Assembly (NCBI RefSeq): GCF_009746585.1
Contig: NZ_WRPO01000006.1
Coordinates: 186,001 to 250,000, forward strand
DNA: 64,000 bases
Origin: Novosphingobium aquimarinum
GTDB taxonomy: Bacteria; Pseudomonadota; Alphaproteobacteria; Sphingomonadales; Sphingomonadaceae
Direction: 5' to 3'
The notes under the pieces: model-generated
Database searches by the model: none
What the model saw: only the letters and a program-made list of their open reading frames with translations
Told to the model about the DNA's origin: nothing
Translations under genes and position numbers: made by a program
Shown: positions 1 through 64,000 of the stretch, one piece after another
How the letters are laid out: each line of letters opens with the position of its first letter
How positions within the stretch are numbered: position 1 is the stretch's first letter

Positions 1-1597
1 AGTCCTGCGTCTCCTTGTCGAGCACGATCAACTGCTCGCCATGGTGCTTGCCAGTCTCGCGCTCGAACAGCGCGACTTTCAGCGGGATCGGCATCGGCTG
101 CTTTTCGGGCTGGCCGGGCGTCGGCGGGACAGTCTGCGTCAGCCGCAGCGTCGCGAAGTTGTTCTCGTGGATCAGCTTTGCCGTGACTTGCGGCGTGCCG
201 GCTTGCGAATACCACAGGCGGAACTGCTCGAGATCGATCTCGGCGCCGTCCTCGATCGCCTTGACGAAGTTCTCGCACGTCGCGGCCTCACCGTCATGGC
301 GCTCGAAATAGAGATCGGTGCCCGCACGGAACCGCTCCTCGCCCACCATGGTGCGCATCATGCGGATCACTTCGGCGCCCTTGTTGTAGACCGTCGAGGT
401 GTAGAAGTTCGAGATTTCCTGGTAGGAATCGGGGCGGATCGGATGCGCCAGCGGGCCGGAATCCTCCGGGTACTGCGCCGCGCGCAAGATGCGCACGTCT
501 TCGATCCGCTTGACCGCCGCGCTGCCCATGTCGGCGCTGAACAGCTGATCGCGCAGCACGGTGAAGCCTTCCTTGAGGCTGAGCTGGAACCAGTCGCGGC
601 AGGTCACGCGGTTGCCCGACCAGTTGTGGAAATATTCGTGGCCGATCACGCCTTCGATGCCATCGTAGTCGGCGTCGGTCGCGGTTTCGGGGTCGGCCAG
701 CACGTAGCGCGTGTTGAAGACGTTGAGCCCCTTGTTCTCCATCGCGCCCATGTTGAAGTCGGAGACGGCGACGATGTTGAACAAGTCGAGATCGTATTCG
801 CGGCCGAAGGTCTCCTCATCCCACTTCATCGAGGCCTTGAGCGAGGCCATCGCGTGCTCGGTGCGCGCCTCGTCGCCCGGGCGGACATAGATGTTGAGCG
901 CGACTTCGCGGCCCGACATCGTGGTGAAGCTGTCCGAATTGGCGACCAGATCGCCGGCGACGAGCGCGAACAAGTACGAAGGCTTGGGCCAGGGATCGTG
1001 CCACTCGGCCCAGTGCGTGCCGTCCGCGCCGTCACCGCTGTCAGTGCAATTGCCGTTCGACAAGAGGATCGGGAACGTCTGCTTGTCGCCTTCCATCCGC
1101 ACGGTGAACGTCGAAAGCACGTCGGGCCGATCGGGGAAGAAGGTGATGCGGCGGAAGCCTTCCGCCTCGCACTGCGTGCACAGCATGCCGCCCGAGGCAT
1201 AGAGCCCCATCAGCTGACTGTTGGCAGCGGGATTGACCGCGGTTTCGATTTCGACCTCGTGCGCCTCGCCCGGCAGATCGATCAGGAGATCGGAGCCGTC
1301 GAGCCGCCAGTCGTTCACAGCGCTGCCATCGAGGCTGACCGAGACCGGCGTCAGATTGTCGCCATTGAGCCGCAAGGTCGTGCTGCCATTGCCATCGGGA
1401 TTGCGGCGCACCGCAAGCTTCGAGCGAACGCGGGTGTCGTCGAGGCCGAGCGCGAAATCGAGCGCGATCTCTGGAACCAGCCACGCGGGCGGCAGGTAAT
1501 CCTCGCGACGAATGACCGGCGGCGCCTGCGGCGGCGGCGCAGCATCGGCGAGTTGGGGGCTGGCGGCGGGCTCTGACGGTCTGCTGGCGATATCCAT
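1..1597 (-). CDS. pepN: Aminopeptidase N, M1 family (C-terminus outside window)
   Basis: Zinc metallopeptidase that removes N-terminal residues from peptides in the cytoplasm. The minus-strand frame is open from an ATG at 1597 to the window edge, giving about 532 N-terminal residues of a protein usually near 870. The substrate-binding GAMEN motif lies at residues 284-288 (followed by KGLNVFN) and the zinc motif HEYFH at 320-324, continuing as NWSGNRVTCRD. A later KGAEVIRMM segment also fits the PepN family. The N-terminus is a proline-rich stretch of about 25 residues before the conserved REDYLPPAWLV. The gene is divergent from the SDR gene at 1675, with a 77-bp shared upstream region. Identity is secure; only the missing C-terminus limits the entry. 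Confidence 0.95.
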   Translation of the reverse strand, partial: MDIASRPSEPAASPQLADAAPPPQAPPVIRREDYLPPAWLVPEIALDFALGLDDTRVRSKLAVRRNPDGNGSTTLRLNGDNLTPVSVSLDGSAVNDWRLDGSDLLIDLPGEAHEVEIETAVNPAANSQLMGLYASGGMLCTQCEAEGFRRITFFPDRPDVLSTFTVRMEGDKQTFPILLSNGNCTDSGDGADGTHWAEWHDPWPKPSYLFALVAGDLVANSDSFTTMSGREVALNIYVRPGDEARTEHAMASLKASMKWDEETFGREYDLDLFNIVAVSDFNMGAMENKGLNVFNTRYVLADPETATDADYDGIEGVIGHEYFHNWSGNRVTCRDWFQLSLKEGFTVLRDQLFSADMGSAAVKRIEDVRILRAAQYPEDSGPLAHPIRPDSYQEISNFYTSTVYNKGAEVIRMMRTMVGEERFRAGTDLYFERHDGEAATCENFVKAIEDGAEIDLEQFRLWYSQAGTPQVTAKLIHENNFATLRLTQTVPPTPGQPEKQPMPIPLKVALFERETGKHHGEQLIVLDKETQD

Positions 1598-1674
1598 TGC
1601 GGCTAATTAGGCTCTCGCGCCGCGAATGAAAGGGACCTTTCGCGACGAGCGGCATTCGCGCTAGGACGGGCGAC

Positions 1675-2508
1675 ATGCCACGCATGTTCATCTTCGGCCT
1701 GGGATACACGGCCCAGAATATCAACCGCGAGCTGGTCGCGCGCGGGTGGGAGGTCGTGTCAACGGGCCGCGAGGGCACGCTCTCGTTCGACGATGGCGAT
1801 ACGGTGAGAATGGCGCTGGCCGATTCGGATCACGTGCTATCGTCAGTGCCGCCGGGCGGCGAAGGGCTGGACCCGGTGCTAGATCGCTATGGCGCAGCAC
1901 TCGCGGGCAAGCCCCTTTCCTACCTCTCCTCGACGGGTGTCTACGGCGACGCCGGCGGGGCCTGGGTCGACGAGCATTCGCCAGTGGGCACGGGCCGCCG
2001 CAGCGCACGTAGCGACGCCGACGCGGCATGGCTCGCAATGGGGGCGCGGGTCTATCGCTTGCCGGGCATCTACGGACCGGGGCGCAGCGTCTTCGAGCGG
2101 ATCGAAGAAGGCAAGGCGCATCGCATCGCCATGCCGGGTCAGGTTTTCAGCCGAGTCCATGTCGCCGACATCACCAGTGGCGTGATCGCGGGGCTGGAGG
2201 CGCCCGCGGGCGCGTACAACCTGGGCGACGACGAACCGTGCAGCCAGAACCGCCTGGTCGAAGAAGCATGCCGCCTACTCGGCGTGGCCCCGCCGCCGAT
2301 GCAGTCGCTCGAGGAGGCCAACCTCTCGCCGATGGCCCGGGGCTTCTATGCCGAGAACCGCCGGGTCGCGAACGGCAAGGCCAAGCGCGTGCTGGGCTGG
2401 CGGCCCGCCTACCCCGACTTCAGAACCGGATTGCGCGCTCTCAGGGCCACGACCAGCCCCACCATCGCCAGCACCGCGCCCGCCACCGACAGCGCGCTCC
2501 AGCGATAG
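1675..2508 (+). CDS. NAD(P)-binding SDR/epimerase-like protein
   Basis: A 277-residue Rossmann-fold protein of the YeeZ-like NAD-dependent epimerase group. The N-terminal FIFGLGYTA (residues 5-13) is a glycine-rich nucleotide loop, and YLSSTGVYGD and YRLPGIYGPGR match the central and late SDR strands. No clear YxxxK pair is visible, so catalytic activity is uncertain. The start is supported by AGGA about 9 bp upstream; a second ATG lies three codons in. The last 100 bp overlap the convergent EamA gene. The family-typical ending is around LGWRPAYPDFRTGLRAL, so the final 30 or so residues are an extension read through the neighbour's 3' end. Substrate unknown. Confidence 0.85.
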   Translation: MPRMFIFGLGYTAQNINRELVARGWEVVSTGREGTLSFDDGDTVRMALADSDHVLSSVPPGGEGLDPVLDRYGAALAGKPLSYLSSTGVYGDAGGAWVDEHSPVGTGRRSARSDADAAWLAMGARVYRLPGIYGPGRSVFERIEEGKAHRIAMPGQVFSRVHVADITSGVIAGLEAPAGAYNLGDDEPCSQNRLVEEACRLLGVAPPPMQSLEEANLSPMARGFYAENRRVANGKAKRVLGWRPAYPDFRTGLRALRATTSPTIASTAPATDSALQR

Positions 2509-3347
2509 CCCTCGAACAGCGTGGAGAGCACCATCGCGATCACCACCACGACCACGCCGTTATAAGCGGCGCGTCCGGCGCCCAATTGCCGGATCAGCGT
2601 GTAATAGAGCGGAAAGGTCACCACCGAGCCGAACAGCGCCAGGAAAACCGTGCCCGCCCAATACTCGGCGCGGACCGGCAGCACCGGCGGCCCGGCCGTC
2701 ATCCACGCAACCGCGAAGTCGATGATCGTGCCGTAAAGCATCGCCCAGGCCAGCAGGCTGACCATCGGCAGCGCCCGGCCCGTCTCGTTCGCCTGCATCA
2801 CGTTGGACAGCGATGCGCAGAGCATCGCGATCACTCCGAACACGATCCCGAGCCAGACATCGCCGCCCAGCGGCGCCGTGCGCGCCTCGTGCACCAGCAG
2901 CAGCGCCAGTCCGCCGATCGCGATGGCGCTACCGAGTGCGAATCGGCGCGTAATAGGCTGGCCCAGCACGAAGCGGCCGAGAATAGCGTTGGGCACCAGC
3001 AGCAGCCCGATCATCAGCGCGACGATCCCCGAGGTGAGGTGCAGCTCGGCCCGATAGACGAAGTTGAAATTGCCGCAGAACTGCGTCGCGCCCATGAACA
3101 GCGCCAGCGCCTGTCCGTTTCTGCCCAATGCCAGCCGCTTACGAGTCAGGAGCGCGACCAGAAACATCGCCGGCGTCGCCAGCATGAAGCGGTAGGTGAC
3201 CGACCAACTGGCGGGAACGTCGTCGATCTGGTCGGTGATGACGAGCCAGGTCGATCCCCAGATCAGGCAGACGAGGATGAACGGCAGCGCGATGCGCGGC
3301 TGCAGCAAGGTATGCGGCGCTTCGGCCGCGCCGCTTGCGGCGGTCAT
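2409..3347 (-). CDS. DMT-superfamily (EamA) exporter
   Basis: Inner-membrane transporter of 312 residues with about ten hydrophobic helices in two EamA repeats, the usual length for this family. The first repeat begins near IALPFILVCLIWGSTWLVI, with the WGS signature of DMT exporters. The start overlaps the stop of the upstream aldolase gene by 4 bp (ATGA), so the two are probably co-translated, which suggests export of an amino acid or related metabolite. EamA proteins often export amino acids or metabolites, but the substrate cannot be read from the sequence. The 3' end overlaps the convergent SDR gene by 100 bp. Confidence 0.88.
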   Translation of the reverse strand: MTAASGAAEAPHTLLQPRIALPFILVCLIWGSTWLVITDQIDDVPASWSVTYRFMLATPAMFLVALLTRKRLALGRNGQALALFMGATQFCGNFNFVYRAELHLTSGIVALMIGLLLVPNAILGRFVLGQPITRRFALGSAIAIGGLALLLVHEARTAPLGGDVWLGIVFGVIAMLCASLSNVMQANETGRALPMVSLLAWAMLYGTIIDFAVAWMTAGPPVLPVRAEYWAGTVFLALFGSVVTFPLYYTLIRQLGAGRAAYNGVVVVVIAMVLSTLFEGYRWSALSVAGAVLAMVGLVVALRARNPVLKSG

Positions 3348-4345
3348 AGCGCCTCGATCGCGCGGGCGAGAGCGGAGACGTGAGCGTCATCGGCATCCCA
3401 TGCGGTGACGAGACGCGCCGCATCGTTGCCCCAATCGTAGAATTCGAACCCTTCGTGACGCAGCGCGCCGCGCTCGGCCTCGCTCACCGCGAGAAAGATC
3501 TCGTTGGCTTCGACCGGATGCAGCAAGCGTCCGCCTGCCGCTTGCGCAATGGCTTGTGCGGCGGCGTTGGCGGCGCGCGCGTTCTCGAGCCAGAGGTCGT
3601 CCTCGAGCATGGCCAGGATCTGTGCCGCGAGGAACCGGCCCTTGGACTGGAGGTGCCCGGCACGCTTGCGTCGATAGCGTACGACCTGCGCCATGGCCGG
3701 ATCGAAGAATACGATGGCTTCCGCCCCCAGCCCGCCGTTCTTGACGAAACCGAAGCTCAGCGCATCCGCGCCCGTCGCCGCTTCTGCGGGCGCACAGCCG
3801 AGATGCGCGACGGCATTGGCGAAGCGCGCCCCATCGATGTGCAGGCCCAATCCGCGCGACTTTGCCATCTGAGCGATCGCGGCCAGCTCATCCGGCCGAT
3901 AGACGCAGCCGTATTCGCTCGCCTGCGTGATCGAAACCGCGTGGGGCTGAACCTGGTGCACGTCGTCGCGGATCGGATCGACCACGGCGGCGATGGCCTC
4001 GGGGGTCAGCTTGGCATGATCGCCTTCGGCCAAGAGCAACTTCGCGCCATGAAGATAGAAGCCGGGCGCCCCGCCCTCGTCCGCTTCGATATGCGCCTCG
4101 CGGTGACACACGACACCGCCATGCGGAGGACACATCGCGGTCAGCGCGAGGCAGTTCGCCGCCGTGCCGGTCGCGACCCAGAGCGCCGCGCACTCGCGCC
4201 CGAACAGCGCGCTGAAGGTGGCGTCGAGCTCCCGGCTGAGGTGATCGTTGTCGTACGGCGAATCCGCCAGGTCCGCGGCGCGCATGGCCTCCCACACGGC
4301 AGGGTGGACGGCGGCGGCATTGTCGGAGAGGAATTTCATGACCAT
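3344..4345 (-). CDS. ltaE: Threonine aldolase / beta-eliminating lyase (PLP)
   Basis: A 333-residue fold-type I PLP enzyme of the low-specificity L-threonine aldolase family, which cleaves L-threonine or allo-threonine to glycine and acetaldehyde. The N-terminus has the family pattern FLSDNAAAVHP. HIDGARFANA at residues 169-178 supplies the Asp and Arg near the cofactor, and Lys202 in SFGFVKNGG is the likely PLP lysine. FVKN is somewhat different from the usual SKGLGAP, so a related lyase specificity is possible. ATG codons at residues 1 and 3 are both plausible starts. It is coupled to the downstream EamA exporter. Confidence 0.85.
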   Translation of the reverse strand: MVMKFLSDNAAAVHPAVWEAMRAADLADSPYDNDHLSRELDATFSALFGRECAALWVATGTAANCLALTAMCPPHGGVVCHREAHIEADEGGAPGFYLHGAKLLLAEGDHAKLTPEAIAAVVDPIRDDVHQVQPHAVSITQASEYGCVYRPDELAAIAQMAKSRGLGLHIDGARFANAVAHLGCAPAEAATGADALSFGFVKNGGLGAEAIVFFDPAMAQVVRYRRKRAGHLQSKGRFLAAQILAMLEDDLWLENARAANAAAQAIAQAAGGRLLHPVEANEIFLAVSEAERGALRHEGFEFYDWGNDAARLVTAWDADDAHVSALARAIEAL

Positions 4346-4413
4346 ATCGCCTGCGAGCGGATGACGCGCAGGTCAAGTGGCGCCACCGCAAGCGAATGCA
4401 AGGAGCCCAGCAT

Positions 4414-4704
4414 ATGGTCGCAGTCACGATCACCAAGCACGACCGCGGTGACGCGGGCGAATACCAGGCGCATGTCGCGGACAGCGATCACATCGGCCGT
4501 CTTACCTGGGTCGAGCAGGACGGTGTGCACATTGCCGACCACACGATCGTGCCCCCCGCCATCGGTGGACAAGGCGTGGCCGGGCAACTGGTCGAAGCGC
4601 TCGTCGCCGATGCGCGCGAGAACCAGTTCAAGATCAGGCCGATGTGCAGCTACGTCGTTGCGGCGTTCGACAAGCATCCCGAATGGAGCGACGTCAAGGC
4701 CTGA
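4414..4704 (+). CDS. Small GNAT-like N-acetyltransferase (YjdJ type)
   Basis: A 96-residue protein of the short N-acetyltransferase group. The core is GRLTW, then a histidine, then VPPAIGGQGVAGQLVEALV, which resembles the V-x-P-x-x-x-G-x-G-x-A acetyl-CoA loop, followed by PMCSYVVAAFDKHPEW, the typical end of this family. AGGAG at 4401-4405, 8 bp before the ATG at 4414, decides the start over the ATG at 4396. It is transcribed alone, divergent from the aldolase gene and convergent with the M20 gene. The acceptor is unknown. Confidence 0.85.
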   Translation: MVAVTITKHDRGDAGEYQAHVADSDHIGRLTWVEQDGVHIADHTIVPPAIGGQGVAGQLVEALVADARENQFKIRPMCSYVVAAFDKHPEWSDVKA

Positions 4705-4721
4705 GCCGACCAGTCCCGTAG

Positions 4722-4742
4722 CCCCGCGCGTGTTCTGCGGGG
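4722..4742. terminator. GC-rich hairpin between convergent genes
   Basis: Six-bp stem CCCCGC/GCGGGG with a nine-base loop, 18 bp after the GNAT stop and 59 bp before the M20 stop. No T-run follows, so it may be only a weak or Rho-assisted terminator. Confidence 0.3.
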
Positions 4743-4800
4743 CAGCGCAGCACGCCCCGCCGCGCCCCCGGATCGGGTCGCGCGCGGGTTCGCCTGCCCC

Positions 4801-6018
4801 TCAGGCAAAACCCCGCGCGAGATATTCTTCGGCGAGCCCGGCCAGATAGGCCGCGCCTTGCGGCATCACCGTCTCGTCCACCATCATCCGAGTCGAGTGA
4901 ATGCCGCAGCAATGCTGCCAGTCCTCGCCTTCGTGGCTGACCCCGAGGAAGAACATCGCGCCGGGCACTTTCTCCAGCACATAGGCGAAGTCTTCCGCGC
5001 CCATGATCGGATCGGCGAGCCGCAGGAACGCCTGCTCGCCGAACATCGCGCGCGCCACGCCCTCCCCGAAATCGACCGCAGCCCCGTCGCAGATCGTTAC
5101 CGGGAAGCCTTCCTGGATGCGGGTCTCTGCGGTCAGCCCATGCGCGCCCGCGACGCCGGCCGCCAGCGACCCAAGCTCCTCGCGCAGCCGCGCGCGGCTT
5201 TCTGGCGAGAGGCTGCGCATCGTGCCGATCATCCGCGCGCTATCGGGGATCACGTTGTGCGCAGTGCCGCTATCGATCTTTGAGACGGTGACGACGACGG
5301 GATCGAACACGCTGAACCGCCGCGCGACCATCGTCTGGACCGCGCCCACGATCTCGCAGGCGACAGGCACCGGATCGAGCGTCTGATGCGGCATCGAGGC
5401 ATGACCGCCGCGCCCCGTGACGACGATCTCGAACTGATCCGCCGCCGCCAGCAAGGGCCCGGCGCGGCCGCCGACCAGGCCGTGCGGCGCATTGGGCATG
5501 ACATGCAGCGCGAAGGCCGCGTCGGGCAGCGGATGGTCCGCATCCTCGCCGCCGAGCAGCCCGTCCTCGAGCATGAACCGCGCGCCGTGATGGCCTTCCT
5601 CGCCGGGCTGGAACATGAAGCGCACTTCACCGCGCAGGCTGTCCTTGCGGCGGCACAGGATCTCGGCCGCGCCCGCCAGCATCGCGGTATGCGCATCGTG
5701 CCCGCAGGCATGCATCACGCCGGGATTGCCCGAGGCGAAGTCGAGCCCGGTCTCCTCGGGCATCGGCAGCGCATCCATGTCGCCGCGCAGCAGCACCGAG
5801 CGGCCCTCTCCGGCATCGCCGCGCAAGGTCGCCACCAGTCCCGTGGTCGAGGATCCCTCGCGCCATTCGAGCGGGAGATGCGCCAGCGCCTCGCGCACTT
5901 TGTCGCGCGTGCGCGGTGTCATCAGGCCAAGCTCGGGGTCGGCATGGATCGCGCGCCGCAAGGCGGTGATCTGCGGGGCGATGGCGCCGGCTTCGGCCAG
6001 CAGCGTCTGGGTCGTCAT
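4801..6018 (-). CDS. M20 family amidohydrolase (hippurate hydrolase-like)
   Basis: A 405-residue metallopeptidase of the M20D aminoacylase/hippuricase group, hydrolysing N-acyl amino acids in the cytoplasm. Visible motifs are HACGHDAHTAML, the metal-binding Cys-Gly-His-Asp segment, then QPGEEGHHGA with its catalytic and metal glutamates, GRGGHASMPHQT in the dimerisation domain, and MGAEDFAYVL near the C-terminus. The frame stays open far upstream into the flippase gene, but ATG 6018 (MTTQTLLAEAG) gives the family's N-terminus. The flippase gene ends 20 bp upstream, so the two are likely cotranscribed. Confidence 0.93.
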   Translation of the reverse strand: MTTQTLLAEAGAIAPQITALRRAIHADPELGLMTPRTRDKVREALAHLPLEWREGSSTTGLVATLRGDAGEGRSVLLRGDMDALPMPEETGLDFASGNPGVMHACGHDAHTAMLAGAAEILCRRKDSLRGEVRFMFQPGEEGHHGARFMLEDGLLGGEDADHPLPDAAFALHVMPNAPHGLVGGRAGPLLAAADQFEIVVTGRGGHASMPHQTLDPVPVACEIVGAVQTMVARRFSVFDPVVVTVSKIDSGTAHNVIPDSARMIGTMRSLSPESRARLREELGSLAAGVAGAHGLTAETRIQEGFPVTICDGAAVDFGEGVARAMFGEQAFLRLADPIMGAEDFAYVLEKVPGAMFFLGVSHEGEDWQHCCGIHSTRMMVDETVMPQGAAYLAGLAEEYLARGFA

Positions 6019-6038
6019 CGCACGATGATGGACCCTGC

Positions 6039-7397
6039 TCAGCCCACTGTCGAGGCATCCGCTTCCGCGATCGTCTCGACCTCGCCGCGTTCCAGGCCGC
6101 GCAAGGTGCGCCACGCCAGAATGCCCATGACGAAGTACGCCGTCGCACTGCCCAGCGCGACGGCCCAGGCTGCCCCGCTGGGGCCGAGCGGGATGAACAG
6201 GATCATGCCCACGGCCAGGGCCGCGACCGAAGCCAGCCGCGCGAAGAGGCTCAAGTGCGCGCGCCCCGTGGAGTGCAGCACCGGCTCGAACGCGACCATG
6301 GCCAGCTGGAAGCTGGCGGCGACCGCGAGCGGCACGAGAATGCTGGCTCCGCCCTCGAACGCCTCGCCGCCGATCAGCCCCAGCAATTGCTCGCCGAGAG
6401 TCAGCGCGATGACGACCACGATCACCCCGGTTCCGGTCGCAAGCAAAGTGGTCTGCAACACCAGCTTGCGAAATTCGTCGGCCTGCGCCGCAACGCGGGC
6501 CCGCGCGACTTCGGCATAGACCGCACGCGTCAGCAGGGTGGAGAGCTTGCCGAGCGCCTGCGTCACTTGCGCGGCAAGGCGGTAAAGGCCTGCGGCGCGC
6601 GTCGAGATGAACGCGCCCACCGCGAGCAGCGGGCCGTTCTTCATCACCGCATCGAGCGATTCGCTGGCATAGGTAACGAGGAAGAAGCGCACGATGCCTT
6701 CGTTCTCGTCGAGCGCCTTGCGCCAGTCGCGCAAGTAGCGGAAGCGAATCGCCTGCGGAGCAAGACGCCTCGCGGTGAACCAGTAAAGCGCCGCCTCGGC
6801 GAGATCGATCGCGGCCCAGGCGAACAGGAATCGCCCGACGGTGGGGCCCATGTGCCAGATCCACAAGGCGGCGAGCAACCGCCCCAGCGGCACGATCGCC
6901 TCGACATAGACCGCGCTGTCGAACCGATGCAGCGCGCGCACGATCCCGGTCGGCGCCGAAACCAGCGACCACAACGAGGCCACCGCGAACCAGAAGGCGA
7001 TGTCGATGTAGTTCGGGTTGAGCGAGAGGGCATCGGCGAACCCGTAGATCGCGATACCGGCAATCGCGCAGCCCAGGATCGCGCCGATCAAGTCGAGGAT
7101 GCCCGCCAGCATCGCCAGGCGCCCGAACTGGTCCCACTGCTGCGCATGGACGTGTTCGCTGCCGTAACGCACCACCACGCGCCAAGTCTGGAAGCCCGCC
7201 AGCGCGACCAGCGCCTGCGCGGTTCCGAAGATCAGCGAAAAGTGGCCGAAGTCCTTGAGGCCCAGCGTGCGGGTGAGGATCGCCAGATAGACGATGCTGC
7301 ACAGCGCGCCGAAGCCCTTCCCGCCCAGCAGCCACGTGGTGTTCTGCAGGATCCGCCTGAGGGGATTCGTCGTGTCGTCTACGCTCTTGGCGGCCAT
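6039..7397 (-). CDS. Polysaccharide flippase-like membrane protein (Wzx/MOP type)
   Basis: A 452-residue inner-membrane protein with about 12 to 14 hydrophobic segments, typical of lipopolysaccharide/oligosaccharide flippases of the MOP superfamily. The N-terminal NTTWLLGGKGFGALCSIVYL and the LGLKDFGHFSLIFG loop are characteristic. ATG 7397 (MAAKSVDDTT) is preferred to an in-frame start 54 bp upstream, because family similarity starts there. It is divergent from the nucleotidyltransferase at 7511, and this pairing suggests surface glycan or glycolipid assembly. The actual lipid-linked cargo is unknown. Confidence 0.85.
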   Translation of the reverse strand: MAAKSVDDTTNPLRRILQNTTWLLGGKGFGALCSIVYLAILTRTLGLKDFGHFSLIFGTAQALVALAGFQTWRVVVRYGSEHVHAQQWDQFGRLAMLAGILDLIGAILGCAIAGIAIYGFADALSLNPNYIDIAFWFAVASLWSLVSAPTGIVRALHRFDSAVYVEAIVPLGRLLAALWIWHMGPTVGRFLFAWAAIDLAEAALYWFTARRLAPQAIRFRYLRDWRKALDENEGIVRFFLVTYASESLDAVMKNGPLLAVGAFISTRAAGLYRLAAQVTQALGKLSTLLTRAVYAEVARARVAAQADEFRKLVLQTTLLATGTGVIVVVIALTLGEQLLGLIGGEAFEGGASILVPLAVAASFQLAMVAFEPVLHSTGRAHLSLFARLASVAALAVGMILFIPLGPSGAAWAVALGSATAYFVMGILAWRTLRGLERGEVETIAEADASTVG

Positions 7398-7510
7398 ACT
7401 GGCGAGGCATTTGGACGAGCCCGCGACGTCTGGCAAGCGCGGTCGCTGCACCGCCGCTTCCCCTGCAACCCAACAGCGGCTAGAGCGCCCGGCTATTCCG
7501 CCATTCCAAG

Positions 7511-8263
7511 ATGACGAAGCGCACCATGATCGAACACGCCATACTCCTGAGCGCCGGCCAAGGCTCGCGCATGCTGCCGCTGACGGCGGAGCGCCCGAAG
7601 TGCCTGATCGACTTTTCCGGGCGCTCGCTGCTCGAATGGCAAGTCGAGATGCTGGCGCGCGGCGGCGTGAAGCGGATCGACGTGGTCACCGGCTTCATGA
7701 CCGACATGGTCGATGCCGTGATCGACCGGATCGACGATCCGCGGGTCACCATCACCACGCGGTTCAATCCATTCTACAAAGTCGCCGACAACCTCGGTTC
7801 GTGCTGGATCGCGCGCGACACGATGGACGGCGATTTCCTGATCCTCAACGGCGACACGCTGGTCTCCGAGCAGATCGTCGCGAAGGTTCAGGCAGGCTCC
7901 GACTGGCCCATCGCGGTGACGGTCGACGTCAAGGACGCCTACGACAGCGACGACATGAAAGTCACGCGCGGCCCCGACGGCCGCCTCGCCCGCATCGGCA
8001 AGACGCTCACCGCCGAGGAAAGCAACGCCGAATCGATCGGCTTCCTCGCCTTCCGCGGCGAAGGCGCCGAGCTGTTCCGCGAAGCCGTGCGCACCGCGAT
8101 GCGCACCCCCGAAGGCGTGCAGCACTGGTACCTCAAGGTCATCGACAGCCTCGCGCCGAGCGGCAAGGTCGGCACCACGTCGATCGAAGGGCTCGACTGG
8201 GCCGAAGTCGATTTCCTGAACGACATCGAGATCGCCACGGCCCTGACCGATCGCTGGGCCTAG
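7511..8263 (+). CDS. Sugar/polyol-phosphate nucleotidyltransferase
   Basis: A 250-residue NTP_transferase-fold enzyme that would join a nucleoside monophosphate to a phosphorylated sugar or polyol. The nucleotide loop is LLSAGQGSRMLPLT followed by ERPKCLIDF (GxGxR...PK), and LILNGDTLV gives the metal-binding Asp. The middle segment NPFYKVADNLGSCWIARD resembles choline-phosphate and inositol-phosphate cytidylyltransferases more than hexose-1-phosphate enzymes. ATG 7526 is an alternative start. It is divergent from the flippase. The CDP-alcohol transferase at 22296 is a conceivable downstream partner because in several organisms the two activities are fused (IPCT/DIPPS), but this is inference. 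Confidence 0.82.
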   Translation: MTKRTMIEHAILLSAGQGSRMLPLTAERPKCLIDFSGRSLLEWQVEMLARGGVKRIDVVTGFMTDMVDAVIDRIDDPRVTITTRFNPFYKVADNLGSCWIARDTMDGDFLILNGDTLVSEQIVAKVQAGSDWPIAVTVDVKDAYDSDDMKVTRGPDGRLARIGKTLTAEESNAESIGFLAFRGEGAELFREAVRTAMRTPEGVQHWYLKVIDSLAPSGKVGTTSIEGLDWAEVDFLNDIEIATALTDRWA

Positions 8264-8731
8264 CACCGCAAGCGCTGCGCGGAACTTCACGAAGTTCGCC
8301 CAGATAGCGCATGGTAAGTTTGGGCGGAGTCCCTAAGTCTCAGGCGTGCGCCGCAACGCGCGCGGCGGTGGCGATCCGGTTATCCGACGATGAAAAAGAG
8401 CGGACTTGCGCTGCTGGCGAAGCCGGCACACTTTTGACAGACCGCGCCACCGTAGGAAAGAAGGCGCTGTTTGGGCGTGCCAAAGCGGCTGCGGCGCGCC
8501 AGATCGCCCCAGTTCCCGCCCCCGCGTCATCCCGGCCCTGAGCCGGGATCCCGCTCCTTTCAAAGACCGAGACAAATATAAGCGAGACCCCGGATCAAGT
8601 CCGGGGTAACGGCGGCTTTCGGGGATGCGTTTAACGATCGCGAATGTCGCGAAAGTCGTGGCAAGCGGACATTCCTAACTTTAACGATATCTCGCAAAGG
8701 CAGTGATTCGCATTTCAAACTTAGTCAGTCC
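8264..8731. other. Intergenic region with REP pair and GC transition
   Basis: This 468-bp stretch holds no convincing gene. It contains an inverted pair of short palindromes (8529-8607) and, from about 8620 onward, marks the change from the GC-rich chromosome to AT-richer sequence. An AAGCGGACATT motif at about 8674-8684 matches one end of the 60-nt repeats found 500 bp further on. Confidence 0.5.
8529..8607. repeat. Inverted pair of REP-like palindromes
   Basis: Two copies of one short palindrome face each other. The first is ATCCCGGC-CCTGA-GCCGGGAT (8529-8549), followed by CCCGCT. The second, read on the plus strand, is ACCCCGGA-TCAAG-TCCGGGGT (8587-8607), preceded by AGCGAG. Reverse-complementing the second gives the same pattern, including flanking GTYAY before the stem and CYCGCT after it. 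The arrangement resembles the BIME units of other proteobacteria. It lies downstream of the nucleotidyltransferase and may also stabilise or terminate its transcript. Confidence 0.7.
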
Positions 8732-9085
8732 ATGCGCGCAGATGATCCGTTGAACCATTTTCATGATCCCTATTGCTACGAATATCGTTTTCTCTGGCAA
8801 TCCGAGTTTTCTAAGCGGCGCAGGGCGCTCGGGCCTTATGCTGCGATTAGAGCACAGAATTATGTTTCAGAATTGCGGGCAATGCGACGGTCATTGAGCA
8901 TTGGTGGCAAGCCGTCATTACTTAATTTCAAATCTTTCGGGGCCGCTCATCATGAACATTTCATTCAGGATCGAAAAAATCAACGCTTAAGGCGTGCAAT
9001 CGATAGAGGTGAAACGCGGCGATCAATCGCACGTCGCGGCTTATTTGGTTCATTGAAGAACTACTACACTTTTCACCGCAGCTAA
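8732..9085 (+). CDS. Hypothetical protein, orphan
   Basis: A 117-residue basic protein rich in Arg, Phe and Tyr, with no signal peptide or membrane segment. I do not recognise the family. Its opening segment (YEYRFLWQSEFSKRRRALG) looks like ordered protein rather than a shadow frame, and no competing frame is open over the same stretch. No good ribosome-binding site is visible before the ATG. The base composition is clearly AT-richer than the flanking chromosome, as for the next two small genes, suggesting acquisition by transfer. Confidence 0.5.
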   Translation: MRADDPLNHFHDPYCYEYRFLWQSEFSKRRRALGPYAAIRAQNYVSELRAMRRSLSIGGKPSLLNFKSFGAAHHEHFIQDRKNQRLRRAIDRGETRRSIARRGLFGSLKNYYTFHRS

Positions 9086-9167
9086 CGTTAGGCTCACGGA
9101 GATATCAAGATCAGGGTAGTCGGGTGGCGATGTCGGCTTTGGGGCGAAAAATGCGATAAGCTGCCAA

Positions 9168-9227
9168 GTCCGCTTTTGGGGAGGCCGACGCGGGCTTCGA
9201 ACGACAGGAAAATCATTGGAAGCGGAC
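9168..9227. repeat. 60-nt intergenic element, copy 1
   Basis: Begins GTCCGCTT and ends AAGCGGAC, an 8-bp terminal inverted repeat. The first 20 bases are identical to those of copy 2 at 9420 and both copies are exactly 60 nt long. It is followed by one base and then TTA, the stop codon (minus strand) of the micro-ORF at 9229. Upstream bases 9130-9167 (TGTCGGCTTTGG, then ATGCGATAAGCTGCC) are partly repeated around copy 3. Confidence 0.75.
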
Positions 9228-9228
9228 A

Positions 9229-9378
9229 TTAGGGATAGTCCACCAAGAGCCATTCGATGGCTGCGATGATCAATGCGAATAGGCCAATCGCTGCCGCACA
9301 ACCAATGAATCCTCGCACCCACTGATTTTCGAATGCGGGTTCGCCATTGGGTTCTTCGTAGCTCACCCAATCCAACAT
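9229..9378 (-). CDS. Small single-span membrane protein, 49 aa
   Basis: Micro-ORF starting at ATG 9378 with N-terminus MLDWVSYEEPNGEPAF and one hydrophobic helix near residues 22-43 (IGCAAAIGLFALIIAAIEWL). The charge pattern and clean helix make a real small membrane protein plausible, although no strong ribosome-binding site is seen. Its stop codon sits at the edge of a 60-nt repeat element, as does that of its neighbour. Function unknown. Confidence 0.45.
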   Translation of the reverse strand: MLDWVSYEEPNGEPAFENQWVRGFIGCAAAIGLFALIIAAIEWLLVDYP

Positions 9379-9419
9379 CGCAGATTTTCTGATGGCAGCA
9401 ATGTTGTCGTGTCCCGACA

Positions 9420-9479
9420 GTCCGCTTTTGGGGAGGCCGCCGTGAGCGGCAAACGGCGGGAACGTCGTGGGAAGCGGAC
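9420..9479. repeat. 60-nt intergenic element, copy 2
   Basis: Same length and same GTCCGCTT/AAGCGGAC termini as copy 1, with an internal GC-rich inverted repeat GCCGCCGTGAGCGGC/GCCGTTTGCCGC-like region. The next bases are G then TTA, the minus-strand stop of the gene at 9481, the same offset as copy 1. Bases 9401-9419 (ATGTTGTCGTGTCC and onward) are also conserved upstream of copy 3. Confidence 0.75.
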
Positions 9480-9480
9480 G

Positions 9481-9885
9481 TTAGTCTCCCACTGGGTGAC
9501 GCTCCAACCAAATGTCGTTCTGCCAGTCCTCATAGCCGAGCAAACTGCCAAAACGTCGCTCATGTTCATCTTGCCAATTGCCGTAATGCTCGATCAGCTG
9601 AAGCATCGCGTCCACCCGCCAATCTTCGCCGGGCAGAGTGTAGAAAACTCGGCGTGATAGCCAGTCTGGTCGATTAGGAACCCCTGAATCAACAATGCGT
9701 CGATTTATTCGGCGACTGGTGACATGTCGGTCGAACAACCGATGATACCGCATCACGCAATCAGGCTCATACCCCACTATATCGTTGAACATCGCCATGG
9801 GTTTAATACCACGTAGCATTAGTCCAAGTTCTCGGTTCGTGTGTACAAGGTAGGGCAAATCGCGAAGAGCATCAGGCAGCATCAA
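9481..9885 (-). CDS. Conserved-looking hypothetical protein, 134 aa
   Basis: A soluble protein without signal peptide. The N-terminal part contains ELGLMLRGIKPMAMFND and the C-terminal half is rich in Trp, Asp, Glu and Arg. The composition is ordered and protein-like, but I cannot name the family. The gene lies in the AT-rich islet, its start is preceded by an AT-rich stretch (TAATATTGTTTG) with no clear ribosome-binding site, and its stop codon abuts repeat copy 2. Confidence 0.55.
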   Translation of the reverse strand: MMLPDALRDLPYLVHTNRELGLMLRGIKPMAMFNDIVGYEPDCVMRYHRLFDRHVTSRRINRRIVDSGVPNRPDWLSRRVFYTLPGEDWRVDAMLQLIEHYGNWQDEHERRFGSLLGYEDWQNDIWLERHPVGD

Positions 9886-9916
9886 ACAATATTACACTCG
9901 CCCGCTTCTGTCCGCT

Positions 9917-10020
9917 ATGTTGTTGTGTCCGGAAAGTCCGCTTTTGCGGCTTGAAATTCGATAGCCTGTCATGTCGGCTCTTGGAGACACCGACGCGAAA
10001 TGCGTGCGGCAGGATAGGAT
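9917..10020. repeat. Divergent copy 3 of the repeat family
   Basis: ATGTTGTTGTGTCC followed shortly by AGTCCGCTTTTGCGG matches the left side of copy 2. The next segment (GAAATTCGATAGCCTGTC, then TGTCGGCTCTTGGAGACACC and GACGCG) aligns with the region around copy 1. The right-hand AAGCGGAC end is not found, so this is a partial or rearranged unit. It separates the islet from the GST gene. Confidence 0.55.
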
Positions 10021-10128
10021 CTGCGAACCAGCGCCGCTGTGGGATCATCCCGCCGGGTATAGGCGTTGTCGTTAACATGCATTCCCTGAGCGTCGACCGA
10101 CGCATCATTCCCGAAAGGAACTCCCGCC

Positions 10129-10761
10129 ATGCTGACCGTCCATCATTTGCGCATGTCGCAATCCGAACGCATCGTCTGGCTGTGCGAGGAGCTTGGCATC
10201 GCATACGATCTCAAGCTCTATGACCGGCGCAGCGACAACCGGATGGCGCCCGACGAATACAAGGCGCTGCATCCCATGGGCATGGCGCCGGTCATCACCG
10301 ACGGCGACATAGTGCTGGGCGAAAGCGCGGCGATTTGCGATTACATCAATGCGCGCCACGGCGGCGGCAAGCTTGCACCCGGAGCGCAGAGCCCGGACTT
10401 CGCCGAGCATCTGTTCTGGTTCCATTTCGCGAACGGATCGATGATGCCGATCGCCTTTGTCGAAATTTCCGCTTCGGTGACCGGAGCCGAGACCGTTCCC
10501 GACTTCATCCAGGACAGAAAGCAGCGCGCCTGGGGGATGATCGAACAGCGCTTGAGCGACGCTCCGTTCTTCGGCGGCGAAGCGCTGAGCACGGCCGACG
10601 TCATGATGATCTGGACGCTGACCACTGGCCGCCTATTCGACAAGTTTTCGCTCGAGAACTATCCCGCGGTCCGCGCCTATCTGCAGCGCATCGGTGAGCG
10701 TCCAGCCTACCGCTCGGCTCGCGCCAAGGCCGAACCGGGCGTTGAACCGATGCTGAGCTGA
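10129..10761 (+). CDS. Glutathione S-transferase family protein
   Basis: A 210-residue cytosolic GST with an N-terminal thioredoxin-fold domain (residues 1-80) and a helical C-terminal domain. MSQSERIVWLCEELG at residues 9-23 carries the candidate catalytic Ser, and MGMAPVITDGD followed by LGESAAICDYI gives the cis-Pro and the Glu-Ser glutathione-binding pair. STADVMM in the C-terminal domain is the usual N-capping box. AAAGGAA about 11 bp upstream supports the start. Substrate unknown; convergent with dxs. Confidence 0.92.
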   Translation: MLTVHHLRMSQSERIVWLCEELGIAYDLKLYDRRSDNRMAPDEYKALHPMGMAPVITDGDIVLGESAAICDYINARHGGGKLAPGAQSPDFAEHLFWFHFANGSMMPIAFVEISASVTGAETVPDFIQDRKQRAWGMIEQRLSDAPFFGGEALSTADVMMIWTLTTGRLFDKFSLENYPAVRAYLQRIGERPAYRSARAKAEPGVEPMLS

Positions 10762-10783
10762 AAGGGGGCTGAGCTGAAGCGGC

Positions 10784-10804
10784 GCGCGCGCTTTAGGCGC
10801 GCGC
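10784..10804. terminator. GC hairpin spanning the dxs stop codon
   Basis: Perfect 8-bp stem of alternating GC (10784-10791 with 10797-10804) around the five-base loop TTTAG. On the minus strand the loop contains the dxs stop codon TAA, and the hairpin also follows the GST stop. It could act as a bidirectional terminator or mRNA-stability element for the two convergent genes. Confidence 0.4.
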
Positions 10805-12715
10805 TTCGCTGACCCCGGCGCTGTTGTGGCGCAGCGCTTTCAGCACGGTTTCGACGATCTGCGGGGCGTTCAGGCCCGCCGTGTCGTACTGCAGCTCGGG
10901 CTTGTCCTGATCCTGGAACACGTCGGGCAGGCGCATGGTGCGGATGCGCAGGCCATTGTCGGTCAGGCCCTCGTCGCTCGCCATGGTCAGGACGTGGGCG
11001 CCGAGGCCGCCGATCGCGCCTTCCTCGATCGTCACCACGACTTCGTGGCTGAGCATCAGCTTGCGGATCAGGTCGGTGTCGAGCGGCTTGGCGAAGCGCA
11101 AGTCGGCCACCGTAGTCGAGAGCCCCTTGGCTTCGAGCGCATCGGCGGCCTTGCGCGCTTCGGCGAGGCGCGTGCCGAGCGACAGCAGCGCCACCTTCGA
11201 GCCTTCGCGCACGATCCGGCCCTTGCCGATTTCGAGCCGCTCGGGAACCGCCGGCAGTTCGACGCCGACGCCTTCGCCGCGCGGATAGCGGAACGCGATC
11301 GGGCCATCGTCATGCATGACGGCGGTGTGGACCATGTGCACGAGCTCGGCCTCGTCGGCGGCGGCCATCACTACGAAGTTGGGCAGCGTCGAAAGATAGG
11401 TGACGTCGAACGAGCCGGCATGCGTCGCGCCGTCCGCACCGACCAGGCCGGCGCGGTCGATCGCGAAGCGTACCGGCAGGTTCTGGATCGCGACATCGTG
11501 CACGACCTGATCGAAAGCGCGCTGCAGGAAGGTGGAATAGATCGCACAGAACGGGCGCATGCCTTGCGCCGCGAGCCCCGCGGCAAACGTCACCGCATGC
11601 TGTTCGGCGATGCCGACGTCGAAGCTGCGATCGGGGAACTTCTGCGCGAACTTGTCGAGCCCCGTGCCCGAGGGCATCGCGGCGGTGATCGCGCAGATCC
11701 GCGAATCCTGTTCCGCCTCGGCGATCAGCGCCTTGGCGAAGATGCCGGTGTAGCTGGGCGGTCCGCCCGCGCTTTTGACCTGCTCGCCCGTGACGACGTT
11801 GAACTTCTGCACGCCATGGTACTTGTCGGCGCTTTGCTCGGCCGGGCCGTAGCCCTTGCCCTTCTGCGTCACGACGTGGACCAAGCACGGGCCACTGGTG
11901 GCATCGCGCACGTTTTCGAGAACGGGAACGAGCTGATCGAGATTGTGACCATCGATCGGGCCGACGTAGTAGAACCCCAGTTCCTCGAACAGCGTGCCGC
12001 CCATCGCCATGCCGCGCGCATACTCGTCGGTCTTTTTGGCGGCACGGTGCAGCGGTTCGGGCAGGCGGCGCGAAACCTTGCGGGCCAGCTCGCGCATCGA
12101 AAGGAATTGCTGCGAGGACACCAGCTTGGCGAGATAGGCCGAAAGCCCGCCCACCGGCGGCGCGATCGACATGTCGTTGTCGTTGAGGATCACGACGAGG
12201 CGATTGCCCGCCGCGCGCGCGTTGTTCATCGCCTCGTAGGCCATGCCCGCGCTCATCGCGCCGTCGCCGATCACGGCAATGCCGCGCCCCGGCGCGCCGC
12301 TCAGCTTGTTGGCGATCGCGAAACCGAGTGCCGCCGAGATCGAGGTCGAACTGTGCGCCGCGCCGAAGGGATCGTATTCGCTTTCGCTGCGCTTGGTGAA
12401 GCCGGAAAGACCGCCGCCCTGGCGCAGCGTGCGGATGCGATCGCGCCGTCCGGTCAGGATCTTGTGCGGATAGGCCTGATGGCCGACGTCCCACACCACG
12501 CGGTCATCGGGCGTGGCAAAAACATAGTGCAAGGCGATCGTCAGCTCGACGACACCGAGCCCCGAACCGAGGTGACCGCCCGTTTCGCCGACGGCAGCGA
12601 TCGTTTCCGCGCGCAATTCCTGGGCGAGCTGTTCGAGCGCCTCAGGTTTCAGCTTACGAAGATCATCCGGAATGCGAATGGTATCGAGAAGGGGAGTGGC
12701 GGGTTCGCCTGTCAT
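10793..12715 (-). CDS. dxs: 1-deoxy-D-xylulose-5-phosphate synthase
   Basis: First enzyme of the MEP isoprenoid pathway: thiamine-diphosphate-dependent condensation of pyruvate with glyceraldehyde-3-phosphate. The protein has 640 residues, the normal length. Visible motifs are [16 protein letters not shown], the ThDP motif [17 protein letters not shown], and in the second half [16 protein letters not shown] with the catalytic Glu, then [13 protein letters not shown] and [18 protein letters not shown] 12715 ([13 protein letters not shown]) is chosen over an in-frame codon 102 bp upstream, which would add an unconserved tail. Downstream of the Fur-family gene on the same strand, with a 185-bp gap. 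Confidence 0.97.
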
Positions 12716-12900
12716 GTTATGGTTGTACACGAGCCTGTTTGCACTGTCGAACACCCCCCATATGACGGCCGGGGCCCGTTGCGAACCCCTCAAATGCGAG
12801 GAAGAACCCATGGGCATACGCTGAGGTGCTGGGCGGCAGCGGATGGCTCGTGGCGATTACGAGGCTTCGCTCGAAGGTGCTTCGGAGCTGAATCGGTCGG

Positions 12901-13362
12901 TCAGTTGCACTGCGAGCACGTCCCGCGCACTTCGACAACGGGGCGGACATCGGCGAAACCGGAGGCGCGGGCCGCGTTGGCGATAGCGCCGGTCAGCGCG
13001 TCATCGTCGATGTGGATGGCTTGGCCGCACGAATCGCAGATCAGGAAAATACAATCGTGGCGACAGCCGGGATGGCTGTTGGCGAGGTAGGCGTTCGCGC
13101 TCTCGACCCGCCGCGCCAGGTTGGTGCGCACGAACAAATCGAGGATGCGGTAGACGGTGTTGGGCGCGACCCGCTTGCCGCGTGCCGCAGAAACGCCTTC
13201 GGCAAGATCGTAGGCCGACGCCGGGCAATCCTGCGCCGCGAGCACTTCGAACACGTCGGCGCGCATGTCGGTCCATTGCTCGCCGGCGTCCACGAAAGCG
13301 GCTTGGGCGGCATTGCGCAGCTTTTCGCCGCTATGTTCCTGGTGACTGTGTTTGCTGGCCAT
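12901..13362 (-). CDS. Fur-family metal regulator, Zur-like
   Basis: A 153-residue metalloregulator with an N-terminal winged helix (ASAYDLAEGV, then VAPNTVYRILDLFV as recognition helix) and a C-terminal metal-binding and dimer domain. GCRHDCIFLICDSCG and the terminal CSQCN provide two CxxC pairs of a structural zinc site, and the histidine distribution fits Zur better than Fur. ATG 13362 (MASKHSHQEHSGE) is preferred over an upstream in-frame start. No znuABC genes are nearby to confirm zinc control. Confidence 0.85.
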   Translation of the reverse strand: MASKHSHQEHSGEKLRNAAQAAFVDAGEQWTDMRADVFEVLAAQDCPASAYDLAEGVSAARGKRVAPNTVYRILDLFVRTNLARRVESANAYLANSHPGCRHDCIFLICDSCGQAIHIDDDALTGAIANAARASGFADVRPVVEVRGTCSQCN

Positions 13363-13416
13363 GCTGCGCAATATGGCAATCCCTCGGCGCCTGTACAATC
13401 CGGCGCTCTGCGGCGC

Positions 13417-14103
13417 TCAATTGCGCGTGAAGTCGGCCTTGTAGACCACCGGGTACAGCGTCTTGAGCCCTTTGACCTTGGGCGCATCCCAACGCACGAT
13501 ATACGCAGCATCGGGGTTCTTGAGCATGTAGTCCTGATGGTAGGTCTCAGCCGGATAAAAGCCGCTGTATGCCTCGACCTTGGTGACGATCGGATCCTTC
13601 CAGATCCCCGCCTTGCCGATCTGCGCGAGGTAGGCGCGCGCGACCTTGGCCTGCTCCGGCGTCGTGGGCACGAGGGCGGAGCGATACTGCGTCCCGCGAT
13701 CGGGACCCTGGCGATTGAGCTGCGTCGGATCGGCGCCGACCGAGAAGAAGATGCGCAGCAACTGGTCGTAGCGGATGACGGACGGATCGTACTTGATCCG
13801 AACCGCTTCGGCATGGCCGGTGCCGCCGCCGCTGACCGCGCTGTAGTCCGCATCGCGGCGCGAACCGCCGTGATAGCCCGCAACCGCGCTCTTCACGCCT
13901 TTGACGTGGCTGTAGACCCCCTCGATGCCCCAGAAGCAGCCGCCGGCGAAGATCGCGGTCTGCAGGCCCTTCTCGGAGGCCTGAACCTTCGCGATCGGCG
14001 CGCGAACGATGCTCTCGGCGGCAACCGGCGACTGGCACGCGGCCAGCATCGCCAGGCTCGCCGCCAGCGTCAGCGCGGAATGTTTGGGGCCGAAGGACTT
14101 CAC
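13417..14103 (-). CDS. msrA: Peptide methionine (S)-S-oxide reductase, lipoprotein
   Basis: Reduces methionine-S-sulfoxide in oxidised proteins. The active-site motif GCFWG is at residues 55-59 (Cys56), followed by the family segments AGYHGG and GGGTGHAEAVRI. Residues 1-23 form a lipoprotein signal ending in LAACQ, so the mature protein should be anchored in the cell envelope. It starts with GTG at 14103, overlapping the stop of an upstream 51-codon ORF by 4 bp (GTGA), which implies translational coupling. A second methionine sulfoxide reductase, also exported, lies at 30094. Confidence 0.95.
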   Translation of the reverse strand: MKSFGPKHSALTLAASLAMLAACQSPVAAESIVRAPIAKVQASEKGLQTAIFAGGCFWGIEGVYSHVKGVKSAVAGYHGGSRRDADYSAVSGGGTGHAEAVRIKYDPSVIRYDQLLRIFFSVGADPTQLNRQGPDRGTQYRSALVPTTPEQAKVARAYLAQIGKAGIWKDPIVTKVEAYSGFYPAETYHQDYMLKNPDAAYIVRWDAPKVKGLKTLYPVVYKADFTRN

Positions 14104-14255
14104 TCGGCGGACGCAGCGACGGCGGCCGGTGCAATGCCGTTGGCCATCGAACTGGCCGGCTCGCCCGAGATCGTCGCGAAGACGAGCGCGGTGCCGCCGG
14201 CGAAGCCGAGCGCGAAGAGCCGGGTAAAGTCGGACTTGATGAGCTTTTTGAACAT
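14100..14255 (-). CDS. Small exported/membrane protein coupled to msrA, 51 aa
   Basis: Micro-ORF beginning MFKKLIKSDFTRLFALGFAG, with a basic N-terminus and one hydrophobic stretch to about residue 30, then an Ala/Ser/Gly-rich tail ending SAE. It may be a membrane-anchored small protein or a signal peptide with a short mature part. Its TGA overlaps the msrA GTG by 4 bp, so it is very likely translated. The 139 bp up to purH should hold the promoter, with a short hairpin GCGCCTTTAGGCG that could end the purH transcript. Function unknown. Confidence 0.65.
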   Translation of the reverse strand: MFKKLIKSDFTRLFALGFAGGTALVFATISGEPASSMANGIAPAAVAASAE

Positions 14256-14394
14256 ATCGATCACTGTGTCTCGTTGAAGTGCCCGACCCGTTTGTCAGAT
14301 CGCGCCTTTAGGCGATGTGAACATTGCCACAGGGAACTTGTGAGATCGACGAACTGCGTTTCAGGAAGGACGGCCCGAGCCTGAACGCCCCGAA

Positions 14395-15984
14395 TCAGTG
14401 ACGGAAGTGGCGCATCCCCGTGAAGACCATGGCCAGGCCCGACTCGTCGGCGGCGGCGATCACCTCGTCGTCGCGGATCGATCCGCCCGGCTGGATCACG
14501 GCCGTCGCGCCCGCTTCGGCGGCAGCGAGCAAGCCATCGGCGAACGGGAAAAAGGCGTCGGAGGCGACGGCGCTGCCCACGGTGCGCGGTTCGCTCCAGC
14601 CGAACTTCTCGGCGGCTTCCTTCGCCTTCATCGCGGCGATGCGCGAGGAATCGCGGCGGTTCATCTGCCCCGCGCCGATACCGGCGGTGACGCCGTCCTT
14701 CGCATAGACGATCGCGTTCGACTTGACGTGGCGCGCCACGGTCCAGGCGAACAGGCAGTCGCGGATTTCCTGCTCGCTCGGCGCGCGCTTGGTGACGACC
14801 TTGAGATCGTCTCGCGAGATCGCGCCATTGTCGCGGTCCTGCACGAGAATGCCGCCGGCGATGATCGCCATGGTCTGCCCCGCGCGGCGCGGATCGGGCA
14901 AGTCGCCCGTCAGCAGCAGGCGCAGGTTCTTCTTCTTGGCGAAGAACGCCTTGGCCTCTTCGTCGGCATCGGGCGCGACGACGACTTCGGTGAAGATCTT
15001 GCAGATCGCCTCGGCCGTCGCGCCGTCGAGCGGGCGGTTCGCGGCGACGATGCCGCCAAAGGCCGAGACGTCATCGCATGCCAGCGCGCCTTCCCAGGCC
15101 TCCAGCAGGCTTCCCGCCTGCGCGACGCCGCAAGGATTGGCATGCTTGACGATGACGATCGCCGGGTCCTGTCCGCGGAACTCGGCGGCGAGCTCCAGCG
15201 CGGCATTGGTGTCGTTGTAATTGTTGTAGGACAATTCCTTGCCCTGCACTTGCTCGGCCTGCGGCAAGCCCCGCGTGTGCGGACCGCCCGGCAGATAGAG
15301 CGCCGCATCCTGATGCGGGTTCTCGCCGTAGCGCAGCGTGCCAGCAAGCACGCGCGACATGCTGACTTGGGCGGGGAACTTCTCGCCCTGGTCGGCATAG
15401 GCGAACCACTGCGAAATCATGGCGTCATAGGCTGCCGTCGCGGCGAAGGCGCGTGCAGCCATGCGCTTGCGGAAGTCGAGCGTCGTGCCGCCCGCGTCGT
15501 CGAGCTGGGCAAGCAATTCGGCATAGTCGGCGGGGTCGGTGACGATCGTGACGTAAGCGTGGTTCTTCGCCGCCGAGCGGACCATCGAGGGGCCGCCGAT
15601 ATCGATGTTCTCGATCACCGTGTCGCGGTCCGCACCCGAAGCGACGGTCGCCTCGAAAGGATAGAGGTTGACGACCACGAGATCGATCGCGCCGATCGCA
15701 TGCTCGGCCATCGCCGCCGCGTGCTCGGGATTGTCCCGCACCGCGAGCAGGCCGCCGTGCACTTTCGGATGAAGCGTCTTGACGCGCCCGTCCATCATTT
15801 CGGGAAAGTCCGTCAGGTCCGAGACGTCCTTGACCGTCAGCCCCGCCTCGCGCAGCGCCTTGGCCGTGCCGCCGGTCGAAACCAGTTCGACGCCGCGTGC
15901 GGCAAGGGCCTTGCCGAGATCGACCACCCCGGTCTTGTCGGACACCGAGAGAAGAGCGCGTTGGAGAGGGATCGAATCTGGCAT
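14395..15984 (-). CDS. purH: Bifunctional AICAR transformylase / IMP cyclohydrolase
   Basis: Catalyses the last two steps of purine synthesis, AICAR to FAICAR to IMP. The 529-residue length is normal. The N-terminal MGS-like cyclohydrolase domain shows [18 protein letters not shown] and [13 protein letters not shown]. The C-terminal transformylase shows [22 protein letters not shown] and [14 protein letters not shown] 15984 ([12 protein letters not shown]) is selected over an upstream in-frame codon. It follows the heparinase-like gene on the same strand with a 91-bp gap and may share transcription with rpe and the heparinase. Confidence 0.97.
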
Positions 15985-16075
15985 GAGCTCGGCTTTCGCT
16001 AACGGGCGGATCGCGCGCCTGTTAGGAGGGCGAATCGCGATTGTAAAACCGCGCGGCCGCGCCAATCCACGACGC

Positions 16076-17977
16076 TCAGCTCATCTTCTTGAACAGCCAC
16101 CCGAAATTGCCGCCGCCGCGCGAGACGAGCCCTTGCACGACCAGTTGCTGCGTCGCCACGGGCCGGCCGCCGCCATCGACCCACAGACTGTCCTCGATCT
16201 CGAGTTCGACTCCGGTGCTGCGGAACTGCCAGTAGCTGCCGTCGGGCAAGGCCAGGCCCGCCCCCATGCGATCCTCGCCGAGACGCACTTCGACGCCTGC
16301 CCCGAGATGGAACCGGATCGCGAAAGCGACTTTGCCGCGCTTGCCCTTGCGGCCCGAAGGCACCAGCAGATCCTCGCCGCGCAGTTCGGTGCCGTCGTCG
16401 CGCATAATGAGGATGCGGCGGTGTTCGAGCCCGTAGCGCGTCGCATAGCCGTTATGGCTCGCTTCGATCCGAGTGGCGGTGCCGCCCCCCTCGAGCTCGA
16501 GCGAGCGACGGTCTACATCGACTTGCGACACGCCCGAACCGATCGCGCCATTGATCAGCACGGCGGTGGAATTGGCATCGTCGAGCGTCATCGTCGAATG
16601 CGCCGCGGTGGCACGCAGACCCTGCTCGAGCCGGACCGGGACCAGCCCGCCGGCACACGCGGCGCCGCCGCAATTGGCGACAATCCGCTGGCCGGCATGC
16701 GACAGCTCGAACGCCAAGGTCGAGGCGCAGCCGTAGCGGGCATGGCGCGCCAGCGGCGGCGGCGCGACGTCGACCATCAGGATCGATTTGCGCGCGGCAA
16801 TTCGCTGATAGCCCCATTGCCGCACGTCGCGCAGCGGCCGCGCGCGCACTTTGCTTGCGTCGACGAGGCGGGCGAGCTCTTCGGCAGGCACTGCCCAGGC
16901 GCCCTGCCAGCTGCCGAGCGAACCGTTGCCGTGCGTCAGCGCCAGCAGCGGCGGCACCATGAAGGCCAGCATCTGCTCGAAGGGCTCGGGAAATTCGTGG
17001 CGCATCGCGGCGTAGCAGGCGCGCAGCTTCACCAGCAGCGCGATCGCGTCCATCTGCATCAGCGGACTGCGCGAGAGCAGCCCTCCGTCTTCACCGACCA
17101 GCTCGCCCAGCGCTTTGGCCAGCCCGGCTTCGCCGAAAAGGCGGCGCGGGCGTCCCTCGGGCAGCAACAGGCCGGCGGCGACGATGCCGCACCAGCCCGC
17201 CACTTCGGCCAGGCCATCTTCGGCCTTGGTGACGTTGTGATCGAGCCAGCGCGCGGCATCTTCCATCGCGCGCAGCATCCGCCCGCGAAACTCGGCTTCG
17301 CCGCCCAGCAGGAGCGGCGCATGCACCAGCCAGTTGATCAGGCGCGTCCCGGTGTTGCCGACGGTCCATGCCGGCCCCTTGCCCGGGCGGGTCGGCGCCT
17401 TGACGTTGGCATCGAGCCATTCGCCGGCGATCCGCTCGGCGACGGGGCCGGTCTGTTCCCGCGGAGCACTTGCCTCGAGATCGGCGAGCCAGGTGAAGCC
17501 GTGGACCACGCGCTCCAACGGCGGGGTCGCGCGTGCCGCGCCCTGATAATCGACTTGCGCGATCGGCAGCTTGGCGCCGTGGACGAAGAAATGCCCGGCG
17601 CGCAGGGCCGTGCCGGTCACGCGGTTGCCGGGCAGCGGGTTCTCGACCGTCGCCAGCAGCCGGAGCCGGACCTTGCGGCCCATCCGCGAGGTCAGCATCG
17701 AGGCGGGCATGCCCATCTTGTAAGCCAGCCGAATCAGCTTCTCGCCCGCACTGGCGCGCGGCGGCACGAAATCGGTCAGGGCAAGCGCCCGCCCGGGGCG
17801 AATGACCTGATCGGGCGCATGCGACGCCTCGCCCCCGTCCACGCTAGCAGCAGCATTGGCCGAAGGCTGGTCCGTGCTGTCCTGCGTAATGCCCTCCTCG
17901 GCACGATCGATTAGCGGCATGGCAACGGGTCCGTCCGAGCGCGGTTCGCGGCGTCGGACGCGGACCGCCTCAGCCAT
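16076..17977 (-). CDS. Heparinase II/III-family protein
   Basis: A 633-residue protein with an alpha-toroid N-terminal half ([29 protein letters not shown]) and a C-terminal beta-sandwich of the heparinase II/III type ([36 protein letters not shown]). Such proteins are polysaccharide lyases for uronate-containing glycans, and the alphaproteobacterial members beside rpe and purH have no defined substrate. No export signal is visible, which is odd for a glycan lyase and suggests a cytoplasmic role or an unrecognised signal. Its start overlaps the rpe stop by 8 bp. Confidence 0.88.
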
Positions 17978-18641
17978 GGGGCACGAGCCCCTTCAAAGCG
18001 GCAATGTTGTCCGCATAGTAGGAGGAACCACCCTTGAACGTCGCGGTTCCCGCCACGAGCACATCGGCGCCCGCATCGACGCACATCGGCGCGGTGCGTC
18101 GGTCCACGCCGCCATCGACTTCCAGCCGGATGTCCTTGCCGGTCTTGTCGATCATCTTGCGCACCGCTTCGATCTTGCGCAGCTGGCTGTCGATGAAGCT
18201 CTGGCCACCGAAGCCGGGATTGACGCTCATGATCAGGACCAGATCGATCTCCTCGATCAGGTAGTCGAGCATCTTGGCCGGGGTCGCCGGATTGAGCGAG
18301 ATGCCGGCCTTCTTGCCCAGCGCGCTGATCGCCTGGACCGTGCGATGCGCGTGCGGGCCCGCCTCCGGGTGGATCGTGATGATGTCCGCGCCCGCCTCGG
18401 CGAAGGCCTCGAGGTAGGAATCGACCGGCGAGATCATCAGGTGGACGTCGAACGGCTTGGTGGTGTGCGGCCGCAGCGCCTTCACCACCATCGGGCCGAT
18501 AGTGATGTTCGGCACGAAGTGACCATCCATCACATCGACGTGAATCCAGTCTGCTCCGGCGGCGTCGATCGCACGGACTTCCTCGCCGAGACGCGAGAAA
18601 TCGGCAGACAGAATCGATGGGGAAATGAGCGGGGGGGCCAT
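17970..18641 (-). CDS. rpe: Ribulose-phosphate 3-epimerase
   Basis: Interconverts ribulose-5-phosphate and xylulose-5-phosphate in the pentose phosphate pathway. The 223-residue TIM barrel shows [35 protein letters not shown] with metal-binding His and Asp, [20 protein letters not shown] and [11 protein letters not shown] with the second catalytic Asp. ATG 18641 (MAPPLIS) is the family start; AGGAG lies 14 bp upstream, longer than optimal. First gene of the rpe-heparinase-(purH) run. Confidence 0.96.
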
Positions 18642-18967
18642 GAGGCGGATCGAAGCTCCTTTCACAGGCGATTAAATCACCCCGACTCCGCCTAACAATA
18701 CGATCATGCCCGGTTTTCCACACGCAATCGCGAATTCGGCAATTCTCTTTGCCCGCCGAGCACCGCCAGGGACCAATTGGAGACGACGAACCGAGCGCCC
18801 TGCGCCATGAACCGACAATTCAGTCCTTATTCACTGGGATTTGTCTAGAACCGGGATGTTGAAACACTCGCCGGGACGAGCCAGCTCTCCTCCCGCACGG
18901 CCTGTGATCGGCGCGACCGCCGATCAAGGCGCGATGGACGATTTGAGAATTACGGGGTCTAGCTTTG
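18642..18967. other. Divergent intergenic region between rpe and DUF2141 gene
   Basis: This 326-bp stretch between two divergent genes should carry both promoters. I see no repeat, tRNA or convincing ORF in it. Confidence 0.4.
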
Positions 18968-19459
18968 ATGAACAAGTACCTTGCCGCTTGCGTGACCGGT
19001 ATCGCCGCCGTGGCGCTGACCAGCCCCGCCCCTGCGGCGGCGCAATACGGGCAGAAGATCGGAAACGACCTGTCGAAATGCTACAAGGGATCATCGTCGG
19101 CAGTGATGGTCACCGTGGACGGCGTCAAGAATTCGGTCGGCGAAGTGCGCGTGCAGGCGTATCGCGCGACGTCTGGCGACTGGCTCAAGAAGGGCCGCTG
19201 GCTCAACCGGATCGAGACGCGGGCCAAGAGCGGCTCGATGACCTTCTGCGTCCCGGTTCCGGGCCCCGGCAGCTATGCCATCGCCGTGCGACACGATGCC
19301 AACAACAACCACGAAACCGATATCACCGTCGATGGCGGCGGCATGTCGAACGATCCCAGCATCAACGTGTTCAACCTCGGCAAGCCGAGCGTGTCCAAGA
19401 CCGCCTTCACGGTCGGCAATGGCGTCAAGTCGATCCGGATCCAGATGAAGTACATGTGA
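18968..19459 (+). CDS. Exported DUF2141-family protein
   Basis: A 163-residue secreted protein. MNKYLAACVTGIAAVALTS with cleavage near PAAAQYG is a typical Sec signal. The mature part has the DUF2141 pattern: VMVTVDGVKNSVGEVRVQAY, FCVPVPGPGSYAIAVRHDANNN and ISVNVF-like INVFNLGKPS, which suggests a transthyretin-like beta fold. The biochemical role of the family is not known. The codon before the ATG is TTG, so a one-residue longer form is possible. The 3' end overlaps the convergent MobA-like gene by 35 bp. Confidence 0.85.
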   Translation: MNKYLAACVTGIAAVALTSPAPAAAQYGQKIGNDLSKCYKGSSSAVMVTVDGVKNSVGEVRVQAYRATSGDWLKKGRWLNRIETRAKSGSMTFCVPVPGPGSYAIAVRHDANNNHETDITVDGGGMSNDPSINVFNLGKPSVSKTAFTVGNGVKSIRIQMKYM

Positions 19460-20216
19460 TCGCGCGACGCGCGGCGGCGATCCTCCGCGCGTCGTCGAGA
19501 TCCTTGGGCCGATCGACATCGACGGCCGCGAGGCCATCGCGCGCGGCGACGGCCGCGGCCCTGAAGCCCAGCCGATCGCCCAGCCGCTGCACGGTATCGG
19601 CCAGCGTCAGCCGTCCGCGCCAATAGGCCCAGAGCGTCGCCGGACCCAGCCGGGCGGCGATCCGCCAGGGCCGCTTGCGGTCCGCTTCCACCATCGACCA
19701 GGTCGCGATCCCGTCGCGCGCGCCCTCGGTTGCCAGCAGGAACAGATTGCAGCCCGACCATTCACCGTCGGCAAAGCGCAAATACGTGCGGCGCGAGCCC
19801 GGCACGGCGCGCTCGATCGCTGCGCGATGCGCCAGCAGGATGGCGACGTCGGTACCGACGGGCGTGTCCGCAACGAAATCGGTGATCCAATCGGACTGCA
19901 ACAGCGCATGGTCCGCCGTCGTCACCAGCAGCGGCGCGCCGAGCAATTCGAACCCCGCCGCGACGCTCGCGCTCGGTCCTGCGCGCGCGGGCACCCATTC
20001 GCATTCCAGACGACGCGCCAGCGCTTCGACTTCGGGATGGTTCCCGGCCACCGCGCAGCGCGCGATCCCCGCCGCACGGATCGCCTCGACCACGCGTTGC
20101 AGCATCGGCTTGCCGTCGATCTCGGCCAGCGCCTTGTGCGCCACCCCTGCCGCCTCGGCCACGGGATCGGGCGCGCCCGGACGGGCGCCCGCGAGGACCA
20201 GCGCGGACAGGCTCAT
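19425..20216 (-). CDS. MobA-like nucleotidyltransferase
   Basis: A 263-residue NTP_transferase-domain protein. The N-terminal ALVLAGARPGAPDPVAEAAG is a modified GxxxGxG loop, HKALAEIDGKPMLQRVVEA gives the conserved Lys and GKP, and LLVTTADHALL is the metal-binding Asp segment (TTADH rather than the MobA LPGD). It is the last gene of a three-gene minus-strand operon with a Tam41-like protein (10-bp gap) and a lipid-kinase-like protein, so a CTP-dependent step in lipid or head-group activation is more likely than molybdopterin guanylylation. The substrate is not deducible. Confidence 0.75.
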   Translation of the reverse strand: MSLSALVLAGARPGAPDPVAEAAGVAHKALAEIDGKPMLQRVVEAIRAAGIARCAVAGNHPEVEALARRLECEWVPARAGPSASVAAGFELLGAPLLVTTADHALLQSDWITDFVADTPVGTDVAILLAHRAAIERAVPGSRRTYLRFADGEWSGCNLFLLATEGARDGIATWSMVEADRKRPWRIAARLGPATLWAYWRGRLTLADTVQRLGDRLGFRAAAVAARDGLAAVDVDRPKDLDDARRIAAARRAITCTSSGSGST

Positions 20217-20226
20217 AGCGGCTGGC

Positions 20227-21126
20227 TCATGCCCGGCTGCGCTTTGCCCGCCACAGCTTCCACAAGACCCCCGGTGCCGCGAGCATCGGATGGCGTTCGC
20301 GCCACGGCGTCAGCGGCACCGCCACGCCGGTGTGGCGCTCGATCTTCCACGCCGCATAGCGCGCCGCGCCTTCGAACGTGGTGGAGGCCTTGACCAGGCG
20401 GGCGAGGTTGTAGGGCCGGCCCGCCCGCCGCCGCCGGTGCCACCAGCGCAGCAGGCGTTGCCGTCGCTCCGGATCGAGGCGCGGCGTCAAGGTGCCCTGC
20501 GCGCCGCGCGCGAAATCGATGCCTTGCGCGATCAGCGCCAGCGGCAGCAGCCCGTCGAAATGCTCGCGATTGACCGCCAGGATCGAATCCTCGCGCCCCG
20601 CCTTCTCGACGCGGAATTCCGCAGCGTACGTCGCGCGAAACAAGGTTCGCCAGTATTCCTCGGGCGAAGCGCTCGGCGCGCCCAGCGCCACGGCGACGCG
20701 CGCACCGGTCTGCGCCGCGGCGCACACGGCGGCGGTCACGGCCTGGCGCGCAGACGGGGTGCGCGCGTAGACCAGGGCCGAGGGCTGCACGAAGCGCGTC
20801 CAGATCGTCGTGTCGATCGTCTCGCCCGCGGCAGCGGCGGCGAAGGTCTGCAGCGTCATCGTCGCGACTTTCGCGCGCAGCGTCACGCCGTCGATATCAT
20901 GCTCGTGGTAGCTGACGCGCGGCCAGATGCCGCGCTCCACCGGCCCGGGCAGCAGCACATAGAAGTCGAGCACCCCCTCGAGCGATCCAGTGCGGAGATT
21001 CGATCCGTAGAACACGGTGGCCAGGGCATCCTGCGCGACACCGAGCTGCGTGGCGAATGCGGCGACTTTCGGATCGACCGGTCGCGCCAGCGCGGTGGCG
21101 ATCCGCGCTTCCAGACCGTCGGTCAC
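20227..21126 (-). CDS. Tam41/Mmp37-like protein, putative CDP-DAG synthase
   Basis: A 299-residue protein starting at GTG 21126, which overlaps the lipid-kinase stop by 4 bp (GTGA). I see a nucleotidyltransferase-like core: TVFYGSNLRTGSLEGVLDFY at residues 37-56, where Tyr-Gly-Ser then Asp54-Phe matches the YGS...DF pattern of mitochondrial Tam41. RFVQPSALVYAR (111-122) and EEYWRTLFRATYAAEFRVE (156-174) occupy the positions of the KPV and LSYxGDxR segments of that family. Tam41 makes CDP-diacylglycerol from phosphatidic acid and CTP. The operon partners fit this. The match is by eye and the protein could be a divergent nucleotidyltransferase of other function. Confidence 0.55.
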   Translation of the reverse strand: MTDGLEARIATALARPVDPKVAAFATQLGVAQDALATVFYGSNLRTGSLEGVLDFYVLLPGPVERGIWPRVSYHEHDIDGVTLRAKVATMTLQTFAAAAAGETIDTTIWTRFVQPSALVYARTPSARQAVTAAVCAAAQTGARVAVALGAPSASPEEYWRTLFRATYAAEFRVEKAGREDSILAVNREHFDGLLPLALIAQGIDFARGAQGTLTPRLDPERRQRLLRWWHRRRRAGRPYNLARLVKASTTFEGAARYAAWKIERHTGVAVPLTPWRERHPMLAAPGVLWKLWRAKRSRA

Positions 21127-22199
21127 GGAACGACGAAGGCGAGCCGCGGCCCTTCCTCGACCAGATACCGGCCCGCGGGGAACGCTTCGCCATCGAGAAT
21201 GAAGGCAGCGCCCAGGTCGAAAGTATAAGGACCGCCCTCGAGGCGATGGCCGGCATTGCCGCCCCATCCTTCCATCGAGGACCCGAAGATGATCGCCGGC
21301 AGTCGGGCAAGGAAGCGCCGCACCGGATAATCGATGAGGCCCAGCTTGAGGCCCGCGCCGGCATTGCGTCCGAACGGCTTCGCGCCGAGCGGGAATTGCT
21401 CGAAGGTGGTCGCCACCGCGATGAAGCGCTCGTCCGGATTGCCGGTGTCGCCGTGCGGGACTTCCTGTCCGGTAGACCGGTCGACGATCCGCATCGGGGT
21501 GCACGAGCGCCAGATATTGCCGCGCCGACCGAAAAAGGACTGCACGATTACCCAGATCACTGCCAAGGCGACGGCGAAACTGCGGAAGGCACCATGGCGA
21601 TGCGCCGCCTGCGCGGTATCGGTCGCGCGCGTGAAGACGCCCGCGCCCATGAAGAAGCCCATCGCGCTGCCGCCTTGCCCGGCGGCGCCGGAGATCCGCA
21701 GCGGGCTGCGATGGGCGATGCGTCCACCCCGGGCCGCCGCGAGCGCTTCCGCCAGCGACCAGTGATCGGGGAGGCCCAGATCGATGGTGAGCGCGTTGGT
21801 CTTGCCTTTGGGCAGGATGATCAGGCGCGGCCAAATTCTGCCGAAGATCGCCTCGCCCGTGCTCAGCACGTCGCGCACTGTCCCGTCGCCGCCGTCGACC
21901 ACCAGGAAATCGATACCGCGCTCGGCAAACCCGGCGAGGCAAGCGTGCAGCGCCTCGCGCGTCCGCGGCGTTTCGATCAGGATGTTGGAGCAATCGGCAA
22001 GTTCGGGATCGCGGCCCTTGTTGCGATGGCTGCGCGGATTGCGCACGATCCCGACCAGCGGAACCGCGCGCCCACGCGGCGCATAGCGACCGGCACGCGC
22101 CAAAGGCACGGCGGGCTGCTCGAAGAGGCGCAGGGTGTCGATTTCGTAAGCGGATCCGTGCACAGCGGGCCATGTAGACACGGAACTATCAAAAATCAT
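21123..22199 (-). CDS. Diacylglycerol-kinase-like lipid kinase
   Basis: A 358-residue protein of the DAGK catalytic-domain family, which phosphorylates diacylglycerol, sphingoid bases or related lipids. VGIVRNPRSHRNKG is the first conserved block and FLVVDGGDGTVRDVLS carries the GGDGT nucleotide motif. LIILPKGKTNALTIDLGLP corresponds to the usual LPxGTxND block, with GKTNAL in place of GTxNDFA. About 50 residues precede the domain. First gene of the operon with the Tam41-like and MobA-like genes, divergent from the CDP-alcohol transferase; the 96-bp AT-rich spacer (22200-22295) should hold both promoters. Confidence 0.85.
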   Translation of the reverse strand: MIFDSSVSTWPAVHGSAYEIDTLRLFEQPAVPLARAGRYAPRGRAVPLVGIVRNPRSHRNKGRDPELADCSNILIETPRTREALHACLAGFAERGIDFLVVDGGDGTVRDVLSTGEAIFGRIWPRLIILPKGKTNALTIDLGLPDHWSLAEALAAARGGRIAHRSPLRISGAAGQGGSAMGFFMGAGVFTRATDTAQAAHRHGAFRSFAVALAVIWVIVQSFFGRRGNIWRSCTPMRIVDRSTGQEVPHGDTGNPDERFIAVATTFEQFPLGAKPFGRNAGAGLKLGLIDYPVRRFLARLPAIIFGSSMEGWGGNAGHRLEGGPYTFDLGAAFILDGEAFPAGRYLVEEGPRLAFVVP

Positions 22200-22295
22200 C
22201 CATAAAACTGTACTCTATTGTAATCGCCGCCCTCCGCCCGTCGCAAAGCGCAGCGCGATTGCGTCGTCGCCATCGCCCTCTTAGGGGCTGGACAG

Positions 22296-23426
22296 ATGAA
22301 CGAGCGCAGCGAGACACTTCAGGTCGAATTCGTCGGCACCAATCCGACGAAGCTTTGGGGCCTCACCCTGGCGGAGCGAACGCGCCGGCTATCCGCGGCC
22401 GCCGGATTCGACTGGGTCGAACGCGTCTCGGCGAGCCATGGGCTCCTCGTCAACGCGACGTTTGCCTGCGATCCGGCGTGGTTTCGCCATGTCGCGCAGC
22501 ATCCGGGCACGATGCTCGCGTTCGAGGGGGTTCCCGCGCTAGCGCACGTCCGCTCCGAGTCCGAAGCGGCCGAAGTGCGCGAGGCGATGCGGACGGATCG
22601 GCCATGCGCCGCGACCGCCCTCGAGACGCTGGAGTATACCGAGGGCCCGACCATCGAGGACAAGGCGCTGCGCAAGCGCGAGACTCCGTTCCTGATGCCG
22701 CTGCGCCCCGACACGGTCCGCCCGATCGAGCGCGCCAGCTACTTCGGCGCCTACAAGGGCGTCACCGACATCCTGACGAAGTACCTGTGGCCCGAGTGGG
22801 CGCTGGTGCTGACCCGGATTGCCGCGCGCATCGGCATGACGCCCAACATGGTCACCGCGATCGGGGCCACGCTTTGCGTCGTTGCCACTGTGTGCTTCGC
22901 TTACGGCTGGTACTGGACCGGGATGGCGACGGGTCTCGGATTCATGGTGCTCGACACCGTGGACGGCAAGCTGGCGCGCTGCACGGTCACGTCCTCGTGG
23001 TGGGGCAATATCTTCGATCATGGCATCGATCTGGTCCATCCGCCCTTCTGGTGGTGGTTCTGGGCAACGGGGCTTGCCGCGTGGGGCCTCGCCTACGACA
23101 CCGCGACGTTCTGGTGGGTCCAGGGCGCGATCCAGATCGGCTATGTCGTGCAGCGCGTGATCGAAGGCATCTTCATCCGCCGCCACAAGATGCACATCCA
23201 CATCTGGCGCCGGTTCGACAGCCGGTTCCGCCTCATCACCGCGCGACGCAATCCGAACATGGTGATATTGTTCGTCAGCACGCTGGTGCTGCGCCCCGAT
23301 CTGGGCCTGATCGCGGTGGCGTGGTGGACGGTGCTGTCCTGCCTCGTCCATGCCGTCCGCCTGGTGCAGGCCGAAGCGGCCATGCGGCGCAACGGGCCGC
23401 TCACATCCTGGCTCGCCGAAACCTGA
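22296..23426 (+). CDS. CDP-alcohol phosphatidyltransferase with N-terminal extension
   Basis: A 376-residue integral membrane enzyme that moves a phospho-alcohol from a CDP-activated donor to an acceptor alcohol. The full signature D-x2-DG-x2-AR-x8-G-x3-D-x3-D is visible, beginning LDTVDGKLAR and ending GNIFDHGID. About 150 soluble residues precede it (WGLTLAERTRRL, then KRETPF and SYFGAYKGVTDILTKYLWP). This layout recalls the bifunctional inositol-phosphate enzymes in which a cytidylyltransferase is fused to such a domain, but the usual GxGxR nucleotide loop is missing here. Cotranscribed with the HIT-like gene 14 bp downstream. Donor and acceptor are unknown. Confidence 0.85.
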   Translation: MNERSETLQVEFVGTNPTKLWGLTLAERTRRLSAAAGFDWVERVSASHGLLVNATFACDPAWFRHVAQHPGTMLAFEGVPALAHVRSESEAAEVREAMRTDRPCAATALETLEYTEGPTIEDKALRKRETPFLMPLRPDTVRPIERASYFGAYKGVTDILTKYLWPEWALVLTRIAARIGMTPNMVTAIGATLCVVATVCFAYGWYWTGMATGLGFMVLDTVDGKLARCTVTSSWWGNIFDHGIDLVHPPFWWWFWATGLAAWGLAYDTATFWWVQGAIQIGYVVQRVIEGIFIRRHKMHIHIWRRFDSRFRLITARRNPNMVILFVSTLVLRPDLGLIAVAWWTVLSCLVHAVRLVQAEAAMRRNGPLTSWLAET

Positions 23427-23440
23427 AGGAGACGAGACCG

Positions 23441-23866
23441 ATGAACCCCACGATCGAGAAATTCGGCTTTCCGCAATCGCTGGTGGCCGAATTCGACCAC
23501 TGGGTCGTCCTCGCCCGTCCCGCGCAGCCGACGCTGGGCTCGCTGGTGCTGGCGGCGCGATCCGCCGCGACTGCGTTCGGCGAATTGCCGGCAGAAGCGC
23601 ATGCCGAGCTGAAGACGGTCACCGCCGCGATCGAGGCGGCGCTGTCCGAGGCGGTCGATTACGCCAAGATCAACTACCTGATGCTGATGATGGTCGACCA
23701 CGAAGTGCACTTCCACGTCATCCCGCGCTACGACGGCGCGCGCGAGTGGGAGAGCCGCGAATTCGTCGATGTCGGCTGGCCCAAAGTGCCCGACCTCGGT
23801 CACGCCGTCGCGCTGGAACGCGAGGATCTGATGAAGCTGGTCGAGTGGCTGAAGGGCTACTTCTGA
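23441..23866 (+). CDS. HIT-like (histidine-triad) protein
   Basis: A 141-residue protein of the HIT superfamily, which hydrolyses or transfers nucleotidyl groups. HEVHFHVIPRY at residues 87-97 aligns with the HxHxHxxPR motif: the middle and last histidines (90, 92) are kept, while the first position is Glu88. The middle histidine is the catalytic one in the family, so activity is possible. AAGGAG lies 9 bp upstream of the ATG. It follows the CDP-alcohol transferase closely, so it may act on a CDP-linked intermediate. Confidence 0.8.
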   Translation: MNPTIEKFGFPQSLVAEFDHWVVLARPAQPTLGSLVLAARSAATAFGELPAEAHAELKTVTAAIEAALSEAVDYAKINYLMLMMVDHEVHFHVIPRYDGAREWESREFVDVGWPKVPDLGHAVALEREDLMKLVEWLKGYF

Positions 23867-23893
23867 GCGTGGATTGAGTCTTTTGTTTGGTGC

Positions 23894-23918
23894 GCTCGTC
23901 ACATCCGTGACGAGCTTT
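23894..23918 (+). terminator. Hairpin terminator after HIT-like gene
   Basis: Perfect 9-bp stem GCTCGTCAC/GTGACGAGC with loop ATCC, followed by TTT, 27 bp after the stop codon. The T-run is short. Confidence 0.5.
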
Positions 23919-24000
23919 GCGGCACCGGCCCACGCCCCCACCCGACCTCCCACGAGTGTATCCTGATGGGAGGTCGGGTGGGGGCGTGAGCCGGGGCCGC
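23919..24000. repeat. 82-bp palindrome, copy A
   Basis: Two 34-nt arms (23919-23952 and 23967-24000) with only two mismatches surround a 14-base loop. The arm core is CACGCCCCCACCCGACCTCC. The same arms occur at 34046-34127. Both copies lie between convergent gene ends and both are flanked by shorter unrelated hairpins, so the unit probably serves as a bidirectional terminator or is a mobile palindrome that settles in such places. Confidence 0.9.
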
Positions 24001-24002
24001 CA

Positions 24003-24028
24003 AAGGTCCGGACATCCGTCCGGACCTT
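24003..24028 (-). terminator. Hairpin at 3' end of amidohydrolase operon
   Basis: Perfect 10-bp stem AAGGTCCGGA/TCCGGACCTT with loop CATCCG, 14 bp beyond the stop codon at 24042 when read on the minus strand. No long T-run follows. Confidence 0.5.
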
Positions 24029-24041
24029 CCAAACCTAGAAG

Positions 24042-25424
24042 CTACCAGTCGTAGGCCTTGGGCAAGTCGCTCTCGTCGAGATCGCGATAGCGCTGCTTGA
24101 GGCGGCTTTGATGGCTGTCGAGCGGCTGCACGACGCCGTCGATGACGACTTGTACCGGCGCCGAGGTTACTTCCAGCGGATCGCCGTCCCAGACCACGAC
24201 ATCGCCCACCGCGCCCGGCTTGAGCACGCCGGCCCTGCCGCCCATTCCGGCGATTTCGGCGGGAATCGAAGTGATCGCGGCCAATGCCTCGCCCCAGGTC
24301 AGTCCGGCGGCCCCCGGAATTTTGGTGAGCGCGACGAGATTGCCCGCGTACTGCGGCGCATAGCGCGGGTGGTTGTCTCCATCGAAGGGCCCGATCGCGA
24401 CCTTGACGCCTGCCTGCTTCATCCGGCCCACGTTCGATTGAGTCGAGGCGAGCTCTTCGAAGCCGACGGGCAGGTCCATCAGCGCCTGCGCGATCACGGG
24501 CACGCCTGCCGCCGCGATCTGATTGGCAACCTGCCAGCCCTCGCTTGCGCCGACGATCACGAGGTCGAGCTTGGGAAACTCGCGGCTCAGATCGAGCACC
24601 GAGAGAATGTCCGACGCGCGCTCGACATGGACGTAGAGCGGCTGGCGGCCCTCGACCACCGGAACCAGCGCGGCTGCATCGAAGCGCGTCAGCAGGACGT
24701 CGCCGCCGCGTTCGGCCCGGTCGTCACCCGCCAGACGCGGGTCGATCGGCAGATCGTCGCCGCTGCGCATCGGATCGGGGCTGGAGGACTGCCCCGGGAT
24801 CGATGCGCGGGTGCCATAGGCCTTGGCTTCGCGCAGCGCGTTGCGGAACAGCGCGTGCGCCGAGGTGCGGCTGCCGCCGGCGCGGCGGGCACCGTATTCG
24901 CCGAGCTCGACGAACTGGAAGGCGCGCGGCCGCGTGACCGCATTGCGATCCGCGCCGAGGTCGATCACCGCGCCTTGTCCAGCGAAGATCGAGGATTCGG
25001 CGTCCGGCGCGACCGTGGCGCGCGTGACGCCGCCTTCGCGGCTGACCACGACATCCTGCGAGGCCGGATTGATCGCCGGCGCCACGTCGAGCGCGGCATT
25101 GAACGGCGAATTGCCCGCGCCGATGTCGTTGCTCTCGTCGACCGCGAGGACATCGTAGAGGCCAAGGTCGGTAATCGCGGCGAAAAGCCCCGGCGTCACC
25201 CACATCCCCGTGCCGTCGACCGCCTGCACCCCGGCGGGAACGGCGATTCCCGTGCCGACGGCGGCGATCCGGCCGCCGCGCACGACGACGGTGGCGTTCT
25301 CCATCGGCGCGCTGCCATCGCCGGTCGCGACCGTGGCGCCGGTGACGGCGTAGTCCTGTGCCTGTGCGAGACCGGGGACGGCCATGGTCAAGGCGACGAG
25401 CGCCGTGCGGATCAGGCGCTTCAC
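24042..25424 (-). CDS. Amidohydrolase-like exported protein lacking metal motif
   Basis: A 460-residue protein beginning at GTG 25424, which overlaps the stop of the paralogue upstream by 4 bp. A Sec signal (MKRLIRTALVALTMAVPGLAQAQ) precedes an imidazolonepropionase-like amidohydrolase composite domain: YAVTGATVATGDGS, VVVRGGRIAAVG, and C-terminal GVLKPGAVGDVVVWDGDPLE. The block that should read PGLIDxHxH is GMWVTPGLFAAITDLG, with no histidines, so the binuclear metal site looks absent. The protein may be a non-catalytic partner of its paralogue or bind ligand only. Last gene of the POT operon. Confidence 0.85.
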   Translation of the reverse strand: MKRLIRTALVALTMAVPGLAQAQDYAVTGATVATGDGSAPMENATVVVRGGRIAAVGTGIAVPAGVQAVDGTGMWVTPGLFAAITDLGLYDVLAVDESNDIGAGNSPFNAALDVAPAINPASQDVVVSREGGVTRATVAPDAESSIFAGQGAVIDLGADRNAVTRPRAFQFVELGEYGARRAGGSRTSAHALFRNALREAKAYGTRASIPGQSSSPDPMRSGDDLPIDPRLAGDDRAERGGDVLLTRFDAAALVPVVEGRQPLYVHVERASDILSVLDLSREFPKLDLVIVGASEGWQVANQIAAAGVPVIAQALMDLPVGFEELASTQSNVGRMKQAGVKVAIGPFDGDNHPRYAPQYAGNLVALTKIPGAAGLTWGEALAAITSIPAEIAGMGGRAGVLKPGAVGDVVVWDGDPLEVTSAPVQVVIDGVVQPLDSHQSRLKQRYRDLDESDLPKAYDW

Positions 25425-26800
25425 TTCACGTCTCCTTCGCCGGGCTGGCCAAGCTCGAAATCGCTCACCGGCCGCCGCTTGCGATCCATCGCATCGTACA
25501 TCAGCGCGCCGTCGACCCAGACCTTCTCGGGCCGCGAATAGACCGAGAGCGGATCGCCGTTCCACAAAACGACATCGGCCATCTTGCCGCTTTCGAGGCT
25601 GCCGGTCTTGTCACCGATTCCCATCGCCTTTGCCGGGTTGAGCGTGAACCAGCCGACCACGGTGGCGTCGGGAATTTCGATGCCCATGCGCCGCCCGTCG
25701 GCCTGCGCCTTGGCGGCTTCCTGGTTGAGGCGCTGGATGCCGTTCTCGTCATCCGAGTGAATGATGACGCAAGCGCCTTCGCGCGAGAGCAGCGCGGCGT
25801 TTTCGGGAATGGCGTCGTAAGCTTCCATCTTGAAGCCGTACCAGTCCGCCCAGACCGCCGAACACACGCCCGCCTCGCGCAGCAGATCGCCGATCTTGTA
25901 GCTTTCGACCGCGTGGTGGAAAGCCGTGACCTTGTAGCCGAACTCCTTGGCCATATCGAGCACCAGCGCCATCTCGTCGGCGCGATAGCAGTGGTTCTGG
26001 ATCAGGATCTCGCCCTTGAGCACGCCTTCGAGCGTCTCGTTGGCGAGGTCGCGCTTGGCGTGATCGCCGTTCATGTAGTTCTGCGCGTCGATCCAGGTCT
26101 GGCGATTGACCGCGAAGTTGCCCATCCGGGTCGAAGGCTTGGTGCCACGGCTGCCGTAGACGCGCTTGGGGTTTTCACCGCAGGCCATCTTCAGCGAATA
26201 AGGCGCGCCGGGAAACTTCATGCCCTGCACCGTGCGGCTCGGCACATTCTTGAGCGTGACCGAGCGGCCGCCCATGAGGTTGGCCGAGCCCGGCAGGATC
26301 TGCAGCGACGTGACGCCGCCATTGGCGAGCGCGCGGGTGAAGCCGGGATCCTGCGGCCAGACCGAATGCTCCGCCCAGACATCGGGGGTCGTGGGCGAGG
26401 TCGCCTCGTTGCCGTCCGAGTGCGCATCGACCGACGGCGTGGGATAGTCGCCGAGGTGCGAGTGGATGTCGATCACGCCCGGCGTCACGAACTTGCCGCT
26501 GCCGTCGATCTGCGTGAAGCCTGCCGGGATCGCGAGATCGGGGCCGCCGATGCCGGTGATCTTGCCGTTCTCGAACAACACCGTGCCGCCCTCGATCACG
26601 CCGCCCGCGCCATCGTAGACGGTGGCGCCGACCAATGCGGTCGGCGTGCCGGGATAGGCCTTATAGGTCGATGGGTAAGGCGTTTCGGTCGAAGCGGTCG
26701 ACTTGGCGCCGCCCGATCCGCCGGTCGTGGCGCAAGCGCTCAGAGCGAGGGCAGCGGCAAGCGCGCTACCAAGTTTCCCGATCCCGGGACGTACCATCAT
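25421..26800 (-). CDS. Amidohydrolase, lipoprotein (imidazolonepropionase-like)
   Basis: A 459-residue periplasmic lipoprotein; the signal ends ALALSACATTGG, giving the lipobox LSAC. The amidohydrolase domain is intact: PGVIDIHSHLGDYPTP supplies the first metal histidines, KVTAFHHAVESYK and IIHSDDENGIQRL the later His and Asp, and ESGKMADVVLWNGDPLSVY the composite beta-domain. Relatives hydrolyse dipeptides or cyclic amides. AGGGA about 10 bp upstream selects ATG 26800 over the ATG at 26827. It sits between a peptide transporter and a degenerate paralogue, which suggests periplasmic peptide or peptide-like breakdown coupled to uptake. Confidence 0.9.
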   Translation of the reverse strand: MMVRPGIGKLGSALAAALALSACATTGGSGGAKSTASTETPYPSTYKAYPGTPTALVGATVYDGAGGVIEGGTVLFENGKITGIGGPDLAIPAGFTQIDGSGKFVTPGVIDIHSHLGDYPTPSVDAHSDGNEATSPTTPDVWAEHSVWPQDPGFTRALANGGVTSLQILPGSANLMGGRSVTLKNVPSRTVQGMKFPGAPYSLKMACGENPKRVYGSRGTKPSTRMGNFAVNRQTWIDAQNYMNGDHAKRDLANETLEGVLKGEILIQNHCYRADEMALVLDMAKEFGYKVTAFHHAVESYKIGDLLREAGVCSAVWADWYGFKMEAYDAIPENAALLSREGACVIIHSDDENGIQRLNQEAAKAQADGRRMGIEIPDATVVGWFTLNPAKAMGIGDKTGSLESGKMADVVLWNGDPLSVYSRPEKVWVDGALMYDAMDRKRRPVSDFELGQPGEGDVK

Positions 26801-26860
26801 GATTTTGTCTTCCCTGTTAATCAACATACTGCCGCGCCGAAGCGCCGACAGAATCTGTGT

Positions 26861-28516
26861 TCACTTTGGTTTGACAGCCGGGTGAATGCCCGCTTCCTGC
26901 GCCTCGAGGCCTGCCCCCGCCTGGCCTTCCAGATCGTCCGAAACGTTCCGGTCGCCGAGCGTATCGAGATGCATCCAGCGCTTTACGATCGGTGACAAAA
27001 GCAGAACCACCACGGCGATGCCGATCGTGGTCCAGCCGATCGTGCTGTAGATCGACAGCGTCAGCTCCTTCGACATCTCGCCGCTTTCGCCGCCGGTCGC
27101 CTCACCGATCTTGCCCGCCACGAAATTGCCGACGGCGGTCATGTAGAACCACGCGCCCATGATGAAACTGCCGAGATGCAGCGGCGCAAGACGTGTCATG
27201 GCCGAAAGGCCGACGGGCGACAGGCAGAGCTCGCCGGTGGTGTGCAAAAGGTAGATGAGAAACACGAAGATGACCGGCGTCATGATCGCCGGATCGCCTG
27301 TGCTTGCCCCCCAGACGAAGACGAGGAAGCCGAGGCCCACTTGCACCAATGCCAGACCGAACTTGGCAGGCGCGCTCGGCTCCAGCCCCTTGGCGCCAAG
27401 AAACTGCCATAGTGCGGCGAAGACCGGCGCGAAGATCACGATGTAGATCGGGTTGATGGACTGGAACAGGCTGGTCGGCACCCCGCCCCGGTCGACGAAT
27501 TTGTCGGTATAGAGCGACAGCGAGCCGCCCGCCTGCTCGAACAGCCCCCAGAAGACCGGATTGAGTGCGATGAGGAACAGGATCGCGAAGATCCGCTCGC
27601 GCGCATCCTTGGGCAGCTTGAACGCCTCGTAGAGCGTATAGCCCAGCATCGCGACGCCGGTGATGATCAGCATCGTCTGGATCACGTCGACGTATTGAAT
27701 CAGCAACCAGATTACCGCGACGGCGGCAATGCCGGTGGCATAGAGCAGCATTTCCTTGCGCTTCACCAAAGGCATGGGCGGCTCGCCCTGGCCCCTGAGC
27801 GCGGGCTTGCCGAGCATGAAAATGATGAGCCCCAGGAGCATCCCGATGCCCGCGATGCCGAAGCCCCAGGACCAACCGATCGTCTCCCCAAGGTATCCGA
27901 CCAGAATGGTCCCGAGCGCCGCGCCGACGTTCACGCCCATGTAGAAGATCGTATAAGCCGCGTCTCGGCGGGTATCGGTCATGCGGTAGAGCTGCCCGAC
28001 GATGACCGAAATATTCGCCTTCAGGAAGCCCGAGCCGACGATGATCAGTGCGAGCGCGAGCCAGAAGATATTGATCGCGGGATCCGCCTGCTTGACCAGG
28101 GGATCGGTTGCGCCCTGCACGCCCTCGACCGCCATGAACAAGTGGCCGAGCGCGAGCACCAGCCCCCCGAAGAGCACCGCCTTGCGCTGCCCAAGCCAGC
28201 GATCGGCCAGATAACCGCCCAGCACCGGCGTGATATAGACGAGGCTGGTGTAGCCGCCATAAACAAGCGCCGCATCGCCATCGCTGAACAGCCAGAACTT
28301 GGTGAGATACAGAATCAGCAGCGCGCGCATGCCGTAGAAGGAGAACCGTTCCCACATCTCTGCATAGAACAGAACGAAGAGGCCACGCGGATGGCCAACG
28401 AATTCGTCGGACTTTCGCGTGGCGATGACACCGCCGATGGCCAGAACCGCGAAAAGAGCGAGGGCGGCAATCGCCGCGATCCAATCGCCCTCATTCCACA
28501 TGGAAATGTTCTTCAT
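26861..28516 (-). CDS. Proton-coupled oligopeptide transporter (POT/PTR)
   Basis: A 551-residue inner-membrane symporter of di- and tripeptides with about 14 helices. FYAEMWERFSFYGMRALLIL carries the ExxERFxxYG signature of helix 1, GGYLADRWLGQRKAV is the loop after helix 2, and LLHTTGELCLSPVGLSAM is the conserved region of the later helices. First gene of the operon with the two amidohydrolases (spacings 60 bp and a 4-bp overlap), divergent from ihfB with a 208-bp upstream region. Confidence 0.94.
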   Translation of the reverse strand: MKNISMWNEGDWIAAIAALALFAVLAIGGVIATRKSDEFVGHPRGLFVLFYAEMWERFSFYGMRALLILYLTKFWLFSDGDAALVYGGYTSLVYITPVLGGYLADRWLGQRKAVLFGGLVLALGHLFMAVEGVQGATDPLVKQADPAINIFWLALALIIVGSGFLKANISVIVGQLYRMTDTRRDAAYTIFYMGVNVGAALGTILVGYLGETIGWSWGFGIAGIGMLLGLIIFMLGKPALRGQGEPPMPLVKRKEMLLYATGIAAVAVIWLLIQYVDVIQTMLIITGVAMLGYTLYEAFKLPKDARERIFAILFLIALNPVFWGLFEQAGGSLSLYTDKFVDRGGVPTSLFQSINPIYIVIFAPVFAALWQFLGAKGLEPSAPAKFGLALVQVGLGFLVFVWGASTGDPAIMTPVIFVFLIYLLHTTGELCLSPVGLSAMTRLAPLHLGSFIMGAWFYMTAVGNFVAGKIGEATGGESGEMSKELTLSIYSTIGWTTIGIAVVVLLLSPIVKRWMHLDTLGDRNVSDDLEGQAGAGLEAQEAGIHPAVKPK

Positions 28517-28724
28517 GCGCCCCCGAATGCCTTTGAACCCCGTTGCGGGGCTTATCAGCGGGTTAGCGTAGCGAGCAAAATGCCCAAGCGAAAGGCTTTA
28601 GGCTCGCTTCGGGCAAAAGCGCGCGGGTATTGCGCAGGCACGATCCCGGTGGCAATTTTCTGTTGGGTTTGCAGAAAGGTAAGAGCCTGTTTATTGCGGC
28701 ACACTTGCAAAGGGGGAACTTCGC

Positions 28725-29006
28725 ATGATCCGATCGGAACTCGTTCAAGAGCTTGGCAAGATGAACCCGGAGTTGCGGGGGGAAGACATCGAACGTGCCG
28801 TCGATGCCTTCTTCGAGGAAATTGCCCAGCGCCTGAGCGAGGGCGGCCGCGTCGAGCTGCGAGGCTTCGGCGCATTCTCCACTCGCCATCGCGAAAGCCG
28901 CAAGGGCCGCAACCCGCGCACCGGCGAATCCGTGGACGTCCCCGAAAAGCGCGTTCCCTACTTCAAGCCGGGCAAGGAAATGCGCCAGCGGCTCAACGTC
29001 GAGTAG
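28725..29006 (+). CDS. ihfB: Integration host factor subunit beta
   Basis: A 93-residue DNA-bending protein that pairs with IhfA and acts in nucleoid structure, recombination and transcription. [17 protein letters not shown] and the beta-arm [20 protein letters not shown] are diagnostic, including the Asn-Pro at the tip that intercalates into DNA. AGGGGG lies about 9 bp upstream of the ATG. It stands alone, divergent from the POT operon and upstream of tRNA-Leu. Confidence 0.96.
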
Positions 29007-29030
29007 GCGCGCAAGGAACCTCGCGCGCCT
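29005..29030 (+). terminator. Hairpin at the ihfB stop
   Basis: Perfect 8-bp stem AGGCGCGC/GCGCGCCT (29005-29012 with 29023-29030) overlapping the TAG of ihfB; loop AAGGAACCTC. No T-run, so termination is only inferred. Confidence 0.35.
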
Positions 29031-29145
29031 CGCCATCGGCCAGGGACGCGCGTCGGGTCCGAAGGACGGCGTGTCGGATCCGACATGATTGCTTCGACTT
29101 GCCGCCGGGGAACCGATCTGCCAGACGTCGCGCCGCACCGACTGC

Positions 29146-29230
29146 GCGGACGTGGCGGAATGGTAGACGCAGGGGACTTAAAATCCCTTGAGCCTTGCTC
29201 GTGCGGGTTCGAGTCCCGCCGTCCGCACCA
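29146..29230 (+). tRNA. tRNA-Leu (UAA)
   Basis: An 85-nt gene with acceptor arms GCGGACG and CGTCCGC, discriminator A and encoded CCA at 29228-29230. The anticodon stem GGGGA/TCCCT encloses the loop CTTAAAA, giving anticodon TAA. A long variable arm (TTGAGCCTTGCTCGT) identifies it as class II, and GGTTCGAGTCC is the T arm. No integrase or attachment-site duplication is visible next to it. Confidence 0.97.
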
Positions 29231-29476
29231 CGCCTGCACGGTGTCGGCAAGCCTTACATCCGGACTGGTCCAAAGCGCAGTTTTGATCAGATCGATCGCG
29301 CCCTGGACCCGGCAACGTGTTCCGTCCCGCACCCGACCGTCGGGATAATTTACGAAACCGCAATATGTCAGGATGTAACATCATTCGTGAATTCCAGGGT
29401 CGCTCCTCGGGGTTCGACACTTTCGCGATGGAATTTGGCCCGCATGGTGACGATGAAAACCCAGGAGACGGCAACG

Positions 29477-30136
29477 ATGCCTCTCGCATCCAGTGATGAG
29501 CCCGGCGCCGAACAGCGCCAGGAGCCGCGTTTAGCCCTGCTGCTGCGAACCGCGAAAGTGGTCTCGCCGCAGGGCGAATTCCTCTGCATCATCCGGGACG
29601 TGTCCGAAGGCGGCGTCCGCCTGCGCCTGTTCCACTTGCTGCCCGAAAGCTTCGACGGCGGTCTGGTCGAACTCGGCAACGGCGCCCAGTTCGGTGTCGA
29701 GAGGGTGTGGGAGAGCAATGGGGAAGCGGGCTTCCGCTTTACCCAGCCGATCGATCTTGAGGCCTTCATGGGCGAGGCGAGCCCGTACCCCAAACGCGCC
29801 ATTCGCCTGTGCATGGACGTTCCCGCCGAGATCGCCTTCGCCGGGCAGCAGATCCCGGTGAGGATCCATGATCTGTCGCGCCAGGGTGCCTGCATCGAAA
29901 GCGAGGAATTGCTCGCGCGGGGCCAGGTCCTGCGAATCAAGGGACCGCATCTGCCCGAGATCGAAGCCACGGTCTGCTGGCGGCGCGCGCCCAATTACGG
30001 TCTGGTGTTCGATCGCATCATGACCATGAGCGACCTCGCCGAACGGGCCGCGGCCATGCAAGGCGCGCTCGCGGCGCGTTCGTCCGATCCGGTTCAGGCC
30101 GGGCGGAACTTCATCGCATCGCCATTCATGCAGTAG
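29477..30136 (+). CDS. Tandem PilZ-domain protein
   Basis: A 219-residue soluble protein with two PilZ-like units. The first has RQEPR followed by RDVSEGGVRLRL (RxxxR and D-x-S-x-x-G, the c-di-GMP-binding pattern), about residues 13-60. The second has KRAIRLCMDVPAEIAF and HDLSRQGACIESEE, about residues 105-155, with a less complete arginine motif. It could link c-di-GMP to motility, envelope or cell-cycle output. AGGAG 9 bp before ATG 29477 selects this start. Its 3' end overlaps the convergent msrB by 43 bp. Confidence 0.85.
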   Translation: MPLASSDEPGAEQRQEPRLALLLRTAKVVSPQGEFLCIIRDVSEGGVRLRLFHLLPESFDGGLVELGNGAQFGVERVWESNGEAGFRFTQPIDLEAFMGEASPYPKRAIRLCMDVPAEIAFAGQQIPVRIHDLSRQGACIESEELLARGQVLRIKGPHLPEIEATVCWRRAPNYGLVFDRIMTMSDLAERAAAMQGALAARSSDPVQAGRNFIASPFMQ

Positions 30137-30591
30137 CGTTTGCCGGTGGGCTTGGGCCCGTCGTCGAACACGTGCCCGAGGTGGCCGCCGCACTTGGCGC
30201 AGTGCACTTCGGTGCGCGGATAGCCCAGCTTGAAATCTCGCGACGTGCCGATCGCGCCCGGTAGCGGCTTCCAGAAGCTGGGCCAGCCGGTGCCGCTTTC
30301 GAACTTCGTGGCCGAAGAGAAGAGCGCATTGCCGTCGGCCGCACAGACGAACGTGCCCTTGCGCTTTTCCTCGTTGAGCGGCGAGCTGTAGGGCCGCTCG
30401 GTGCCTTCCTTGCGCAGGATCTGAAACTGCGCGGGAGTGAGCCGCTTGCGCCACTCGGCTTCGCTGTAGCTGACGGGAAAGCCCTTCGCCTCGGCATCGC
30501 GCGATCCGCACGCGGCAATCACCGGCATGGCGACGCCCAGGCCGAGCCATGCCAGCATCCGGCGCCGGTCTGTCTGCTCGATCGTGATCAT
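30094..30591 (-). CDS. msrB: Peptide methionine (R)-S-oxide reductase, exported
   Basis: Reduces methionine-R-sulfoxide. Signature segments are SGTGWPSFW, EVHCAKCGGHLGHVFDDGP and GKRYCMNG, the last carrying the catalytic Cys. Only one CxxC pair is present: the position of the first pair reads FVCAADGNALF, so the structural zinc site of MsrB is probably missing. The N-terminus DRRRMLAWLGLGVAMPVIAACG has a twin-arginine start and a lipobox IAAC, so the protein may be a Tat-exported lipoprotein, matching the lipoprotein MsrA at 13417. 165 residues. Confidence 0.93.
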   Translation of the reverse strand: MITIEQTDRRRMLAWLGLGVAMPVIAACGSRDAEAKGFPVSYSEAEWRKRLTPAQFQILRKEGTERPYSSPLNEEKRKGTFVCAADGNALFSSATKFESGTGWPSFWKPLPGAIGTSRDFKLGYPRTEVHCAKCGGHLGHVFDDGPKPTGKRYCMNGDAMKFRPA

Positions 30592-30654
30592 CGCCTAGTC
30601 TCCCTCTGGAACAGCGCGTGATAGCACGCCGCGCCTGAACCGGGGATGTCGGGA

Positions 30655-31893
30655 TCAACCCCGCGCGGTGCGAAGCCGAGACAGGAGCTTGCGGCGCTGG
30701 CGCACCGGGGCCGGGCCCGACTGCATCACCCGCTTGCGGAACAGCCGCGAGCCCAGCTTCACGAACACGACCACGCAGACCAATTGCCACGCGATCGCCA
30801 GCACGTGCGGCACGAGTCCGGGATCGAGCGCGGCCCGCGCCAGCATCGCGAAAGGCGAGCTGAACGGGATCACGATCGCGGCGATCTCCAGCCCGCTGCC
30901 CGCCTCGGTCATCGCGAAGCTGGCGAAGAAGAAGTTGATGAGCTGCAGCATCGTCACCGGCATCGACATCGTCTGCACTTCGCGCACGGTGGTGGCGAGC
31001 GAGCCGATCGCGAGAAACAGCGAGCCGACCAGCAGATAGGCCATCGCGAAGTAGACCACGCCCAGCGCGAACAGCAGCGGCCAGCCCACGGCGGGCGCGG
31101 GCAGGCTCGGCAGCGCGGACCCGGCAGCCAGCACCAGCGCGCCGACCATCGATCCCCACACGGCGATGCCGACGAACGACACCCCGAGCATCGCGAACAG
31201 CTTGCCGAAGAACACTGCATCCATCGGGATCGCGGCGGCGAGGATCTCGATGATCTTGTTGCCCTTCTCCTCGACGAGGTTCGAGAGCACCATGCCGGCG
31301 AGGATCATCATCAGCAGGAACAGCAGCGTCTGCGCGCCCTGCGCGGTCTTGAGCCGGCCCGAGCGGCTTTCGCCACGCTTCGCGACGACGACCTGCGTCT
31401 CGACCTTGGCGTAGTCGCGCGGGCCGTTGCCTTCCGCCTGCGCCGCGATCAGCGAGACCGGTCCGCGCCATTCCTCCACCCAGCGCTGCGGGCCGGTGAG
31501 AACCGGGCTCGCGGGCGTGCCGGACAGAATCGCGGTGGTATCCGCTTTGGCAAGGCGGGCACGGGCGTCAAAGGCCTCGCCTGGCCGCACCTCGGCAATG
31601 ACGCGCATGTCGGGAAGCGGGATCCCGGCGGACCCGGCCAGCGAATCGCGCGCGGTCGTCATCCGCAGCGCATCTTCGCCGGACATGGCGATGCCGATGC
31701 GCGGGGTCTCGGCGCTGGTCTGCACGCGCTGGCCGACGCCGCCCGCCATGACTGCGACCACTACCGGAAACAGCGGGCCGAGCAGGAAAAACAGGAAGCT
31801 GCGGCTGAACAGGATCGCGGTGAAATCGCGCCGCGCGACGACCATCGCGGCGGCGAAAGTGGACAGACGGCCTGTCTCGACGGACTTGCTCAT
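30655..31893 (-). CDS. ABC transporter permease, NatB/ABC-2 type
   Basis: A 412-residue membrane protein with one N-terminal helix (ILFSRSFLFFLLGPLFPVVV), a periplasmic domain of about 150 residues and about six C-terminal helices, the layout of ABC-2 permeases such as the sodium exporter NatB. LVEEKGNKIIEILAAAIP is the conserved coupling segment. Its ATG overlaps the stop of the ATPase gene (ATGA). The frame is open much further upstream, but that part is the ATPase gene read out of frame. Substrate unknown; sodium or drug export is likely. Confidence 0.9.
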   Translation of the reverse strand: MSKSVETGRLSTFAAAMVVARRDFTAILFSRSFLFFLLGPLFPVVVAVMAGGVGQRVQTSAETPRIGIAMSGEDALRMTTARDSLAGSAGIPLPDMRVIAEVRPGEAFDARARLAKADTTAILSGTPASPVLTGPQRWVEEWRGPVSLIAAQAEGNGPRDYAKVETQVVVAKRGESRSGRLKTAQGAQTLLFLLMMILAGMVLSNLVEEKGNKIIEILAAAIPMDAVFFGKLFAMLGVSFVGIAVWGSMVGALVLAAGSALPSLPAPAVGWPLLFALGVVYFAMAYLLVGSLFLAIGSLATTVREVQTMSMPVTMLQLINFFFASFAMTEAGSGLEIAAIVIPFSSPFAMLARAALDPGLVPHVLAIAWQLVCVVVFVKLGSRLFRKRVMQSGPAPVRQRRKLLSRLRTARG

Positions 31894-32897
31894 CGCTTCT
31901 GCTCCACGGGGCTTTCCGCTTCGAGCGCACGCGCCGCCGCCTCGCCGGCGATCGCGACGAAGGCATCGTGCAGCCCCGCGCGCTCGATCGAGAGCGAGAG
32001 AATTCCGGCCTCGCCTTCGATCAGCGCGCGCAACAGCGGCTCGATCCCGGTTTCGGGCAGCGAGAAATACCAGAACTGGCCTTCGTTGCGGGCATCGGCG
32101 GGCAGCGCGGCCCGCCAGGCTCCGTCGATGGCGCGAGTCTCCAGCCGCACTTGCGCGGGGATCCGGTCGCGCGCGACGTCGACGGACCCGGCAAACGGCA
32201 CTTTGCCGCCGGCGATGATCGCGACTTCGTCGCACAGCCGCTCGGCATGGGCGATGACGTGAGTGGAAAAGATCACGGTGGTGCCGGTCGCGGCGAGATC
32301 GCGCATCATCCGCTCCAGCCGCCCCTGGTTGAGCGCATCGAGGCCGGAAAACGGTTCGTCGAATACCACCAGCCGGGGCCGGTGCACCAGCGTGCCGATG
32401 ATCTGCACTTGCTGCGCCATGCCCTTCGAGAGCTGGCGGATCTGCCGGTCTGCCGCATAGCCAAGGCCATGCTCCTCGAGCAACTCGCGCGCGCGCGCAC
32501 GACCCGTCTTGAGCGGCAGCCCGCGCAGCGCGCCGACGAACGCGATCGCGTCCACCGCCTTCATCGCCGGGTAGAGCCCGCGTTCCTCGGGCAAGTAGCC
32601 GATCCGGGTGGCGACATCGTGCGGCCGGTCGGCGCCGAGAATGCGGCGCGTACCCGAATCGGGATCGATGATGCCCAGCAGCATGCGCAGCGTCGTCGTC
32701 TTGCCCGCACCATTGGGGCCGAGAATGCCGTAGATCGCGCCTTCGGGGACGGAAATGTCGACCCCGTCGACCGCGGCGAAGCCGTCGAAGCGCTTGACCA
32801 GGCCGCGCGCTTCGATCGCGAGCGGCACCGTGTCGGTCCCGGTGTCCGGTGCGTCCGCGTTGCCCGCCACCGGCCATTCTCCTACAGCGATGTTCAT
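31890..32897 (-). CDS. ABC transporter ATP-binding protein, NatA-like
   Basis: A 335-residue ATPase. Walker A is GPNGAGKTTTLRML, the signature region is QLSKGMAQQVQI, Walker B is PRLVVFDEPFSGLD and the switch is STHVIAHAERLCDE. A C-terminal extension of about 100 residues is typical of the NatA and drug-export branch. It pairs with the permease just downstream. About 25 non-conserved residues precede the domain, so a later start cannot be excluded. Only 45 bp separate it from the divergent queG. Confidence 0.93.
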   Translation of the reverse strand: MNIAVGEWPVAGNADAPDTGTDTVPLAIEARGLVKRFDGFAAVDGVDISVPEGAIYGILGPNGAGKTTTLRMLLGIIDPDSGTRRILGADRPHDVATRIGYLPEERGLYPAMKAVDAIAFVGALRGLPLKTGRARARELLEEHGLGYAADRQIRQLSKGMAQQVQIIGTLVHRPRLVVFDEPFSGLDALNQGRLERMMRDLAATGTTVIFSTHVIAHAERLCDEVAIIAGGKVPFAGSVDVARDRIPAQVRLETRAIDGAWRAALPADARNEGQFWYFSLPETGIEPLLRALIEGEAGILSLSIERAGLHDAFVAIAGEAAARALEAESPVEQKR

Positions 32898-32942
32898 TCC
32901 TGCGCCCCTAGGCCCTGCACATAAAGTCGAGCATCCGCAAGT

Positions 32943-34046
32943 TTGGTTAAGACCGTCCTAAATCCCGATCTTTCGGACGCGCTCGCCGCCGAAGCGGAGC
33001 GGCTGGGCTTCTGCGCTTGCGGGATCGCGTCCGCCGAGCGCGACGACACGCGCGCCCGGTTGCTGGAGACCTGGCTGGCGGAGGGCATGCACGGCTCGAT
33101 GGGCTGGATGGCCGAACGCGCGCACCAGCGCCGCTCGCCACAGGATTTGTGGCCCGAAGCGCGCTCGGTGATCGTGCTGGGAATGAGCTATGCACCCGGC
33201 GCCGATCCGCTGGCGCTGGCCGAACATGGCGGGATCGCGCGGATTTCGGCTTATGCGCAAGGCGCGGACTATCACGACACGGTCAAGAAGGCGCTGAAAG
33301 CACTGGCCCGCTGGCTGATCGCGGAAGCGGAGCGGCGCGGCCTACCCGATGCCGGCGTGAAAGTGTTCACCGACACCGCGCCGGTGATGGAAAAGCCGCT
33401 GGCCGCCGCCGCCGGGCTCGGCTGGCAAGGCAAGCACACCAATCTGGTCAGCCGCGAACACGGATCGTGGTTGTTCCTCGGCGAGATCTACACGACGCTG
33501 GAGTTCGAGACCGACAAACCCGCGCAAGACCGCTGCGGCTCGTGCCACGCCTGCCAGGACGCCTGCCCGACGAACGCCTTTCCCGAACCCTACCGCCTCG
33601 ATGCGCGCCGCTGCATCAGCTACCTCACGATCGAGCACAAAGGCGCGATCCCGGAAGAATTCCGCGATGCTCTCGGCAACCGCATCTATGGTTGCGACGA
33701 TTGCCTTGCGGTTTGCCCCTGGAACAAGTTCGCCAGCACCGCGCATACCATGCGTGCCTTCCTGCCCCGCGCCGAACTCGCCGCCCCGCCGCTCGACGCG
33801 CTGCTGGCACTCGACGATGCGGGCTTCCGCAAGCTGTTCGCCGGCTCCCCGATCAAGCGAATCGGCCGCGACCGCTTCGTCCGCAACTGCCTCTACGCGG
33901 CGGGCAACAGCGGCGATCCCGGACTGCTGCGCGCGATCGAGCCCTTGCTGACGGATCCTGATCCGGCAGTAGCAGACGCGGCGGCGTGGGCGAAGAGCCG
34001 ACTTGAATGCGAGCGGGTGCGGTCCGCCCATCCGGGCGAACCTTAG
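32943..34046 (+). CDS. queG: Epoxyqueuosine reductase
   Basis: Converts epoxyqueuosine to queuosine in tRNA, the last step of queuosine synthesis, using cobalamin and two 4Fe-4S clusters. The clusters are marked by [12 protein letters not shown] and [11 protein letters not shown]. Other family blocks are [34 protein letters not shown] and [14 protein letters not shown]. The 367-residue length is normal. The only available start is a TTG at 32943 with no clear ribosome-binding site. No other que gene is in the window. Confidence 0.95.
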
Positions 34047-34127
34047 CGGCACCGGCCCACGCCCCCACCCGACCTCCCATCAGGATACACTAGTGGGAGG
34101 TCGGGTGGGGGCGTGGGCCGGTGCCGT
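34046..34127. repeat. 82-bp palindrome, copy B
   Basis: Left arm 34046-34079 and right arm 34094-34127 pair over 33 bp without mismatch around a 14-base loop. The left arm is identical to that of copy A at 23919. It begins on the last base of the queG stop codon and lies between convergent genes. Confidence 0.9.
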
Positions 34128-34151
34128 GCCAAACCGCGAATGCGGTTTGGC
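34128..34151. terminator. Perfect hairpin next to palindrome B
   Basis: Ten-bp stem GCCAAACCGC/GCGGTTTGGC with loop GAAT directly after the palindrome. It belongs to the same convergent intergenic block and may assist termination in either direction. Confidence 0.4.
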
Positions 34152-34183
34152 AATCACAAAGACTCGCGGGGGACGGGGGCGGG

Positions 34184-34207
34184 GGCAACCTGGCGATGCA
34201 GGTTGCC
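34184..34207 (-). terminator. Hairpin at 3' end of FAD reductase gene
   Basis: Nine-bp perfect stem GGCAACCTG/CAGGTTGCC with loop GCGATG, 25 bp past the stop codon of the minus-strand gene. No T-run is visible. Confidence 0.4.
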
Positions 34208-34232
34208 ACTCGGAAAAGACTCCCGAACCCTC

Positions 34233-35459
34233 TTACAACAATTCCTTGAGCGGCGTGTCTTTGTCGGCAAGCGCGTCGAGGCTTGGCGTGGCCTTGGCTT
34301 CGACCAGCTTGCGGCCCTGGACGTAGTCCTTGACCATGTTGACGCAATCGAGCGCCACCACCCGGCCTTCGCGCAGATAGACGACCGAGAAGGCGCGGTC
34401 CTCGGGATCGCCGCGCAGCACGGTGTTGTCGAAGCCTGCGTTGATCCCGGCGGTCTGCAGCCGCAAGTCGTACTGATTGGACCAGAACCACGGGAAGGAG
34501 CGATACTCCTGCTCGTCGCCGCAGATCTGCTTGGCGACGCAAGTGGCCATGTCGTTGGCGTTCTGCACCGATTCGACCCGCATGACGACGCCGCCCGCGT
34601 AGTCGCAAGCGAACGCGGCGCAATCGCCGACCGCGAAGACATCGGGCAGCGAGGTTTTGCAATATTCGTCGACGTCGACGCCATTGGCGCCGGCCGCGCC
34701 CGCCAGGATCAGCGGGCCGACGGCGGGAACGATGCCGATGCCGACGATCACCGCCTCGCAGGCAAGCTCCTCGCCATCGGCAAGCTTGACCGCCGAGACC
34801 TTGCCGTTTTCGCCGAGAATGCAATCGACCGCGACACCGGTGCGCAAGTCGACCCCGTGATCGCGGTGCTCTTTCTCGTAGAACGCGGAAAGCTCCTCGC
34901 CGGCGACGCGCGCGAGCACACGGTCGAGCGCTTCGAGCAGCGTGACTTTGCAGCCCAGCTTGGTCAGCACCGCCGCCGCCTCGAGCCCGATGTAGCCGCC
35001 GCCGATCACGACGACATTGCGCGTGCCGTCGTCGATCTCGGCCATCAGCGTGTCGCAATCCTGCCGCGTGCGCACGGTGTGCACGCCGGCCAGATCCGCG
35101 CCGCTGCAGGACAGTCGCCGCGCATCGCCTCCGGTCGCCCAGACGAGATGGCCGTATTCGAGCGTGTCGCCGTTGGAGAGCGTGACCGTGTGTGCCGCCG
35201 GATCGACCTTGGAAACTTCGACGCCAAGCTCGAAATGGATCTGCTTTTCGGCCCAGAACGTCGGCGGGCGGATGTAGAGGCGGTCAAAGGTCTTGTCGCG
35301 CGCGAAGTATTCCTTGGAGAGCGGCGGCCGCTCGTAGGGATACTCGGGCTCGCGTCCGACAACGGTGATCGTCCCTTCGAACCCGTTCTGGCGCAGCGCG
35401 ATCGCGCATTGCGCGCCCGCATGGCCTGCCCCGACAATGATGACGTCTGCCTTATCCAT
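34233..35459 (-). CDS. FAD-dependent ferredoxin/rubredoxin reductase
   Basis: A 408-residue flavoprotein of the ferredoxin reductase type that feeds electrons from NAD(P)H to small iron-sulfur proteins, often for P450s or dioxygenases. [20 protein letters not shown] is the FAD loop, [17 protein letters not shown] the NAD(P) loop, and [11 protein letters not shown] the second FAD contact. [11 protein letters not shown] is typical of this branch. ATG 35459 is chosen; ATG 35477 is also possible. No ferredoxin or oxygenase gene is adjacent, so the partner is encoded elsewhere. Confidence 0.92.
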
Positions 35460-35575
35460 ATCCCGTCCGTTGTTCATTTCCGTTCGCTTGCCTGCCCTTC
35501 CCGGCAATCTTCATGCCGCGGGCAAGCCAATCACGCGTTGATACAAAGCCGCAACGCACTTAACCCGCCTGACCG

Positions 35576-36556
35576 TCAGCGCAAGGCCTCCATCGTCATG
35601 GCAAGTGAGCGGCGCCAGGCCTCGGGGTCGTAGGTCGAGCCCGAAACGATCAGCTCGTCGGCTTGCGTGCGCGCGACGAAGTCTTCGATCCCGGCTCGCA
35701 CGGTGCTGGGCGAGCCGATTGCGCTGACCGAGCGCATCTGTTCGAGCAAAGCCATCCCGCTGCGGTCCAGCGTGTCGCGATAGCCGCGCACGGGCGGCGG
35801 CAGGCGCCCCGGATTGCCGCTGCGCAGCGAAACGAAGCTCTGATCGTTGCTCGATGCGAGATACCAGGCTTCCTCATCGGTATCGCCGCACATCACGTTG
35901 ATCGCGGCCATGAAGTGCGGCTTGTCGAGCGTGGCGGACGGCTCGAACCGCTCGCGATAGACCTGCGCGGCCTGGTCGAGCAGGGCCGGCGCGAAGTGCG
36001 AGGCGAAGGCGTAAGGCAGCCCGAGCATCCCGGCGAGCTGCGCGCCGAACAGCGAGGAGCCGAGGATCCACATCTCGACATCCGCGCCCACCGCCTGCGT
36101 CGCGGGAAACGGCAGCGCCGGATCGCCCGCGAAACGCGCCCGCAATTCAACCACGTCCTGCGGGAAATTCTCGGCGGCCTGGCGCGGATCCTTGCGCAAG
36201 GCGTAGGCAAGCCGCCCGTCCGCACCCGGCGCACGGCCCAAGCCAAGGTCGACCCGGCCGGGAAACAGCGCCGCCAGCGTGCCGAACTGCTCGGCGATCA
36301 CGTAAGGCGTATGGTTGGGCAGCATGATCCCGCCCGCGCCGATGCGGATGGTGCTGGTGGCATTGCCGATATGCGCCAGCACGACCGAGGCCGCGCCGCC
36401 GGCGATGCCTTCCATGCCGTGATGCTCGGCGACCCAGTACCGCCGATAGCCCGCCTTTTCCGCCGCACGAGCCGTCAGCGCGGTCTCGTGGAACGCGGAA
36501 GCGAGGGTCTCCCCTTGGCGTACGGGCACGAGGTCGAGTAGCGAAATGGGGATCAA
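35576..36556 (-). CDS. LLM-class flavin-dependent oxidoreductase
   Basis: A 326-residue bacterial-luciferase-like TIM barrel of the MsnO8 type. [54 protein letters not shown] and [18 protein letters not shown] form the family's N-terminal blocks. These enzymes use reduced FMN, and the substrate is unknown here. Its start overlaps the TPR gene by 4 bp, so it is translated from the abhydrolase-TPR-LLM operon. Confidence 0.92.
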
Positions 36557-37407
36557 CGTCCGGTCTCCGGTTGGGGTGCGAGCTGGTTGATGTAGCCTTG
36601 GGCCGTCGCCGCTGCGGGACTGCCGGGCGCGGTCGCCATGACCGATCGCCAGCTTCTGCGAGCCGCTTCCTCGCGTCCGCCGAGCATCGCGATCACGCCG
36701 GCCTCGAGGCCCACTTCGGGGTTCGCCGGATCGATCCGCGCGGCTTCCTCGATCTGCTGCTGGGCCTCGTCGAGGCGGTTCTCGCGGCGAGCCAGCGTGG
36801 CGGACAACAGCCAGGCCTGCGCGTCGCCCGGCGCGAGCAGGCGGGCGTCGGCCAGCGCGCTGCCAGCCTCGGCCGGACGGTCGAGCGCCACCAGGGCACG
36901 CGCCCGGTCGAGTTCGACTTCGGCCGCCAGCGCCTTGTCCGAGACCGCCTTGGCATCGGCGAGCGCGGCGTCGAGCGCACCCATGGCGGCGCCCGGGCGG
37001 CCACCGGCAAGCGCGGCGTTGCCGGCCATGGCGCCAAGCCTAGCGCGGCTGGCGCGATCCTCGTCAGCGGCGGCCTCGCGCGCGTCGGCAAAGGCCCGCT
37101 GCGCCTCGTCGAAGCGCTCGAGATCGACCAGCGCCATGCCGAGGCACAGCCCGGCGCGCACGCGCTCCTCGCCTGCCGCGCGCCACATCGCTTGTTGCGC
37201 CGCCTCGACGCCGCGAACCGGATCGGCCTCGATCTCGGCAATGCAGCCCGCGCTCCCGACCGGCGCGGCAACCGCAGTGACCGGTGCCGTCGGCTGAGCC
37301 ACGCGCCGCTGCTCGCGGATTTCGGGCGGGGTTTCGAGCGGGCTGGTGCCGATGGCGGGCGCGGCGCCGACCTGGGCAAGCAGAAAGAAGAAGAACAGAG
37401 GGGACAT
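36553..37407 (-). CDS. Exported TPR-repeat protein
   Basis: A 284-residue protein with a short hydrophobic N-terminus ([16 protein letters not shown]) that is probably a signal peptide, then a Pro-rich linker and about five helix-turn-helix tetratricopeptide units such as [33 protein letters not shown] and [20 protein letters not shown]. TPRs mediate protein contacts, and no enzymatic domain is present. It overlaps the LLM gene and follows the hydrolase gene by 18 bp. Confidence 0.85.
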
Positions 37408-37425
37408 GGCGATGGGCTCCGAAGC

Positions 37426-38172
37426 TCAGCCGCGCTCGGGGAAGTGCGCCAGAGTGCGCAGCAGCAGCGCGACGTCCGCGTCGCGCGAGAGGCGGTGGTC
37501 GCCGTCCTTGATCAGCGTGACCTGCACTTGCGGTGAACGCAGCGCCGCCGCCAACCTGAGGGAGATGTCCCAGGGCACATCAGGGTCCTGCTGGCCGTGC
37601 AGCAAGTGCACCGGGCAATCGAGCGCGATCTCTCCATCGAGCAACCGGTTCGCTTGCCCGTCGGCCCAGAAGCCGGGATGGGTCGGCGTCGGCTCGGGGC
37701 CGTACGGGTTCTCTTCCAGCACGGTTTCGCCGGCCGCGAGCCGCGCTTGATCCTCGGGCGACGTGCCCCAGTCGGTGAAGTCCGGCGCCGGCGCGACACC
37801 GATCAGTCCCGCGCGCCGCTCGGGCGGCAGCGCCAGCGCGGCGAGCAGCATCAGCCAGCCGCCCATCGACGATCCGATGAGCAGCACCGGCTCGCCCGGC
37901 AATTGGGCTTCGATGAGCGCCAGCACTTCCTCGCGCCAGCGCGACAGGGTGCCATCGGCGAAGTCGCCGGAACTCTCGCCGCAACCCGAATAATCGAGCA
38001 GCAGGCAGGCGCGGCCGTTCGCGCGCGCCCAGTCGAACACGGCGGTCGCCTTGCCGCCCGCCATGTCGGACATATAGCCGGGCAGAAAGACGATCGCGGG
38101 GCCGGTGCCGGCGGTGAAGCGATGGGCAATGCGGCGCCCGTCGGGCATGTCGTGGAAGCGGGTATCGCTCAT
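37426..38172 (-). CDS. Alpha/beta hydrolase
   Basis: A 248-residue serine hydrolase. The nucleophile elbow GSSMGG places Ser102 as nucleophile; AIVFLPGYMSD forms the oxyanion region, DYSGCGESSG is the second strand, and HLLHGQQDPDVPW with GDHRLS near the C-terminus gives the likely Asp and His. This is the 'palmitoyl-protein thioesterase/YqiA-like' small hydrolase type; the ester substrate is unknown. First gene of the operon with the TPR and LLM genes. Confidence 0.92.
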   Translation of the reverse strand: MSDTRFHDMPDGRRIAHRFTAGTGPAIVFLPGYMSDMAGGKATAVFDWARANGRACLLLDYSGCGESSGDFADGTLSRWREEVLALIEAQLPGEPVLLIGSSMGGWLMLLAALALPPERRAGLIGVAPAPDFTDWGTSPEDQARLAAGETVLEENPYGPEPTPTHPGFWADGQANRLLDGEIALDCPVHLLHGQQDPDVPWDISLRLAAALRSPQVQVTLIKDGDHRLSRDADVALLLRTLAHFPERG

Positions 38173-38212
38173 GCATCCTTAGTGGGGACGGCGACGGCGG
38201 GCGGCAACCGCA

Positions 38213-38404
38213 TCACTCCCGCAGGAAAATATCCTCGATGGCCATCCCGAACACATCGGCGATGCGGAAGGCCAGCGGCAGCGAAGGATCGTACTTGCCC
38301 GTCTCGATCGCATTGACGCTTTGTCGGCTGACTTCGAGCCGCGATGCCAGTTCCTGCTGGCTCCAGTTCCGTTCGGCGCGCAGCACCTTGAGGCGATTGT
38401 TCAC
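38213..38404 (-). CDS. Small XRE/Cro-type transcriptional regulator
   Basis: A 63-residue single-domain helix-turn-helix protein (NRLKVLRAERNWSQQELASR, then VSRQSVNAIETGKYDPS) ending IEDIFLRE. It starts at GTG 38404 and overlaps the preceding membrane-protein gene by 4 bp. Such minimal XRE proteins encoded with small membrane proteins usually autoregulate their operon. A pair of matching palindromes upstream of the operon (39213-39249) is the candidate operator. Confidence 0.9.
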   Translation of the reverse strand: MNNRLKVLRAERNWSQQELASRLEVSRQSVNAIETGKYDPSLPLAFRIADVFGMAIEDIFLRE

Positions 38405-38991
38405 CGGCCGCGCGCCAGGATCGCGCAGTTGCCGATCCCCATGCCAATCCCGAAGACCGGCACCACCCACCAGGCCCAGACATGCGGCACCACCCCGAAG
38501 GTCTCGAGAAAGCCCCAGAACGAGCCGAGCGCGAGCACGAAGCCCAGCCCGATGACCGAGGCGAGCAGCGTGCGATAGCGCAAATACTCGTCGGTCTCGT
38601 CGAGCAGATAGCGGGCCATCGCCCAGATCATGGCCAGCGTCGGGATCGCGGGCAGTAGCGCGAGAACGGCTAGCAGCGGCGTCGCCAGCCGGATCTGCTC
38701 GTAGACCAGCGTCGCCACGCCGAGCCCGGCGACATAGCCGAGCGAGGCGAACAGCATCCGTTTGTTGTACGCCTGCAGCGCCGAGCTGGAATTGCCCGAG
38801 CGGCGGGCCGCAGCCATGGCCGTGCGGAAGATCTGCGGCAGGCAGGCCGCCGAAACGACCGCGAGCAGCAGGAACCCCGTCGGCGGATTGATCATGTCGA
38901 GGATGCGGGCGGCCGCGATCAACGCCATCGCGATGCCGAATAGCGTGCCCCAAAAGGCCGGGCCGCGAGTTCGGGCCATACCGTCGGTCAT
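38401..38991 (-). CDS. Integral membrane protein, XRE-linked
   Basis: A 196-residue protein with about six hydrophobic helices: FWGTLFGIAMALIAAARIL, FLLLAVVSAACL, FASLGYVAGLGVATLVY, LLAVLALLPAIPTLAMIWAM, LLASVIGLGFVLALGSFWGF and WAWWVVPVFGIGMGIGN. I do not recognise an enzymatic family. Both ends overlap neighbouring genes by 4 bp (ATGA and GTGA), so the three genes form one translationally coupled unit. The regulator pairing resembles other membrane-protein/XRE modules of unknown function. Confidence 0.82.
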   Translation of the reverse strand: MTDGMARTRGPAFWGTLFGIAMALIAAARILDMINPPTGFLLLAVVSAACLPQIFRTAMAAARRSGNSSSALQAYNKRMLFASLGYVAGLGVATLVYEQIRLATPLLAVLALLPAIPTLAMIWAMARYLLDETDEYLRYRTLLASVIGLGFVLALGSFWGFLETFGVVPHVWAWWVVPVFGIGMGIGNCAILARGR

Positions 38992-39158
38992 TGCGCTGCG
39001 CCTTGGCGACGGCAGGCGGCGCGAGACATCACGGCGACCGCCGGAAGGACGAGCAACATCAGCGCGCCGACATCGCGGGCGACGACGTCGAAGCGCACGG
39101 CGATGGCGGCGATCAGGAGCGCCGCTGCGCATACGGCTGCGAATCTGGTCGATGGCAT
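38988..39158 (-). CDS. Small membrane protein, first gene of XRE operon, 56 aa
   Basis: Starts at ATG 39158 with GGGAG about 8 bp upstream. Two hydrophobic helices are visible (FAAVCAAALLIAAIAV and VGALMLLVLPAVAVM) joined by a short charged turn, then a basic tail. The stop overlaps the start of the next membrane-protein gene by 4 bp. Function unknown. Confidence 0.7.
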   Translation of the reverse strand: MPSTRFAAVCAAALLIAAIAVRFDVVARDVGALMLLVLPAVAVMSRAACRRQGAAQ

Positions 39159-39212
39159 GGTCAAGCTCCCTTAGCTTTGTGATAGGTTTCCTTTACATCG
39201 CGTCGCCATATA

Positions 39213-39249
39213 GTCAAGTGTCCTTGGCAGACCGACAAGCGTCCTTGTC
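39213..39249. promoter_or_regulatory. Paired palindromic operator, likely for the XRE regulator
   Basis: Two copies of CAAG-N4-CTTG with the same central GTC: GTCAAG-TGTC-CTTGGC (39213-39228) and GACAAG-CGTC-CTTGTC (39234-39249), offset by 21 bp, two helical turns. On the minus strand the first copy contains TTGACT, a possible -35 box, with TAAAGG 16 bp downstream as a poor -10. The position, 55 to 91 bp before the XRE operon, fits autoregulation, and the site also precedes the thrS leader on the other strand. Confidence 0.5.
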
Positions 39250-39302
39250 ACTTTCGGAATTGCGACGTGACAGCGCCGCCCCTGCGCCCTACATCGACCG
39301 CC

Positions 39303-39371
39303 ATGGCGACGCAGCGCACCACGACCACGACTACCACCCGGTTCGCCCGGGCCCGGTCGGTCGCGCGTTAA
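39303..39371 (+). CDS. Threonine-rich leader peptide upstream of thrS
   Basis: A 22-codon ORF, ATG 39303 to TAA 39371, reading MATQR, then seven consecutive Thr codons (6-12), then RFARARSVAR. It ends 135 bp before the thrS start. Runs of the cognate amino acid in a short ORF ahead of a synthetase or biosynthetic gene are the hallmark of ribosome-mediated attenuation, as for pheM-pheST. No good ribosome-binding site is visible, which is the main weakness. Shortage of charged tRNA-Thr would stall the ribosome in the run and change the fold of the downstream RNA. Confidence 0.7.
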   Translation: MATQRTTTTTTTRFARARSVAR

Positions 39372-39401
39372 GCGTACCTGCCGCCGCCCGGGCATCCGGG
39401 C
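39345..39401 (+). promoter_or_regulatory. Candidate attenuator RNA structures for thrS
   Basis: GCCCGGGC occurs inside the leader ORF (39345-39352) and again after it (39386-39393). The second copy can pair either with the first or with CCGGGC at 39396-39401 around the loop ATC-containing spacer. These pairings exclude each other, as in attenuation. No T-run follows the downstream hairpin, so control could be through Rho or by hiding the ribosome-binding site rather than by an intrinsic terminator. Confidence 0.4.
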
Positions 39402-39506
39402 AGGACGGCGCCGCCTTCCCGGATCGATCACATCACGGCGCCAGCCTTTGCGGTCCGCGCGCACCTGTGCCATGGCGCGCTCCGGTTGAAAGAAGAGACG
39501 CCAGCG

Positions 39507-41519
<2,013 letters not shown>

Positions 41520-41526
41520 CCGGCAC

Positions 41527-42198
41527 ATGATCCGCCGCGAACTGCTCGGAACCGCGCGAGTGCCCGGCGGCGAAACGCTCGAGCTCTATCGCCACGATCG
41601 CGATTTCATGATCGTGATGGGCAACAACGAGCTGATGAGCACGCGCAAGCAAGGCTCGGAAGAAGCGCTGGCGACGATGAGCTTCGAGCGGCTGGGCCCC
41701 GCCGGCGGGCAGCGGCACTTCCTGATCGGCGGCTACGGCATGGGCTTCACCTTGCGCGCCGCGCTGCGGGTCCTGCCCGCCGATGCGCTGGTGACGGTGG
41801 TCGAACTGGTGCCCGAAGTGATCGAGTGGGCGCGCGGGCCGATGGCGGACGTCATGGCCGGCTGTCTCGACGATCCGCGCGTGACGCTGATCGAAGCCGA
41901 CGTGGGGCAGTTCATTTCAGGCGCCGAAGGCGAGTACGATGCGATCCTGCTCGATGTCGACAACGGCCCCGACGGGCTGGTCCGCGCGGAAAACGACGGT
42001 CTCTATTCGAAGCACGGCCTGCGCGAAGCAAGGCGGGCGCTAGTGGATGGGGGCATCCTCGCGATCTGGTCGGCCGCGCCCGATCCAGCCTTTACTCGCC
42101 GATTGGAGCGCGCGCGCTTTTCCGTCGAGGAAAGGCGTGTCGCGGCGCGCAGCAATGGCAAGGGCGCCAAGCACGTGATCTGGTTCGCGCAGCGTTGA
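41527..42198 (+). CDS. Spermidine-synthase-like SAM-fold protein
   Basis: A 223-residue Rossmann-fold protein of the SpeE-like group. FLIGGYGMGFTLRAAL is the nucleotide loop (GGYGMG in place of GGGDG), VVELVPEVIEWAR the acidic second motif, and DAILLDVDNGPDGLV the third. The small size, and the absence of an N-terminal beta-sheet domain, argue against true aminopropyl transfer, so methyltransferase-like or binding function is possible. It probably shares the thrS transcript, with 7 bp between the genes. Confidence 0.85.
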   Translation: MIRRELLGTARVPGGETLELYRHDRDFMIVMGNNELMSTRKQGSEEALATMSFERLGPAGGQRHFLIGGYGMGFTLRAALRVLPADALVTVVELVPEVIEWARGPMADVMAGCLDDPRVTLIEADVGQFISGAEGEYDAILLDVDNGPDGLVRAENDGLYSKHGLREARRALVDGGILAIWSAAPDPAFTRRLERARFSVEERRVAARSNGKGAKHVIWFAQR

Positions 42199-42235
42199 GC
42201 GCGCCGCGCGCTGCGCAGTGCTCGGCTGACGGTTT

Positions 42236-42379
42236 TTAGAGAGGCAGGTAGGCCAGCGCTTCGCTGGCGCAGATCAACGCGATGGCGCAGCCCGCGACGA
42301 TCGCGGTGCGCGCGATCTCTTCGACGGCTGGGCGGCGCGAGGCGTCGATGCGGGCGATGATCCGGTTCATGCTCCACAT
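42236..42379 (-). CDS. Small membrane protein, 47 aa
   Basis: Micro-ORF beginning MWSMNRIIARIDASRRPAVE, then an amphipathic stretch and a hydrophobic helix (TAIVAGCAIALICASEALAY), ending LPL. ATG 42370 (second Met) is an alternative start. No strong ribosome-binding site. It is codirectional with aguA downstream of it only in the sense of strand, the genes being on the same strand with aguA upstream by 35 bp, so it could be the last gene of the M28-aguA transcript. Confidence 0.5.
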   Translation of the reverse strand: MWSMNRIIARIDASRRPAVEEIARTAIVAGCAIALICASEALAYLPL

Positions 42380-42414
42380 GATGCCCGGTCCCGGTTGCGA
42401 AACTGTTAATGCGC

Positions 42415-43392
42415 CTATGCCGACGGCATCTGCTGGCTGGCGCAGTGGAACGAGCCACCGCCCGCGAGCACGGCATCGGCGCGCAGGCCGATCGTTTCGC
42501 GATCGGGGAACAACGCGGCGACCGCAGCGACACCCGCCTCGTCGTGCGGCGTGCCATACGTCGGCACTACCACAAGGCGCGAGGTGATCGCGAAGTTCAT
42601 GTAACTGGCGGGTTCGATCCGGCCGTCGGTCTCGACTCGTCCGGGCGACGGGATCTCGCGCACGTCCAGCCCGAAAGCCAGCGCCCGCGCCTTCGCATCG
42701 GCATAGATCGCGGCGTTGGGATCGTCTTCGCCAGTAGCGCGAGGCAAGGCGAGCACACCCGGCGCGACGAAGCGCGCGAGGTTATCGACATGGCCGTCGG
42801 TGTGATCGTTGATGAGCCCCTCGCCCAGCCACAGCACGCGCTCGAAGCCGAGATCGCGCGCCAACCGCGTTTCGATCTCGCCGCGCGTCAGCGAGGGATT
42901 GCGATTGGGATGGAGCAGGCATTGCTCGGTGGTGACGACGAGACCGGTCCCGTCCCCGTCGATCGCGCCGCCTTCGAGGATCCAGTCGGCGGTTCTGCAA
43001 TCCAAGTCGGCGCTGGCGGCAAGCTCGACGCCGATCTCCTGGTCGCCCTCCATCTCGAACTGCCCGCCCCAGCCGTTGAACCCGAAGCGCTGCGCGTAGC
43101 GGCGCCCGCCCTCGCCGGTCAGCACCAGCGGCCCGGTGTCGCGCAGCCAGACGTCGCCGTAGCGCCGCTGTTCGAGCGTGACGCCCGGCCCGATCAGCGC
43201 AGCAGCGCGCGCCGCGTTGGCCGCGTCGCGCACGATCAGCCGCACTGGCTGACCGCTTGCGGCGACGGCGCTGGCGAAGGCGGCGATTTGCGCCTGCGCG
43301 GGTTCAAGAAAGCCGGGCCACTCGACCGGATCGTGCGGAAACCCGATCCAGATCCAGTCTTGCGGCGCCCATTCAGGCGGAAAGTACGCCAT
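42415..43392 (-). CDS. aguA: Agmatine deiminase
   Basis: Converts agmatine to N-carbamoylputrescine in the arginine-decarboxylase route to putrescine. The 325-residue protein of the peptidyl-arginine-deiminase fold shows YGDVWLRDTGPL, WILEGGAIDGDGTG, NDHTDGHVDNLARF with the catalytic His and Asp, and GGGSFHCASQQMP with the catalytic Cys near the C-terminus. It is slightly shorter than the roughly 370-residue plant and Pseudomonas enzymes. It follows the M28 peptidase by 12 bp. Confidence 0.93.
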   Translation of the reverse strand: MAYFPPEWAPQDWIWIGFPHDPVEWPGFLEPAQAQIAAFASAVAASGQPVRLIVRDAANAARAAALIGPGVTLEQRRYGDVWLRDTGPLVLTGEGGRRYAQRFGFNGWGGQFEMEGDQEIGVELAASADLDCRTADWILEGGAIDGDGTGLVVTTEQCLLHPNRNPSLTRGEIETRLARDLGFERVLWLGEGLINDHTDGHVDNLARFVAPGVLALPRATGEDDPNAAIYADAKARALAFGLDVREIPSPGRVETDGRIEPASYMNFAITSRLVVVPTYGTPHDEAGVAAVAALFPDRETIGLRADAVLAGGGSFHCASQQMPSA

Positions 43393-43404
43393 GCGCGGCT
43401 GGGA

Positions 43405-45102
43405 TCAGCAGCCGTTCGGCGAAGCCGCGCAGGCCTTGTCGCGAATGGCGCGGAATTCGTCGCCCTCGTTCCAGTTCGGCCATTGGTCGCTATCGGCCAG
43501 CAGACGGCCGAGCGTGTAGTACATCTCGACGTCCTGCACGATGCCGTCCCAATTCCAGTCGTCGGAGTATTCGTCCGAGGGCTGGTGGTAGCGGTTCACG
43601 GTGTAATCCTCGGCCACCGCATCGCCCGCCGCGGTGCCGCCTTCGACCAAGTCACGCCCACGGCTCACGTCGAACATCGGCACGCCCTTCTTGGCGAAGC
43701 TGAAGTGATCCGAACGGTAGTAATGCCCCTTTTCCGACGACGCCTCGGGCGTCTCGACGAGGCCCTTGGCGGCGATCGTCTGGCGGACCAGCGCGGTCAG
43801 GTCCGACTTGTCGCCGCCGGTGATCGCATAATCGCGCGTGCGACCGCTCGGCGCCAACGCGTCCATGTTGACGCCGCCGACCGTCTGGTCGAGCGGGAAG
43901 ACCGGGTTCTGCGCATAGTATTCGGAACCGAGCAGTCCCGATTCCTCCAGCGTCACCGCCAGGAACACCTGGCTGCGCTCGGCCCCGCCGGCGGCCTTTT
44001 CGGCCTTGGCGATGGCGGCGAGCGCGGCGATGCCGGTCGCGTTGTCGACCGCGCCGTTGCAGATATCGTCGCCAGTGGCATCGGGCGTGCAGCGGCCGAG
44101 GTGATCCCAGTGGCCCGAGTAGAGCACGTATTCGTTGGGCCGGGTCTTGCCGGGAAGCAGGCCGACGACGTTGTGCGACATCGACTTCTTCAAGGCGTTG
44201 TCGAACCCGAAGCTGGCCTTGAGGTTCAGCGGCACCGGCTTGAAGCCCTTCTGCTTGGCGGCGGCGGTGAGGGTGGCGAGGTCCTTGCCGGCGGCGGCGA
44301 GAATTTTTTCGGCGACGTCCTTCTGCATCCAGCCGTTGGCCGCGGTCTGGTCCGCGCCATCATTGGCGGTCTGGACGTAATACTGCTCGCCGGTCCAGCT
44401 CGAATTGACGACGTTCCAGCCATAGGCGGCGGGGAACGTGTCATGAATAATCAGCGCGGCGGTGGCGCCTTGGCGGGCGGCTTCCTCGAACTTGTAGGTC
44501 CAGCGGCCGTAGTAGGTCATTCGCCGGCCCTTGAAGAGCCCGTCCTCGGTGGCGGTTTCGTAGTCGGGATCGTTGACCAGGATGACCGCGGTCTTCCCCT
44601 TCATGTCGAGCCCGGCATAGTCGTTCCAGCCCAGCTCGGGCGCGTTGATGCCGTAGCCGACGAAGACCAGCGGGCTGTCGGTGATCTGCGTCTTGGGCGT
44701 AACGCGATAGCTCGCCGCGACGTACTGATCGCCGAACGAGAACGACATCGGCGAAGCGCCGCCGGTCACCTTGAGCGGCGTCTGCGCGCTGGCGGTGATG
44801 CCGACCATCGGCACGTCCTGCAGCCAAGAGCCCTTGTTGCCCGGTTGCAGCCCGGCTTCCTTGAACTTGGCGACGATGTAATCGAGCGTCTTGGGCTCGG
44901 CAGCGGTGCTGGGGCCGCGGCCTTCGAATTCATCGGAAGACAGCGTGCGGACCATGTCCTTCATCAGCGCGAGGTCGATATCGGGCTCTGCGGCGGCTGC
45001 GGGCGCCGGTGCGGAGGCGGTGGTCGTCGGCGTGGTGGCGCAAGCGGATACCAGCGCGGATGCGGCCAGCACGGCAAGCGTGGGCAGGGATTTGCGATTC
45101 AA
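43405..45102 (-). CDS. M28 zinc aminopeptidase, lipoprotein
   Basis: A 565-residue exported peptidase. The lipoprotein signal reads LPTLAVLAASALVSACATT, with lipobox VSAC. A PA-type insert domain follows, then the M28 catalytic domain: YSGHWDHLG (metal His, Asp), DNATGIAALAAIA (bridging Asp), TLEESGLLGSEYY (catalytic and metal Glu), and YRSDHFSF (metal His). The start is TTG 45102, chosen because GAAGGGG lies about 8 bp upstream and the signal peptide begins there; the longer open frame has no signal. Acts on peptides in the envelope; cotranscribed with aguA. Confidence 0.93.
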   Translation of the reverse strand: MNRKSLPTLAVLAASALVSACATTPTTTASAPAPAAAAEPDIDLALMKDMVRTLSSDEFEGRGPSTAAEPKTLDYIVAKFKEAGLQPGNKGSWLQDVPMVGITASAQTPLKVTGGASPMSFSFGDQYVAASYRVTPKTQITDSPLVFVGYGINAPELGWNDYAGLDMKGKTAVILVNDPDYETATEDGLFKGRRMTYYGRWTYKFEEAARQGATAALIIHDTFPAAYGWNVVNSSWTGEQYYVQTANDGADQTAANGWMQKDVAEKILAAAGKDLATLTAAAKQKGFKPVPLNLKASFGFDNALKKSMSHNVVGLLPGKTRPNEYVLYSGHWDHLGRCTPDATGDDICNGAVDNATGIAALAAIAKAEKAAGGAERSQVFLAVTLEESGLLGSEYYAQNPVFPLDQTVGGVNMDALAPSGRTRDYAITGGDKSDLTALVRQTIAAKGLVETPEASSEKGHYYRSDHFSFAKKGVPMFDVSRGRDLVEGGTAAGDAVAEDYTVNRYHQPSDEYSDDWNWDGIVQDVEMYYTLGRLLADSDQWPNWNEGDEFRAIRDKACAASPNGC

Positions 45103-45229
45103 GGTGGCGGCCCCTTCGAAAAGAATTGTTGCTGGCCAGGAGCCTAGGCGGCCCACTCGGGCGGGGCAAGGGCGCGGTCGGAGCCATGGCATGCCTTGTC
45201 CTCAGCCGCGAGCAGCGTAAGTCAGCGCC

Positions 45230-47944
45230 ATGCAGCAATTGCCATCCCCGGACTGGACCGACGCGATCGAGCGCGCTCGCGCCCATGCGCCGTATCTCGC
45301 CGGCCTGCTCGACCGGCACCCCGAGCTGACCGACAAGCTCGCCGCGGGCGACGCCGAGGCGGCCTTGGCGCAGGCACTGGCCGCCGGGGAAGGCGCGCCC
45401 GACGTCGCCTCGGCACTGCGGCGCGAGAAGCAGGCGCTGGCGCTGGCGCTGGGCATCGGCGATCTCGCGGGCGCGTTTCCGCTGCTGCAAGTCACCGGTG
45501 CGCTTTCGGACTTCGCAGACCGGGCGCTCGATGCCGCCATTGCCGAAGCGATCCGCCGCCGCGCGCCGGGGGCGGACCCCGCCGGCTTCTTCGCCCTGGC
45601 ATTGGGCAAGCATGGCGCGCGAGAGCTCAACTACAGCTCGGACATCGATCCGATCCTGCTTTACGATCCGGACACCCTTCCCCGGCGCGAGCGCGACGAT
45701 CCCGGCGAGGCGGCGCAGCGCGTCGCCCGGTCGCTGGTCGAAATCCTCGCGACGCCGAACGCCGAGGGCTACGTCTTCCGCGTCGACCTGCGGCTACGCC
45801 CGGCCTCGGAAGTCAGCCCGCTCGCGATCTCGATCGATGCCGCGCTGACGCATTACGAATCCTCCGCGCTCGCCTGGGAACGCGCGGCTTTCATCCGCGC
45901 CCGCGCCGCCGCCGGAGATATCGCCGAGGGCGAGGCGTTCCTCGCCGCGATCCGGCCCTTCATCTGGCGCAAGAGCCTCGACTTCGGCGCGATTACCGAA
46001 ATCGGGCGCCTCACCGCGCAGATCCGCCGCAGCGCCAGGGGCGGCGATGTCGTCGGCCCCGGGTTCGATCTCAAGAAAAGCCGCGGCGGCATCCGCGAGG
46101 TCGAGTTCTACGCGCAGACGCATCAGTTGATCCACGGCGGCCGCGATCCCTCGCTGCGGCTGCGCGGCACGCGCGCGACGCTCGATGCCCTGGCCGCGGC
46201 AGGGCTGATTCCGGCGGACGAAGCGACGCTTTTGGGCGAAAGCTACGACCGCTTGCGCCAGATCGAGCACCGCCTGCAGATGGTGCAGGACCAGCAGACG
46301 CACGCGCTGCCGCAGACCGAGGCGCTGATCGACGGCGTGGCGAAGCTCGACGGCCTGCCCGATGGAGGCGCGCTGATCGAGGAGCTGACCGCGATCACGT
46401 CTGCCGTGGGCGAGCGCTATGATGCGCTGCTCGCAGCGACGTCGCCCGACACCCCGTCCAAGGCGCCCTCGCCCGAACGGCTGGCGGGTCAACTGGAGGA
46501 TCTCGGCTTTGCCGACCCGGACGTGCTGGGCGCGCGCATCGCCTCCTGGGGCTCGGGCAAGACCCGCGCCTTGCGGACCGATGCGGCGCGCGCCGCCTTC
46601 GAGGCCATCCGCGACCAGCTCCTCGCCGCGATTGCCGAATCGCCAGAGCCCGAGCGCGCGCTGGCCCGCTGGGAACAGCTGCTCAACAACCTGCCGACCG
46701 CGATCAACTTGTTCCGCCTGCTCGAAGCGCGTCCCGGCCTGCTCGAGCGGCTGGCCCGCATCCTCTCGCTGGCACCGCCGCTGGCCGATGCGCTGTCGCG
46801 CCGGGCGGACCTGCTCGATCCGCTGATCGATGCGAGTGCGTTCGAATTGCCGGGGTCGATCGACCACCTCGCCGCCGATTTCGCCCGCGTCTATGCCGAC
46901 GACGACTACGAACAGAAGCTCGACCGCGTCCGCCGCAAGGTGGGCGAGGAGCGGTTCGCGCTGGGCGTGCAGTTGATCGAAGGCGTCAACGATCCGATCG
47001 CGATCGGCCAAGGCCTGGCCCGGATCGCGCAGGCCGCGGTGCGCACGGGCGCCGACGCCGCCATCGAGGAGTTCCGCGAGACCCACGGCGTCGTCCCGGA
47101 CAGCGAACTGGTGATCCTCGGGCTGGGGCGGCTGGGGGGCGGCGTCCTCACCCACGCCTCCGACCTCGATCTCGTCTATCTGTTTACCGGAGACAGCAAT
47201 CGGGAGTCAGACGGGCGCCGGCCCTTGGGCGCCACGCTCTATTACAACCGGCTCAGTCAGCGCGTGACCGCCGCGCTCTCAGTGCCGACTGCCGAGGGCG
47301 CGCTCTACGAGATCGACACAAGGCTGCGGCCCTCGGGCGAGCAAGGGCCGCCCGCGGCCAGCTTCGACAGCTTCGCGCGCTACCAGTGCGAGCAGGCCTG
47401 GACCTGGGAGCACATGGCGCTGTGCCGGGCGCGGCCGCTCTATGGCTCGCCTGGCGCGCGCGAGACCCTCGAGGCGCTGATCCGCGAGGCGCTGCTCGCC
47501 CCGCGCGATCCGGACACGCTGCGCGCCGACGTGCTGGACATGCGCGCGACGATGGCGACGCACAAGCCGGGCAAGGGGCCGCTCGACGTCAAGCTGTCGC
47601 GCGGCGGGCTGGTCGATCTCGAATTCCTGGTGCATTTCACGCAGCTGAGGACCGGACGCGGGCTCGATGCCGATCTCGGCAGCGCGATCGCGGAGCTGGT
47701 CGAAAGCGGCGATTTGCCGGCCGATCTGCTGCCCGCGCACGATCGCCTCACCCGCTTCCTCGTCGCCGCGCGGCTACTCGCGCCCGATGCTATGGAACCG
47801 CTGCCCGGCCCGCGCGCCGCGCTTGCCAAGGCTTGCGGATGCCGCGATTGGGACGCATGCCTGGGGCAGCTGGCCGAGGCCCGCCGCGCCGTCGCGCGGG
47901 GCTGGGCGGCGGCGTTCGGCGAAGAACTGGAGATCGAGACATGA
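45230..47944 (+). CDS. glnE: Glutamine synthetase adenylyltransferase/deadenylase
   Basis: A 904-residue bifunctional regulator of glutamine synthetase. The N-terminal half (deadenylylase) has a nucleotidyltransferase motif LGKHGARELNYSSDIDPI, and the C-terminal half (adenylylase) has ILGLGRLGGGVLTHASDLDL, both with the D-x-D metal pair. FDLKKSRGGIREVEFYAQ and VKLSRGGLVDLEFLVHF are the linked family blocks. The length is a little under the E. coli protein (946). First gene of a run with bcp and the DUF455 gene, overlapping bcp by 4 bp. Confidence 0.96.
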   Translation: MQQLPSPDWTDAIERARAHAPYLAGLLDRHPELTDKLAAGDAEAALAQALAAGEGAPDVASALRREKQALALALGIGDLAGAFPLLQVTGALSDFADRALDAAIAEAIRRRAPGADPAGFFALALGKHGARELNYSSDIDPILLYDPDTLPRRERDDPGEAAQRVARSLVEILATPNAEGYVFRVDLRLRPASEVSPLAISIDAALTHYESSALAWERAAFIRARAAAGDIAEGEAFLAAIRPFIWRKSLDFGAITEIGRLTAQIRRSARGGDVVGPGFDLKKSRGGIREVEFYAQTHQLIHGGRDPSLRLRGTRATLDALAAAGLIPADEATLLGESYDRLRQIEHRLQMVQDQQTHALPQTEALIDGVAKLDGLPDGGALIEELTAITSAVGERYDALLAATSPDTPSKAPSPERLAGQLEDLGFADPDVLGARIASWGSGKTRALRTDAARAAFEAIRDQLLAAIAESPEPERALARWEQLLNNLPTAINLFRLLEARPGLLERLARILSLAPPLADALSRRADLLDPLIDASAFELPGSIDHLAADFARVYADDDYEQKLDRVRRKVGEERFALGVQLIEGVNDPIAIGQGLARIAQAAVRTGADAAIEEFRETHGVVPDSELVILGLGRLGGGVLTHASDLDLVYLFTGDSNRESDGRRPLGATLYYNRLSQRVTAALSVPTAEGALYEIDTRLRPSGEQGPPAASFDSFARYQCEQAWTWEHMALCRARPLYGSPGARETLEALIREALLAPRDPDTLRADVLDMRATMATHKPGKGPLDVKLSRGGLVDLEFLVHFTQLRTGRGLDADLGSAIAELVESGDLPADLLPAHDRLTRFLVAARLLAPDAMEPLPGPRAALAKACGCRDWDACLGQLAEARRAVARGWAAAFGEELEIET

Positions 47945-48411
47945 GCAATCCCGGCGTCGGCGACGCCTTTCCCGACATCGCACTGGAAACGCCCGATGGC
48001 GGCACCGTCAAAGCATCCGACTTTCGCGGGCAGAAGCTGGTCGTGTTCTTCTATCCCAAGGACAACACGCCGGGCTGCACCACCGAGAACCAGGATTTCT
48101 CGGCGATGAAAGCCGACTTCGACGCGGCGAACACGGCGCTGCTTGGCGTCAGCAAGGATTCGGCGAAGAAGCACCAGAACTTCATCGCCAAACACGATCT
48201 CAAGGCGCCGCTGGCGACCGATGCGGAAGCCGGCGGCCTATCCGACGCGCTCGGCATCTGGACCGAGAAGCAGAACTACGGCCGCACCTACATGGGCATG
48301 GTCCGCACGACCTACCTCGTCGACGCCGAGGGCAAGATCGCGCAAGTGTGGAACAAGGTGAAAGTCAAAGGCCACGCCGAAGCCGTGCTGGAGGCCGCCA
48401 AGGCGCTCTGA
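47941..48411 (+). CDS. bcp: Thioredoxin-dependent peroxiredoxin, Bcp/PrxQ type
   Basis: Reduces peroxides in the cytoplasm. VVFFYPKDNTPGCTTENQDF contains the peroxidatic Cys in the T-P-G-C motif. The resolving Cys five residues later in Bcp (as in TPGCTxExCxF) is replaced (TENQDF), so this member is a one-Cys or atypical type. 156 residues, with the start at the ATGA overlap with glnE. Confidence 0.93.
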   Translation: MSNPGVGDAFPDIALETPDGGTVKASDFRGQKLVVFFYPKDNTPGCTTENQDFSAMKADFDAANTALLGVSKDSAKKHQNFIAKHDLKAPLATDAEAGGLSDALGIWTEKQNYGRTYMGMVRTTYLVDAEGKIAQVWNKVKVKGHAEAVLEAAKAL

Positions 48412-48414
48412 ACG

Positions 48415-49206
48415 ATGGACGATGTCGGGACCGCGATCCGCGCCGCACTCGAAGCGCGCGCACCCCGGGACAAGGTGATGCTGACGCGGCGCGTCGCGCG
48501 CGACTGGCGGCTCGGGCGGCTGGCCTTCGCGTTCGAGGCGGCGATGCCCGAGGTTCCCGGCCGCCCGGACCGGCCCGAACTGCTGCCGCCCGGGCGCATG
48601 CCCAAGCGCGGCAAGGCGCAAAGCGAACGCGGCCGGATCGCGCTGTTCCATGCGCTCGCGCACATCGAATTCGTCGCGATCGATCTGGCGCTCGACATGG
48701 CGGGGCGGTTCGGTGCGGAGATGGGACCGGCCTTCGTCGGCGATTTCCTGGCGACGGCGGCAGACGAGGCGATGCATTTCGCGCTGCTCGATCGGCACCT
48801 GGCGACGATGGGCGCGCGCTATGGCGATCTTCCCGCGCATGGCGGCTTGTGGACCGCCGCGCACGACACCCGCGACGACGTCGCCGCAAGGCTCGCGGTG
48901 GTGCCGATGGTGCTCGAAGCGCGCGGCCTCGATGTCACGCCCGGAACCATCGATCGCGTCCTGGCGAGCGGCGACGCGCGCGGCGCTCGCATTCTCGAAA
49001 GAATTCTTGTCGACGAAATTCGGCACGTCGGATTAGGCACAAGCCACTTCGTCGCGCTTGCGAAAACCCGCGGAATTCCGCCCGAATCCTTATGGAGAGA
49101 TTTAGTATCTGTTCATTTTCGGGGACGGCTCAAACCACCGTTCAACGACTCAGCGCGGCGACGAGCCGGTTTATCGCGCGATTTCTATGCCGGCCTTGCT
49201 TGTTAA
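48415..49206 (+). CDS. DUF455 ferritin-like protein
   Basis: A 263-residue protein of the DUF455 family, a helical bundle with ferritin-like metal ligands. ALFHALAHIEFVAIDLALD and FVGDFLATAADEAMHFALL provide His-Glu and Glu-x-x-His pairs, and VDEIRHVGLGTSHF is a further Glu-x-x-x-His block. The family resembles diiron hydroxylases, but its activity is unknown. It starts 3 bp after bcp and shares the glnE operon. Confidence 0.87.
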   Translation: MDDVGTAIRAALEARAPRDKVMLTRRVARDWRLGRLAFAFEAAMPEVPGRPDRPELLPPGRMPKRGKAQSERGRIALFHALAHIEFVAIDLALDMAGRFGAEMGPAFVGDFLATAADEAMHFALLDRHLATMGARYGDLPAHGGLWTAAHDTRDDVAARLAVVPMVLEARGLDVTPGTIDRVLASGDARGARILERILVDEIRHVGLGTSHFVALAKTRGIPPESLWRDLVSVHFRGRLKPPFNDSARRRAGLSRDFYAGLAC

Positions 49207-49356
49207 CCAGCGCCAAGTTTAAGTCCAACTCGCGAGACGGCGGGGGGTTCCGACCATCTCTAAAAATTGAACGCGGGTTCCGGCGCAGCGGAGCCACAAC
49301 GCACTTGAACAGGCCGTGCGGGCTAACACGCATGGCCGTAAGACAAGGGATTGCGA

Positions 49357-50088
49357 GTGGTCGTTAAAAAGTTTCTTGGTCGCATTCGTGAAATTTCCGC
49401 TTCCGTTATAGTGGTTTCCGCCTTTTTCTCCGTGACGCCGGCGCAAGCCAACAGCAGCGCCAACGCCGATATCGCAGCGCCGCTCCGCGCCGCGCAGGCC
49501 GCGAACCAGTCGGCCACCGGCGCCGAGGACGAGCAGTTCCGCAAACTCTTCAATTCCTGGCAGTCTTACGAGAAGACCGGTGTTCCGGCGCTCGCCGCGG
49601 TCGCTTCCGCCGTCGGCCAGAAGGGCAACCTTGGGACCGGCATCACCGGCGGTGTCTCGATCCCCTCGCGTACCCCCATCGAAGGCTTCACGCTCACCAG
49701 CTCGTTCGGCATGCGCGTCCACCCGGTCACCGGCGGACTGCGCGGCCACAAGGGCCTCGACCTCGCCGCAGCGATCGGCACTCCGATTTACGCCACGGCG
49801 GATGGCATCATCAGCAAGGCAGCGTGGTTCGGTGGCTATGGCCTGTTCGTCTCGATCGAGCACGGCGGCGACCTGCAGACGCGCTACGGCCACATGTCGC
49901 GCCTCAACGTCGCGGACGGGCAGCGCGTGAAGAAGGGTGAGATCATCGGTTTCGTCGGATCGACGGGGCGTTCGACCGGCCCGCACCTGCACTACGAAGT
50001 CCGCGTGAAGGGTGAAGCGGTCAATCCCATCCCGTACATGCAGAATGCCGTGGTCGCGTCGTCGGGCGCGGGCGCCAAGGGCGGCTGA
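49357..50088 (+). CDS. M23-family peptidoglycan endopeptidase
   Basis: A 243-residue exported LytM/M23 protein. An N-terminal signal (ISASVIVVSAFFSVTPAQA) is followed by a linker and the catalytic domain at about residues 105-225: FGMRVHPVTGGLRGHKGLDL (zinc His and Asp), RYGHMSRLNV and STGRSTGPHLHYEVR (zinc His pair H-x-H). It cleaves peptidoglycan cross-links in the periplasm or, if inactive, activates amidases. GTG 49357 is chosen because AAGGGA lies 6 bp upstream; a TTG 6 bp earlier lacks spacing. Confidence 0.93.
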   Translation: MVVKKFLGRIREISASVIVVSAFFSVTPAQANSSANADIAAPLRAAQAANQSATGAEDEQFRKLFNSWQSYEKTGVPALAAVASAVGQKGNLGTGITGGVSIPSRTPIEGFTLTSSFGMRVHPVTGGLRGHKGLDLAAAIGTPIYATADGIISKAAWFGGYGLFVSIEHGGDLQTRYGHMSRLNVADGQRVKKGEIIGFVGSTGRSTGPHLHYEVRVKGEAVNPIPYMQNAVVASSGAGAKGG

Positions 50089-50150
50089 CTCTAAAGAGTT
50101 TCAAGTTTAAGGCCGGGCCGAGGCTCGGTCTTTTCGATTGGAGAGAGGGG

Positions 50151-50177
50151 AAAGGCGGTCGCAAGGCCGCCTTTTCT
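50151..50177 (+). terminator. Rho-independent terminator after M23 gene
   Basis: Stem AAAGGCGGTC/GGCCGCCTTT with loop GCAA and one G-T pair, followed by TCT after TTT. It lies 62 bp beyond the stop; a weaker hairpin with TTTT lies between. Confidence 0.75.
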
Positions 50178-50300
50178 ATTGTGCGGGGCGCGTTCTCTTG
50201 TGCGGCGCGCGCAGGAAGCGGAGCCGGGCCAGGCCGGCTCGAACGCGTGGGCCCCACTTCGGTGTTGTCGAAGCTCGTCCTGAAGGGCCATGGTGACGCC

Positions 50301-50741
50301 ATGCTCGATCTTTTCCCCCAAGCCCAGCCGGTCCAAGGCCTCATCGGCGGCGTGCTCATCGGTCTGGCCGGCGCGATCATGTTGCTCGGTGTCGGGCGAA
50401 TCGCCGGCGTCAGCGGACTCGCCGCCAGAGCGCTCGGCCTCTCGTCCAGCCCGCCCTGGCCCACCGCCGCGCTGTTCATCGCCGGACTGCCTCTCGGCGC
50501 GCTGTTGGTCGCGGGTCTGACGGACGGCATCCCAGCGCGCTTCCCGCAGTCCAACGCAATCCTGATCGTCGCGGGGCTCGTCACAGGCCTCGGGACGCGC
50601 ATGGGCAGCGGCTGCACCAGTGGCCACGGCGTGTGCGGAGTGTCGCGCTTGTCGCGCCGTTCGATCGTCGCGACCGTAAGCTTCATGGCCAGCGGCATGG
50701 TGACGGTCGCACTGGTGAATGCCTTCGGTGGCGGCTGGTAG
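50301..50741 (+). CDS. YeeE/YedE sulfur-transport-like protein, first half
   Basis: A 146-residue membrane protein with about four helices. GSGCTSGHGVCGVSRLSRRS is the signature of the YeeE/YedE (TsuA-related) family, whose Cys residues conduct thiosulfate or other sulfur species. The single-chain proteins of the family are about twice this size; here the second half is the next gene. ATG 50301 (MLDLFPQAQPVQG) is the family start, with only AAGGG 14 bp away as ribosome-binding site. Confidence 0.88.
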   Translation: MLDLFPQAQPVQGLIGGVLIGLAGAIMLLGVGRIAGVSGLAARALGLSSSPPWPTAALFIAGLPLGALLVAGLTDGIPARFPQSNAILIVAGLVTGLGTRMGSGCTSGHGVCGVSRLSRRSIVATVSFMASGMVTVALVNAFGGGW

Positions 50742-50742
50742 C

Positions 50743-51156
50743 ATGCGCGCGGTTCTCGCCTTGGTGTCCGGACTGGTCTTCGGCGCCGGCCTCGCGATCT
50801 CGGGCATGATGGATCCGGCGCGCGTGCGCGGTTTCCTCGATGTCGCGGGGGCCTGGGATCCGACGCTCGGCTTCGTCATGGGCGGCGCGCTTCTGGTCAT
50901 GGCCCTGGCCTGGTTCGTCCAGCGGCGCATGGTGCGGCCCGTCGCGGACGACGCCTTCGCCCTACCCGGCACGCACAATCTCGATGTCCGACTGGTGGGC
51001 GGCGCCGCGCTGTTCGGAATCGGCTGGGGGCTCGCCGGGCTCTGCCCCGGTCCCGCCATCGCCTCGCTCGCCGTGCATCCGGAGCCTGCCGCGATCTTCG
51101 TCGCCGCCATGGTCGCGGGGATGGGCTTGTTCCGCTTCCTGGAGGAACGCCGCTAG
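50743..51156 (+). CDS. YeeE/YedE-like protein, second half (DUF6691)
   Basis: A 137-residue membrane protein starting 1 bp after the preceding stop. FGAGLAISGMMDPARVRGFLD and GIGWGLAGLCPGPAIASL are the conserved segments, the second carrying the Cys-Pro-Gly-Pro motif. It probably forms a heteromer with the previous protein to make one transporter. No sulfurtransferase, persulfide dioxygenase or ArsR gene is next to it, though these often accompany the pair. Confidence 0.88.
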   Translation: MRAVLALVSGLVFGAGLAISGMMDPARVRGFLDVAGAWDPTLGFVMGGALLVMALAWFVQRRMVRPVADDAFALPGTHNLDVRLVGGAALFGIGWGLAGLCPGPAIASLAVHPEPAAIFVAAMVAGMGLFRFLEERR

Positions 51157-51245
51157 AGGCTCGCGTTCGCCGGTTGCATGGTCCGGCAGCGCGCGTGCGC
51201 GATTCGCCCTTGGGTCGACCGTCTCAAGAGAGTATCGCGGCCACC

Positions 51246-52676
51246 ATGTTCGATGCCGCCGACGCCCTGCTCCTCGCGAGGTTGCAGTTCGCCTTCACGG
51301 TGAGCTTCCACTTCATCTTCCCCGCGTTCTCGATCGGGCTCGCGAGTTACCTCGCGGTGCTTGAAGGGCTGTGGCTGAAGACCGGCAAGGCGCTCTATCT
51401 CGATCTCTTCCGCTACTGGCTGAAGATCTTCGCGGTCGCCTTCGCGATGGGCGTCGTCTCGGGCATCGTCATGAGTTACCAGTTCGGCACCAACTGGTCG
51501 GTCTTTTCCGACCGCGCCGGGCCCGTCATCGGCCCGCTGATGGCCTACGAAGTGCTGACCGCCTTCTTCCTCGAGGCCGGGTTCCTGGGCGTCATGCTGT
51601 TCGGGATGGAGCGCGTCGGGCGCAAGCTGCATTTCGCGGCCACTTTCATGGTGGCGCTGGGCACGTTCGTTTCGGCGTTCTGGATTCTGTCGGTCAATTC
51701 CTGGATGCACACCCCGCAGGGTTTCGAGATGGGCGCCAACGGCCAGTTCCTGCCGGGTCCGTCCTGGATCGAGATCATCTTCAATCCCAGCTTCCCCTTC
51801 CGCCTGATGCACACGGTGACCGCGGCCTACCTCACCACCGCCTTCGTCGTCGGTGCGGCGGGCGCCTGGCACCTACTCAAGGCGCACGACAATGCGCATG
51901 CCCGCAAGATGTTCTCGATGGCGATGTGGATGGCCGCGCTCGTCGCGCCGGTGCAGATCTTCCTCGGCGATGCGCACGGGCTCAACACGCTCGAGCACCA
52001 GCCGGCGAAAGTCATGGCGATGGAGGGCCATTTCGAAAGCCATCCCGACGGCGCGCCGCTGATCCTGTTCGGCATTCCGGATCAGGACGCGCAGAAAATG
52101 CATCTCGCGATCGAGATTCCCAAGCTCTCCTCGCTGATCCTCAAGCACGCGCTCGATGCGCCGCTCAAGGGGCTGGACACGGTCGCGCGCGAAGACCAGC
52201 CGCCCGTCGCGGTCGTCTTCTGGTCGTTCCGGATCATGGTCGCGATCGGCTTTGCCATGCTGGGTATCGGCGCCTGGAGCCTGCTCGCGCGGCTGCGCGG
52301 CAAGCTCTACCACTGGTCCTGGCTGCATCGGGCGGCGCTGGTGATGGGGCCTGCCGGTTTCATCGCCGTGATCGCCGGCTGGGTGACGACGGAAGTCGGC
52401 CGCCAGCCCTGGACGATCTACGGATTGCTGCGCACCGCCGATTCGGCCAGCCCGCTCGACGCCCCCGCCGTCGGCGCCTCGCTGCTGGCGTTCGTGGTGG
52501 TCTATTTTCTCTGCTTCTCGGTCGGCACCTGGTACATTCTGCGGCTGATGAAGAAGCCTCCGCAGCCGCACGAAGGCGGCATCGAGCAGACCGAAAGCGG
52601 CCCGATCCGCACTGCCGGCATCACTCCCGGGCCGCCCCAGGGCGATGAACGCCAAGGCAGGGAGGACGCGACGTGA
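51246..52676 (+). CDS. cydA: Cytochrome bd-type quinol oxidase subunit I (CioA)
   Basis: Haem-bearing subunit of the cyanide-insensitive bd oxidase, which reduces oxygen to water with electrons from ubiquinol. The 476-residue length, without a long Q loop, places it in the CioA branch. RLQFAFTVSFHFIFPAFS includes His22 (haem b595 or d ligand), GWVTTEVGRQPWTIYGLLRT is the quinol-site hallmark, and a Met-Glu-rich MAMEGHFES segment is conserved. It overlaps cydB by 4 bp (GTGA). Confidence 0.95.
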   Translation: MFDAADALLLARLQFAFTVSFHFIFPAFSIGLASYLAVLEGLWLKTGKALYLDLFRYWLKIFAVAFAMGVVSGIVMSYQFGTNWSVFSDRAGPVIGPLMAYEVLTAFFLEAGFLGVMLFGMERVGRKLHFAATFMVALGTFVSAFWILSVNSWMHTPQGFEMGANGQFLPGPSWIEIIFNPSFPFRLMHTVTAAYLTTAFVVGAAGAWHLLKAHDNAHARKMFSMAMWMAALVAPVQIFLGDAHGLNTLEHQPAKVMAMEGHFESHPDGAPLILFGIPDQDAQKMHLAIEIPKLSSLILKHALDAPLKGLDTVAREDQPPVAVVFWSFRIMVAIGFAMLGIGAWSLLARLRGKLYHWSWLHRAALVMGPAGFIAVIAGWVTTEVGRQPWTIYGLLRTADSASPLDAPAVGASLLAFVVVYFLCFSVGTWYILRLMKKPPQPHEGGIEQTESGPIRTAGITPGPPQGDERQGREDAT

Positions 52677-53680
52677 GCGTGAACGTCGATCTCACCACCG
52701 TGTGGGCTTTCATCATCGCCTTCGGCGTCTTCGCCTATGTCGTGATGGACGGCTTCGACCTCGGCATCGGCATCCTCTTCCCGACCTTCCGCGTCGGCGA
52801 GGGCCGCAATCGCGCGATGAACGCGATCGCGCCGGTGTGGGACGGCAACGAAACCTGGCTGGTGCTGGGCGGCGGCGGCCTGTTCGCCGCCTTCCCGCTC
52901 GCTTATGCGATCATCCTGCCGGCGACCTACCCGCTGATCATCGCGATGCTGCTCGGCCTCGTCTTCCGCGGCGTTGCCTTCGAGTTCCGCTGGCGCGACC
53001 CCGGCCATCGCAAATACTGGGACGCTGCGTTCTTCGGCGGATCGCTGGTCGCGGCGCTTACGCAAGGCATGATCCTCGGGGCGGTCCTGCAAGGCATCGA
53101 AGTCACCGATCGGGCCTACGCCGGCTCGTGGTGGGACTGGCTGACGCCTTACACCCTGCTGACCGGCCTCGGCGTCGTCACCGGCTATGCACTGCTCGGC
53201 GCTTGCTGGCTGATCTGGAAACTCGACGGCAGCGCGCAAGACCACGCCTATGCGGTGGCGAAGAAGGCGCTGCTCGCCACCCTGATCATGCTCGGCGCAG
53301 TCAGCCTCTACACGCCCTTGCTCGACGGCGAATACTGGCGCCGCTGGTTCGAGGCGCCTGGGATCTACTTTGCCAGCCAGGTCCCGCTGCTCACCGCGAT
53401 CATCGCCGTGCTGCTCTATCGGAGCCTCGCCAAGCGACGCGAAGTCGCGCCGTTCTGGCTGTCGCTGGGCCTGTTCCTGCTGGGCATGGCGGGGCTGGGC
53501 GTCAGCATCTGGCCTTACGTGGTGCCCGATGCCGTGACCATCTGGGACGCGGCTGCGCCCGAGCGAAGCCAGGTCTTCATGCTGGTCGGCGTTGCCATCA
53601 CGATGCCGCTGATCATCGCCTATACGGGCTGGGCCTACTGGGTGTTCCGCGGCAAGGTCGGCACCGAAGGCTATCACTGA
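52673..53680 (+). CDS. cydB: Cytochrome bd-type quinol oxidase subunit II (CioB)
   Basis: A 335-residue membrane partner of CydA with about eight helices. FIIAFGVFAYVVMDGFDLG (helix 1 with the Asp-Gly-Phe-Asp-Leu-Gly motif) and FVWDGNETWLV-like VWDGNETWLVLGGGGLFAAF are diagnostic. The start is GTG 52673 with a 4-bp overlap. Together with cydA and the DUF2474 gene it forms a complete CIO operon. No cydDC assembly genes are in the window. Confidence 0.95.
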   Translation: MSVNVDLTTVWAFIIAFGVFAYVVMDGFDLGIGILFPTFRVGEGRNRAMNAIAPVWDGNETWLVLGGGGLFAAFPLAYAIILPATYPLIIAMLLGLVFRGVAFEFRWRDPGHRKYWDAAFFGGSLVAALTQGMILGAVLQGIEVTDRAYAGSWWDWLTPYTLLTGLGVVTGYALLGACWLIWKLDGSAQDHAYAVAKKALLATLIMLGAVSLYTPLLDGEYWRRWFEAPGIYFASQVPLLTAIIAVLLYRSLAKRREVAPFWLSLGLFLLGMAGLGVSIWPYVVPDAVTIWDAAAPERSQVFMLVGVAITMPLIIAYTGWAYWVFRGKVGTEGYH

Positions 53681-53692
53681 GGCGCAGTGGCG

Positions 53693-53827
53693 ATGAAAGG
53701 TCCGCCTCTCGATGCCGACCGCGCGCCCTTGTGGCGGCGGCTCGGCTGGATGGCCGCGATCTGGGCCGCAAGCGTCGCGGTGCTGGGCGCCGTCGCCTGG
53801 CTCCTGCGCACCTGGATCGCGAGCTGA
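53693..53827 (+). CDS. DUF2474 small subunit of the CIO oxidase
   Basis: A 44-residue protein, ATG 53693 to TGA 53827, starting 12 bp after cydB. It has a short polar N-terminus and one transmembrane helix ([20 protein letters not shown]) with an RTW tail, matching the DUF2474 accessory protein encoded after cioB in many proteobacteria. Its role is comparable to that of CydX in the E. coli bd oxidase, stabilising the haem site. Confidence 0.8.
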
Positions 53828-54000
53828 CGCAAATCGTCGCGGGGGACTGCCAGTCTTCCGCAACCCCGCCCTGCGCTGCGCGCGGCCGGCGCATCCGCGC
53901 CTCGCTCGGCACCCACGCTTCGGACATCGGAAGCGCTTGCTCAACGCCACCAAGGAGCCCTTACTCCGTCACCAGCGCAAGCCCTTAACGCGTCCTCAGC

Positions 54001-55587
54001 CTAAGCCTCCAGCGCGGCGCCTTCGAGCCCCGACACCGCGATCGTGCGACCGCCGCCGAATTCTTCGCGCACCACGATCAGGCCCTGGCGTTCGAGATGA
54101 TCGAGCAGGCGGCGGATGCGGCTTGGCGAGGAACTGCCGTAGACGCGTGCCAGTTCCTCTTCGTCGGGTTCGGTCTGCCCTCGGGCGGCGGCAATCGCGA
54201 TGACGAGCCAGGGTGCCAGCACGTCGTCTTCCACGGTTTCGGCAAGTCCTGCGATGACGGCCCGCAGCTCCGGCTCGACGCGATCGAGGCCGGCGCTCGC
54301 GGCAGCGAACATGCGGCGGAAGCGTGCCAGATCGACATGCGCGCTGCGCACGCCTTCCTGGCGGCAGCGCATGGCGAAGCTGCGGAACAGCGCGGTCGTC
54401 GACTGGTAGGTGGCACCCTCCTCGGCAGCCAGTTCGCGCACGATGCGAGTCACCTCGCCATCATCGGCCACGTCCGCAAGCACTGCGCTCGGCCTATCCT
54501 GACCGGGATCGGCTTGCCCGGCTGCTTGGGAATGTCCCGCCTCCGCGATCTCCGGCTTTCCCCGTGACGCGCTTTCGTCGCCTGGCACCTCCGATCCGAC
54601 CGAGACGTCCGCGTGCGTGAGGGGTTCGCGCTCGCTCCGTTTGGCGGCCCGGCTCGCGAGTTCGTGTTCGATCTGGGCCGACTGCTGGACGGGCGGCACG
54701 GGGCGCGGCGGGGCGGGCATCGCGGCGTCCTGCGCCAATTCGTCGAGCAGCAGCGCCTCGCGCTCGTCGGCATTGGCGACGGGCAGCGGCATCAGGCCTT
54801 CGGCGGCGTTCTTCCCCCCGGTCCGCACCGCACCGATGCGGACCGCCAGCGGACGGCGGCTGATCGCCGGACCGAGACCGAGGAAATGGCCCCGCTGCAA
54901 GTCGCGGATACGCTCGGCCTGACGGCGATCCATGCCGAGCAGATCGGCGGCGCGCTGCATGTCGATGTCGAGGAACGTGCGCCCCATCAGGAAGTTCGAA
55001 GCTTCGGCCGCAACGTTCTTGGCGAGCTTGGCCAGGCGCTGGGTGGCGACGATGCCGGCAAGCCCGCGCTTGCGGCCCCGGCACATCAGGTTGGTCATCG
55101 CCGAGAGCGTCTGGCGACGAGTGTCCTCGGCCAGTTCGCCCGCGGCGGCGGGTGCGAACATCTGCGCCTCATCGACCACCACCAGCGCAGGAAACCAATG
55201 CTCGCGCGGGGCATCGAACAGAGCGGCGAGAAACAACGCGGCACAGCGGATCTGCTGTTCGACTTCCAGTTCCTCGAGCGCGAGGACCACCGAAACGCGG
55301 TGCTGGCGGACCCGGCCCGCGAGCGCCGCGATCTCCCGCGCGGAATGGGCCGCGCCGTCGATCACGACATGATCGAAGGCATCGGCAAGGCTGACGAAAT
55401 CGCCTTCAGGGTCGATCACGACCTGCTGGACCATGGCGGCGCTTTGTTCGAGCAGGCGGCGCAGCAAATGCGACTTGCCCGATCCGGAATTCCCCTGGAC
55501 GAGCAGCCGCGTGCCGAGCAGTTCCGCCACGTCGACGAAAATGCCCTGCCCGGACGAATCCGTACCGATTTCGATCTGAGCCGTCAT
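54001..55587 (-). CDS. HerA-like (DUF87) ATPase
   Basis: A 528-residue protein. The P-loop GNSGSGKS is at residues 32-39, with LVVVDEAQMFAP as Walker B and CRGRKRGLAGIVATQRLAKL as sensor and arginine region, all as in HerA/FtsK-type DNA translocases and DUF87 proteins. Residues 270-380 are an Ala/Glu/Pro-rich, low-complexity linker. The C-terminus looks like a winged helix (RVYGSSSPSRIRRLLDHLER, then GLIVVREEFGGGRTIAV). No nurA-like nuclease is adjacent. It may act in DNA repair, chromosome maintenance or defence. Confidence 0.87.
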   Translation of the reverse strand: MTAQIEIGTDSSGQGIFVDVAELLGTRLLVQGNSGSGKSHLLRRLLEQSAAMVQQVVIDPEGDFVSLADAFDHVVIDGAAHSAREIAALAGRVRQHRVSVVLALEELEVEQQIRCAALFLAALFDAPREHWFPALVVVDEAQMFAPAAAGELAEDTRRQTLSAMTNLMCRGRKRGLAGIVATQRLAKLAKNVAAEASNFLMGRTFLDIDMQRAADLLGMDRRQAERIRDLQRGHFLGLGPAISRRPLAVRIGAVRTGGKNAAEGLMPLPVANADEREALLLDELAQDAAMPAPPRPVPPVQQSAQIEHELASRAAKRSEREPLTHADVSVGSEVPGDESASRGKPEIAEAGHSQAAGQADPGQDRPSAVLADVADDGEVTRIVRELAAEEGATYQSTTALFRSFAMRCRQEGVRSAHVDLARFRRMFAAASAGLDRVEPELRAVIAGLAETVEDDVLAPWLVIAIAAARGQTEPDEEELARVYGSSSPSRIRRLLDHLERQGLIVVREEFGGGRTIAVSGLEGAALEA

Positions 55588-55715
55588 GGTTCGCGCAACT
55601 ATAGGCAAACCGTCGCGACCGCAAAGCGGCGCAGGTCGGTTATCCCGGACGCTTCGCCTTCACACTTCGCCGCAGTGCCGCCTCACCCGTCCGACTGCTC
55701 GAGCACGACATTACG

Positions 55716-56807
55716 TCAGTGCGCGGGGTCGAGCGCGGGGTAGTCTGTGTAACCCTCGCGATCGCCACCGTAGAACGTCTCCTCGTCTGGCGTGTTGAGC
55801 GGCGCGCCGATCCGATACCGTTCCGGCAGGTCCGGGTTGGCGATGAAGGGGCGCCCGAACGTGACGGCGTCGACACCGCCCTCGGCAATCGCCTTGCGCG
55901 CCGCTTCGGCGTCATAGGATCCATTGGCGATGTACGTCCCTTCGAACAGGCCGCGCAGCCGTTTCAGCATCGCGCGGTCGTCGTCTTCGGTCTCCTGCCC
56001 GTAGAACTGTTCGATGACGTGGAGATAGGCAAGGCCGCGGCCATTCAGCAGACGATAGGCCGCGCTGAAGGTCGTTTCCGGATCACTGTCATGCATGTCG
56101 TTGGCCTGGCCGAGCGGCGAAAGGCGCACACCCACGCGATCGGGCGAGAAGACGTCGCACACCCGCTCCATCACCTCGCGCAGCAACCTGCTGCGGTTGT
56201 CGACCGAGCCGCCGTATTCGTCTTCGCGCTGATTGACCCCGTCCTGCAGAAACTGGTCGAGCAGATAGCCATTCGCCGCATGAACCTCGACCCCGTCGAA
56301 CCCCGCCGCCTTCGCGCATCTTGCGGCCGTGGTGTAATCGTCGAGTGTGCGGGCGATACCTTCGGCATCAAGCGCAACGGGCTCGGAAACGTCTTCGAAA
56401 CCGTTCGCGGTAAAGGTCTGGCCCTTGGCGCGCACGGCGCTGGCGGAAACGGGCTGGCGTCCCTGGGGCAGCAGGGAAACGTGGCTGATACGGCCCACGT
56501 GCCACAACTGACAAAAGATCCGACCTCCGCCGGCGTGAACGGCTTCGATCACAGGTTTCCATCCCTCGACATGGGCATCGGTGTAGATGCCCGGCGTGTC
56601 CTTGTAGCCCTTGCCCATGGCGGAAATCTGCGTCGCCTCGGAAACGATGAGCCCCGCCGAGGCACGTTGGCGATAGTAAGTCGCGGCCAAATCGCGCGGC
56701 GTGCCGTCGGCATGGGCCCGGTTGCGAGTCAGCGGCGCCATCAGCACGCGGTTGGGCAACGCGAATGTGCCCGCTTGGAGAGGGCGGAAAAGAACGTCAT
56801 CGGTCAT
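55716..56807 (-). CDS. Old-yellow-enzyme-type alkene reductase
   Basis: A 363-residue FMN oxidoreductase of the NemA/OYE family that reduces activated C=C bonds with NAD(P)H. RVLMAPLTRNRAHADGTP is the N-terminal block, CQLWHVGRISH has the conserved Trp-His, and GVEVHAANGYLLDQFLQDG carries the His-x-x-Asn substrate pair. NQREDEYGGSVDNRSRL and DAVTFGRPFIANPDLP bind the flavin phosphate. It lies beyond the TetR gene on the same strand; the roughly 500-bp gap makes co-transcription uncertain. Substrate unknown. Confidence 0.95.
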   Translation of the reverse strand: MTDDVLFRPLQAGTFALPNRVLMAPLTRNRAHADGTPRDLAATYYRQRASAGLIVSEATQISAMGKGYKDTPGIYTDAHVEGWKPVIEAVHAGGGRIFCQLWHVGRISHVSLLPQGRQPVSASAVRAKGQTFTANGFEDVSEPVALDAEGIARTLDDYTTAARCAKAAGFDGVEVHAANGYLLDQFLQDGVNQREDEYGGSVDNRSRLLREVMERVCDVFSPDRVGVRLSPLGQANDMHDSDPETTFSAAYRLLNGRGLAYLHVIEQFYGQETEDDDRAMLKRLRGLFEGTYIANGSYDAEAARKAIAEGGVDAVTFGRPFIANPDLPERYRIGAPLNTPDEETFYGGDREGYTDYPALDPAH

Positions 56808-57312
56808 CGATATATCTTTCGGGAAAGAGGGGGCGCCCCCGTGGGCGGAGAGATCCTCGGATGTGAAGCCAGGAATCGTGGAAGGCTTTATGGGTTGCCT
56901 TCATGACCGCCCGGATTCTTCGTCGCTCATGTGTCGCGGAGGGGGATGACCACTCCGGTGAGGGAGGTAACGGTGACGATTGGCATGGCGGGCAAGGCTG
57001 GGGTCTCCAGGATCATCGTCGATGCGAAGGGCGCTGCCAATGCAATCCCGCGAGTTCGGCGATGGTTCCGAAAGTTCTTTCGGCGAAATCTTCGTGCTGA
57101 GCCTGCCAGGCCTTCTTGACGGTGGTCGGCCCTCAGAGGGCAATGACGGCAAGGCAATATCTACGCCATTTTCAGCCAAGGCCCGACCATCGTGGGGATG
57201 GGTTTCCTGCGCGAACGGGTTGAGGGGAGACGTGGCGATGCCGCGCTCGACAAGAGCCGTCCGGAAGCGGATACTTCGCTCCGGTGTATCAGCACCACAA
57301 TAGCACGGCGTA
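56808..57312. other. 505-bp gap with weak, frame-shifted coding traces
   Basis: No intact gene. On the minus strand three short pieces have protein-like composition, each in a different frame: LVERGIATSPLNPFAQETH followed by DGRALAENGVDIALPSLP (about 57140-57265), VKKAWQAQHEDFAERTFGTI and onward (about 57020-57120), and IALAAPFASTMILETPALP (about 56965-57030). They could be remnants of one gene with two frameshifts. I cannot name the parent family, and the signal may be chance. Confidence 0.3.
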
Positions 57313-58011
57313 CTATCGAACCTGGTCGTTTGGCGACGAGATGAGACGGCCGAGGAGTTCCGACATCAAGGTGCGCTCCCCGAGCGACAGAACCGTACTG
57401 GTAGGCAACAGGGCTTGCAATGTAGATGCGGCGGCTCGTGCGACGTCTGTTTCCTCGCTCACTTCGCTTTTTCCGGCGATGGCACTGACGACCAGTTCGC
57501 GCGCGGTCGCGGACAGGTCTTTCAGGTCTTCCGGATGGGCGCTTCCGATCAAAGTCATTACGGTGCCGTTAGCGCATGCACGTACGAGAGCAGTCGCGAT
57601 CGGGACCGGGATCGCGAGCTTACCCTTGGCCGCGATATCCACGATGAGTTCCTGCAGGTTTTCGATGCCGGCAGCAGTGGCGGGGGAGTGTTCAGCCTCC
57701 TTCTTCCGCGTGAGAACGGCGAAGATTGCGGGATTCGCAAGACAGAACTCGACGTGCCGATCCCAGCTTGCTCGCAATTGCTCGATCGGATCGGGCCGGC
57801 GAACGCTTCGCTTCTTAGAGTCCACATAGAGTTGCAAGCCGTATTCGGCCGTGGCTTCCACCAGGCCCGCCTTGTCCACGAACAAGCGATAGATCGTGGG
57901 CGCCTGCACACTCGCACGCTCGGCGACGGCTCGTATGGTCAGCGCGTTTTCGCCGCCTTCCGAGAGAAGGTCGTGCGCGGCGCCGAGGATTTTTTGGCGT
58001 GGATCGATCAT
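57313..58011 (-). CDS. TetR/AcrR-family transcriptional regulator
   Basis: A 232-residue regulator with an N-terminal helix-turn-helix (ILGAAHDLLSEGGENALTIR, then VQAPTIYRLFVDKAGLVEA) and a helical ligand-binding domain. It faces the molybdenum hydroxylase operon, with 165 bp between the starts and a palindrome in that region. TetR proteins usually repress the divergent operon and are released by a small molecule. Aldehydes or N-heterocycles handled by the hydroxylase would be natural candidates. Confidence 0.93.
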   Translation of the reverse strand: MIDPRQKILGAAHDLLSEGGENALTIRAVAERASVQAPTIYRLFVDKAGLVEATAEYGLQLYVDSKKRSVRRPDPIEQLRASWDRHVEFCLANPAIFAVLTRKKEAEHSPATAAGIENLQELIVDIAAKGKLAIPVPIATALVRACANGTVMTLIGSAHPEDLKDLSATARELVVSAIAGKSEVSEETDVARAAASTLQALLPTSTVLSLGERTLMSELLGRLISSPNDQVR

Positions 58012-58065
58012 CGTAACACTCTAATTCTAAAGGGGAATGCGTGGCGGCAAGTCGCTCCATAACGC

Positions 58066-58087
58066 TGTTAACATAGTTCTTGTAACA
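58066..58087. promoter_or_regulatory. Candidate TetR operator
   Basis: Inverted repeat TGTTA-N12-TAACA, 55 bp upstream of the TetR start and 90 bp before the hydroxylase start, in a short AT-rich block. Size and place fit a TetR-family operator. No second copy was seen. Confidence 0.35.
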
Positions 58088-58176
58088 TCGATACGATCAT
58101 CTTATCTTCTCACAGAAAGCTGCGGCAACTCGATACTCACCTGATGTCGCGAGATAGCCGAACGGAAGGAGGTCGC

Positions 58177-58821
58177 ATGTCGGACGATAGAGACGAGCCA
58201 ACGACGAGCGAAAGCTTATTCGCGGTAAACCGTCGCGAAGCCCTGGCAACGGGGGCGATAGCAGCTACGGCAGCGACTGTGCCGTCCGCAGCGACAGCGC
58301 AAGACGTTCTCGACCGCACGGGGATCGTTGCCCCTCCGCCATCGATCGACACTCTCGAGATCGCTCCGAAGATCAACGGCACGCGCCTGCAGATCAGGGT
58401 CGATCCGCGCTCTTCGCTGCTCGATGTGTTGCGTGAACAGGTTGGGCTCACAGGGGCCAAGAAGGGTTGCGACCACGGGCAATGCGGCGCCTGTTCAGTG
58501 CATGTCGATGGCCGCCGTGTCGCTTCGTGCCTCACCCTCGCTGCGAAAGTTGACGGGCGCGAGGTCACAACGATCGAAGGTATTGCCGATGGCGATGATC
58601 TCCACCCGATGCAGCAGGCCTTCATCGATCACGACGCGCTCCAGTGCGGCTATTGCACGCCCGGACAGATCATGTCGGCCATCGCCTGCGTTCGCGAGGG
58701 CAACGCGACATCCAAGGCGCAAATACGCGAGTACATGAGCGGAAACATTTGCCGCTGCGGCGCCTACCCCGGTATCGTCGCGGCTATCGCGGATGCGGCC
58801 CCGAAGATGGGGAGAGGCTGA
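58177..58821 (+). CDS. 2Fe-2S subunit of molybdenum hydroxylase (PaoA-like)
   Basis: Small subunit of a xanthine-dehydrogenase-family enzyme. The N-terminus has a twin-arginine signal (NRREALATGAIAATAATVPS), so the complex is folded in the cytoplasm and exported, as in E. coli PaoABC. Two clusters are evident: GCDHGQCGACSVHVDG plus a later Cys (plant-type 2Fe-2S), and CGYCTPGQIMSA with GNICRCGAYPG (second 2Fe-2S). 214 residues. AAGGAGGT at 58167-58174, 2 to 3 bp before GC-ATG, selects ATG 58177 over the ATG at 58144. Confidence 0.94.
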   Translation: MSDDRDEPTTSESLFAVNRREALATGAIAATAATVPSAATAQDVLDRTGIVAPPPSIDTLEIAPKINGTRLQIRVDPRSSLLDVLREQVGLTGAKKGCDHGQCGACSVHVDGRRVASCLTLAAKVDGREVTTIEGIADGDDLHPMQQAFIDHDALQCGYCTPGQIMSAIACVREGNATSKAQIREYMSGNICRCGAYPGIVAAIADAAPKMGRG

Positions 58822-59840
58822 TGCGCCGTTTCACATACATAGCGCCGACGTCCCGTGAAGACGCGTTCTCGGCTTTCGCCGCCGCTGGCGAAGGCGCGCG
58901 CTGGGTCGCCGGCGGAACCAACATCTACGACCTGATGAAGCTCGATATCGAGCGGCCGGCACATCTGATCGACGTGACGGCGATCGAGGGGCTCGATGCC
59001 ATCGAGACCGGCGGCGAAATGCTGCGCTTCGGCACGAATGCCCGCATGGCGGATGTTGCGGCGAATGAAACGATCCTTCGCGACTACCCCGTACTGTCGG
59101 AATCGCTTTGGAAGGCGGCGAGCCAGCAATTGCGCAACATGGCGACCGTCGGCGCCAACCTGCTGCAGCGAACGCGGTGCCTGTATTTCCGCAACGGTGC
59201 GGGCGGCGCGAGTGGCGGGGCGGTTATCTATCCGTGCAACAGGCGCGAGCCGGGGAGCGGTTGTGCGGCCATCGGCGGGATCGATCGGGGTCAGGCGGTC
59301 CTGGGCGCAAGCGCGAACTGCACGGCGGTCTCGCCCGGCGACTGGCCGGTCGCGCTCACCGCGATGGATGCGCAGGTAGAGCTTGCCGGTCCGCAAGGCG
59401 CACGGGCCATTCCCATAGCAGAGTTGTACCGCTTGCCGGGCGAAACGCCGCAAATCGAATTCACGCTCGGCGATGGCGAAATGATTACCGGGATTTCCGT
59501 GCCGAAGACCCGCGCGGGTCGCCGATCCACTTACCACAAGGTTCGCGATCGCGAGAGCTATGCATTCGCGCTTGCCTCCGCTGCGGTCGCCCTCGACATG
59601 GACGGAGACACCATACGCAAGGCGCATGTCGCGCTGGGGGGTGTGGCGACGGTTCCGTGGCGGTCGCCTGAGGCGGAAGCGGTTCTGGCTGGTAAGCCAC
59701 TTACGGAGGGCCTGGCAGAAAAGGCCGCGCGCGCCGCATTTGCGGAGGCGAAGGCGGGCAAGCTCAATGGATACAAGATCGATCTCGGAATTCGCACGTT
59801 GGTCGATGCCCTGTCGATCGCTGCCGAAAGGAATTCGTGA
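58821..59840 (+). CDS. FAD subunit of molybdenum hydroxylase (PaoB-like)
   Basis: A 339-residue subunit that binds FAD and, as in E. coli PaoB, a 4Fe-4S cluster. ARWVAGGTNIYDLMKLDIE binds the FAD phosphate and ATVGANLLQRTRCLYFRNG is the second FAD block. PCNRREPGSGCAAIGG provides the cluster cysteines. About ten extra residues (GAGGASGGAVIY) lie between YFRN and PCNRR compared with the pattern I know for this family. The start overlaps the previous stop (TGATG). Confidence 0.92.
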   Translation: MRRFTYIAPTSREDAFSAFAAAGEGARWVAGGTNIYDLMKLDIERPAHLIDVTAIEGLDAIETGGEMLRFGTNARMADVAANETILRDYPVLSESLWKAASQQLRNMATVGANLLQRTRCLYFRNGAGGASGGAVIYPCNRREPGSGCAAIGGIDRGQAVLGASANCTAVSPGDWPVALTAMDAQVELAGPQGARAIPIAELYRLPGETPQIEFTLGDGEMITGISVPKTRAGRRSTYHKVRDRESYAFALASAAVALDMDGDTIRKAHVALGGVATVPWRSPEAEAVLAGKPLTEGLAEKAARAAFAEAKAGKLNGYKIDLGIRTLVDALSIAAERNS

Positions 59841-62007
59841 TGCCCCCAGCACCATTCCCCGAAATCGCCCGGGTGGACGCCTACGACAAGGTGCGCGGCG
59901 TGACCAGATACGCCGCAGACCACCGCTACGGCGGTATGGCGGTATGGCGCACGCCATGCTGGTGCCGGCGCGTATCGCCAAGGGCCGGGTAACCTCTGTC
60001 GACACCGGCGCAGCTTCAGCCGTGCCCGGTGTCTTGCGCGTACTGACGGCGAAGGATTATCCGGCTCCGCCCGAAACCGACGAGAACGGCCCGCCACCGC
60101 CGCCGCCGACAATCCTCGATGCGATTGCCTATCGTGGTCAGCCCATCGCTCTGGTCGTTGCCGAAACTATCGAGGCGGCCATCGAGGGGGCCGAAGCCGT
60201 TACCGCGCGTTACGCGGAAGAAGCCTTCGCTTCCAAGATCGATTCGAAAGGGGCCGTTCGGGAGGAAACCGAACCTCGCGAGGCCGGAGATGGCACTCGC
60301 GCGCTGGCGGACGCGGCAACCAGGATAGACCAGCGCTACGTTACGCCGACACAGCATCATAATCCCATCGAACTCATCGCCACGAGCGCTCGCTTGACGG
60401 ACGGAAAGCTGCGAATCCACGAGAGTTCGCAATACAGCTCAGGGGTCCGCGGCGCTGTGGCGCGTTCGCTTGGATATGATCCCGCGACGATCGAGGCGGA
60501 CAGCTCGTATATTGGCGGCGGCTTCGGCCAGAAAGGCTCGCTCTATGGTTATAGCGCCATCGTGGCCCATGCCGCGCGCCTGATACGACGGCCGGTCAAG
60601 CTGGTCGTACCGCGCAGCCAGATTTTCCATCAGGCGACGTTCCGGCCCGAGGCGCATCATCATGTTCAATTGGGCGCCGACACGGGAGGAAAGATGGTCG
60701 CTGCGGTCTATCATGCCGAGCATGAGCAGTCGCGCGCGGGGCAGTTTCCGCCCAGCGATTATCACGAAGCGACCAGCCGGCTATACGACATCCCCAATTA
60801 CCAGGGCACCGCGGCGAATATCCGCCTCGACCGGAACGATCCGGGCTACATGCGCTGCCCCCATCCGCATCCCTCGTGCTTCGCTTTCGAAAGCGCCGTG
60901 GATGAACTGGCGATCGAGCTGGGCCGCGATCCGGTCGAGTTCCGGCTGGCCAACGACGGGATGACCGACGTCCTGACCGGCAAGCCCTATTCTTCCAAAT
61001 TTATGGCCGAGTGCCTGCGCGAAGGTGCTCGCCGCTTCGGCTGGGACCGGCGAACAGCCGAGCCCGGCTCCATGCGATCGCCATCCGGCGGTTCGATCGG
61101 TTGGGGGGTGGCGGTAGCCGCCTATCCATCGATGATGGTGCCGTCGATCGGCACGCTGCGCGTCTACGCGAACGGGCGCACGACGTATTCGATCTCCGGC
61201 CATGAAATGGGACAGGGCATCCGGACATCGATCGCCAATGTGCTGGTTCAGGGATTGGGAATCGATCCGGACAAGCTGGAAATTTCCGTCGGCAATACCG
61301 CAACCGCGCCCCAGCATATCACCGCCGGATCGTGGGGCAGCGCGGGCGCGATTCCGACGACGGCGCAAGCTGTCTCGCGGATGCAGTCCGCGCTGAAGCA
61401 ACTTCTGGGAGGGCGCACACCGCGCGGCGATATTCATCGCCGGCTCGCGTCGACCAAGCGCCCTTATCTCGAAGTGCAGGCGAGCGCGCTCGGTCCGGGG
61501 CAGGATGCGAGCGCACTGGAGAGCCTTCGCCAGGGCGGCTATGCTGTCGCGGGGCCGGAATATCCCGCGTTCACGACGATGAGCTATATCGCGCACTTCG
61601 TCGAAGTCGAGGTCGAGCCGCGTCTGCGACGTGTGCGCATGCCGCGCGTCGTCAGCGTGGCGGATTGCGGACGCGTGATCAGTCCACGCACCGCGCGCAG
61701 CCAGATCATCGGCGGCGTGGTGTGGGCGTTCGGTTCGGCCCTGCGCGAAGGAACCGAGATCGACCCCCGCTATGCCGGTTACCTCAATTGCGATCTGGCC
61801 GACTATGTCGTGCCGGTAAATGCGGACATCGGCGAGATCGAAGTGGATCTCATCAACGAACCCGATCCACTCGCCAATTCCATGGGCCTGAAAGGACTAG
61901 GCGAGGTCGTGATGGCCGGCGCGTCCGCCGCGATCGCCAACGCCATTCACCACGCGACCGGCAAACGCATTCGTCACATGCCGATCAGGATCGAAGACAT
62001 GCTCTGA
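59840..62007 (+). pseudogene. Molybdopterin subunit (PaoC-like), frameshifted
   Basis: Large subunit of the molybdenum hydroxylase, expected to bind the Mo cofactor and oxidise aldehydes or N-heterocycles. From ATG 59840 the frame reads MPPAPFPEIARVDAYDKVRG and onward to RYAADHRYGGMA, then an 8-bp tandem duplication (59933-59948) moves it out of frame to an early stop. Removing 8 bp restores the rest, an open frame to TGA 62007 with IGGGFGQKGSL, MGQGIRTSIANVL and GLKGLGEVVMAG, the last holding the catalytic Glu. ATG 59944 could give a protein missing about 35 residues. It may be a pseudogene, a phase-variable gene or a sequencing error. Confidence 0.85.
59933..59948. repeat. 8-bp tandem duplication (GGTATGGC)2
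   Basis: GGTATGGC occurs twice in direct succession within the start of the PaoC-like gene. One copy gives the expected protein sequence GGMAHAML; two copies shift the frame by two bases. Tandem repeats of this size can expand or contract by replication slippage. Confidence 0.9.
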
Positions 62008-62091
62008 ACCCGGCGTCTGGACTTCCCAATCGCATCGAGGATTTCGCGACGCGAATTCTCTACCAAGACGCGTGGAAAAACCGAGGCCGTA

Positions 62092-63291
62092 TCAAATACG
62101 GTGAGGGTCACCGCGTAGTCGCGCCTTGTCCTCGTCATCGAGCCGCCGCCACTGCAGATATTCGAGGATTGCGAGTAAAGTTACGATAAGGGCGATCGAT
62201 AGGCTTGTCGCCAAGGCCGACGTGGGGAGTGGGACAAGAGCCACCATGGTCAGCGCGGCAGCGATCCTCAACGGCTTCCACTTGCCGAAGATCAGGCGCG
62301 CAACGATCACCGCTGCAATGAGGAACAGCGCGGGCCCCGCGATGAGCACGGCTTTCTCCAGCCCATGTGGAATGACGGCAGGATCCTCGAGGACCAGCTC
62401 GCTGCCTACCGCGGTCAGTACCGCGCCGCTCACGAACAGGACCGGAAGATAAGTGTAGGCGGTAAGGGCCAGCAGAACCGATCTCGGATGCGAAGCAACG
62501 CGATGCTGGGCAATGCCGCCGGGCTCGCCGAAGTAGATCCACCACATCGCCACGATCACCGCGACGCACGCCAGAAAGCAGACTTCAAGCTCTACGGTCC
62601 AGACATTCTCTGCGAAGCCGCCCCCGATCAACAGCACGGCCTCGCCCAATACGATGATCATGAAAAGGCCGCACCGGTGGGCGATGTGCCCCCCCTCGAT
62701 ATCCCAGTGAGAGAACGGGGTCGCGCCCAAGACCGGAAGCCAGAACCGCACGGCCGCTGCGAGCAAGTCGAGCATCATTGCCAGTCCCCATATCCAGATG
62801 CGATCTTCGGGGGCGGCGATCCCTCCCGCGATCCAGACTATGCCGACGGTCGCGAACCAGGTGCCTGCGCGGATGAAATTCGCTCTGAGTTCGGCATGTC
62901 CCTTCGAAGCCCAGAACACGAATGCCGTCCTGCCGAGTTGGAACCCGACATAGGCCATCGCGAAATACAGCCCGCGCTCGGCAAAGGCATCCGGGACGGC
63001 GCTGGCAAGTAGAAGCCCCAGGGCCATCAGGCCGAATAGCAAAAGGCGCACCGTAGCCTTTTCGGCATCAAGCCAGTTGGTCACCCACGTCGTGCAGATC
63101 CACGACCACCAAAGCGCGAGAAGGACGATGAAAGACTGGACGAGGCCGAGTACGCTGAAGTGCTCCAGAATCGTGTGAGACACTTGCGTGATCGCGAACA
63201 CGAAGACGAGGTCGAAAAACAGTTCGGAGAAACCCACCGGGACTTCATCGCCATCACGCTCATGCAGCAATTCATTGGATGCGGCGCTCAT
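62092..63291 (-). CDS. Low-temperature-requirement protein A (LtrA) family
   Basis: A 399-residue membrane protein with about 11 helices. The opening (EVPVGFSELFFDLVFVFAIT, then QVSHTILEH) is the hallmark of the LtrA family, first linked to growth of Listeria at low temperature; its transport substrate is unknown. It lies convergent with the hydroxylase operon, 84 bp from its stop, and has its own promoter region of 392 bp shared divergently with the fasciclin gene. Confidence 0.92.
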   Translation of the reverse strand: MSAASNELLHERDGDEVPVGFSELFFDLVFVFAITQVSHTILEHFSVLGLVQSFIVLLALWWSWICTTWVTNWLDAEKATVRLLLFGLMALGLLLASAVPDAFAERGLYFAMAYVGFQLGRTAFVFWASKGHAELRANFIRAGTWFATVGIVWIAGGIAAPEDRIWIWGLAMMLDLLAAAVRFWLPVLGATPFSHWDIEGGHIAHRCGLFMIIVLGEAVLLIGGGFAENVWTVELEVCFLACVAVIVAMWWIYFGEPGGIAQHRVASHPRSVLLALTAYTYLPVLFVSGAVLTAVGSELVLEDPAVIPHGLEKAVLIAGPALFLIAAVIVARLIFGKWKPLRIAAALTMVALVPLPTSALATSLSIALIVTLLAILEYLQWRRLDDEDKARLRGDPHRI

Positions 63292-63683
63292 TGTGTTCCT
63301 CGAGTCATAGGGACGCGTCGCAAGACGGGTTTCGAAGGAAGACCCATCATAAATGTGCCACCTTCGAGTGTGTGAAAGCGAACCAGTGACATATCCGCTG
63401 ACCCACGGGATTTCATCGCAATTTCGTCCGCCCTGTGGGGAGCAAAGGTCCCCCTTCCTAAATCACGCACTGATCAGTGAACTAAAATTGGAGCGCAATT
63501 TAAATAGATAAAACAGAAGGCACCAAATCGTTTTGGTTCTCGATCGCGTAAGGCGCATTTGATGTGCGGAACAATCATCGTAGGTCGGGCGTCCTTTAGG
63601 ACAGTGGCGGATGACATCCGATTTACGGGACAATAGCTTCCATCAAAGTCCGCTTGACGAGGATTCGAGAGGAAAAATTGCCG
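63292..63683. other. AT-richer divergent intergenic region
   Basis: This 392-bp stretch between ltrA and the fasciclin gene shows no convincing gene. It contains a candidate stress-type promoter (63568-63593) and an AT-rich block (CAATTTAAATAGATAAAAC) near 63496-63514. Confidence 0.4.
63568..63593 (+). promoter_or_regulatory. Candidate EcfG-type (general stress) promoter
   Basis: GGAAC, 17 bases, then CGTC, close to the alphaproteobacterial EcfG consensus GGAAC-N16/17-CGTT, 90 bp upstream of the fasciclin start. One mismatch in the -10 box; no experimental support. Confidence 0.4.
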
Positions 63684-64000
63684 ATGCGTACACTTACAGC
63701 TTCAGTCGCCATTCTGGCGCTCGTCGCCTGTTCCGAAACACCGGAGTCTCAAGTCGATCCAGCGACTGCGGAGCAGACGGCTTCCGGCCCTGCGGGAGGC
63801 GATATGACGCCCGCAAGCGTCGATGTTGTGGAGGCAGCCAGCGCTGCGGGCAATCTCGACGTGTTTCTCAAGGCCGCGACGGATGCCGGGTTGGGGGAGA
63901 CGCTGGCACAAGCCGACCAGATAACGATCTTCGCGCCGATCGACGAGGCCTTCGGGGCAGTCGAAGGCCTCGATCAGATCAAGCAGGACAAGCAGCAGCT
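63684..64000 (+). CDS. Fasciclin-domain lipoprotein (partial)
   Basis: The first 105 residues are in the window; the frame is open at the end. MRTLTASVAILALVACSETP is a lipoprotein signal with lipobox LVAC. After a Thr/Ala-rich linker the fasciclin domain starts with VDVVEAASAAGNLDVFLKAA and continues TIFAPIDEAFGAV, its two conserved first strands. Such proteins bind surfaces or partner proteins in the envelope. AGAGGA about 11 bp upstream supports the start. Confidence 0.9.
   Translation, partial: MRTLTASVAILALVACSETPESQVDPATAEQTASGPAGGDMTPASVDVVEAASAAGNLDVFLKAATDAGLGETLAQADQITIFAPIDEAFGAVEGLDQIKQDKQQ

What the first reader, a model, noticed from the sequence alone, without database searches (positions are those of the whole stretch)
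20227..21126. Bacterial Tam41-like protein inside a lipid operon
Seen: YGS...DF nucleotidyltransferase core, a QP-containing segment and an LFxxxYxxEFR segment in the order found in mitochondrial Tam41. The gene is translationally coupled to a lipid-kinase-like gene. Known: Tam41 makes CDP-diacylglycerol in mitochondria and is unrelated to bacterial CdsA. Inference: this alphaproteobacterial protein may be a CdsA-independent CDP-lipid synthase and possibly related to the ancestor of the mitochondrial enzyme.
Basis: partly seen in the sequence, partly recalled or inferred. Interest (0 to 1): 0.8.

Follow-up and report, generated by a model that had tools for sequence, protein, structure and literature searches.

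The report
Tam41-like enzyme in bacterial sphingolipid operon
This bacterial gene makes a protein folded like the mitochondrial enzyme Tam41 and sits with genes that build phosphorylated sphingolipids, so it probably activates a ceramide lipid for head-group attachment, a step whose chemistry is still unknown.

Summary
The protein is real: minus strand, 299 codons, coupled to the upstream kinase gene by a 4-base overlap. Pfam and NCBIfam give it no hit, but a confident AlphaFold2 model (pLDDT 89) has Tam41 as its closest solved fold (VIA-align Z 17.0, 16.0, 15.4; next entry 7.3). One homologue from another class scores just under the Pfam Tam41 cut-off (21.8 against 24 bits). The presumed catalytic Asp is kept in 147 of 147 homologues, the Ser in 144.

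The operon is more specific than 'lipid'. In a genome recognised as Caulobacter by published cpgD primers, the homologue (51% identical) holds the place of CC_1161, that is CpgC, in the sphingolipid cluster. Homologues of CpgA, CpgB (ceramide kinase) and CpgD are also in the window. All 34 carriers among 289 alphaproteobacterial genomes have serine palmitoyltransferase.

Most likely it is the CpgC orthologue and a CTP:ceramide-1-phosphate cytidylyltransferase (CDP-ceramide synthase), not a CDP-diacylglycerol synthase; the genome has CdsA. Recent papers say CpgC acts by an 'unidentified mechanism'; one already suggested NDP-ceramide. Descent of mitochondrial Tam41 from this family is not supported. 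No enzyme activity has been shown.

The parts
20227..21126 (-). CpgC/CC_1161 orthologue; Tam41-like nucleotidyltransferase, 299 aa, GTG start; proposed CTP:ceramide-1-phosphate cytidylyltransferase
   Evidence: AF2 model and fold search; 51% identity to the protein at the CC_1161 position in a Caulobacter cluster; residue conservation
21123..22199 (-). CpgB-like lipid kinase (DAGK catalytic domain), proposed ceramide kinase; 4-base overlap with the next gene
   Evidence: PF00781 E 1.3e-8; a match to its profile in 35 of 35 genomes that carry the Tam41-like gene, of 61 relatives; same position as CC_1160
19425..20216 (-). MobA/CofC-like NTP transferase, homologue of CC_1153, 10 bases downstream of the Tam41-like gene
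   Evidence: PF12804 E 7.5e-17; CofC model TIGR03552 E 2e-5, under its cut-off; homologue at the CC_1153 position in L190 and other clusters
22296..23426 (+). CpgA-like CDP-alcohol phosphotransferase, divergent from the kinase
   Evidence: PF01066 E 2.9e-7; profile of cluster members E 1.1e-156, the window protein being one of the rows it was built from
23441..23866 (+). HIT-family protein also found inside the clusters
   Evidence: PF01230 E 0.0061, under the cut-off; blastp to four cluster HIT proteins E 1.9e-43 to 1.5e-45; start chosen
18965..19459 (+). DUF2141 protein with a signal-like N-terminus, recurrent neighbour
   Evidence: PF09912 E 3.2e-22; the signal-like N-terminus is read by eye
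7511..8263 (+). CpgD-like cytidylyltransferase (CDP-glycerate synthase homologue)
   Evidence: 50.6% identity over 243 aa, E 1.2e-78, to cpgD of the Caulobacter locus L190; same gene found in the genome search

Best explanation
The protein is the orthologue of CpgC (CC_1161, CCNA_01219) of the ceramide (di)phosphoglycerate pathway, a nucleotidyltransferase-fold enzyme of the Tam41 kind. After the coupled kinase (CpgB) makes ceramide-1-phosphate, it most likely moves CMP from CTP onto that phosphate, giving CDP-ceramide and pyrophosphate. A CDP-alcohol phosphotransferase would then exchange the CMP for glycerate or phosphoglycerate to give ceramide phosphoglycerate (CPG); CpgA and CpgD add the second unit. 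Shown here: fold, homology to Tam41, conserved active-site pattern, orthology by position and identity, and linkage to ceramide genes. Taken from published genetics: CpgC is needed for CPG, while CpgA and CpgD are not. Inferred: CTP as donor, ceramide-1-phosphate as acceptor, CDP-ceramide as product, and the later transfer step.
For: Fold: the five best Foldseek matches in the PDB are all Tam41 (E 6.6e-8 to 2.5e-6). VIA-align Z is 17.0 for 7ecd (rmsd 3.2, 217 aligned), 16.0 for 6ig4 and 15.4 for 6ig2, then 7.3 for an aminoglycoside nucleotidyltransferase. Sequence: homologue L116 reaches PF09139 at E 1.4e-4, 21.8 bits; hhalign P 2.5e-5 with controls. Context: locus L190 has AasR-CerR-ACP-SPT-(this)-kinase-CDP-alcohol transferase-phosphoesterase-HIT/DUF2141-LptF2-LptG2-(CerS position)-NTP-cpgD, which fits the gene assignments published for CC_1165 to CC_1152 (PMC11324152). 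In 30 hand-chosen regions with the gene the kinase is its direct neighbour in 27, and SPT follows in convergent orientation within 3 kb in 22. All 34 carriers among 289 genomes have SPT, against 6 of the other 255. In the window's genus the kinase and this gene are in the same 15 of 37 genomes. Logic from print: CPG is still made without CpgD, hence without its CDP-glycerate (PMC12275187), and CC_1160 alone restores CPG in a CC_1159/CC_1160 double mutant (PMC11324152). So the lipid side, not the head group, should be the activated partner in the first step.
Against: No activity has been measured for any member, as far as the papers seen say. The window protein and the 22 rows of A1 get no PF09139 hit, and L116 stays under the curated cut-off. 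Foldseek TM-scores to Tam41 are only 0.48 to 0.59 with rmsd 4.6 to 8.1. The Tam41 profile passes hmmsearch's inclusion line for 7 of 147 family members. This family lacks the long Tam41 segment with WHxxNxxxNPxxYS and has Glu where Tam41 has Asp in the YxxDxR motif. The enzyme that would use CDP-ceramide to make CPG is unknown, since CPG forms without CpgA. PMC11324152 reports only moderately raised ceramide in the CC_1161 mutant, and in the parts read I saw no report of ceramide-1-phosphate build-up. In the window's own genome the SPT gene lies about 104 kb away, not in the operon. Linked genes are not independent evidence for the substrate.
Confidence: 0.6

Rival explanations
1. It is a true CDP-diacylglycerol synthase, a second, Tam41-type route from phosphatidate that supplies a special phospholipid pool.
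For: Closest solved folds are CDP-diacylglycerol synthases; the CDP-alcohol transferase next door resembles phosphatidylinositol-phosphate synthase most (NF045883 E 3.8e-13, 49.6 bits, under its cut-off of 170).
Against: The genome has a CdsA-type gene. All 34 carriers among 289 genomes have SPT. The coupled kinase is orthologous by position to a ceramide kinase whose loss leaves phosphatidate levels unchanged (PMC10331486, passages). The Caulobacter CC_1161 mutant loses ceramide phosphoglycerates (PMC11324152).
Confidence: 0.12
2. It joins a glycerate unit to ceramide-1-phosphate directly, without a free CDP-ceramide, as the published pathway drawing implies.
For: Published schemes put CpgC alone between ceramide-1-phosphate and CPG (PMC12275187; PMC13228409, passages); no dedicated partner transferase for CPG is known from the papers seen.
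Against: PMC11324152 calls direct attachment energetically not very favourable. The intact nucleotidyltransferase motif and the close match to Tam41 structures, two of the three entries with CTP, argue for a nucleotide step.
Confidence: 0.15
3. It uses another nucleotide or another acceptor, for example a phosphoglycerate, or is a scaffold partner of the kinase.
For: The nucleotidyltransferase fold serves many acceptors; aminoglycoside and other nucleotidyltransferases are the next fold matches.
Against: Invariant catalytic-type Asp and near-invariant Ser; the next fold match aligns about 40% of the protein at Z 7.3, Tam41 about 70% at Z 15 to 17.
Confidence: 0.1

Closest known systems
CpgC / CC_1161 / CCNA_01219 of Caulobacter crescentus
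   Same: 51% identity between the window protein and the protein at this position in a close Caulobacter relative; homologues of the ceramide kinase CpgB, of CpgA, CC_1153 and CpgD are all in the window
   Different: In the window's genome the head-group genes are split (cpgD-like gene about 11 kb off) and SPT is about 104 kb away; the C. crescentus protein itself was not fetched, and the lipid has not been looked for in this organism
Tam41/TAMM41 (PF09139), mitochondrial and Firmicutes CDP-diacylglycerol synthase
   Same: Fold match over 206-217 residues, reaching beyond the nucleotidyltransferase domain, Z 15.4-17.0; shared GS, D, K, R-F-x-x-P and Y-x-x-[D/E]-x-R positions
   Different: 12-13% identity; no PF09139 hit; lacks the WHxxN...HYS segment; Glu for Asp; tied to ceramide genes, not to cardiolipin synthesis
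CdsA (PF01148)
   Same: The proposed reaction type, CTP to a lipid phosphate
   Different: [quoted passage not shown] a separate CdsA-type gene is in the same genome
CpgD, CTP:phosphoglycerate cytidylyltransferase
   Same: Same pathway and proposed nucleotide
   Different: Different family; acts on the water-soluble head group (PMC12275187)

Membership tests
Tam41_Mmp37 (PF09139) | Score over the curated Pfam cut-off (24 bits) | tested here: not met
   Window protein and the 22 rows of A1: no PF09139 hit at E 10; best relative tested, L116, 21.8 bits; genome scans with PF09139 gave nothing over cut-off in 299 and 40 genomes
Tam41_Mmp37 (PF09139) | Tam41 fold: nucleotidyltransferase plus winged helix (domain split from PMC7018664, section read) | tested here: met
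   Z 17.0, 16.0, 15.4 over 206-217 residues, model residues 15-251 for 7ecd; next entry 7.3. Residues after about 251 are not covered
Tam41_Mmp37 (PF09139) | GS...D nucleotidyltransferase motif with conserved Ser and Asp | tested here: met
   D54 in 147 of 147, S42 in 144 of 147 homologues. That these are the catalytic residues is recalled, not taken from a call
Tam41_Mmp37 (PF09139) | CTP:phosphatidate cytidylyltransferase activity | not testable with these tools
   Needs an enzyme assay
CpgC orthologues | Position between the ceramide kinase gene and spt in the published Caulobacter cluster | tested here: met
   L190 has the family between kinase and SPT, with cpgD placed by six of eight published primers at 0-2 mismatches; window protein 51% identical to its product. 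In the window itself SPT is not adjacent
CpgC orthologues | Required for ceramide phosphoglycerate | not testable with these tools
   Known for C. crescentus from print (PMC11324152); not known for this organism
CdsA (PF01148) | CTP_transf_1 domain | tested here: not met
   No Pfam hit for the protein at E 10
Aminoglycoside nucleotidyltransferases | Whole-protein fold match | tested here: inconclusive
   Z 7.3 over 118-120 residues, far under Tam41

The most novel reading that the evidence does not exclude
The CpgC family is a CTP:ceramide-1-phosphate cytidylyltransferase, so bacterial phosphosphingolipids are built through CDP-ceramide, an activated sphingolipid parallel to CDP-diacylglycerol, by a branch of the Tam41 fold. 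The Tam41 fold would then have split into a glycerolipid branch (mitochondria, some Firmicutes) and a sphingolipid branch (Pseudomonadota).
Probability: 0.55. Interest if true: 0.75.

Novelty: new variant of a known kind. Interest (0 to 1): 0.58.

Why it matters
Papers of 2025 and 2026 still draw the CpgC step as acting through an unidentified mechanism (PMC12275187; PMC13228409). A tested fold and homology link to Tam41 turns that gap into a one-tube test, CTP plus ceramide-1-phosphate. If it holds, CDP-ceramide would be a new activated-lipid intermediate and would explain how these bacteria attach the first head group to ceramide; viability of Caulobacter without lipopolysaccharide depends in part on the resulting lipid (PMC12275187). 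It would also show that the Tam41 fold is not confined to cardiolipin supply.

Tried and rejected
Led nowhere: Pfam and NCBIfam annotation of the single protein (nothing); phmmer and hmmsearch of the PDB sequences with the protein or A1 (one chance-level hit each, E 0.16 and 0.23, the latter a nucleotidyltransferase-domain chain). Rejected: descent of mitochondrial Tam41 from this family. No tree with mitochondrial sequences was built, because only three Tam41 sequences were at hand. The Firmicutes Tam41 segment searched on plasmids gave no match. A first SPT co-occurrence count with NF047603 at E 1e-150 was too strict (13 of 289) and was replaced by a profile of cluster SPTs at E 1e-130. The kinase profile at E 1e-20 also rings in four genomes without the Tam41-like gene, with weaker scores than most. 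A primer search in the genus of G327 found nothing in 40 genomes and none in the 189 loci then held. The neighbour components labelled x461, x404, ELM1, x465, x280 and 'LptC2?163' mostly overlap other genes, often on the other strand; most are probably spurious frames and they were not used. Of 182 homologue hits, those with short matches and exact duplicates were dropped, leaving 147.

Prior print: 'CDP-ceramide' occurs in 0 papers of the library, Tam41 with Caulobacter in 0, Tam41 with ceramide-1-phosphate and cytidylyltransferase in 0. This covers open-licence PMC papers only. PMC11324152 (section 13 read) already proposes an NDP-activated ceramide made by CC_1161 on the basis of an InterPro domain that suggests a CDP-diacylglycerol synthase.

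Full report
Observation. The finding's interval 20227-21126 carries, on the minus strand, an open frame of 299 codons starting with GTG. The GTG overlaps the TGA of the upstream kinase-like gene (22199-21123) by four bases, and an NTP-transferase-like gene (20216-19425) follows after 10 bases. Pfam and NCBIfam report no family for the protein.

Fold and homology. An AlphaFold2 model built from the window protein and 72 of the 80 relatives kept by the search for related loci has mean pLDDT 89.2 and pTM 0.87. In the PDB the five best Foldseek matches are Tam41 of S. pombe and of a Firmicutes bacterium, E 6.6e-8 to 2.5e-6, TM-scores 0.48 to 0.59. A second alignment gives Z 17.0 (7ecd, 217 residues, rmsd 3.2), 16.0 (6ig4) and 15.4 (6ig2); the next entry, an aminoglycoside nucleotidyltransferase, has 7.3. 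By sequence the link is weak but stands above controls. One homologue from another class of Pseudomonadota (L116) matches PF09139 with E 1.4e-4 and 21.8 bits, just under the curated 24; the window protein and the 22 rows of A1 show no such match. The family profile against three Tam41 sequences gives hhalign score 42.0, P 2.5e-5, probability 75%; 100 column-shuffled controls reach at most 22.9, the reversed control 11.9, and SPT or kinase profiles at most 20.9. By hmmsearch the yeast sequence (recalled from memory) scores 17.6 bits, S. pombe 8.8 and the Firmicutes one 3.6, against a best of 6.3 in shuffled Tam41 sequences (1677 of 3000 shuffles were reported at all), so on this measure alone the Firmicutes sequence does not stand out. 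The reverse search, a three-sequence Tam41 profile against the 147 family members, passes the inclusion line for 7, best 17.0 bits. Differences from Tam41: the WHxxN...HYS segment is missing, the acid of the Y-x-x-[D/E]-x-R motif is Glu, and the Gln near R-F-x-x-P is one place off.

What the operon is. I mapped 30 hand-chosen regions with the gene: 20 and 10 (that call took 12 stretches; L191 and L193 do not contain the gene). The kinase is the direct neighbour in 17 of 20 and 10 of 10; SPT follows in convergent orientation, starting within 3 kb of the gene's start, in 15 of 20 and 7 of 10. Two of the first 20 regions are cut short by contig ends. Representatives of the recurrent neighbours were named by NCBIfam or Pfam as SPT, acyl carrier protein, fatty acyl-AMP ligase, an epimerase-type dehydrogenase (CerR position), LptF and LptG, metallophosphoesterase and fatty acid hydroxylase. 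This is the ceramide and ceramide-phosphoglycerate cluster of Caulobacter crescentus. I then recognised a Caulobacter genome among the unnamed ones: six of the eight published C. crescentus cpgD primers match its locus L190 with 0 to 2 mismatches within about 1.1 kb, and the primer pair for the coding sequence falls on the ends of one frame; the other two primers do not match well (4 and 5 mismatches). L190 has the gene order AasR, CerR, ACP, SPT, this family, kinase, CDP-alcohol transferase, phosphoesterase, HIT with a DUF2141 gene, LptF2, LptG2, a protein at the CerS position (no Pfam match for its family), NTP transferase, cpgD. PMC11324152 (outline, introduction, part 1 of 2 of section 8, sections 9 and 13 read) names CC_1164 CerR, CC_1162 spt, CC_1161 the CPG gene, CC_1160 ceramide kinase, CC_1159 the CDP-alcohol domain protein, CC_1158 a phosphoesterase, CC_1156 and CC_1155 LptF2 and LptG2, CC_1154 CerS, CC_1153 CofC-like, CC_1152 a nucleotidyltransferase. 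The family therefore sits at CC_1161; since CC_1160 and CCNA_01218 are the same kinase, CC_1161 is CCNA_01219, CpgC (inference from two papers). Which of HIT and DUF2141 is CC_1157 I could not tell. The window protein is 51% identical to the L190 protein over 296 columns. The C. crescentus protein itself was not fetched.

The window carries the head-group set: CpgA-like (22296-23426), CpgB-like (21123-22199), this CpgC-like gene, a CC_1153-like gene (19425-20216) and a CpgD-like gene (7511-8263; 50.6% identity over 243 aa). SPT lies on the same contig about 104 kb away. In print S. wittichii has these orthologues spread over six regions, so the scatter is ordinary for the order.

Distribution. 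The family is in 34 of 289 Alphaproteobacteria sampled. All 34 also have SPT by a profile of cluster SPTs at E 1e-130, against 6 of the remaining 255. In 398 Pseudomonadota genomes it is in 27, two of them outside the class. In 61 relatives it is in 35, all with a kinase match; the kinase profile also rings in 4 without it. Within the window's genus the two genes are in the same 15 of 37 genomes. Of 17 plasmid records with the gene, 15 were listed, and 14 of these 15 also appear in the SPT list. These counts say that the gene is an add-on to ceramide synthesis. They do not by themselves name the substrate, and linked genes are not independent evidence.

Mechanism. Published genetics: CpgB makes ceramide-1-phosphate; CpgC is needed for CPG; CpgD makes CDP-glycerate and, like CpgA, is needed for CPG2 but not CPG (PMC12275187, parts 1 and 2 of 4 read; PMC11324152). 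CPG forms without CDP-glycerate, so the phosphodiester in the first step should come from an activated ceramide phosphate. A Tam41-fold nucleotidyltransferase in exactly that place points to CTP plus ceramide-1-phosphate giving CDP-ceramide. PMC11324152 already floated an NDP-ceramide from an InterPro domain in CC_1161; its main text does not contain the word Tam41. PMC12275187 and PMC13228409 (passages) leave the mechanism open. What is new here is the tested Tam41 fold and homology, the placement of this window's gene, and a definite reaction to test. Not shown: any activity, the nucleotide, the lipid, or the enzyme that uses CDP-ceramide.

The genome has a CdsA-type gene (PF01148, E 2.9e-45, over cut-off), so phospholipid synthesis should not need this protein. 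A special tie to the mitochondrial enzyme is not seen: mitochondrial and Firmicutes Tam41 are close to each other and far from this family, and PF09139 is over its cut-off in 0 of 299 Pseudomonadota and 0 of 40 genomes of the order.

Verdict. Observation confirmed, interpretation partly supported. The gene is a CpgC orthologue and most likely a CDP-ceramide synthase of Tam41 type (0.6).

Noticed in passing
window 18965-19459; L171, L178, L180, L181, L188, L198, L199, L200; L207: A DUF2141 protein with a signal-like N-terminus recurs beside the kinase and Tam41-like genes: directly upstream of the kinase in 8 of the 30 mapped regions, convergent in the window. Its part in the sphingolipid pathway is not described in the sections I read.
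   Followed up: partly
L174, L187, L194; also L204 (1908-3116 and 6871-8004): Some clusters hold two CDP-alcohol phosphotransferase genes; the second is a candidate for the missing enzyme that would use CDP-ceramide to make the first head-group bond.
   Followed up: no
L204 and L206 (NZ_CP065408.1, Diaphorobacter sp. JS3051 plasmid pDCB2): What looks like a whole ceramide and ceramide-phosphoglycerate cluster (SPT-like, ACP, acyl-AMP ligase, two LptF/LptG permeases, Tam41-like gene, kinase) lies on an IncP plasmid typed as conjugative, with a Tn3-family transposase on one side and arsenate and mercury genes on the other: sphingolipid synthesis on a mobile element in a betaproteobacterium.
   Followed up: partly
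L207 (NZ_CP061179.1) and 12 other Roseomonas plasmid records: In Roseomonas the same gene sits on large plasmids; in L207 the cluster order is nearly that of the Caulobacter locus, including DUF2141 beside HIT.
   Followed up: partly
window 22296-23426: The CpgA-like protein has about 170-180 residues before its CDP-alcohol transferase domain with no Pfam match; the domain itself resembles phosphatidylinositol-phosphate synthase models, under their cut-offs.
   Followed up: no
L208 (NZ_MG591698.1, E. coli record labelled plasmid): An SPT-like gene with acyl-AMP ligase, epimerase, ACP and lptF/lptG-like genes stands beside yghO and yghS in E. coli, without a kinase or Tam41-like gene named in the annotated stretch: a ceramide-type set with different neighbours.
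   Followed up: no
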